The notes beneath the pieces were generated by a model. That model was given only the letters and a program-made list of their open reading frames with translations, ran no database searches and had not been told where the DNA came from. Shown piece by piece: positions 1 through 32,442 of a DNA stretch of 32,442 nucleotides (position 1 is the first letter of the stretch; the number at the start of each line of letters is the position of its first letter). Source of the DNA: a virus; the IMG/VR virus record IMGVR_UViG_3300027917_002087, positions 1 through 32,442 of that record; one strand, 5' to 3'. The translations under genes and the position numbers were made by a program.

Positions 1-120
1 GACGCCAAAGCTGATCTGCGATCCGTCTACTTTTTCTTCTACAACAACTGGTGATGAAAAGATGTTGCTGATTGCTTTATGCCCTATGGCATAGATGGAG
101 GGGTAGGAGTTGATTTGCAT
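1..120 (-). CDS. ATP-dependent RNA ligase, N-terminal fragment (runs off left edge)
   Basis: Only the first 40 codons are inside the window; the rest lies beyond base 1. The reading starts at the ATG at 120 and gives MQINSYPSIYAIGHKAI, then a stretch ending PVVVEEKVDGSQISFGV. KVDGS (residues 30-34) is motif I (KxDG) of the covalent nucleotidyltransferase superfamily, with K30 the lysine expected to be adenylylated. The Tyr-Pro-Ser-Ile-Tyr opening followed by a Gly-His pair is, as I know the family, typical of phage RNA ligases of the Rnl2/DRB0094-like type, which repair or join RNA ends. The start overlaps the preceding gene by 37 bases. A GAGGA stands 12 bases upstream, rather far. It is the last visible gene of the leftward operon. 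A DNA ligase or capping enzyme would share KxDG, but the surrounding residues favour RNA ligase. Confidence 0.75.
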   Translation of the reverse strand, partial: MQINSYPSIYAIGHKAISNIFSSPVVVEEKVDGSQISFGV

Positions 121-347
121 AGCGATTCTAATTCCTCTATTGTCCATTCTAGTCTTAATACTTTTGCGTCTCTCAACATATACTCGAAAATTTGTCTTAC
201 TTCTTCTTCGTGTGGTATTCTGCCAATATCTTTTAGGTACACTTCTGTAATATTTTGAATACACTCATCCATGATGACCCACGGCTTAACTCCAGTAACA
301 AGCCCTGTTTCATTACCATTTTTATCAACTATCGCCATCCAGACCAC
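84..347 (-). CDS. small hypothetical protein, 87 residues
   Basis: I do not recognise this protein. It is acidic and probably soluble, with a helical C-terminal half (residues about 35-80) and no membrane segment. I chose the GTG at 347 because GGAGGT stands 5 bases upstream. The ATG at 338, three codons later, would put the same site about 14 bases away; further in-frame codons upstream have no better site. The start lies inside the 3' end of the glycosyltransferase gene and the end overlaps the RNA ligase start, so it looks translationally coupled in the leftward operon. Overlap on both sides and a good ribosome site make it likely real, with no clue to function. Confidence 0.6.
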   Translation of the reverse strand: MVWMAIVDKNGNETGLVTGVKPWVIMDECIQNITEVYLKDIGRIPHEEEVRQIFEYMLRDAKVLRLEWTIEELESLCKSTPTPPSMP

Positions 348-3300
348 TAAACACCTCCAATAGTTTCTGTTTGTCAGCCAGTTGCTCAATCTCGGGGAAT
401 ATCGCTTTCACCTCATTGAATTCGTCAAGCGCTTCTTTTATTCTAGCTTCTGCTATTAGAAGATCGATTAGCTCTACTCGAGCTTCCCACATTAGAGGAG
501 CGTTCTCTATAGCTTTCTTGTACCATTCGATAGCCTCCTCGCTTGCTAATTCCTGTGCTAGCATCTTTGCGTACGCATATTGTACCTCTGGCAGCTCCGG
601 CGCTAATCGCTTTGCCTTGCGAACTAGGGCGTTTCCAGCTTCCGTTCCTTTGATCTCTGCAGCTCTCTCTAGATTGTATCTAGCGTTGTACCAGGATTTT
701 GATACTTTTCCAAAGAACAAATCCTCATCACTTTTTACTCTATGCTTTGTCAGTAATTTGTTGAGGTTTTCTTCAAGATGCACGTATAATGTGTGATTCT
801 CATTCTCTGGCTTACTTGCTGATGAGTAATGATAAAATACTACTGGCTCATAGCGCACTTTATATCCCTTCTCGCGAGCGCGCCAGCATAAGTCCACATC
901 CTCATATACACCTTTGCCGAAGTCGCTATCCCAACCTTCTAGCTCAAGCCAAAGCTCTCTAGGGATCATCATCAAACCGCCAGTTACAGCATTCATGTAC
1001 TTTCTTTCATTCCCGCACTTCTCTGCGTCCCAACCTAAACAGGGATGATATGGAACACCATCATTGCGCCTGGTTACACCAATATGCTGTATCCTTCCCT
1101 CCAATGGGTGTTCTGGAGGAAATAGAAGCTTAGCTCCAACTATCTCATTGCCGTCAGGCAATATCTTCTCAAGCCAGCCATCCTCGATTGCTTCTATATC
1201 TGAGTTCATGAATAGAATATTCGGGGATGCTCCATAAGCGGCACCAATGTCTGTTGCGCCAAGAAAACCTCGATTTCTGTCTAGATTTATCCACAGTATA
1301 TTGGGGTATTTCTCATATTTCTCGATGAGGTGATCCATTGGCTCTGGAGACCTGTCATTTACAATGATGATGTTTACATTGCTAGTGGTGGCTAATACGC
1401 TGTCTACACACTTTTCGAGAAGATCGGGCTTTCCGAATGCTGGAATTACAATATCGCACTCTGCAGGTGGCGGTACGTTGGTTGCTATTGAAAGTGTATT
1501 TCTTTCTATCTCGGAAAGTCTTTTCTTAATCATCTTTCCGATTGCTTTGTGGCTGTAGTTGTCCTCTATGTACTTCTTTGCTATCTTTGCTTTCTTTGTA
1601 GCCAGGTCTTTATTAGAGTAAATCTCTTTCATGACTTCTGCTGCGTGATCTGTATCTGCATCAGCCCAAACGTTACCTTTTGTGTATGGAAAGTGATCCT
1701 CTTTTATATCTACAATTTCATAGTCCACAAGCCAGCTATTTTCATGGTTCATGAATTCCATGTTTCCGGAGTATGCAGTAGCCATCACTGGTACACCCAA
1801 TAGCATAGCCTCTGCCAGTCCTTGCCCAAATCCCTCGGATCGGTGTAGAGAAACAAAGCAATCTACGGATTTAGTCAATGTAAGCATTTCATACCAGCTC
1901 ATTGACCTGTTCCATATAACAATATTGTTATTATTTTGCGACGCGTCTAGTGTTGCTTTGTATTCCTTTTGATATGGTTCTGCGTTTATCGACTTTATGA
2001 TCAGCATAACATCTCTACTATCGCCAAAGGCTTTCTTGAATGCCTCTATAACGGCAAGAGGGTTCTTCCTCTGGAATACGCTAAAGTAGTCGAACGCAAA
2101 CAGGAATATAAACACGTCATCGCGCAGATTGAACATCCTTCTGTCAGGATTTATCTCTTTATCGATGTAAACTGTGTTTGGAATATTGTATGTTGGCAAT
2201 GGTGATACTTTTGCTATTGCGTCACGGACAAATTCACTTTTTGTCCATATTTCGTCATAAAATGCAAAGTATCTGTGCCATTCTTTAGGAAAGTCCTCCA
2301 GCTCCCAAAACCATAAACCAATATTGTATCTTTCCTCAAAATATTCATGACCAGAAAGATTGGCAAATACTCCTGTTTGGTCTGCGTTGATGTGTACAAT
2401 ATTTATACTGTATGGATTGTCGTCCGTAAATTCGTCATCAAACGTGCAGTCATCTGAACGTTGGACTTCACAGGATACATTATTTATCGCGTATGGAACA
2501 TCGGTGGTCTGTACCGCGAATACCGTATTTCTCGCAGCTTGACCTACCCCAAATACACCCTTCATGTATCCGGCTATATTGACACCAAAGTTCGGGTTCT
2601 CGTTTATTATTGGCATGAGCCTCCTTCCAAATATCGGGTCAATTCCTGTTACCTTAGTGTGTGTGTTGATCCAGCTTGCTATTATCCCAACCGTGTCTGG
2701 ATTTAGTTCTTTCGCTTGCTCTTGAAGCTCTGGAACGCGTTGCCATAGCTTGTACATAAGGTTCGATATTGGTAGTTTTTCTCCCGTATTGCTGTTTATT
2801 ACATCTGATCTTAGCCAGTGATAGAAGTTCCCCCAAGATATTGTATCGAACGGGTTTCCAAAGTATGATCCGTTAGGAAGGTTCCTATACACCATCCTGA
2901 TGAATTCCGATACCAGAATACCATTATCGAAATAGTCATACGCTGGTCTATGCTTTTGTACCTTGTCGTACCCATTACCAATCAGCAGCTGAGTGTACAT
3001 CTCGTAGATCGGCTTTATGTTTGGCAAATCCTCGAATGTAAATCTTTCCTGGTGTTTTGATATAACGTTATCATACGGGTCGTATCCACTAAAGTGAAAG
3101 AATTTTACCTTTTCCCCATAGAGGTATACTCCATCATCCTCTAAGGCTAACCCCTCTCCTCTCTCATGTAGATTCCAGTATGCAACATTGTATGCTGGTT
3201 CTCTCAGGATATAAGCCTCATCGTAGTAACACGGAACGTGGTCTATCCACTTTTGGTCTACGAATAACCCGTTCCTTGGCTCCATTAGACAGAATAGGTA

Positions 3301-3810
3301 TGTTCTGTTACTCCACCAGTCAAGAAACTTTGTAGTTTGGTGGCTTTGTGATACTCCTATAAACCCCAAATTGTATACTCCGCACATCCCCACATCCACC
3401 TCATTTTGCTTTCTCATATCGTTAGGTGGTTCTAGCATGTGAGGTGTTAGTATAATGCTCCACTCATTGAGAGTATCCCACAAATAATCCAACTTATCAC
3501 ACACCAAGATGTCTGGATCGAAGTATAAAACCTTGTTATGTCCTTTATCAAGAAGGAACTTTATAAAGTGAGGCTTTACTGCAGTAGCAAGCTCAATTGT
3601 TTTGTATTTGAAAAATAGGTGATTTTGATCGTATATTCCAATGTCTTTTGCATATACGACTTCGAATGGCTCATCGGTTATCTCCCCCTCGTCAATGAGT
3701 AGAACATAGAAATCAACGTCGGGTTCTAGTTCTCTTATTGATTTTGCCAGTGTTCTCGCTTGGGCTAGATAGTTTCTTGCGATAATCGTGAACGCGGCTT
3801 TTCCTTGCAT
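325..3810 (-). CDS. multidomain glycosyltransferase (GT8-like + GT4-like + GT2) with C-terminal TPR
   Basis: This 1161-residue protein strings together three sugar-transfer modules. Residues 1 to about 280 form a GT-A domain of the nucleotide-diphospho-sugar transferase type, with the metal-binding DPD at 98-100 (VLYFDPDILV). Residues about 400-780 form a GT-B domain of family 4 type, opening with a Gly-rich NIAGYMKGVFGVGQAARN loop and carrying the EGFGQGLAEA acceptor motif near 657-667. Residues about 784-1010 form a GT2 domain (DIVIPAFGKPDLLEKCVDS, NSDIEAIEDGWLEKI, then a GGLMMIP loop and VYEDVDLCWRA). Residues about 1040-1155 are TPR-like helical repeats that probably bind a partner or acceptor. 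No signal peptide or membrane segment is seen, so it should act in the cytoplasm. GGGAG precedes the ATG, and the sulfotransferase gene ends 9 bases upstream. Donor sugars and acceptor cannot be inferred. Confidence 0.9.
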   Translation of the reverse strand: MQGKAAFTIIARNYLAQARTLAKSIRELEPDVDFYVLLIDEGEITDEPFEVVYAKDIGIYDQNHLFFKYKTIELATAVKPHFIKFLLDKGHNKVLYFDPDILVCDKLDYLWDTLNEWSIILTPHMLEPPNDMRKQNEVDVGMCGVYNLGFIGVSQSHQTTKFLDWWSNRTYLFCLMEPRNGLFVDQKWIDHVPCYYDEAYILREPAYNVAYWNLHERGEGLALEDDGVYLYGEKVKFFHFSGYDPYDNVISKHQERFTFEDLPNIKPIYEMYTQLLIGNGYDKVQKHRPAYDYFDNGILVSEFIRMVYRNLPNGSYFGNPFDTISWGNFYHWLRSDVINSNTGEKLPISNLMYKLWQRVPELQEQAKELNPDTVGIIASWINTHTKVTGIDPIFGRRLMPIINENPNFGVNIAGYMKGVFGVGQAARNTVFAVQTTDVPYAINNVSCEVQRSDDCTFDDEFTDDNPYSINIVHINADQTGVFANLSGHEYFEERYNIGLWFWELEDFPKEWHRYFAFYDEIWTKSEFVRDAIAKVSPLPTYNIPNTVYIDKEINPDRRMFNLRDDVFIFLFAFDYFSVFQRKNPLAVIEAFKKAFGDSRDVMLIIKSINAEPYQKEYKATLDASQNNNNIVIWNRSMSWYEMLTLTKSVDCFVSLHRSEGFGQGLAEAMLLGVPVMATAYSGNMEFMNHENSWLVDYEIVDIKEDHFPYTKGNVWADADTDHAAEVMKEIYSNKDLATKKAKIAKKYIEDNYSHKAIGKMIKKRLSEIERNTLSIATNVPPPAECDIVIPAFGKPDLLEKCVDSVLATTSNVNIIIVNDRSPEPMDHLIEKYEKYPNILWINLDRNRGFLGATDIGAAYGASPNILFMNSDIEAIEDGWLEKILPDGNEIVGAKLLFPPEHPLEGRIQHIGVTRRNDGVPYHPCLGWDAEKCGNERKYMNAVTGGLMMIPRELWLELEGWDSDFGKGVYEDVDLCWRAREKGYKVRYEPVVFYHYSSASKPENENHTLYVHLEENLNKLLTKHRVKSDEDLFFGKVSKSWYNARYNLERAAEIKGTEAGNALVRKAKRLAPELPEVQYAYAKMLAQELASEEAIEWYKKAIENAPLMWEARVELIDLLIAEARIKEALDEFNEVKAIFPEIEQLADKQKLLEVFSGLDGDS

Positions 3811-3819
3811 ATCTTCTCC

Positions 3820-4530
3820 CTAAAATGCATACCCAAGGCAAGACAGTTCCTTGGAGTAGAGCTCTTTAAATATCTCGATGTGTACATCGCTCAATTCAGT
3901 TTTCCACTGGTTTTTCTCCCCGCTACGACAATGTATCCTCAGGTGGTTCCCTCTCCCTCTCTGTTTTTCTATTGTACTTTGTTCTATTGCTCTTTTGATT
4001 GTTCCGATTGCTGCTGGTTCTATACTTTGGCATAGATTATATAGTGTTTGCAACGGAGCATCTTTTAGAGCCTCATACTGTACTATATGTGATTTTCCCG
4101 TTAGTAGCCACTCCACCGATTTTGTTATGTGTTTGCCAAACCCCTCTTTTAGAAACTTCAGTGTTGTTGGACTATCTATTTCTTCTCCTATCATCACAGC
4201 CGATGGCATTTCCTTCCTTGGACGCGGCCACCCTGACTGATCCCACAGCGGGTACATTCTATTCACATAATAGTATAGTGATACAAATTCGTCGCCTGGA
4301 TGTCTTGTCGTTGTACATACAATTACATCATTCTCTTTCACCCAATCTAGTACCTTCTTTGTTGGGTTCCAGTGCTGTACAGAAACAAAGCTTTCTATTG
4401 ATCCAAGCCACCCCATATTATCCAGACTTGAATTGCGTGGCTGAGCCTCCTGAATATTATATATAAACATCAGGAGGTACTTCAGCCATACGTTACCAGT
4501 TTTTGGGCTACTTGCTATCAGTATCCGCAC
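3820..4530 (-). CDS. PAPS-dependent sulfotransferase
   Basis: A 236-residue protein with the marks of the cytosolic/Golgi sulfotransferase fold, which transfers sulfate from 3'-phosphoadenylyl sulfate to a hydroxyl or amine. The 5'-phosphosulfate loop is SSPKTGNVWLKYLL (residues 7-20, K10 in the place of the key lysine). A VQHWNP segment supplies a candidate catalytic histidine at 53. The 3'-phosphate motif is TTTRHPGDEFVSLYYY (R76 and S84). A late RSGEKNQWK segment resembles the C-terminal RKGxxGxWK loop. The start is GTG at 4530 with AAGGA about 9 bases upstream; it overlaps the upstream gene by 23 bases. The glycosyltransferase gene starts 9 bases after its stop, which suggests that the substrate is a glycan made by that enzyme. 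That link is inference; the family assignment is strong. Confidence 0.88.
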   Translation of the reverse strand: MRILIASSPKTGNVWLKYLLMFIYNIQEAQPRNSSLDNMGWLGSIESFVSVQHWNPTKKVLDWVKENDVIVCTTTRHPGDEFVSLYYYVNRMYPLWDQSGWPRPRKEMPSAVMIGEEIDSPTTLKFLKEGFGKHITKSVEWLLTGKSHIVQYEALKDAPLQTLYNLCQSIEPAAIGTIKRAIEQSTIEKQRGRGNHLRIHCRSGEKNQWKTELSDVHIEIFKELYSKELSCLGYAF

Positions 4531-4798
4531 CGACTTTTTCCTTTTTCTTAGCCGGATATACGGTTGCCGCTCCTCCGACTACCTTTCCGGTACCGGATTC
4601 GTTGAACTCGGCAGATAGGTTTTCTAGAAGATCGTCTCTAAGAACATCGTCTTCATTCTCCCGAGGTTTTAATACGACTGTAAAGACTGTGCTACTGTTC
4701 TGAGTAACGAATAGAGGATCATATCCATCTCTATCGAAATCATTGAGAACATTGGCTAAATTCTTCCAGCCGCGTATCGAGACTGTACGGTACTTCAT
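4508..4798 (-). CDS. hypothetical protein, 96 residues
   Basis: First gene of the leftward operon, starting at an ATG with AAGGAG 8 bases upstream. The N-terminal 50 residues (KYRTVSIRGWKNLANVLNDF, then GYDPLFVTQNSSTVFTVVLK) have the beta-alpha-beta pattern, with a helix before an Asp-Gly turn, seen in small DUF4177-like domains; that resemblance is weak. The C-terminal third is polar, low in complexity and ends in a lysine-rich stretch. It overlaps the sulfotransferase start by 23 bases. No catalytic motif is visible, and I assign no function. Confidence 0.65.
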   Translation of the reverse strand: MKYRTVSIRGWKNLANVLNDFDRDGYDPLFVTQNSSTVFTVVLKPRENEDDVLRDDLLENLSAEFNESGTGKVVGGAATVYPAKKKEKVGADTDSK

Positions 4799-4823
4799 CT
4801 TATTCTCCTTTTGAGTTTTGATT

Positions 4824-4845
4824 TGTCAAGTTGCCTCCCTTGACA
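4824..4845. repeat. inverted repeat TGTCAAG/CTTGACA, candidate operator
   Basis: Seven-base arms TGTCAAG (4824-4830) and CTTGACA (4839-4845) are separated by 8 bases. The right arm contains the -35 box of the rightward promoter. The whole repeat also lies in the leader of the leftward transcript. A dimeric regulator bound here could block the rightward promoter. No regulator gene is visible in the window. Confidence 0.4.
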
Positions 4846-4868
4846 GTTGAACACAAATGTGCTATAAA
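4840..4868 (+). promoter_or_regulatory. sigma70-like promoter for the rightward packaging genes
   Basis: A perfect TTGACA (4840-4845) is followed by a 17-base spacer and TATAAA (4863-4868, five of six matches). Initiation near 4875 would leave a leader of about 50 bases ahead of the holin ATG at 4927, which has AAGGAG at 4915-4920. This is the best promoter I found in the window. Confidence 0.75.
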
Positions 4869-4887
4869 TTGGAGTGTGGCAGTACAT

Positions 4888-4916
4888 ATTGTAACATAAA
4901 AGTTCCAAATTCACAA
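4888..4916 (-). promoter_or_regulatory. sigma70-like promoter for the leftward glycosylation operon
   Basis: Read on the minus strand: TTGTGA (4916-4911, four of six), a 17-base spacer, then TACAAT (4893-4888, five of six). Initiation near 4881 gives a leader of about 80 bases to the ATG at 4798. It faces the rightward promoter, so each polymerase would run through the other promoter. Confidence 0.5.
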
Positions 4917-4926
4917 GGAGAAAAAG

Positions 4927-5292
4927 ATGGAAATTTTTGAAAACCCACTTGTGGTTGAAATCCTGCTGGCTGTAGTTACTGCCTTGATTGGTATCTTTGT
5001 TGCCGGAGCACACAAGGGTATTAATCTACTCGAGGCTTACCTCGTTAAGAAAATGGGTCTTGAGGGCTATGAAGCTGCTAAAGATTTTGCTGAGCAACAG
5101 GTTCGTGCTCTGATGCAATCACCAGCATGGAAGGACCTTGCAAATCCAGAGAAAAAGGAGATGGCTCTCAATGCTGTCGCTAAATGGTGCGAAGATCATA
5201 ATGTCGCGCTCACATTTGAGCAAATGGATGATCTCATCGAGGCGGCTGTGCAGCGTGTGAAAGCCGAGTTTGGTCCAGAAACATTAGGTTAG
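4927..5292 (+). CDS. phage holin, LL-H superfamily-like
   Basis: A 121-residue protein with one N-terminal membrane segment (about residues 8-28, VVEILLAVVTALIGIFVAGA) followed by a charged amphipathic region (AEQQVRALMQSPAW, later EKKEMALNAVAKWCEDHN). That one-TM plus helical cytoplasmic tail layout, at this length, is typical of the LL-H holins, which make lethal lesions in the inner membrane to release or activate the lysin. It is the first gene after the strong promoter, with AAGGAG in front. No endolysin gene is found beside it in the window, which is unusual for a lysis cassette. A non-holin membrane protein of similar shape cannot be excluded. Confidence 0.75.
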   Translation: MEIFENPLVVEILLAVVTALIGIFVAGAHKGINLLEAYLVKKMGLEGYEAAKDFAEQQVRALMQSPAWKDLANPEKKEMALNAVAKWCEDHNVALTFEQMDDLIEAAVQRVKAEFGPETLG

Positions 5293-5313
5293 GCTTAGCC
5301 TGGGGAGGCTTAT

Positions 5314-5814
5314 ATGAAGAACCTAAGAAATATTAGAAATGCGCTTCCGTGGCTTTCAGGACTTATCTTGATTTTCGCCATGATCGCATTTGAAATGTTC
5401 AACTTCTCGTCAACGGAGTATGCCCTTCATGATCTGCTAGGAAATATATCGTTTGCAGGTCTTGAATGGGCTACTATTTTGGCATTAGCTTTCTGTGGTG
5501 TAGATTTTGCTGGAATTGCACGTATCTTTACCGCAGAACGTGGTCGCAATGAACCTCAAGAGGTCAAATTGTTGTTAATAGCCTGGCTTATTGCCAGTAT
5601 TTTCAATGCCGGATTGACCTGGTGGGGAGTGTCGCAGCAAATTGTTGCTCGCGGCGTTAGTCATCCCGTACTGCCACAGTCGTTACTTGTATGGGTGGTG
5701 CCAGTTGCTATCGCGTTGATTGTACTCATCTTACGTATTGTGCTGATAAATACATTCACATTTACGTTTGAGGCTTCTCGCAGAGTACACAAGGTAATGC
5801 CTACTACACGATGA
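5314..5814 (+). CDS. four-pass membrane protein of unknown function
   Basis: A 166-residue hydrophobic protein with membrane segments at about residues 12-31, 48-67, 87-105 and 122-145. The loop after the second segment holds ARIFTAERGRNEPQEVK. I know no enzymatic motif in it. GGGGAGG stands upstream of the ATG. It follows the holin by 21 bases and overlaps the HNH gene in an ATGA junction. The position next to a holin suggests a second lysis-membrane component (antiholin or spanin-like), but this is only a guess from context. Confidence 0.7.
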   Translation: MKNLRNIRNALPWLSGLILIFAMIAFEMFNFSSTEYALHDLLGNISFAGLEWATILALAFCGVDFAGIARIFTAERGRNEPQEVKLLLIAWLIASIFNAGLTWWGVSQQIVARGVSHPVLPQSLLVWVVPVAIALIVLILRIVLINTFTFTFEASRRVHKVMPTTR

Positions 5815-6146
5815 AGCGTATAGTAAACCCCGATTTGCTAAGTTGGGTTGTTGAGGAAAGAGACCGAGCCTGTTTGTATGGTTTCATGAGAGGAGACCCG
5901 TGTAGGTTTGGTCTCGACCCTCATCATATAATTCCGCGTTCTCAAGGCGGGGGAGACGTTGAGGACAATATCATTACCCTCTGCCGAAAGCATCATGACA
6001 TGGCTGAGGAACACAAAATAAAACCAGAAGAACTAAAATTGGTGTTAGAGGAGCTTTACGGCTATGGACGAACACAGCATTCTAGCTGGAAATACAGACG
6101 ACGTTTTAGGAATGTCGAGAAAGTCGCCAGAGAGAGAATGCCCTGA
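5811..6146 (+). CDS. HNH endonuclease
   Basis: A 111-residue HNH nuclease with the motif DPHHIIPRSQGGGDVEDNII then TLCRKHHDMAEEH. H38/H39, N53 and H61/H62 fill the His-Asn-His pattern of the beta-beta-alpha metal fold. Cysteines at 21, 31 and 58 may help fold it. HNH proteins encoded close to the large terminase are common in cos-type phages, where they are known to assist cleavage of concatemeric DNA during packaging; the closeness to the terminase gene here fits that role. It is translationally coupled to the membrane protein upstream (ATGA). A homing endonuclease is less likely because the gene is compact and collinear with the operon. Confidence 0.88.
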   Translation: MKRIVNPDLLSWVVEERDRACLYGFMRGDPCRFGLDPHHIIPRSQGGGDVEDNIITLCRKHHDMAEEHKIKPEELKLVLEELYGYGRTQHSSWKYRRRFRNVEKVARERMP

Positions 6147-6240
6147 ATGTGGTCATTCTGAGCAATACGAAGAACTTTTGTATCGCAGAACGCGCTATAC
6201 CTGCCTGAACGAGAATTGTGGTTTTGTTTGGGAAGAATGA
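6064..6240 (+). CDS. small zinc-ribbon protein, 58 residues
   Basis: A short reading that overlaps the 3' end of the HNH gene by 83 bases in another frame. The product ends in a zinc ribbon: CPECG (residues 26-30) and, about 17 residues later, CLNENCG followed by FVWEE. The spacing resembles TFIIS-like or small-terminase-associated ribbons. AGAGGAG lies 10 bases before the ATG at 6064. The ATG at 6112 would give a 42-residue version that keeps all four cysteines. Its stop overlaps the next start (ATGA), which supports expression. It could be a DNA-binding adaptor for the nuclease or terminase; this is inference from position. Confidence 0.7.
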   Translation: MDEHSILAGNTDDVLGMSRKSPERECPECGHSEQYEELLYRRTRYTCLNENCGFVWEE

Positions 6241-7103
6241 ACCTAGAAGAACTTACTCAGAGGGAAACGGACGCTTTTGAGCTTTATAGGGATAAATACG
6301 AGCTCCAGCACACTATACCCGAACCTCCAAGCACAAGAGGATTAGGCTGGCAATTCTATTTGCTTGTCCTAACCTCCCTTGCTGCTGTTATTTTGGCGGC
6401 TTTACGGACTGCAGAACAGTTTTATCTTGCCGCATCCCTCAGCGGAAGTCCAATATTCTCTCTAGCTGAGGCTATTGCCGCTATGATAGCGATTGAAGGT
6501 GGGATAGTAATCTATGCTGCTATTCGTGCTGAGAATAATAAGAAAGTATCCAACTCTACTCTAGGAATAGGAATATTCCTTATGGTGCTTATCTCTACGT
6601 TTGCTGGACTTGGACAATCCCTGCGCCTTATTGATAATATAAATACAGAGCTGATGATTTATTTTCAGTATGCTCTATCTATTGTTATTGGTGTTGGTGC
6701 TTCCGCGTTGGCTTGGATTGGTGGAGAAGTTTTGGGATCGCAAATTGCTAAGGTTGGTACATACAGTGAAATTGCTTATGACCACTATCAGCAAGAAGTG
6801 GAGAATTACAACAATCGGCTATTAGCCTCGTGGAATAACTCTTTAGAGAGACGTTCAATTAGAGGAGATTTTGTACAATCTGTACAAACTCCTGTACCGC
6901 GGTACAATGAGGGTACAGCTGAGGTACCAAAAACACAAGTTGTGTACCAGTGGCTTGACGATATGAACAGTGGGTGGACGCATGTGGACGATGTTCCTAG
7001 CGCTAGAGAGATTGAGAAGGAGCTGGAGCATCATAAAGTCGCTGTTAGTAGTGCTCAACGAGGACGCAACCGATGGATTAGGGAGAATTTGAACGGCAGA
7101 TGA
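6237..7103 (+). CDS. four-pass membrane protein with cytoplasmic tail
   Basis: A 288-residue protein. The start is the ATG at 6237, which overlaps the upstream stop as ATGA and has GGGAAGA right before it; a longer version from 6216 would lie inside the zinc-ribbon gene and is less likely. A charged N-terminus of about 35 residues is followed by membrane segments at about 38-60, 75-98, 110-128 and 140-165, then about 120 soluble residues ending in the basic AQRGRNRWIRENLNGR. I do not recognise the family. The 3' part of the gene carries a striking cluster of GTAC tetramers. It is coupled to the terminase by a second ATGA. It sits where a small terminase is often found but has no HTH, so I do not call it one. 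Confidence 0.75.
   Translation: MNLEELTQRETDAFELYRDKYELQHTIPEPPSTRGLGWQFYLLVLTSLAAVILAALRTAEQFYLAASLSGSPIFSLAEAIAAMIAIEGGIVIYAAIRAENNKKVSNSTLGIGIFLMVLISTFAGLGQSLRLIDNINTELMIYFQYALSIVIGVGASALAWIGGEVLGSQIAKVGTYSEIAYDHYQQEVENYNNRLLASWNNSLERRSIRGDFVQSVQTPVPRYNEGTAEVPKTQVVYQWLDDMNSGWTHVDDVPSAREIEKELEHHKVAVSSAQRGRNRWIRENLNGR
6873..6947. repeat. cluster of seven GTAC tetramers, candidate packaging or operator site
   Basis: GTAC starts at 6873, 6882, 6894, 6902, 6913, 6924 and 6944, so the steps are 9, 12, 8, 11, 11 and 20 bases, close to one or two helical turns. Several are extended palindromes (TTGTACAA at 6872, TGTACA at 6881). They fall in all three codon phases of the overlapping gene, so the protein sequence alone does not explain them. 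The cluster ends about 155 bases before the terminase start. Confidence 0.5.
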
Positions 7104-8614
7104 TACTAACTGATATAGATCGCAAGGTACTTCCAGCAGCTTTGAGAGCCAATGGAGGATTTCATCATGCTACTGAGTGGTATTTGAGAGGGTGGACACC
7201 AATTCCCTATCAATATGCCTGGCACAACGCCGCTCAGATGAACACAACGTTCTTGGCTGGTATTGCGTCCGGTAAAACAAACGTAGAAGCCGCCAGTATT
7301 GCAATTGATTGTATTTCTATTCCCTACTTTAGAGCATTATCTACCTCGGTTACAGCAAAACAGGCAGAGCTTCCATTCGATATGTTTATGGCTTGGTATG
7401 ATGGTAACGATCATCTTGAACATTTGATCCTAGACATAAAACTCAGACCGTGGCCTCTCATAAAATTCCAAAATTTCTCTGAATGGGAATTTAGGACATG
7501 CGGCATGGATGCCCGCTTCATCCGAGGATCGGAGTATGACCGCATCGCATACGACGAGTGCGGTCTTGACTTTGTGGGAGAGAGTGTAAAAACTCTGCGT
7601 GGTCGTCTGAGAGGAACAAGACCAGATAACACAAAGCGTATGGCAAGACTTGATACACTCACCTCGCCTACAGCAGCACCCTGGCTTGAAACACGCTTTT
7701 GGCGTGGAGTAAAAGGGCATGATACTGCAGATTTAGTAAAATACCTGTCATTTAAGGTCAAGACCAGAGATAATGTCATGCTCACCGAGGATCAGATAGC
7801 TTTGATGGAGGCTGAGTATACCGATCTTGATATTGACGTTGAAATGAATGCTGAGTTTCCTGATTATGGCATGTCCATGTTCCCCAAGAGACACATTAGC
7901 GCATGCACAGATCAGGGACTTAACGACATTGTTATGCTTGCTTTGAACCCAAGACTTTTAGATGATGGTGGTGGACATCCCAAAAAGGGATATGTTATGG
8001 AGGAACATCCTAGACATGGCTTGATGAAATTTGAAATGCCAAGAGAGCCAAAGGGTGTCTATATAATGGCTGGAGACCCTGGTATTGATGATCCTCCAAA
8101 GAGGAACGCTGGTGCTATTGGCGTTCTGGATATATCTAAGAAACCTGCGAAGATGGTTTATTTTGATTGGGTATCAGGACGTGGTAGCTATATGCCATTT
8201 CTGGATAGCTTTCGATATGCTATGAGCAAGTATACTCCTAGTATAAAGCTTCTTGATACAACAGGTCCTCAAAAGGCTATGCAGGAACTTGCGTTTGAGA
8301 ATTTGGGTATCGAAACAGATGCTATGAATTTTACAAGGGACAAAGACGCCGCCCTGAATTCGCTTAGCCTCGCCGTAAGTAATCATGAGATTAGCTGGCC
8401 TCTTGCTAAAGGTATTCAAAGGCAAATGTCCACATATACGCGAGAGAACGATAGAAAGTCTGGTTTCCCCCAAGATATTACAATGATGTTGGCTATGCTT
8501 GCTTTCGGAATGAGATATTCTCCCCAAGAGGTTGAGGATGATAAGCCGCCGAGACCGAGACGATACAGCCGAAAGAGACGCACAAGGCATACTAGAAGGG
8601 TGAAACGTGCCTAA
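7100..8614 (+). CDS. terL: terminase large subunit
   Basis: A 504-residue packaging motor. Residues 53-60 hold a Walker A-like AGIASGKT loop, and RIAYDECG at about 148-155 is the Walker B with its catalytic Glu (D152, E153). The C-terminal nuclease begins at IMAGDPGIDDP (about 322-332, first metal-binding Asp), with a further acidic strand at LLDTTGP. The length is in the usual 450-600 range. The last 25 residues are very basic (PRPRRYSRKRRTRHTRR), which may contact DNA or the portal. The start overlaps the previous gene as ATGA. The protein moves DNA into the prohead and cuts it. The small subunit partner is not recognisable nearby. Confidence 0.93.
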   Translation: MILTDIDRKVLPAALRANGGFHHATEWYLRGWTPIPYQYAWHNAAQMNTTFLAGIASGKTNVEAASIAIDCISIPYFRALSTSVTAKQAELPFDMFMAWYDGNDHLEHLILDIKLRPWPLIKFQNFSEWEFRTCGMDARFIRGSEYDRIAYDECGLDFVGESVKTLRGRLRGTRPDNTKRMARLDTLTSPTAAPWLETRFWRGVKGHDTADLVKYLSFKVKTRDNVMLTEDQIALMEAEYTDLDIDVEMNAEFPDYGMSMFPKRHISACTDQGLNDIVMLALNPRLLDDGGGHPKKGYVMEEHPRHGLMKFEMPREPKGVYIMAGDPGIDDPPKRNAGAIGVLDISKKPAKMVYFDWVSGRGSYMPFLDSFRYAMSKYTPSIKLLDTTGPQKAMQELAFENLGIETDAMNFTRDKDAALNSLSLAVSNHEISWPLAKGIQRQMSTYTRENDRKSGFPQDITMMLAMLAFGMRYSPQEVEDDKPPRPRRYSRKRRTRHTRRVKRA

Positions 8615-9029
8615 TAAGGAGACGCACGCAAAAGCAACAGTGATAGGGGCGATTGGTTCCTTCCCTGTTGCCTGGAGCCTTGGCGCTACTCTCGCTGAAG
8701 CCGCCGCGATCTCGGCTGGCTTTTTAGCAACACTAATGATAAATCCTGATCTTGATGTAAATTCTAGGTTCCCGAGGAGGTCACCATCAAAATGGATACC
8801 GTGGTTGATTTTTCTTCCTTACGCAAAGTTTATAAACCATCGATCTCCCCTAAGCCACATGCCAGTGGTGGGAACGTTATTTCGTCTTGTCTATCTTGGC
8901 ATTTTGATGGCAGTTATTATTCGTGTTCTTGGAATAAGCGCAGAGATTGTCTATGGTCCTTTCCAATGGATATTCATAGGTATGGTCATTTCAGATATGA
9001 TCCATTTCTTTATGGATGTTGTTAGCTAG
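8607..9029 (+). CDS. DUF2227-like membrane metal-binding protein
   Basis: A 140-residue membrane protein of the DUF2227/YdjM-like type. Likely metal ligands are H7 (KETHAK), NPDLDV (about 46-51) and HRSPLSHMP (about 77-85), in the order usual for this family, followed by hydrophobic segments and a late SDMIHFFMD. Such proteins are thought to be membrane-bound metal-dependent hydrolases; the substrate is unknown. I chose the GTG at 8607 because GAAGGG stands 6 bases upstream; it overlaps the terminase end by 8 bases. In phages the family often occurs near lysis or packaging genes, so a role at the membrane late in infection is plausible. Confidence 0.8.
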   Translation: MPNKETHAKATVIGAIGSFPVAWSLGATLAEAAAISAGFLATLMINPDLDVNSRFPRRSPSKWIPWLIFLPYAKFINHRSPLSHMPVVGTLFRLVYLGILMAVIIRVLGISAEIVYGPFQWIFIGMVISDMIHFFMDVVS

Positions 9030-9037
9030 GAGACGGT

Positions 9038-9421
9038 ATGAAGTGGAATGACAATGTAGATTCTGCTAGAGTTGGACTGTTTGACAATATGTATAGAGAA
9101 GTTTCGGGGAATGGGTATTCGCGAATGCCTTTCTCGAATGGAATCTCTTTTCCTCAAGCTTCTGATAATTGGGGGAATATAGCATATGCTGGTATCTTTG
9201 TTGATGACTACCTAGTAGCTATGACGAAATTAATCAGAGATGCTTACGTTGCTGACGGAGATACAATAGCGTTAAATTTTGATGGTATTGAAATATTCAA
9301 TCCGAAGGAATTTCAGAAGTGTATATACTGCAATTCTTATTTTGAGCATGATAAGTACCATCATAATACTTGCTCTTGTTGCGGAGGTCCCATAGATGGG
9401 TGTACAACAAAAACATACTAA
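9038..9421 (+). CDS. Gp80-like tail domain fused to zinc-binding C-terminus
   Basis: A 127-residue protein. Residues about 27-92 resemble the structural protein encoded at 16850-17242: ISFPQASDNWGNIAYAGI here matches ITFTQATASWGTVSHVGI there, and VADGDTIALNFDGIEI matches IDDGDTFEIPAGDLDV. The last 35 residues add two cysteine pairs (CIYC and CSCC, with histidines between), a likely zinc site. AGGAG stands 5 bases upstream. Its location in the packaging operon, far from the tail genes, is unusual for a tail domain. The paralogy is seen directly; the function is unknown. Confidence 0.65.
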   Translation: MKWNDNVDSARVGLFDNMYREVSGNGYSRMPFSNGISFPQASDNWGNIAYAGIFVDDYLVAMTKLIRDAYVADGDTIALNFDGIEIFNPKEFQKCIYCNSYFEHDKYHHNTCSCCGGPIDGCTTKTY

Positions 9422-9602
9422 AATGATATTCACATTCCGGTGCCGGAATTGTAATAAAGAATTTGAAGTTGAATCGCCGATAGGCACTTCTCCAGCGAAG
9501 CCCGAGTGCTGTGGTGATGTTGTTAGGGTATGGAACCCACTTGGTACTAGATATAGATGTAGTGGGTTTTATCAAACTGACAAAGTTCTGTACGATAAGT
9601 AG
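9396..9602 (+). CDS. FmdB-like zinc-ribbon protein
   Basis: A 68-residue protein with FRCRNCNKEFE (first cysteine pair), PECCGDVVRVW (second pair) and a closing GTRYRCSGFYQTD. The cysteine spacing and the Gly-Phe-Tyr-x-Thr-Asp ending are characteristic of the FmdB family of putative regulatory zinc ribbons, common in phages. I chose the ATG at 9396 because GGAGGT lies 7 bases upstream; the ATG at 9423 has no such site, although family members usually begin about there. It overlaps the gene before it by 26 bases. Possible roles are nucleic acid or protein binding. Confidence 0.75.
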   Translation: MGVQQKHTKMIFTFRCRNCNKEFEVESPIGTSPAKPECCGDVVRVWNPLGTRYRCSGFYQTDKVLYDK

Positions 9603-9633
9603 TTGTGCATACCCTTGACAATATGGAGATAAT

Positions 9634-9912
9634 ATGGTAAAACTAAAGATGAAAGTTACCGAGGACGAGCTAAAACTCGTCAGGGCAATAGAACATGTTC
9701 AATTCGGGGAACTTTTAGAAGTAGAGATCGGAGATGGTCGGCTGGACAAAGAAATCGAAGTATCGCAGCGCACGAGTGCCTTGCTGCAAACCATTAGAGA
9801 TGGAATCCAGTCTTTCCGAACGATCAAAATCGAGGGCTCAGAGCCCTCGTATGCTGAGGCATACGGGACAATCGGTACTTTCAAATACATAAGGCGGTAT
9901 AAATACCGATAA
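9634..9912 (+). CDS. hypothetical protein, 92 residues
   Basis: A small charged protein I do not recognise. Residues 1-40 (MVKLKMKVTEDELKLVRAIE and on) suggest a strand followed by helices, and the end is basic (FKYIRRYKYR). GGAG stands 5 bases upstream of the ATG. The 3' third of the gene is packed with inverted repeats that lead into the terminator. A small DNA-binding protein would fit the size and charge, but no motif supports that. Confidence 0.6.
   Translation: MVKLKMKVTEDELKLVRAIEHVQFGELLEVEIGDGRLDKEIEVSQRTSALLQTIRDGIQSFRTIKIEGSEPSYAEAYGTIGTFKYIRRYKYR
9831..9910 (+). repeat. three consecutive inverted repeats inside a coding region
   Basis: CGAGGGCTC/GAGCCCTCG (9831-9849, one-base centre) is followed directly by GTATGC/GCATAC (9849-9864, four-base loop) and then CGGTAT/ATACCG (9895-9908, two-base loop). 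ATCGGTA (9871) and TACCGAT (9904) offer an alternative longer pairing. Together with the terminator just downstream they form a dense structured stretch ahead of the portal gene. Confidence 0.55.
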
Positions 9913-9934
9913 GTAATTCCCCTACCGAAAATAG

Positions 9935-9963
9935 CGGCGGAGAAAATACTCCGCCGTTTTTTT
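9935..9963 (+). terminator. rho-independent terminator
   Basis: Perfect 8-base stem CGGCGGAG (9935-9942) and CTCCGCCG (9949-9956) with a six-base loop AAAATA, followed by seven T (9957-9963). It closes the packaging operon. The portal ATG comes only 8 bases after the T-run, so portal expression needs read-through or antitermination, or a promoter I cannot place. Confidence 0.9.
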
Positions 9964-9971
9964 ATTAATAT

Positions 9972-11453
9972 ATGACAACATTTCCTGATTGGTCAGACCT
10001 TGGTAATGTAAGTCCTACTGTTAGGACTTCCTGGGAAGGTGAGATAGCTATTCGCGCGGAAAGGCGAGAGTATTTCACTGGTGAAGTATTTAACCAAAAG
10101 GTTCCAACGGAATCTGGATTAGAGGAAGATAAAGTAGAGCTATACCCTGTTGGTATAAATCTCGTAAAGATGCTGTGTATTTCACAGGCTGATACTCTTT
10201 TTGGAGAATGGGACGAGGATATTGTAACATTTGAACCTCGCCGTGATGCTGAAGTAGATGAAAGTGAAAAAGCTGCATCAAGGATCGCTAGAGACATTCT
10301 AAACGACAGTCAAGCCGAGACTTTACTGTGGGAATTGGCTCTTGACGGTAATATCTATGGTGGCGGTGTAATGAAGATCGCCGTCAGTGCTGGTGGAGTG
10401 AAATGGACACGAGTACCAATAGATGCATTCTTCCCGATATGGGACCCCGAGGACGTTGATCGTCTCCTAGAGGTTTATATTGTTTATGATCTGACCCGAG
10501 ACCAGGCTAAAGCAAGGTATGGCTACGAAGCTCCTAGTGGGCAAGATTTGGTTCAACGTGTAGAACACTGGACACAGCGCACTTATACAAATAAATTAGA
10601 TGGCAGACCCATTCAGGCATATTCCGGTATAAATCCTTGGGGTTTTATACCATTCGAGTATGTTCCTAGAATAAGAACAACGCACTGGTGGGGAGATAGT
10701 CTCACAGAGGACGTTCAGAGAGCTCAAGACGAACTGAATATGCGTATTGCAGACCTCGGCGAGGCAATCAACTATAACTCACATCCGACAAGATGGGGTT
10801 ATAACCTTCCAAAGCGTTTCAATGCTGATAATTATCCTCTTGGTCCTAACATATTATGGGACTTAGGTAGGGTTTTAGGTCAATCGCCGGAACCGAAAGT
10901 TGGTGTATTGGAAACTAAAGACCCTGTACCTAGAGGTACGTTTGATTATATCCGTTTCCTTTATGACTGGGGGCGTACCTCAGTCGGTGCGCCTCCAGTC
11001 GCGTTTGGGGAAGATAGTGACGGTTCCCAACGCTCAGGAATAACCCTTGAAGTGAGAATGCAACCACTGATAAGGGCTGTAAGACGACAGAGATCATATT
11101 TTTCAGCTTTCTTGCGTAGAGCAATGTACAAGAGTACAGTCATGCTAGTCAAGAAAGACCTAGATCGTATTCCCAAGATGGGATTGAGACGCCTAGGTGA
11201 TGGTGCCGTAGTGCCTAGGTTTGCTCCAATTATGCCACGCGATCAGGCTAAGCTGGTTGATGAAGTCGTCAAGCGTATGTCCACTACACCTCCGTCAATA
11301 TCATTGGAGAGTGCTGTGAAGAAGCTCGGCGAGGGTACTGCTGAGGCAGACCGTGTCGAGGAAATGTTACTAAACGAGAACCTTTACATAAGAGAAAAAC
11401 AAGGAGAAACGGCAGGGATGAATTCCGGCACCGGAAACGTCCCGACATCATGA
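9972..11453 (+). CDS. portal protein
   Basis: A 493-residue protein in the right place (after the terminase, before scaffold and capsid) with portal-like traits: an acidic and aromatic N-terminal domain, a stem segment around RAQDELNMRIADLGEAINYN, and a helical C-terminal region (PPSISLESAVKKLGEGTAEA) like that of SPP1- or A118-type portals. Portals form the dodecameric ring through which DNA enters and leaves the head. No Shine-Dalgarno sequence precedes the ATG; the leader TTATTAATAT is AT-rich and comes directly after a terminator. The stop overlaps the next start (ATGA). An alternative start would need to lie well inside the conserved part. Confidence 0.82.
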   Translation: MTTFPDWSDLGNVSPTVRTSWEGEIAIRAERREYFTGEVFNQKVPTESGLEEDKVELYPVGINLVKMLCISQADTLFGEWDEDIVTFEPRRDAEVDESEKAASRIARDILNDSQAETLLWELALDGNIYGGGVMKIAVSAGGVKWTRVPIDAFFPIWDPEDVDRLLEVYIVYDLTRDQAKARYGYEAPSGQDLVQRVEHWTQRTYTNKLDGRPIQAYSGINPWGFIPFEYVPRIRTTHWWGDSLTEDVQRAQDELNMRIADLGEAINYNSHPTRWGYNLPKRFNADNYPLGPNILWDLGRVLGQSPEPKVGVLETKDPVPRGTFDYIRFLYDWGRTSVGAPPVAFGEDSDGSQRSGITLEVRMQPLIRAVRRQRSYFSAFLRRAMYKSTVMLVKKDLDRIPKMGLRRLGDGAVVPRFAPIMPRDQAKLVDEVVKRMSTTPPSISLESAVKKLGEGTAEADRVEEMLLNENLYIREKQGETAGMNSGTGNVPTS

Positions 11454-12811
11454 GCTTAGACGACTATAAAGGTGAAGAACTACTCCACATGTGGCGTGAG
11501 AGTGGTCTTTCCCAACGGGAACTTGCTAGTCGCCTTGGTCTACCGTTCGATGCTATGCATGGGATGATTTTTCGTGCGCAGCAGGATGAGGTAGGGGAGG
11601 GTGATGTAAACGTCGAAGAAACCGGAAACACAATGCGTCTTTCTAGCAAGTCGTACAGGATCAAGACAAAGGATGATCTTGTAGAAACTTGCGGAGTAGA
11701 CCTCGATGATTGGGTTATTGAGAAATCTAGGATCAAGACCTATGAGGGCTACCGTAGAGATGAGAAGAAGGACCTTGAGTTTGTTGACGGTAGAATCACT
11801 GGTAGTGTTGTAGACAATGGCGAGCTAACAATTGAGCCTCTGTTTTCAGTAGAGGTGTGGTTAGCAAGAAGAAATCCGATTGCTTTACACCCAATAGTAC
11901 AGCCAGTGGTTGTAAAAGCCAATATTCCGAGAAAGCCACTACCAAAGACGGCAAAGAGGTTGGATTTATCTGTTTTTGATGCCCACTTTGGTTATTCAAG
12001 GGATTGGTTGACTGGAAAGTTGACACCTTTTCATGATCGTAAAGCCTTAAGCCTTGTGTTGCAAATTGCAGGTCTGTACGAGTTTGACAATATCATAATT
12101 GGCGGAGATATGTTTGACCTCGCTGAAATGTCAACTAAGTTTGCTCGTACTCCTGATATGCAGTTCACAACACAGCCAGCGCTCATTGAGTGTTCGTGGT
12201 TTTTGCAACAGCTAATGTTAGCTGCGCCCACAGCAAAGCTTTGGTGGCTTCAGGGCAACCACGAAAAGAGACTTACTGATTTATTGATGCAACATGCTTT
12301 ACAGGCTTATGAGCTAAGATCAGTGAAGAACCTTAACATGCCAGTCATGTCTATACCATATTTATTAGACCTCGACGGAATGGGTATTGAGTACGTATCA
12401 GAATATCCAGGCGAAAAGTACATTAACAATGTTCGTTACATCCATGGAGTTACCGTAAAAGGTAAATCTGGTCACACTGTAGCCAGTTTATTAGATGAAG
12501 CACAGGATAGTACAATTTGTGGGCATGGTCATAGAAGGGAGATCGCGACAAAAACGCTCAGAGGCAAGAAGCCTCGAGAGATTACTGCGATGATGCCTGG
12601 ATGTCTATGTCACACAGATGGTCGTGTTCCATCTGCTAGAGATCATGAGAACTGGCAAAAGGGTGTCGGAATTGTAACAAGCATGGGCTTCTATCCAATC
12701 CCAATAATGGATGATAAGGCTGATTTATTTGGCGATGTTGTAGAAGCATATGATTATTTACCTCAGCTCCAACAAGACACAAAAGAAACAGGAGTGAGGT
12801 TTGAAGAATAA
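11450..12811 (+). CDS. HTH-metallophosphoesterase fusion protein
   Basis: A 453-residue protein. Residues about 5-42 are a helix-turn-helix (LSQRELASRLGLPFDAMHGM). From about residue 165 it is a calcineurin-like phosphoesterase with the metal ligands in order: DAHFG (D-x-H), GGDMFD, GNHEKR, IHG and GHGHR. Such enzymes hydrolyse phosphomono- or diesters, in some cases in nucleic acids. The HTH suggests action on DNA. The gene overlaps the portal end as ATGA and stands before the decoration and scaffold genes, so it is part of the head module. It could trim DNA or tag the packaged genome, but its substrate is unknown. Confidence 0.85.
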   Translation: MSLDDYKGEELLHMWRESGLSQRELASRLGLPFDAMHGMIFRAQQDEVGEGDVNVEETGNTMRLSSKSYRIKTKDDLVETCGVDLDDWVIEKSRIKTYEGYRRDEKKDLEFVDGRITGSVVDNGELTIEPLFSVEVWLARRNPIALHPIVQPVVVKANIPRKPLPKTAKRLDLSVFDAHFGYSRDWLTGKLTPFHDRKALSLVLQIAGLYEFDNIIIGGDMFDLAEMSTKFARTPDMQFTTQPALIECSWFLQQLMLAAPTAKLWWLQGNHEKRLTDLLMQHALQAYELRSVKNLNMPVMSIPYLLDLDGMGIEYVSEYPGEKYINNVRYIHGVTVKGKSGHTVASLLDEAQDSTICGHGHRREIATKTLRGKKPREITAMMPGCLCHTDGRVPSARDHENWQKGVGIVTSMGFYPIPIMDDKADLFGDVVEAYDYLPQLQQDTKETGVRFEE

Positions 12812-12875
12812 CCGCTGCAAGAATAAACGAATCAGGTGTATTCTAAAGCGAAAGATGCGCAAACCGCGCAAATAG
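12801..12875 (+). CDS. possible 24-residue highly basic peptide
   Basis: A TTG at 12801 has AGGAG 6 bases upstream and opens 24 codons ending at TAG 12873-12875, overlapping the end of the phosphoesterase gene in another frame. Thirteen of 24 residues are Lys or Arg, with two cysteines, one aromatic-free core and no acidic residue. It fills the 82-base gap before the decoration gene. Composition and ribosome site argue for a real nucleic-acid-binding peptide; the rare TTG start and the short length argue against. Confidence 0.35.
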   Translation: MKNNRCKNKRIRCILKRKMRKPRK

Positions 12876-12893
12876 TATAAGGAGGAGAAGCTT

Positions 12894-13391
12894 ATGGCTT
12901 ATCTCACTAGCACAAAAGTCGCTACGCTAAAAGCGCAGAACAAACAGACTTTGCCTACTCAGGGTTTTGCTACATTACTCTCTGAGCTGCAATCAATGGA
13001 GCAAGGAATTGGTTTGCGCGTAGCTTCCGCCGAGATTACACATGACGGCGGAGCGACACAAAGTATCGTAACATTGCCAGCTAATAGCTTGGTACTTGAT
13101 GCTTTGTTTGTAGTTACCGAAGCGTTTGATGGATCGCCAACTATCAACATTGGCGTTTCAGGCGGCGACACTGATGGTTTTATAGCTGATGGAAAAATCA
13201 CTAAAACATTAGGCGCTGTTGCAGGTATTGAAGCTGATGATTACGGAGACCTCTTGTGGGACACCGGAAACACGCACAGACGCAACTGGTATACATCTGG
13301 TAGTGCTGCCGTTATCGCATCTGTAGCCTCAGGGTCTTCAGCAGGCGCCGGAAACGCTACTATTATCTATGCCGAATTACCCTCGGTATAA
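12894..13391 (+). CDS. putative head decoration protein
   Basis: A 165-residue protein, probably rich in beta structure, with Ser/Thr/Gly-rich loops, no charge clusters and no membrane segments. It contains TLPANSLVLDALFVVTEAFD and a DTGNTHRRNWYTSGSAAV segment. GGAGGAG stands 7 bases before the ATG, one of the strongest ribosome sites here, as expected of a major structural protein. The place just ahead of scaffold and capsid is typical of decoration or stabilising proteins. The role is inferred from position and composition, not from a diagnostic motif. Confidence 0.6.
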   Translation: MAYLTSTKVATLKAQNKQTLPTQGFATLLSELQSMEQGIGLRVASAEITHDGGATQSIVTLPANSLVLDALFVVTEAFDGSPTINIGVSGGDTDGFIADGKITKTLGAVAGIEADDYGDLLWDTGNTHRRNWYTSGSAAVIASVASGSSAGAGNATIIYAELPSV

Positions 13392-13402
13392 GGAGAAATT
13401 AA

Positions 13403-14047
13403 ATGACTGACGAACCGAAAGAACCTACTGTGCAGCTGGAAAAACCTGCGCAGCCAGCTCCTTCGGCACCTGTGACCGACACACAGGATGTTATCGATTG
13501 GGAAGCGCGCTATAAAGGCGCTTCAAAGAAAATCAACGAGCTCACCTCCGTCAAAGCGGAGCTTGAAGCTAAGCAGGCTGACTACAGCACTCAGATCGAG
13601 CAGCTAAAAAGCCAACTTGGTATCAAGGACGTGGAGAAGGATACGGCTGTCGGTGAGTATCAGAAACAACTTGAAACAGCTCTCCAAGAGCAATCCCAAG
13701 CGAAGAAAGAGCTAGAAAGCTTGCAAGCCTATAAAGCTAAAATGGATATGGCTAAAAAGCTAGGAGCCCCCGAACTTGTCAATATCATAGATCGCATTCC
13801 TTATGTTGAAGATCCAGAAGCCCTGGAAACGATCATGAAAGATTTTGTAAGTTGGGGAAATGACTTTGCTAAGCGTCGTGAGGAACAGCTTATGGCTGGT
13901 GTTACACCTCCCGTAGCCGCAACTGAGTTTACGGACCAGTTACCTCAAACACACGATTCATGGCGTCAACAGTTATTGGACGGAAACAATAAAGAAGGTT
14001 TGACGTGGGACCGCTATTGGGAGTGGGCGAAAACTCACGGAGAATAA
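13403..14047 (+). CDS. scaffolding protein
   Basis: A 214-residue hydrophilic protein with a disordered Pro/Ala/Asp-rich N-terminus (residues 1-30) and a long coiled coil (about 40-125, rich in Glu, Lys, Gln and Leu heptads such as KAELEAKQADYSTQIEQLKS), followed by a helical C-terminal part. This composition, its length and the position directly before the major capsid gene are those of phage scaffolds, which template prohead assembly and leave before packaging. AGGAG lies 8 bases upstream of its ATG. It carries no visible protease motif. Confidence 0.82.
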   Translation: MTDEPKEPTVQLEKPAQPAPSAPVTDTQDVIDWEARYKGASKKINELTSVKAELEAKQADYSTQIEQLKSQLGIKDVEKDTAVGEYQKQLETALQEQSQAKKELESLQAYKAKMDMAKKLGAPELVNIIDRIPYVEDPEALETIMKDFVSWGNDFAKRREEQLMAGVTPPVAATEFTDQLPQTHDSWRQQLLDGNNKEGLTWDRYWEWAKTHGE

Positions 14048-14050
14048 ATA

Positions 14051-15307
14051 ATGGCTAACACCTATGAAACTGGCACCATTTTTAGTACGGCGCTTCCCGC
14101 ATGGCAGCGAACGTATTATGAAGGTGTCCTCTTAGATGTACTGCGAACGAAGTCTATCATGGTTCCATTCACTGTTGTGAAAGAAGACTTCAATGCAGTA
14201 AACACTGGACAAATTGTCTACAGTGAAGTATATGATTTGGAACCTAACTGGAATACCACAAGTGAATCGACAATCTGGAAGAAAGGTATGTACCTGGACA
14301 GCCGGACCGTATCGATCAACTTGGCTTGGTACCACGACATTCTGAAATACTCTGACCACCTTGACATTCTAACTTACCTGAATCAAGGTGATGCTCGCGG
14401 TATTGTTCGCGAGAAAGTTGGTCAATCTTTGGTTGACACACTCGACATTCTGGCTCGGAATGCCCACCTGACACACCCGAATCCAACATATGCTGGTTCG
14501 GCTGTCTCAAGGGCAACCATCACCAGTACAGACCTGTTTGATCCTGATCTAGCCGAGGATATTCGTGTTTCCCTCGAGGAAGATGAAATTCCTGGCATTG
14601 CTCAGGTAGAAGATGGTGGTGGGGTCGTCGTATGTGCGACAACCCCACGCGTGATCCACGACATCCGTACTGCTGCTGGCTCCGACTGGATCGACGTACA
14701 AAACTATAACCAGACCGGACGCAAGTTCAACGCTGAGGTCGGTATGTGGGCTGGCACCCGCTTTGTACGAACCAACCGTTTGCGCCTTCGCAATATGGGC
14801 TTGGCAAGCAACCAGTCTACCCTCGGTGCTGATACCGTTGGTGGTCAAGGTGCTTACTCAACCGTAGATACGATCTATACCCCTGGTCAATCCGGCTCAA
14901 CACGCTACGTGACCGTTGCAGATTCGAGCGGTTTCTCGGTTGGTGATTATGTCACCATCCACGCTCAGGCTCTTGGTACAACCGTACTAGAGACCGATGG
15001 TCTGCAGGAAGTCCGTCGAGTTGTGGCTGTCGATAGTGGTGGAGCCAATCGGCTCAGCTTTGATAAGCCTCTGTTGAAAGACCATACCTCCGGCGACTAC
15101 GTGACCGTTGCTGAGGACATCCATGCATCAATCTTCTTGGGTGGACCTGGCGTTGTGTACGGTATTGCTGAACGACCCAACATTATCGTTCCTCCAAAAT
15201 TCGATGACGCTATGCTCGTCAATCGTATTGGGTGGCGCGGTATGCTGAAGTTCCAGCTATTCCGACCAGAGTGGTTCCGCGTAGTTCTGTCTGCTGGTTC
15301 TGACTAA
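14051..15307 (+). CDS. major capsid protein, N4 gp56-like
   Basis: A 418-residue capsid protein. The segment LVDTLDILARNAHL and the later CATTPRVIHDIRTAAGSDWI with AEVGMWAGTRFVRTNR are the kind of signatures I associate with the N4 gp56-like branch of HK97-fold capsids (a conserved GExG-like and RFV strand near the P domain). Residues about 275-365 look like an inserted beta domain (STRYVTVADSSGFSVGDYVT and following). No N-terminal delta domain or protease is evident. The codon choice is more GC-rich and regular than in neighbours, as is usual for a very highly expressed gene. GGAG is placed inside the scaffold stop region, 8 bases before the ATG. Confidence 0.85.
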   Translation: MANTYETGTIFSTALPAWQRTYYEGVLLDVLRTKSIMVPFTVVKEDFNAVNTGQIVYSEVYDLEPNWNTTSESTIWKKGMYLDSRTVSINLAWYHDILKYSDHLDILTYLNQGDARGIVREKVGQSLVDTLDILARNAHLTHPNPTYAGSAVSRATITSTDLFDPDLAEDIRVSLEEDEIPGIAQVEDGGGVVVCATTPRVIHDIRTAAGSDWIDVQNYNQTGRKFNAEVGMWAGTRFVRTNRLRLRNMGLASNQSTLGADTVGGQGAYSTVDTIYTPGQSGSTRYVTVADSSGFSVGDYVTIHAQALGTTVLETDGLQEVRRVVAVDSGGANRLSFDKPLLKDHTSGDYVTVAEDIHASIFLGGPGVVYGIAERPNIIVPPKFDDAMLVNRIGWRGMLKFQLFRPEWFRVVLSAGSD

Positions 15308-15966
15308 TGACAACCTGGGCTGATTTCCTGGGCGACCTTCGTTTAGCGTTGGATGACGATGATGACGATCCGCGCTGGACCGATAAGGATTTACTCATCT
15401 ATACGAAGGACGCTGTAAGGGACTACTCTCAGTGGTTTCCGAAACGTATGGACCAAGTACAGCTTAGTCTTACTTCGGGTTCTACGGCTTTCTTGTTACC
15501 ATCTGACTACGTATATTCTATTTACGTTGAGTGTCCTGTTGGCACCTTCCTAGAGGAGCGTCAGACTAGACCAGGATTGAAGTACCAAACACAGTCTACA
15601 CCATCCCGCTTTTACACTGAAGGGGGGAATCTATATATCAATAGTTCCCCCACTTCTGATACTGAGCTTTATCTAACATACTTCTCTATTCACGATATAC
15701 CAGATGACGAGAACGATAGTGCGTTTGAGTTCAGTGTATCAGAGCGAGATTTAGAGCTCCTGCGCCTTTACGTCAAGGCTAAGGTTCTTGGACAAATGAG
15801 GACAAAGCAATCTCAGCTTGACCGCTTTAAGCCAGGATCGGGGAAACGAGACGACAATCCACTAATGCCAGAGACAGGCTCTTTGATGGATGAGTATTAC
15901 ATGAAAATTGCGGAGCGCACCCCTGGTGGTGTTGTTACGCTATACCGACCTGGTAGAACGAGATGA
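15307..15966 (+). CDS. head-tail adaptor protein
   Basis: A 219-residue protein that overlaps the capsid stop by one base. It begins with an amphipathic helix and a run of six Asp (residues 15-20) followed by PRWTDKDLLIYTKDAVRDYS. This opening is like that of adaptor proteins that attach to the portal ring (P22 gp4 or SPP1 gp15 types), which are helical bundles with Trp-Thr-Asp at the end of helix 1. Beta strands follow, then a helical region (SERDLELLRLYVKAKVLGQM). It would join the head to the tail. The Asp run may bind a cation. Confidence 0.65.
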   Translation: MTTWADFLGDLRLALDDDDDDPRWTDKDLLIYTKDAVRDYSQWFPKRMDQVQLSLTSGSTAFLLPSDYVYSIYVECPVGTFLEERQTRPGLKYQTQSTPSRFYTEGGNLYINSSPTSDTELYLTYFSIHDIPDDENDSAFEFSVSERDLELLRLYVKAKVLGQMRTKQSQLDRFKPGSGKRDDNPLMPETGSLMDEYYMKIAERTPGGVVTLYRPGRTR

Positions 15967-16508
15967 GTGGAATTCATGATGAGGTTTTGAAAAAGGTTCA
16001 AACAGAGCTTGAGACGGCATTGATAGATAATATTGATGCTTCCGACAGTGCAAGAGTGCATACCGTAAAACTTGGTCCTCTTGATGGAGAACCGGAACCA
16101 GACAAAGCTCGTATTACTGTAACGTTACACGAGAACGATCCAGACAACTTTATTTCTGGTGCATTTACTGGACTTAAGGAGAACTGGAGCGACGAGATAT
16201 ATCATATCGAGATTGGTACTGCTGTTACATGGAAACGTAGATTTACTGTAACAGCCAGGACAATGCTTGAGAGATCGAAAGAAAACCTCTCGGAAGCACG
16301 AGAAATCGCTTCCACTGTACGAACGAGGATCGAGCATGCTCTTTTGTCTATCTCATTCTCTGGCGTAGAGGCTGACGGTGAGTATGTGGCACGCGGGATT
16401 GTGTCGTCTGATCTCAAGGGCGAAATGAAACAATCTGGTGGTCCACCAAACAGTTATGACTATTTCATCAAATTCAGATTTGATGTTTTGACGACAAAGA
16501 GGACGTAA
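15963..16508 (+). CDS. neck or tail-terminator protein
   Basis: A 181-residue protein, ATGA-coupled to the adaptor. It starts with a helix (HDEVLKKVQTELETALID), continues with strands (ARITVTLHENDPDN, YHIEIGTAVTWKRRFTVTAR), has a middle helix, and closes with a strand (YDYFIKFRFDVLTTK). This mixed fold, the length and the position after the adaptor match tail-completion proteins that cap the tail tube or seal the portal. The exact neck role cannot be fixed from sequence alone. Confidence 0.6.
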   Translation: MSGIHDEVLKKVQTELETALIDNIDASDSARVHTVKLGPLDGEPEPDKARITVTLHENDPDNFISGAFTGLKENWSDEIYHIEIGTAVTWKRRFTVTARTMLERSKENLSEAREIASTVRTRIEHALLSISFSGVEADGEYVARGIVSSDLKGEMKQSGGPPNSYDYFIKFRFDVLTTKRT

Positions 16509-16840
16509 TGTCTATACCTCAATTAACACTTTTACATACCTCCGGTTCAGGTGCTATGAGCTTTGATGCTAAAGTGCCGAAAGGCGGCGCTTATCTAAAC
16601 AGCGTTCTTGTACACTCTAGCGGCTCCGTATCAACGTCGGAGGATTTGACAATCAAAATTGATAGCAAGCATGGTTCGGCTTACGATACTGTGCTTCTTA
16701 CACAAGACCTTCAAAACTTGACTGACTATGTCTTTTACCCAACACATCCAATACTACTAGAGGAGGACAGTGTAGTCAACCTCGCCTATGATAATACTGA
16801 TGGGCTAACATTCGGATGTCAAGTCATATTTGAAACATAA
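16508..16840 (+). CDS. small beta-rich structural protein
   Basis: A 110-residue protein beginning at the last base of the preceding stop codon. It is probably all beta: the segment VLVHSSGSVSTSEDLTIKID and YDTVLLTQDLQNLTDYVFYP resemble a family of small phage proteins of unknown role that occur between connector and tail genes. No catalytic residues or membrane segments. It may be a minor virion or head-fibre protein. Confidence 0.6.
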   Translation: MSIPQLTLLHTSGSGAMSFDAKVPKGGAYLNSVLVHSSGSVSTSEDLTIKIDSKHGSAYDTVLLTQDLQNLTDYVFYPTHPILLEEDSVVNLAYDNTDGLTFGCQVIFET

Positions 16841-16849
16841 GGAATTACA

Positions 16850-17242
16850 ATGTCTGCATTAAGTAACTATCTCGAAAATGAGCTGATCGATCACATTCTG
16901 CGAAACGCCGCTTATTCCTCGCCAGGTACCAGTATCTATGTTGCACTGTATACCTCTAATCCCGACGAGGATAACAGTGGTACCGAGGTGACTGGTGGCT
17001 CCTATGCTCGTGAACAGGTAACTACCTGGGATGCACCCTCCGATGGAGCTACCGCCAACACCAACGCAATCACCTTCACACAGGCGACTGCCTCATGGGG
17101 AACAGTATCTCATGTTGGTATCTTGGATTTGGATACTGGTGGAAATTTGCTATTCTATGGTAGTTTGACTGCATCGAAAGCAATCGATGACGGCGACACT
17201 TTTGAAATACCCGCTGGCGATTTAGACGTATCACTAGCATAG
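16850..17242 (+). CDS. Gp80-like phage tail protein
   Basis: A 130-residue protein of the small family often annotated as phage tail fibre protein, Gp80 type. It opens with a helix (SNYLENELIDHILRNAAYSS), then beta strands: SIYVALYTSNPDED, GGSYAREQVTTW, ITFTQATASWGTVSHVGI and a closing IDDGDTFEIPAGDLDVSL. The order and spacing of these strands is the family's usual core. AAGGA lies 7 bases upstream. A second copy of the core, joined to zinc-binding cysteines, is encoded at 9038-9421. Confidence 0.75.
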   Translation: MSALSNYLENELIDHILRNAAYSSPGTSIYVALYTSNPDEDNSGTEVTGGSYAREQVTTWDAPSDGATANTNAITFTQATASWGTVSHVGILDLDTGGNLLFYGSLTASKAIDDGDTFEIPAGDLDVSLA

Positions 17243-17255
17243 TTCATTAACATAA

Positions 17256-19526
17256 ATGGCAACGCGGTTCTATCTCCCCTCCAGCGGTGCCGCGGCAGTA
17301 AGTCCAGCCTATGATGGTGCTTGGGACGATACTGGTGCAGCTAGTCGTCTTGCATGTGTGACATCGAAGATTTCGTCTTCGATGACAACTATTCAAGACA
17401 ACGATACAAGCTCAGGGAATACTGACCATTTATTCAGGCAGTATGTATCAGAACCGATTGCTGAACAAACTATATCTGCGCAAACTCTCAAGCTTCAGAT
17501 CAGGGGCTTGGAGAATGGTGGCAAGAACGATGCGTATTTTGCGATATGTGTACGTGTAGTTTCTAACGATGGTTCTACTGTTACTGGAACAGTTCTGAGC
17601 CTGACAAGAGATGATACAGAATTAGACACGTCACTAACAAATAGGTCATTCTCCGCCACGACAACATCAGTCGATGCTAACGCGAATGATCGCATTGTAA
17701 TAGAGATTGGTGTTGGCGGTGTACCCTGGGGAAATGGAGATCATAATAACTCGATCTCTATTGGTGATGACAGTGGGACGGACCTTGGCGAGAACGATAG
17801 TGATACAGCAGCTTATAACCCTTGGGTTGAGTTTGCGAATACGCTTAGTTTTCCTAGTGTTATTGAGTATGGCGCAGCCGAGTTATCTGGTGCTGGTGCT
17901 CTTACTGCATCAGCAGAAGTAACAAAAACTGGTACAGCAACCCTAAGCGGTGCAGGAGCCTGTAGCGCAGTACCTAATCGTATCCGTTACGGTACTGTGG
18001 AGATGTCAGGTGCAGGAAACCTTACATCTACAGCTACAAGGATACAATACAGCGGTGCTAATTTAGCCGCAATCGGAACCTTAACATCAATAGCAAACGC
18101 AACATTAGTATCTAGTGCTACTCTGCCTGGTGCTGGAGCACTCACTGTTAGCGGTGGTGCTATACGTCTTGGTGATGCCTCTCTTGACGGAGCTGCAACC
18201 TTACAGGCTTCTGCCAATGCAACTCTTGTAGGATCAGCAACTCTTGACGGAATTGCCACGCTAACTGCTAGTGGCGATGTGACAATAAAGGGAGCTGCTA
18301 CACTATCTGGTATTGGATCACTTACTGCCGATGCCATGAGGATACGCTACGGCGATGCCTCTCTTGATGGTGTTGGCGCTCTTACTGCCAGTGCCGAACC
18401 AACGCTTGTTGGTGCCGCTACACTTGCTGGTGTTGGAGGAATAACAGCCTCCGCCACGAGAATACAGTACAGTTCCGCAGACCTCTCCGGCGCTGGAGCT
18501 CTTACAGCTAGTGCTGAAGCTACAAAGGTTGGAGCAACGAGCCTCGATGGAGCTGGAGCTCTTACCGCAACCGCAGAGGCTAATAAGACTGGAACAGCTA
18601 CATTACCTGGCGTTGGCGCTCTTACGGTTTCTGCTAATGCCAAAAAGACTGGTGTTGCCAGTCTTGGTGGTATTGCAACACTGACTGCTAGTGGAGAAGT
18701 TGCTGGTCAAGTCTATGGAGCTGCCGTACTTAGCGGTGCTGGATCGCTACAAGCCAGTGCAGAAGCTAAAAAGGTTGGTGCTTCTACACTGTCTGGAGCT
18801 GGAGCTCTAACTTCTAGTGCCGACAGAATAAGGTCTAGCACAGCTTCACTTGCTGGCGCAGGTGCCGTTACTGCATCTGCAACACGTATTCAGTATAGTG
18901 ATGCTACACTCAGCGGTGTTGGATCACTTCAAGCAAGTGCTGAAGCCAAGAAAGTTGGAGCCGCGAACCTAGAGGGAGCTGGATCGCTTACAGCAAGCGG
19001 AGATATTATCGGCGCGGGGATTGTGTACGGTGCTGCTGTTTTGAGCGGTGCTGGAGCACTAACGTCGTCCGGAAATATTACCGCAGTAGGCTCCTCCACT
19101 ATGGAGGGGGTCGGTGCTGTAACTGTATCAGGGACAAGAATACAGTATAGTTCTTCTACTCTTTCCGGTGTCGGAACGCTAGTTGCTAGTGGAGACGTAA
19201 CATCAGTACAGTATGGTGCCGCAGTTCTTCAGGCTTATGCAAATCTTGATGCATCTGGACTTATAATAAAAAGGTCTACGGCATCTCTTAGCGGAGCTGG
19301 AGCTCTTACATCAAGTGCTATTTGTTACTACACTGGCTCTGCCATTTTATCTGGTGTTGCCTCGCTTACTGCAACCGCATCAGCTATATCAGCTGGTTGG
19401 GATGTTCTCCTTGTAGATGTATACGGGAACATCATGCTTGTAAATGCTGTTGATGGAGGAATTAAACTAAATGATCTCGTCGATGGTAATATAGCCCTCG
19501 GCGAATATGTTGAGACAGAAATATGA
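17256..19526 (+). CDS. repeat-rich tail/fibre protein with 25 copies of a 20-residue unit
   Basis: A 756-residue protein in three parts. Residues 1 to about 205 look like a beta-sandwich structural domain. Residues about 206-714 are about 25 tandem repeats of close to 20 residues with the consensus (A/S)xLSGxGxLTASAxxxxxG; a few copies have 22 or 24 residues. Residues about 715-756 form a separate C-terminal piece (WDVLLVDVYGNIMLVNAVDG). The repeats should form an extended beta structure, as in fibres or virion surface spikes. The DNA of the repeats differs widely at synonymous positions, so they are old. There is no Shine-Dalgarno site before the ATG (leader CATTAACATAA). The stop overlaps the next start as ATGA. 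Which part of the virion holds it is not known. Confidence 0.75.
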   Translation: MATRFYLPSSGAAAVSPAYDGAWDDTGAASRLACVTSKISSSMTTIQDNDTSSGNTDHLFRQYVSEPIAEQTISAQTLKLQIRGLENGGKNDAYFAICVRVVSNDGSTVTGTVLSLTRDDTELDTSLTNRSFSATTTSVDANANDRIVIEIGVGGVPWGNGDHNNSISIGDDSGTDLGENDSDTAAYNPWVEFANTLSFPSVIEYGAAELSGAGALTASAEVTKTGTATLSGAGACSAVPNRIRYGTVEMSGAGNLTSTATRIQYSGANLAAIGTLTSIANATLVSSATLPGAGALTVSGGAIRLGDASLDGAATLQASANATLVGSATLDGIATLTASGDVTIKGAATLSGIGSLTADAMRIRYGDASLDGVGALTASAEPTLVGAATLAGVGGITASATRIQYSSADLSGAGALTASAEATKVGATSLDGAGALTATAEANKTGTATLPGVGALTVSANAKKTGVASLGGIATLTASGEVAGQVYGAAVLSGAGSLQASAEAKKVGASTLSGAGALTSSADRIRSSTASLAGAGAVTASATRIQYSDATLSGVGSLQASAEAKKVGAANLEGAGSLTASGDIIGAGIVYGAAVLSGAGALTSSGNITAVGSSTMEGVGAVTVSGTRIQYSSSTLSGVGTLVASGDVTSVQYGAAVLQAYANLDASGLIIKRSTASLSGAGALTSSAICYYTGSAILSGVASLTATASAISAGWDVLLVDVYGNIMLVNAVDGGIKLNDLVDGNIALGEYVETEI
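17871..19398 (+). repeat. tandem protein-coding repeats, about 60 bases per unit, 25 units
   Basis: Each unit encodes a Leu-Ser-Gly-x-Gly-x-Leu-Thr core followed by a polar segment ending in Gly or Ser. The amino-acid period of 20 holds through most units, with 22 or 24 residues in units 14, 19 and 22. Two alternating end types are visible, ATRIQYS and AKKVG, used several times each in no strict order. Confidence 0.85.
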
Positions 19527-19831
19527 GTGCTGGCGTAAGACTAAACGATGAGGGCACAATTTTTCAGATGACAATAAGGGACGAGGATGGTTCTGTTGTT
19601 GACATCTCTGGTGCCTCAACTAAACAACTGAATTTTTTACCACCGGACGGCGTGAATAAAGTCATGGATGCTGCCTTTGTAACTGACGGCACTGACGGCA
19701 AAATGAAATACGTCGCCGCGGATGGTTTTGTGGATGAGGTAGGACTGTGGCGCTGGCAAGGCTATGTTGAGCTTGCTAGTGGAAAGAAAAAAACAGACAT
19801 ACACTCTTTTAGAGTGCATGACAACATATAG
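19523..19831 (+). CDS. Ig-like small tail/baseplate protein
   Basis: A 102-residue protein coupled to the repeat gene by ATGA. The pattern (GTIFQMTIRDEDGSVVDISG early, DGKMKYVAADGF in the middle, GLWRWQGYVELASGKKKTD late) is that of BppU N-terminal-like or similar immunoglobulin-type domains, in which a linear input phrase is followed by a Gly-x-x-x-Tyr strand. These domains occur in phage baseplate and tail-tip proteins. It stands just before the tail tube gene. Assignment rests on the strand pattern only. Confidence 0.6.
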   Translation: MSAGVRLNDEGTIFQMTIRDEDGSVVDISGASTKQLNFLPPDGVNKVMDAAFVTDGTDGKMKYVAADGFVDEVGLWRWQGYVELASGKKKTDIHSFRVHDNI

Positions 19832-19843
19832 GAGTAAAAAGAA

Positions 19844-20878
19844 ATGACTGCTGCTGAAGGAACTTATCTAGGCTTTGCTAAGCAGACTGCGTTTGGAACA
19901 CCAAATACAACTGATGCTTCGTTTCAGTATTTGCTGTTCCGGCGTGGTGCAGCTGGTCCTAGAAATATCGTAATACCCCTTGGTCCTGAGGTGGGTGGCG
20001 GCGCTATGGAGCGTAACGTTGTGAAAGTTGGCGTTTCGTCCGGTGGCGGGTTGGAGTTCATTCCACGCCCACAAACTTTAGGACACATGCTATTAGGCAT
20101 GAGTGGTTCAGTGTCGACTTCGGGTTCTGCAGCTCCCTATACACATACGTTCAATCTGAGTACCGATCAGTTTGACGCTCCCTGGTACACAGCTCGTCTT
20201 GCACCTGGGAACTTGTGGGGTGAGCAATTTCCCGACAGTCGCTTTACCACATTGACCCTTGATTGGAGAGCTGCTGACTTTGTAACTGGTACTGTCGCAT
20301 TTATTGGACGTACTCCCGAGAAAGTCGCTACAACCACTTGGAGTGCTGCAACATACGTGGATGGAGGTCCACAGTTTCTAGCTCCACTTGGCTCAATCGA
20401 AGTACCCGATAATACCGATATTGATGTTCTTGGTGGTTCATTCATGGCAACGTCCATGATCCCACTTGACCAACAGTACGTGGTTGGAGCATATGCTCCT
20501 AAACGACTGGACATCGTGCATCGTGCATTCGTCTTGACAATGGGTGTGCTTATCTCAGACACTACATTATACACAAAGATGATGTACGATCCTGATGCTG
20601 GCTCAAGCTGGGTTGCTGAGATATTCAAAGAGGCTGATATTGAGTTGTTCTTCGAGAGCGATCAGGTTGCTGGTGGTTCTACCCCGTATAAATTCCAGAT
20701 CGCTGCCAATGGACAAAGCCAAGCATCCGGTGATGCGAACGTTGCCTGGAGCTGTACCCCGCTTGACATTGTTGCACAGCGTCAGCTTGTGCTTCAGGTT
20801 ACTGGTACATTCCTGGCTAGTCCAACGGTTGATCAACCAATCACTTTCACACTAATCAACGACAAAGCGTCGTACTAA
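19844..20878 (+). CDS. major tail (tube) protein
   Basis: A 344-residue protein starting MTAAEGTYLGFAKQTAFGTP, the typical opening of siphophage tail tube proteins (short helix, then KQTAFGTP-like loop). Alternating strands and a paired domain with a central SAAPYTHTFNLSTD follow. GGAG stands 8 bases before the ATG. Chaperone genes and the tape measure follow directly, which fits the canonical tail order. It polymerises around the tape measure to form the tube through which DNA is ejected. Confidence 0.85.
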   Translation: MTAAEGTYLGFAKQTAFGTPNTTDASFQYLLFRRGAAGPRNIVIPLGPEVGGGAMERNVVKVGVSSGGGLEFIPRPQTLGHMLLGMSGSVSTSGSAAPYTHTFNLSTDQFDAPWYTARLAPGNLWGEQFPDSRFTTLTLDWRAADFVTGTVAFIGRTPEKVATTTWSAATYVDGGPQFLAPLGSIEVPDNTDIDVLGGSFMATSMIPLDQQYVVGAYAPKRLDIVHRAFVLTMGVLISDTTLYTKMMYDPDAGSSWVAEIFKEADIELFFESDQVAGGSTPYKFQIAANGQSQASGDANVAWSCTPLDIVAQRQLVLQVTGTFLASPTVDQPITFTLINDKASY

Positions 20879-20897
20879 ACCACCTGGAGGCCCGACC

Positions 20898-21377
20898 ATG
20901 TTTTTTGGTAAGTACGCTGTACTTGATAGTCCGACTTATTACTTTGAGAAAGAGCCGGACTGGTATTGGAAGTTTCGCCCCGCGACTTCTGTAGATGCGA
21001 TTGCTAAAGCTCGCTGGTATGACGATAAGTCAGTTCCGGCAACAGACGAGAATGGTGAGCCCATAAAATTGCTGCCAATCTGGTTTGAAAGAGCTATACA
21101 TGAGCTAGCTGTGCTATTCGATGGCACTAATATCCCTCTCGATCCCGAGAAGCCCGTTGAGGATGGCGGTAAGCCGATCCTTGATCCAAAAGCTTCTCTT
21201 ACAGAACGGGAGAAGGTTATTGGAGGAATGCCACCTGATATGCTAGGCGAGTTATGGGTAGCGCTAGGTGATGCGGTCCCTTTTTGGGGTCCTTTACTCT
21301 TGGCGGAAGAAGATACTCCGCAAGACGAAAACGAGAACCCGAACCCCGCAGAGGACGAAGCTGGCAAACAGAGCTAG
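20898..21377 (+). CDS. tail assembly chaperone (gpG-like)
   Basis: A 159-residue acidic protein between tail tube and tape measure, the place of the lambda G gene. GGAGG stands 7 bases before the ATG. The last 30 residues are disordered and rich in Glu, Asp, Asn and Pro. Codons 128-129 (CCT TTT) lie in a slippery heptamer, so a share of ribosomes should change to the -1 frame and make a 239-residue fusion. In lambda, the G and GT products keep the tape measure in solution and bring tube subunits to it. Assigned from position, size and the frameshift signal; the sequence itself is not conserved enough to recognise. Confidence 0.72.
   Translation: MFFGKYAVLDSPTYYFEKEPDWYWKFRPATSVDAIAKARWYDDKSVPATDENGEPIKLLPIWFERAIHELAVLFDGTNIPLDPEKPVEDGGKPILDPKASLTEREKVIGGMPPDMLGELWVALGDAVPFWGPLLLAEEDTPQDENENPNPAEDEAGKQS
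21278..21323 (+). promoter_or_regulatory. programmed -1 frameshift signal
   Basis: The heptamer CCCTTTT (21278-21284) has the X XXY YYZ form in the zero frame (C CCT TTT), so both tRNAs can re-pair after slipping back one base. A hairpin stands 15 bases downstream: TTGGCGGA (21300-21307) with TCCGCAA (21317-21323), one bulged G and a 9-base loop. The -1 frame is open from the heptamer to the stop at 21614-21616. Confidence 0.7.
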
Positions 21378-21616
21378 ATGAGACTGAGCTCTACGTCAAG
21401 AAAGTTATCTTGACAGGAAGTTTCGACCCATACGTAGAAATACTGGTCGGTTTGCTGGCTAACGAAGGTAGACTTCCAATTTATAAAACTTTATTAGAGG
21501 AGCCCGTTTTCTTACGAGTTCTACGCAAGTGGATTAATGAAGCGATTGAAAGTCGCAAGAAAATGGATGAAGCTAAAGAGAAATTACGGGCCTCCTCTTT
21601 AGGAGGGATAGGGTAG
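21284..21616 (+). CDS. -1 frame extension of tail assembly chaperone (gpGT-like)
   Basis: This reading frame is open for 110 codons right after the slippery heptamer and should be expressed as the C-terminal part of a fusion made of the first 129 residues of the upstream gene plus these 110. The first 30 residues are basic (RRKREPEPRRGR) and overlap the G-type end in another frame. From residue 35 the protein is helical and acidic-basic mixed (DETELYVKKVILTGS, then KWINEAIESRKKMDEAKEKL), a composition like the T part of the lambda GT protein, which binds the tail tube subunit. A stand-alone start at the TTG is possible but has no good ribosome site. Confidence 0.68.
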   Translation: MGSFTLGGRRYSARRKREPEPRRGRSWQTELDETELYVKKVILTGSFDPYVEILVGLLANEGRLPIYKTLLEEPVFLRVLRKWINEAIESRKKMDEAKEKLRASSLGGIG

Positions 21617-21631
21617 CCTCCCGCCCTATCC
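21591..21631 (+). repeat. two adjoining hairpins before the tape measure gene
   Basis: CCTCCT/AGGAGG (21591-21606, four-base loop) is followed at once by GGATAGGG/CCCTATCC (21606-21631, ten-base loop). The first hairpin hides a perfect AGGAGG ribosome-binding sequence. The second is not followed by a T-run, so it is not a standard terminator. The tape measure ATG at 21652 follows a pyrimidine-rich stretch without any Shine-Dalgarno site. Confidence 0.5.
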
Positions 21632-21651
21632 TTCCTTCCCCCCGTGACAAC

Positions 21652-24600
21652 ATGGCTGGATATGATGACGAGATTGCGTCGCAATTCTTTGACGAAATTG
21701 CTCGTAGTGCCGTAGATTTAGACCAACCTACGCAGGAAAGACTGCGCAGGGATATTAGTGATGCATTCTACCGACAGGGTAGAGATGCGCTTGATATGCC
21801 TGTTAGTTATACTCCCTCGATGCGCGCCAGGTTCCCTCATGGCGAAGTCCCAACTACTGTTAGAGAAGCACAAGATTTATTAGTTCGTTCGCATTATCCA
21901 ATGTGGATCGATCAAGCTCGTCGCGAATATTGGCAAGGCGAGAACGCTATGGATGTGTTCCAAAGCCTTTCCACTAACTACATGGCTGGTCTTCAAGGTG
22001 CTACTCATAGACAAGTTGAGGGAAAGAAGGTAGCCGCTGAGCCCTCGTTCGGTCATTATAGTGCTTACTATGGGTATAAAGCCGAGAAGCGTGCTATGGA
22101 TACCCCATCTGGTACTATTGGAACTGATGCAATGGCAAGCATGGAGGAGGGAATTAAAATACCAGCTCAGTTCGATGATACCCCATATCATAAAGGCGCG
22201 GTAGAGAGTGTTGTAGATTCGTATACTGGCGAGGTTATTCGCAGCGATGAGCCTGGCTTCTTTGGAGATACTAGTGTTCCGTATCTACCAAAGGGACTAA
22301 GACCTAGCCAAGACTTATCTGAAAGACTTGAGGACATATATACTCCTCAGGATCAGCTTATTGGACCAGCTCAGTATTATGGTGTTTCCGGTACCGGAAA
22401 GAAGAGGCGTGTAACTGTTATTGACGATCCTCTTGCAGCTGCGCGTCAAGCTAATGCTGGCAGAGACCCCTATATTGGCGGAAGCGATTTAGCACTTACT
22501 GGACAACCAGCAATAGAAGATCAAATTTATTATGAGAGACCACAAGAAGAGCTAAGAGCAAAGCAACAGGACTTTGCTAATTATAGATATAGAAGGTATC
22601 TTGGTGTTGAGCTTGGCGCTCCAATGGGTAGAGGTTTTCGTTGGGGAGAACCTAGAGAGCTTCTCTATGGTGATCGACCAGAACATGCCGCGTATGATAT
22701 TGGTGATGTTGAGTTCATGCCAACAAGGTACACTGTTTCCCACACTGGCGATCTACCAGATTATAGACCATTTACACCACTCGGACGAATATTAACACAG
22801 TCCCTTCATGAAGTCTCTGGTAGTCCTCAGGCTGCGCTTCAGCGTTATATGGTTGGAAAATTCAATAGAGAGGGCTCAATACCTAGAGACGCATATAAGA
22901 AATGGGAGTTCGGCGCTCTAAAGAGTGGTAAGAAAGACCTCGTGAAAATGGTTAGGCAAGCCAAGAGGAGCTATGCTCAAGGTTGGTCTGCCGTTGAGGA
23001 ATATGAACAATCCGCAACTTATCTTAGTCACTACGATACAATTCTAAATGAAGGTAAAGAGTTTCCAGATACATTTGAGCTTCCACAAGAGGCTGCAAGA
23101 TCGAGACGTATAACAAGAGCTGGCGATATATATAATCCTGTATCCTCACAAACTCCCGCCATGAATACCAGTGCATTTGGACCCTATGCTCCACGACCAA
23201 GGTATAGCTTTAGCGAAATAGAGAGGGCTCCAGATGAGCAGGACTTTGTCTATGACTTTCCACCTGGCGGTGCGAGAAGTGTAAGAGGCGAGGCTCTTGG
23301 CAATCAACCATTGCCTAGAAAAGAATACTCCAGTCCACTTATATCTGACCTGGATGATCCTGTTGTTCCTGTTAATATTCCATTTGTAGAAAAACAAAGG
23401 ACTGTAAGAGAAGGAAAAGCTGGAGCGTACTACATTGACTACGGTTTTTCAAGCCCCTCTGCTGGTGCCGATCTGATGCGGAGAGAGGCTGAGAATATAA
23501 CACTTGATGAGTACAACGCCAGACAACAGCAAACTTTGCCTAGAAAAGAATACTCTAGTCCCCGTGTTTCTGACTTGGATGATACTGTTATTAGTGTCAA
23601 TATTCCATTTGTAGAAAAACAAAGGACTAGGAGGGGTTATAGTGGCGTATACATTGACTACGGTTTTTCAGACCCCTCTGCTGGTGCCGATCTGATGCGG
23701 AGACAGCATGGGATTGAAACACTTGATGAGTACAACGCCAGACAACAGCAACCTCCTGGAGGACAACAGCAATCTTCTGGAGGTGGTCAATTATTACTTC
23801 CAGAGAGAGTTCCTGGTGACGATTGGATACCTGGAGAAGAGGTATCTTGGGTTCCTTCTCATCTTGGTCAACCTCCCATTGGTCCTCCAGGACCTCCGGA
23901 GGAGCCTCCTCCAGGCTTCTTTGATGAACCTCCGCAAGGACCTGGTTCTGAATTTCAGGTTCACCCTGGATCAGCTGGACCTCTACGTCCTGAAGTTGTC
24001 GAGGCTGGCAGATTACTTGCGGAGGGTAAGAGTGTTGGTGCTTTCCTACCTCCTGGTTGGGGTAAAACAGCGTTCATCCGTCAAGCTCAGGTTGCCAGAG
24101 GGCAATCAATAAACATTCTAACAACGCCTCAAACATCCCTAAATAAAAGCTTGATGCAGAGACTTAGTAGCAATAATGTTCAAGCATTTTGGCTTCCTGG
24201 TGATCCTGGTGCTAATGCTCCAGAGGAGGCAGTTCGGGAGTATAGAGAGGCTCATTCAGCATTCTATAAGGCAATAAATGAATCAACTGAGGTTGTTGAC
24301 GGAGTACGAAGGTTTAAGCCTGGCGCTAAATCAATAACTGCAGTAATGTCTACAGAGAAGTTTGTTGGACTGGAGCACTCAAATCTTGGTCAAAGGCTGA
24401 TGGGATATTTTGATCAGGGGCTTGGTGGAACGACTACGTTTGACGAGTTTCAGGAGCTATTATCTACCTCTGCTGGTAGATATTTATTCAAGTATGCTGC
24501 TGATACAGCCGAGAAACTTGGATTGCCAGTCATGGCTACTGGTGGTACCCTTCCAGAAGATATTAGACCAAACGCAATCTCGGCTTTTGGTCTTGATAAG

Positions 24601-27600
24601 GTATATACAGAACCAATAGACCTGTCTCATATCCAGTTCAAAGTAAGAAATGCTCAGATGAAGGATTATCCTACCGTTGGTGCTGAGCTGTCTACTACTG
24701 GAGAGACACAGAGCTTTACCTATGGCTATAGTACGCGTCTTGTAGATCAAATTTATGAGGCTATCGGTGGTGCCGAAAATCCGCAAGCTGCACGTTATCA
24801 CAAGGGGCATGGTCTAGCTGGTCCTATTCCACAAGAGGAACTTCTAGAAACTGAAGAGCTTTTCACTAGCGAAACTGGCGGATTGCCAGAGGGACAAACT
24901 GTTGTTGGTTCTTCTGCTATGGGACTTGGTATTGACATCAACAATCTAAAACAGGTTTCGCAGATTGGTGCTGCTGATACTAGTGCGCTCCTCCAGCGTG
25001 CTATGAGGCTAAGAGCTTATCACGGAGGAGGAGAGTTCAACCTCGCTGTTGATCCACGACAATACTTCCAATGGGCTGAGGCTTATCCTAGAGATATGCA
25101 AGCTTTGACACCAACTGTACTGGCTGGCGCATATCAAAAGATAAAAGAGAGAGCTGGTACTTATGATCCTAACTGGAAGGTCATGTCTGATGAGATGCAG
25201 GAGGTCGCCGGAGAGTATCTTGAGGGTCTAGGAATAACAAAGTATCGATCTAAAGAAGCTCTTGATATTCTATCCGAGGCTGATTTTCTCAAATTCACAA
25301 CCTCGCCTGAAGGATATTCCACCTATCAGTTCGCCGCTGGTGGTCCTACAGATGTTCTCGCTCGTAAACTTGAGCAATCAACTTATCGACTTCCAACCGA
25401 TCCGCATGGAGAGCGTGTTGGTCTTACAGAATATAAACAAACTGTTGCAGGACTTCAACAGCGTGAGCTATCCTCTCTTGGTAGTCTTATGCAACAAACA
25501 CAAGGACTGCCGGAGGAAGATCGCGGTGCTATTGTAAAGCAAGCTCTCATGGAGAGCCAGAAGGGTCTAAGTGCTCTCGAAAGCTTTGTCAACATTGATG
25601 TTGCGAGGAGTGTACACGATAAGTATATAGAAGCTGTAAAGAAAGCCACTGAGCAATTTGCTGATATGACAGCTTCTGGTGCTGATGTTACTAGAGCACA
25701 GGAGCAATTTGGCGAGGCTATTCAGGGTGCTTATGACATAATTGTTAATAGTCCTGGTGCTCAGGCTATGGCGCAGACCACTGGTCAAGCTTACCTGGCT
25801 AGTCAAAGCCCACTAAATCAAGCTATTGGTCAAACTGTTCTATCTCAAGTTCAAACTGCCGCTGCTGCTGGCGTACCTGGTACTCCTGGCGGAGGCGGAG
25901 ACGATGGTAGTGGACGACCTGGTCGCGGCTTTATGAAAAGCCCTGGCGCAGCTGCATTGTACGGTCTTTATATGGCTCGTAGAATGTGGCAGTACACCAC
26001 AGCTCCTATTATGCAAGCTGGAGCTGAGTGGGCTGGACAAAACTTTGCTCCTCCAACAATGATAGGACAAATGCCCGAGGGTGACTATGGTTCCCTCATG
26101 GGCGGCTTTGCATACAGGCAGGCTATGGCTCAAGCTGCTGCTGGTCAAGCCACGTATGAGCAATTTGGCGCCTTTATGGAGCTTCCGTATGCCCTCTCAA
26201 GAACTGGTGGCGGTGGTGGAAGGTTCGCGGCTGCTACTCGTATGGGTATGGGTATAGCTGCTGGTGGTATTGAAGGTGGCATGGGTCTTAGCATGGCTTC
26301 TATGGCTATGGGTGGTGCGGCGAAGGGAGGTCTTGCTGCCACACTTGGAACACTTGGCGGAGCTCTTGCTACTGGTGGAATGTTAATTGGTGGCGCAACA
26401 ATGGTTGGTGGTTTTGGTCTTGAGCTGTACAATGCGTCACAAGGAACAAACTTAACCCTTGGCGATCTTTTCAAGGGTGGTTTATTCAATACAATCCAGG
26501 GAGATACTCTGATGGCTCAGCTTAACAACCGGCGAGTTGGTTTATATAATCCGCTCGACTTGTACTCGGTTGCTGGCAGAGAGAGACTGTTTGAAAGATT
26601 TGGCGGTTCTGAACAGCAGTTGTTTGAGGGTCTTCCTGAAAACATGCAAAATTACTATCGCATTCAGGGGCTAGCTGGTCAAGAAAAACAAGTCCGCGAT
26701 CTTGCAATGTCTATGGCTGGAGACCTTGGAGTTGACAATTTTGAAGGTCTTGTACCTTATATTACAGCCTTGACACGCGATACTGGTCAGTTCAATCCAG
26801 AGGCTATCCGTGGATTTATGGGAACTTCTGTAAGCCTTGGGTACTCTCCTTCAGAATACACCGGAATGTTTGGTCAAATTGCTGGTCAGCTTGGCTATGT
26901 TCCTGGCTCACAGCAGTACCGTGATTTGCTTGAGGAAATGACTGGTATTGGTCAAGTTGGTCTTTATAACCTCCAAGAACGAGCATCCAGAAATGCTCAA
27001 TTTGCAAGTCAGCTTGCTCCTACCATTGGTGGTCGTCGAGCTTCGGCTCTAAATCTTCAATCACAGGGCGAGACAACTGCTATTGCCTCGCTATTACAAC
27101 TCTATACCCAATATGGAGGTGATCCAAACCGAATTATGGGGGTGGAAGGAACTTCTGGACTTGCGGGTGCTTACCGCATGATTTATCCAGAAGAGGAGTT
27201 CCAGAACCTTCAGCAGCAGTACGGGACGCAGAGAATACAAGCTCTTTCCCCGTTCTTGCAAGGAGCGATGCAGTACGGAGTAAGCCCCAATTATCTAGGA
27301 CAAATGGTAGGTGGTCTTGGTGAGATGTTCTCGGGTATGTCTCCATACCAGATGTCACTTGCTGGACAAATTGCTGGTGGTGATCTGCGTGCTGCATCCT
27401 ACGCCTCTTATAACCAACCACAGATACTACAAACGCTAGGTATGGATGTAGCAGGATCGAGACTTTACGGTCCTGCTGGTAGACCTATCTATCAAACCTC
27501 CGGCGCTGATTTTATGCGGATGATGATGGCTCGTTCCGACGCCGGAATGGGAGCTGCTACTGCTGGACTTAGCGCAATCGGGAATATGGGTGTTTCCGAT

Positions 27601-28755
27601 GTTGGAATGATGTCCGCGTGGCTCAATGAAGGAACAATGGGCGCACAGATGTATGCCCGTGGGCGCCTAAATGAGCTTCAACAAGCCCAACTTGGTATTC
27701 AATTTTCACAGCTAAATCTTCAGAGAACTCACCTATGGGGTGGTGGTGCATGGACTGGCACACCCGCCGCTGGTTCACTTTGGGGATTAGAGGATCAACA
27801 AAGAGCTCTTGGTCATCGTTATCAGATGATGGGATTTGACCTGCAAGAACGCAGGATGGACGCCACTCATTCTTATCAGGATACAATGGCAGACATCCAA
27901 TGGCGTCGAATGCAGCAGGGTCAAGACTACCAGATGGATATGATGCAGATTGGTCGTCAGATGACACTACAGTCTCGCTCATACCAGGATCAGGTTAGAG
28001 GTCTACAGTGGGGATGGCAGCTAGAAGATTATGCCGACGAATCTCGCTTCCTAACTGGTAGGCAACGACGAGTTTCGGAACGCCAAATGCGGCGTCAGAC
28101 TACCCTCCATGAGCTTGAGGAAGAAAACATCCAAAAGATGCGCTCTCTTGAGGATCAACGGTACGAGCGCCAGAAAGAATATACAGAAGAAAACATGGAC
28201 CTCGAGAGAGAGGCTTTCGAGGCTCAGAAGAAGTACCGTGAGGAAATGCAAGCTATCGAGCGTGAGACGTTCGATAACAATAAACAGCAGTACCTCGAGC
28301 AGCGCGAGATACAAGAGAAGATTATTGATTTACAACGTCAGTATCAGGCTGACCAACTTGATTTACAGGAAGCTTCGCTTGCCAATCAGCAGGAGATGTT
28401 GGATATTCAGCAGGACCTTGAAAAGATCATGCAGACCTCTCAGAAAGCTTGGGAGGACATTGCTGGAGAGCTTGAACAAATCAATAGCTACAGTAATGTG
28501 GTTGAGATATTTGAGAAGTTCAAAGAGCTACTTAAAGAAATTGGCGCTGAGCCTGAAGAAAAGGAAGGTCCGTCCATTCCTCAAAGTCCCTACCGTCCAG
28601 ACGAACCGAGTGACGACGATGAAGATGGATACGATTTTGATACTGTAACATTGTTTGAAAGACCACTTGATGAGCGCCTAAACGTCATTGTAAAGATTGG
28701 AAATGAGGTATTCAAGGACTTTGTTATTGAGACAGTCGAAGGAGAATTAGCGTAA
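21652..28755 (+). CDS. tape measure protein with embedded RecQ-like helicase domain
   Basis: A 2367-residue protein in the tape measure position. Order: about 1-550, an unknown helical and polar region; about 554-700, a tandem duplication; about 700-775, a Pro/Gly/Gln-rich linker; about 783-1180, an SF2 helicase core of RecQ type: motif I LPPGWGKT (799-806), motif II TFDEFQ (929-934), motif III MATGGT (961-966), motif V SSAMGLGIDINN (1087-1098) and motif VI QRAMRLR (1115-1121, both arginines of RecQ GRAGR kept); about 1180-1400, helices; about 1405-1430, a Gly-rich linker; about 1515-1597, Gly/Ala/Met-rich hydrophobic segments as in many tape measures; about 2046-2283, a long coiled coil. Tape measures set tail length and leave with the DNA. 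DExH is replaced by DEFQ, so activity is uncertain. No Shine-Dalgarno precedes the start. Confidence 0.85.
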   Translation: MAGYDDEIASQFFDEIARSAVDLDQPTQERLRRDISDAFYRQGRDALDMPVSYTPSMRARFPHGEVPTTVREAQDLLVRSHYPMWIDQARREYWQGENAMDVFQSLSTNYMAGLQGATHRQVEGKKVAAEPSFGHYSAYYGYKAEKRAMDTPSGTIGTDAMASMEEGIKIPAQFDDTPYHKGAVESVVDSYTGEVIRSDEPGFFGDTSVPYLPKGLRPSQDLSERLEDIYTPQDQLIGPAQYYGVSGTGKKRRVTVIDDPLAAARQANAGRDPYIGGSDLALTGQPAIEDQIYYERPQEELRAKQQDFANYRYRRYLGVELGAPMGRGFRWGEPRELLYGDRPEHAAYDIGDVEFMPTRYTVSHTGDLPDYRPFTPLGRILTQSLHEVSGSPQAALQRYMVGKFNREGSIPRDAYKKWEFGALKSGKKDLVKMVRQAKRSYAQGWSAVEEYEQSATYLSHYDTILNEGKEFPDTFELPQEAARSRRITRAGDIYNPVSSQTPAMNTSAFGPYAPRPRYSFSEIERAPDEQDFVYDFPPGGARSVRGEALGNQPLPRKEYSSPLISDLDDPVVPVNIPFVEKQRTVREGKAGAYYIDYGFSSPSAGADLMRREAENITLDEYNARQQQTLPRKEYSSPRVSDLDDTVISVNIPFVEKQRTRRGYSGVYIDYGFSDPSAGADLMRRQHGIETLDEYNARQQQPPGGQQQSSGGGQLLLPERVPGDDWIPGEEVSWVPSHLGQPPIGPPGPPEEPPPGFFDEPPQGPGSEFQVHPGSAGPLRPEVVEAGRLLAEGKSVGAFLPPGWGKTAFIRQAQVARGQSINILTTPQTSLNKSLMQRLSSNNVQAFWLPGDPGANAPEEAVREYREAHSAFYKAINESTEVVDGVRRFKPGAKSITAVMSTEKFVGLEHSNLGQRLMGYFDQGLGGTTTFDEFQELLSTSAGRYLFKYAADTAEKLGLPVMATGGTLPEDIRPNAISAFGLDKVYTEPIDLSHIQFKVRNAQMKDYPTVGAELSTTGETQSFTYGYSTRLVDQIYEAIGGAENPQAARYHKGHGLAGPIPQEELLETEELFTSETGGLPEGQTVVGSSAMGLGIDINNLKQVSQIGAADTSALLQRAMRLRAYHGGGEFNLAVDPRQYFQWAEAYPRDMQALTPTVLAGAYQKIKERAGTYDPNWKVMSDEMQEVAGEYLEGLGITKYRSKEALDILSEADFLKFTTSPEGYSTYQFAAGGPTDVLARKLEQSTYRLPTDPHGERVGLTEYKQTVAGLQQRELSSLGSLMQQTQGLPEEDRGAIVKQALMESQKGLSALESFVNIDVARSVHDKYIEAVKKATEQFADMTASGADVTRAQEQFGEAIQGAYDIIVNSPGAQAMAQTTGQAYLASQSPLNQAIGQTVLSQVQTAAAAGVPGTPGGGGDDGSGRPGRGFMKSPGAAALYGLYMARRMWQYTTAPIMQAGAEWAGQNFAPPTMIGQMPEGDYGSLMGGFAYRQAMAQAAAGQATYEQFGAFMELPYALSRTGGGGGRFAAATRMGMGIAAGGIEGGMGLSMASMAMGGAAKGGLAATLGTLGGALATGGMLIGGATMVGGFGLELYNASQGTNLTLGDLFKGGLFNTIQGDTLMAQLNNRRVGLYNPLDLYSVAGRERLFERFGGSEQQLFEGLPENMQNYYRIQGLAGQEKQVRDLAMSMAGDLGVDNFEGLVPYITALTRDTGQFNPEAIRGFMGTSVSLGYSPSEYTGMFGQIAGQLGYVPGSQQYRDLLEEMTGIGQVGLYNLQERASRNAQFASQLAPTIGGRRASALNLQSQGETTAIASLLQLYTQYGGDPNRIMGVEGTSGLAGAYRMIYPEEEFQNLQQQYGTQRIQALSPFLQGAMQYGVSPNYLGQMVGGLGEMFSGMSPYQMSLAGQIAGGDLRAASYASYNQPQILQTLGMDVAGSRLYGPAGRPIYQTSGADFMRMMMARSDAGMGAATAGLSAIGNMGVSDVGMMSAWLNEGTMGAQMYARGRLNELQQAQLGIQFSQLNLQRTHLWGGGAWTGTPAAGSLWGLEDQQRALGHRYQMMGFDLQERRMDATHSYQDTMADIQWRRMQQGQDYQMDMMQIGRQMTLQSRSYQDQVRGLQWGWQLEDYADESRFLTGRQRRVSERQMRRQTTLHELEEENIQKMRSLEDQRYERQKEYTEENMDLEREAFEAQKKYREEMQAIERETFDNNKQQYLEQREIQEKIIDLQRQYQADQLDLQEASLANQQEMLDIQQDLEKIMQTSQKAWEDIAGELEQINSYSNVVEIFEKFKELLKEIGAEPEEKEGPSIPQSPYRPDEPSDDDEDGYDFDTVTLFERPLDERLNVIVKIGNEVFKDFVIETVEGELA
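23311..23751 (+). repeat. tandem duplication of 75/72 residues within the tape measure gene
   Basis: Unit 1 (23311-23535) and unit 2 (23536-23751) both begin LPRKEYSSP and share VNIPFVEKQRT, IDYGFS, SAGADLMRR and TLDEYNARQQQ. Large blocks are identical at the DNA level, so the duplication is recent or kept alike by gene conversion. It stands just before the Pro-rich linker that leads into the helicase domain. Confidence 0.85.
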
Positions 28756-29180
28756 TGGCTGACTATATTTTGATGACAAATAGTAACAGTTCGCTTTCCA
28801 AGAAGTTCTATGTTGTCCCTGAGGGGTTCAACGAGATGCTTAAGAAGAAGTATACTGCTGCCGAAACTATCGATGGTGGATTGGATGTTACTGTTGGTCA
28901 GGTGTATGATCGTCGCTATTATACAGTTCGTGTGCGCCAGGCAGAGGACGAGGAAGGGTTTGGAGACCTAGAGGATTTAAAGACTTTCTACAGTTACAAT
29001 GATCCAAATGGAACACCGTCCAATCTCATAACATTCCGTGATCACTACTATGGTGTAGACACATCCGAAATGTACATCTGGCTGTTAGGAGATTTTAGTA
29101 AAAGTATTATTGGAAACGCTGTGATAGGAGGCAACGCCTATGCCCTTGTGAAACTAGAGGTATGGGTGCAACCGTCATGA
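28755..29180 (+). CDS. minor tail protein, 141 residues, unknown role
   Basis: A soluble 141-residue protein that begins on the last base of the tape measure stop and overlaps the next start by ATGA. It appears to be mostly beta, with many aromatic residues (RRYYTVRVRQAEDE, RDHYYGVDTSEMYIWLLGDF). Its place after the tape measure is where distal tail components (Dit-like) are encoded, but it is shorter than classic Dit proteins. I infer a tail-tip role from position only. Confidence 0.6.
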   Translation: MADYILMTNSNSSLSKKFYVVPEGFNEMLKKKYTAAETIDGGLDVTVGQVYDRRYYTVRVRQAEDEEGFGDLEDLKTFYSYNDPNGTPSNLITFRDHYYGVDTSEMYIWLLGDFSKSIIGNAVIGGNAYALVKLEVWVQPS

Positions 29181-32100
29181 GGACTATATCTGCAGGTCTA
29201 ACATCGGCGATACAGAATAGTGCTGGTATAAAACCTTCACTTAGGGCTACTATTTATAAAAGCCGCCAGTTCTTTACTGCATCTGACATCGAAGATACTT
29301 ACGAAGCCTCGTTTGCACAATCGTCTGGCATTCAAGAATCCCCTCTTTCTCAGGACATGACCTACTGTGATGAGATGGATAAACTTATTACTGTGTATGC
29401 CGAAAGCAACGTTATCAAGCTTCAGGCTGAGGGGATCGCCGAGTTTACTCCCACGCTTGGTGGTAATCCTATTGCTACTACTACTCATTGTAGACCTTCC
29501 GTTATTACTACAAGTGGTTCTGCTGGTTATTTATACTTTTATTCTTCTGGTAGTGCCTGTTTTGCAGAATTTGATACAGAGGATGCCGTCGCTGGTACCG
29601 CGACTTGTACTTCTGGAAGCGGGTCTATGGAGCCGATGGGCTACTGCGCGCTCCATGCTGTTGATATTGACGATGTTATGGCATTATCGATAGATGATGG
29701 TGGGGTAAAAGTTACCCATATCTATTATGATGGTGGGTGGCTAACAAATGAGTGGGATCGCCGTTTTATGTATCCTACTCACGTATATAATGACGCCGAT
29801 GATATTCTTCTGAATTTCAGTGGTGCCGTGAAACGGGACCTTGGAGGTGGAGATTATGAAAGAATTGTGTACCTTTCTATGCCAAATGGGAGTGTTAAAG
29901 GTGTTACTCTTAATGCTGATGGTAGCTGGAGCGATCCTTTTGAAGCTGTCCCTGCTGATTTATCGCGTTTTCTCGTATCAAATGCCACTGTGGCTCCCAA
30001 CGGAAATGTTCACCTCATTGGGCAATTCAAGCGTGTGGATGTTGTTCCAAGAGATGAGGATGATGTTTACTCGGATGTTGAGGAACCAACGTACTTCAAC
30101 AGTACGGTAGTTTCATGTCTTGATCTATGGAGTAGGGAGGGTAAAGTATTCTCTCTTGACCGCTTCAGCTTGTTTGCCGCAGAGGATACGGCTGCTGGCG
30201 GTAGTGAATCTGCATTCAGGTATCAATTAGCCGTAAAAGATGGTGCTACGGATACTATATTTTACTCGGATGCTAACAGGATACTAGAAGATGATGCTAT
30301 TGTGTCCACCTCTGGTAGCGGTGCCGAATATCTTGATATACCGTCTGGAGATATTGCAAGTTTATCTGGAGCGCCTAACACTGGATGGACACTTAAGATA
30401 AAGAATGGAGATGAGAGCTATTCAAATGAGGAGCTGGTAGCGCAGGGCAACAAGATTGATATAGAGTTTGGCACCTCTGGTAGCTATGCCTATCTTGACG
30501 AGTGTATTATAACTAATGTTGATAGCGATTATGCTGACGGAGAGCGCACTCTAGTTATTAGGGCTACCTCAAATACTTTGTGGAGAACGAGCGTTATGAC
30601 GCATCCATTCTATATGGAGTTTCAGTCAAAGCAAAGTGTTCTTATTGACGATCCGGAAGATGATGACCAGTGGGGTTATTTGTATGATGTAAGTGAGGAA
30701 GCTCTTATTCCCACAACATTCGTTGTCGATTTTTGGGGAGACGGTAATGTGTCTCCGGACGAGCACGAGGATGGAACCGAGACAAAATATACCACGCCGG
30801 ATTTTGTAGAGAGCGGTTTTCTTACTGAATATCCACAAATCTCTCAGCTTCCGATTACAATAAAGCTGTATGGATGGTCTAGAGCTGGTCAAGGAACTGT
30901 TAATGATCCAAACGATCCCGACTTCCCTAATGGGGAGGGCTCAGAGGATGGGTGGAATGATGAATTCACAGCCGAGATTACTGTGTTACATACTGACGAG
31001 ACAGAGGAAACAATCTCTGTAGATAATTTGACTAGCTCGTATAAAAATCCTGAGCAAACCTGGTATCTTACAAGAAGTGGCGATTACCCTGTTATTCATT
31101 CTGGTGGATCATCTGCTGGATTTGAAGTAGGTGATAAGATTAAGTCCGTTTCGTTTGTTGTTACGAGTGGAAGCACAGGTGATCATACGTATTACTATGT
31201 CGAACGCATGGAGATACCAGAAGTAACCATGTATGTACCACTTGCCTCGCTAGAGACATCGGGAGATAGAGAGCCTACTGAATATAGAGGTTCACTTCCT
31301 GTGTTTACCTTTGACAGTAATATCAATGGTTGGGAAAGGGAACTAGAGGACTATGTACATGGTAACGGTATCGTGTGGGAGGAAAACCCTGGTCAATACA
31401 GTTATCAATGGGATAACAGCGAGGGGCATGATGCTAATGGATGTCTTAAAATTAGACAGAATGGGTATTATATAAGTCCTGATACCGACATCAATGGTGA
31501 AGCTTGTATGAAGTACGAGTTTAATCCACCGCGCAGGGTTTGGGAAGGCGAGACAATCACAGTATGGGCTCAGTCATGGGGAACATATATGAATGAGGGT
31601 TTCATTATGCGTGTTTATTATACAGATGATACCTATGATGAAACCTACTATCATGTAGACTACTCCTGGGATTGGACACAGTTCACAATCACTATCGATG
31701 CGGATTCGTCTGGTAAAGCTGTTACAAAGATATTAGTTGGTCACTGGGCTTTTGGATGGGACGGACGCTATGAATCTAACTGGTGGTTCGATGACATCAA
31801 TGTTGTGAATTCCGATGGAATTGATGTATCTGGTGGATATATGGTTCCAGTAGGAGTGCCAAAGATTTTCTTTTCAAGTAGACCTTTTCATGCTTTCAAC
31901 TTTCAAGCTTACGCTAAATTAAAAGTAACAGGTGCGGGTGCCTATGGTGGTGTTGTTGGATTAGCGTCAGATAATAAAAACTATATTGTTGCTAGAACAT
32001 CCGCGACTAGCATTGAGCTTGTCAAGGTCAGGGATGGTGTAGAGACCGAGCTTGCATCTACGTCAACTACTGGAAACATTAAAGGTCTATTATTTGAGCA

Positions 32101-32442
32101 TCGCGATGGGATACTGCGCGTATGGGTAAGAAATGAAACTACTACTCTGGTTTGGGATCAAACGCCAGATTTGACTTATGAGTGGACTGAGGCTGACGGT
32201 CAGCTTTGCCTTAGTGATGATATTATTCACGTTGGATTGTACGCTTTCAGAGATGCTCCGAAGCTAAGAATTTGCAGTTTCAATGCTAGTAATTCTAGTT
32301 ATCTTGGGTTACTGCCATTGGGTGATGATGAGCTTGACGACTTTCCATCCTCCGGTCAGGTAGTCATCGAGGGTGTGAAGTATGACTATACTGCAAAGGT
32401 AACTCCTCCATCAACAATTCAGGGTCCTTATCAAGCTAGAGC
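29177..32442 (+). CDS. large distal tail protein, 3' end beyond window
   Basis: The frame is open from the ATG at 29177 to the right edge without a stop, at least 1088 codons. It is Ser/Gly/Asp/Tyr-rich and low in Lys, as virion surface proteins often are. Residues about 709-880 look like a carbohydrate-binding jelly roll of CBM4/9/22 type (TFDSNINGWERELED, GCLKIRQNGYYISPDTDING, TVWAQSWGTYMNEGF, then WWFDDINVVN). Residues about 895-1035 look like a LamG/concanavalin-like sandwich (VVGLASDNKNYIVARTSATS and GILRVWVRNETT). It is ATGA-coupled to the gene before it. A tail-tip or receptor-binding protein that touches host glycans is the best reading. The N-terminal 700 residues are unknown to me. 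Confidence 0.7.
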   Translation, partial: MRTISAGLTSAIQNSAGIKPSLRATIYKSRQFFTASDIEDTYEASFAQSSGIQESPLSQDMTYCDEMDKLITVYAESNVIKLQAEGIAEFTPTLGGNPIATTTHCRPSVITTSGSAGYLYFYSSGSACFAEFDTEDAVAGTATCTSGSGSMEPMGYCALHAVDIDDVMALSIDDGGVKVTHIYYDGGWLTNEWDRRFMYPTHVYNDADDILLNFSGAVKRDLGGGDYERIVYLSMPNGSVKGVTLNADGSWSDPFEAVPADLSRFLVSNATVAPNGNVHLIGQFKRVDVVPRDEDDVYSDVEEPTYFNSTVVSCLDLWSREGKVFSLDRFSLFAAEDTAAGGSESAFRYQLAVKDGATDTIFYSDANRILEDDAIVSTSGSGAEYLDIPSGDIASLSGAPNTGWTLKIKNGDESYSNEELVAQGNKIDIEFGTSGSYAYLDECIITNVDSDYADGERTLVIRATSNTLWRTSVMTHPFYMEFQSKQSVLIDDPEDDDQWGYLYDVSEEALIPTTFVVDFWGDGNVSPDEHEDGTETKYTTPDFVESGFLTEYPQISQLPITIKLYGWSRAGQGTVNDPNDPDFPNGEGSEDGWNDEFTAEITVLHTDETEETISVDNLTSSYKNPEQTWYLTRSGDYPVIHSGGSSAGFEVGDKIKSVSFVVTSGSTGDHTYYYVERMEIPEVTMYVPLASLETSGDREPTEYRGSLPVFTFDSNINGWERELEDYVHGNGIVWEENPGQYSYQWDNSEGHDANGCLKIRQNGYYISPDTDINGEACMKYEFNPPRRVWEGETITVWAQSWGTYMNEGFIMRVYYTDDTYDETYYHVDYSWDWTQFTITIDADSSGKAVTKILVGHWAFGWDGRYESNWWFDDINVVNSDGIDVSGGYMVPVGVPKIFFSSRPFHAFNFQAYAKLKVTGAGAYGGVVGLASDNKNYIVARTSATSIELVKVRDGVETELASTSTTGNIKGLLFEHRDGILRVWVRNETTTLVWDQTPDLTYEWTEADGQLCLSDDIIHVGLYAFRDAPKLRICSFNASNSSYLGLLPLGDDELDDFPSSGQVVIEGVKYDYTAKVTPPSTIQGPYQAR

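Follow-up and report, generated by a model that had tools for sequence, protein, structure and literature searches.

A helically phased GTAC array in the codons of a putative membrane and helix-turn-helix protein, upstream of the terminase gene of an uncultivated phage, is a candidate binding site for that protein

The packaging site pac of phage P1 spans 161 bp within pacA and contains seven TGATC(A/G) hexamers (PMC10028697). The locus studied here has a similar layout, i.e., seven KGTACM hexamers with a palindromic tetramer core in the coding sequence of a predicted DNA-binding protein (6237-7103), upstream of the large terminase gene. However, the P1 hexamers are of the GATC/Dam type, with cleavage controlled by adenine methylation of the core, and extend over 161 bp, and PacA is not known to be a membrane protein, whereas the array here follows an optional helix-turn-helix (HTH) gene that is missing from most relatives of the terminase. 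Noc of B. subtilis, whose mode of action resembles the one proposed here, binds DNA and brings its sites (NBS) to the membrane (PMC4331003, PMC8429893); it is a CTPase with an amphipathic helix and 16-bp NBS scattered over the chromosome, whereas our locus combines four predicted transmembrane (TM) helices with one array within the gene. RocS of Streptococcus pneumoniae is a membrane-anchored protein linking DNA to the membrane (PMC11500499, PMC13042908), and p16.7 of phi29 is a phage integral membrane protein proposed to bring viral DNA to the membrane (PMC4974454). The latter differs from our system in that it works via the terminal protein and ssDNA, without a site array. RocS is a cellular protein with a C-terminal membrane anchor, and we know of no array embedded in its own gene. 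The SOS box of Gram-positive LexA is CGAAC-N4-GTTCG. The proteins described below show weak sequence similarity to LexA in the HTH, and relatives of the window use the same CGAAC half-site; however, these proteins lack the peptidase part, their half-sites are mostly everted and clustered, and the window uses GTAC.

The window is the whole stretch of viral DNA that was analysed, 32,442 nucleotides in length. The features around the array are as follows.

5811-6146, plus strand: HNH endonuclease; its place 5′ of the terminase is conserved throughout the family.
6112-6240, plus strand: zinc-ribbon protein of 42 aa (CPECGH...CLNENCG), directly 5′ of the array-bearing gene.
6237-7103, plus strand: array-bearing gene, 288 aa, with four predicted N-terminal TM helices and a C-terminal HTH (hydropathy, AlphaFold2, homologues).
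6348-6737, plus strand: region coding for the four TM helices (about residues 38-167), assigned by hydropathy and conserved in homologues.
6873-6947, no strand: array of seven palindromic GTAC tetramers, encoding the linker and the first part of the HTH region (residues 213-237).
6930-7088, plus strand: residues 232-284, predicted to form a C-terminal HTH domain of three helices (mean pLDDT 87 in AlphaFold2).
7100-8614, plus strand: large terminase, 504 aa, with Walker A AGIASGKT and IAYDE; about 53 uncultivated relatives.

The array-bearing gene has an ATG that overlaps the zinc-ribbon stop codon, and at its other end it overlaps the start of the terminase gene. The encoded protein is arranged as four hydrophobic segments, a helical stretch, the linker encoded by the array and an HTH of about 55 residues. 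Because the full-length AlphaFold2 model was poor (pLDDT 55), the membrane part rests on hydropathy. Searches of Pfam, PHROG and NCBIfam returned no match for the array protein or the terminase. When the HTH model was compared with the PDB using Foldseek, the best matches included several GntR-type HTH regulators, none of them significant (E of at least 0.9), and searching PDB sequences with a profile of the HTH yielded only weak matches, SinR being the best (E of at least 0.37). One family member showed a sub-threshold match to LexA_DNA_bind (E = 0.0012); no LexA DNA-binding domain scored above the curated cut-off, the best being 18.0 bits against 23.7 (L006), and the window gave no match. 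The HTH assignment at the C-terminus of the array protein is a prediction from AlphaFold2 and such sub-threshold matches.

Other features of the window were recorded as well. Two minus-strand genes, one for a 1161-aa protein with domains of glycosyltransferase families 1 and 2 (325-3810) and one for a 236-aa sulfotransferase (3820-4530), are likely cargo for modification of the host or virion surface. GGCC is strongly depleted across positions 1-32442 (5 observed, 61 expected from trinucleotides) and TTAA moderately so (46 against 89.5 expected), which is possibly restriction-site avoidance. Two tandem 219-bp copies with 85% matches (23311-23751) lie within an open frame of 2367 aa (21652-28755).

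The seven GTAC tetramers start at 6873, 6882, 6894, 6902, 6913, 6924 and 6944, in steps of 9, 12, 8, 11, 11 and 20 bp, and fall in all three codon phases, just as an earlier note on this DNA had described them. That note placed them upstream of the terminase gene; they do lie 5′ of it, but within the coding sequence 6237-7103 and 3′ of the TM part, not at a free upstream site. All seven match KGTACM, compared with 48 of the 134 GTACs in the window. The total of 134 against 139 expected from trinucleotides rules out genome-wide enrichment of GTAC, and a count along the genome, as the note had advised, found the array to be the sole run in the whole window of more than three GTACs with gaps of at most 30 bp. 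Among 4-mer clusters in the 32 kb window, the GTAC array is the strongest; TTGG also attains seven copies per 75-bp span elsewhere in the window.

We asked how far the array could be due to chance or be a by-product of a linker rich in V-Q and V-P. Val-Gln or Val-Pro codon pairs account for four of the seven GTACs, and the choice of GTA alone suffices at those sites. However, with the protein fixed, synonymous codon resampling of the 25-residue stretch yielded seven GTACs in only 4 of 200,000 trials (mean 1.9). Permutation of synonymous codons over 26 genes (n = 400) gave at most five GTACs per 75 bp, and no palindromic tetramer reached seven copies per 75 bp in the 400 genome-wide permutations, in line with the earlier view that amino-acid or codon choice does not explain the cluster. 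The array is also helically phased, with R = 0.84 at 10.5 bp and a best value of 0.91 near 10.25 bp (p ~0.0015); the proposed spacing near the helical repeat was thus borne out, at about 10.3 bp. Homologous arrays at the same place in relatives, described below, lead us to reject chance or linker composition, which is barely credible as an explanation.

The terminase core retrieved four relatives as a query, and later alignments extended these to more than 50 viral loci and two bacterial loci, one of which is an Anaerolineae MAG. An exact-peptide search for direct relatives (whole membrane protein, terminase, portal) returned none. No homologue of the window terminase or membrane protein was found in the cultivated phages or plasmids searched; likewise, none was found for L065, L057 and L042 in cultivated phages or for L057 in plasmids. 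A search of 396 genomes of the L016 host class, run without a positive control, found no homologue of the membrane protein.

Complete membrane-HTH homologues occur in L006, L008, L019, L065, L064, L057 and L049/L052. L042 and L061 carry the same HTH behind a membrane part of a different family, and the HTH loci of L050, L059 and L063 are truncated by contig ends. Where present, the HTH gene is always upstream of the terminase. In the closest terminase relative (L002, 73%), the zinc-ribbon gene immediately precedes the terminase gene, i.e., the slot between them is empty; other small DNA-binding-like proteins fill this slot in L025, L067 and the SAP-like L031-L035, that of L067 being a small stand-alone HTH protein without an array. 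On the terminase tree, the presence of the HTH requires about seven changes, at least five of them on well-supported branches, so the association between HTH and array has survived several gains or losses. Elsewhere in the records the HTH domain was found only in a fusion adjoining the membrane-HTH gene of L064 (4514-4996), where a GIY-YIG homing-endonuclease-like protein has the same C-terminal HTH as its neighbour; this protein may have borrowed the array-binding domain. At Walker A, the terminase frame of L008 (5992-7953) is interrupted in frame by about 150 extra residues, which start with CVSGDTPI and end with INHN before SGKT; this insertion looks like an intein.

The earlier note had suggested looking for conservation of the cluster in relatives, and comparable arrays, beyond synonymous codon choice, were found at the homologous position. 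Nine independent relatives have an intact fused HTH gene (L006, L008, L019, L065, L064, L057, L049, L042 and L061), and in each of them the linker before the HTH carries an array of CGAAC/GTTCG. These linkers hold 4-17 copies, which occupy all three reading frames and both strands; GTTCG is often found to the left and CGAAC to the right, and the motif encodes unrelated peptides such as NERTN and SSFGS. Across ten genes, the 4-17 motif copies in the linker compare with 0.3-2.7 expected by synonymous resampling (all p <= 0.0042). Eight HTH-bearing records of 23.8-75 kb were scanned, six whole and two up to 60 kb; each contained exactly one run of at least four CGAAC/GTTCG, always in the HTH linker, and 39 HTH-less loci (368 kb) contained none. 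Counting the GTAC array of the window as the tenth, an array is present in 10 of 10 intact fused HTH genes and in 0 of 33 loci that lack the HTH and have 1 kb or more of upstream sequence (Fisher 5e-10, a value overstated because the loci are treated as independent despite shared ancestry). Between L057 and L049, conserved residues use identical codons in 8 of 10 cases in the array vs 47% in the gene before it, in a small sample. The HTH and array are retained where the membrane half belongs to another family (L042, L061). Helical phasing like that of the window is not seen in the CGAAC arrays, in which 4-bp steps are common. Host LexA sites were considered and rejected, as CGAAC-N4-GTTCG occurs in only one of the nine arrays (L006) and the window has GTAC.

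A general phased array before every terminase was also sought and rejected, with only isolated cases found (L003 AATT, L032/L033 CGATAC, L054 ACAATA). In L003, an HTH-less relative, five AATT lie 9-11 bp apart in non-coding DNA just before the terminase (3845-3890), making this a second phased array of palindromes. In L032 (1559-1627; the same in L033), four CGATAC/GTATCG lie in the linker of a gene that ends at the terminase and has a SAP-like C-terminus; their siblings L031, L034 and L035 have no strong array.

The arrays also differ with the type of HTH. CGAAC arrays are accompanied by the HTH type PGPSEIAREVGVSKSYAS. The HTH of the window is unlike this common type and resembles that of L059 only, with which it shares a diverged form (VPSAREI...SSAQ.GR.RW; 44% identical). 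The window contains no CGAAC run, and in the partial L059, where the contig start truncates the array, TGAACA occurs three times and GTTCA once. The array cores are GAAC in the CGAAC type, GAAC in L059 and GTAC in the window, with differing flanks. Motif and HTH subtype thus change together, as direct recognition predicts, with the second subtype having only two members, one of them truncated by its contig. This sequence comparison suggests that the window holds a specificity variant of an HTH-array system. Taken at the sequence level, the comparisons show an array that is selected as DNA, goes with the HTH gene from one relative to the next and differs in motif where the HTH has diverged. The element is, judging from these comparisons, most likely a cis site of the HTH protein of its own gene, and we consider it highly probable that the encoded HTH binds the array.

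The leading idea of the earlier note was a pac or cos-associated packaging initiation site, with an operator for the terminase as the alternative. We considered the former with the HTH protein as a small terminase that marks the genome, like PacA at P1 pac; such a role would reveal a membrane-bound packaging specificity factor. Besides the P1-like layout, the proximity of HNH and terminase genes, the constant upstream position of the HTH gene and the other small DNA-binding-like proteins in the same slot are in its favour. In addition, contig ends are weakly over-represented near the site: they lie at most 300 bp upstream of the terminase in 5 of 53 cases (L050, L051, L059, L063 and L068, three of them HTH-bearing) vs 1.24 expected (p = 0.009, uncorrected), although most contigs continue straight through the site; the ends near the array could be genome ends or assembly breaks. 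A terminase family should, however, retain its recognition partner, and the array and HTH gene are absent from 33 relatives whose upstream DNA spans 1 kb or more, none of which has a CGAAC run, with the qualification that contigs are fragments and a gene absent from a record need not be absent from the virus. The closest relative, L002, is among those without the array, and the distance from array to terminase varies from 0.15 to 2 kb among relatives, with unrelated genes in between; these two facts weaken the packaging reading. A small terminase is expected to be a small soluble protein with HTH and oligomerisation parts, conserved beside TerL, whereas the array protein is a predicted polytopic membrane protein with four TM helices, and its gene is missing from most terminase relatives. 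Packaging is thus an unlikely purpose. The array tracks the HTH gene and not the terminase, and HTH-less relatives lack it, which argues against both the packaging site and the terminase operator as the leading reading; what stands of the earlier interpretation is a phased, DNA-level array that probably serves a DNA-binding protein.

The same site could act as an auto-regulatory operator or transcriptional roadblock, at which the membrane HTH protein, bound within the gene that encodes it, would restrict read-through into its own coding sequence, the terminase gene and the late operon. An intragenic array in a co-oriented gene string before the late genes would suit this role, repeated half-sites suit cooperative binding, and a weak promoter-like match overlaps the array. 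However, the array is not at the start of the gene but some 630 bp inside it, and how far away the next gene lies is highly variable. Repression does not call for a conserved membrane part, but the HTH and array occur with two different membrane modules. We regard auto-regulation as doubtful, although it ranks ahead of packaging.

An effect at the RNA level, i.e., a hairpin, or a tetranucleotide slippage tract that phase-switches the HTH domain, is very improbable. Half-sites on both strands can pair, and several arrays fold better than shuffled sequences (z of -4.0 in L057 and -3.5 in L064), but L008, L061 and the window do not stand out (-0.8, -1.5 and -1.5, respectively), and a conserved hairpin was rejected because the predicted topologies are not common to the arrays. 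Some arrays contain (GAAC)3-4 tracts that could slip. Simple-sequence slippage was also rejected, as the window sites are 8-20 bp apart and not tandem, and the runs of copies are short, interrupted and on both strands.

We favour a self-binding array with membrane fastening as its most likely outcome, and give this explanation as a whole a probability of roughly 55%. The array in its own gene would be the binding site for the encoded protein of four TM helices, linker and HTH, whose HTH domains may occupy adjacent sites along the same helical face, with steps near 10 bp. Since the linker makes few demands on protein sequence, its codons can accommodate DNA sites. Bound in this way, the array would fasten the phage genome to the cytoplasmic membrane just before the terminase and late genes. 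Fusion of the HTH to a membrane domain makes fastening the most likely outcome; the four hydrophobic segments and the HTH (pLDDT 87), both predictions, place a membrane segment and a DNA-binding domain in one protein. The fact that a membrane half is kept even when its family changes also favours fastening of DNA to the membrane. Membrane tethering of the phage genome therefore ranks first among the purposes, followed by auto-regulation and packaging, with the remainder going to others; as a specific purpose, tethering is uncertain and falls somewhat short of an even chance. More tentatively still, these loci may represent a previously undescribed phage DNA-anchoring system, in which the gene of a polytopic membrane protein that ends in an HTH holds the binding array of that protein in its linker codons, the membrane module is swappable, HTH and array are kept, and the motif changes with the HTH (CGAAC, TGAACA, KGTACM).

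The locus would be a protein-DNA partner system whose site lies within the codons for the binding protein itself, in uncultivated phages and with no cultivated homologue found. As the gene carries the array of its own HTH, protein and site travel as one unit, and because each virus holds both partners in one gene, a change in binding specificity can be read from sequence alone. If tethering is true, the system would offer a minimal one-gene model for the placing of phage genomes at the membrane during replication or assembly.
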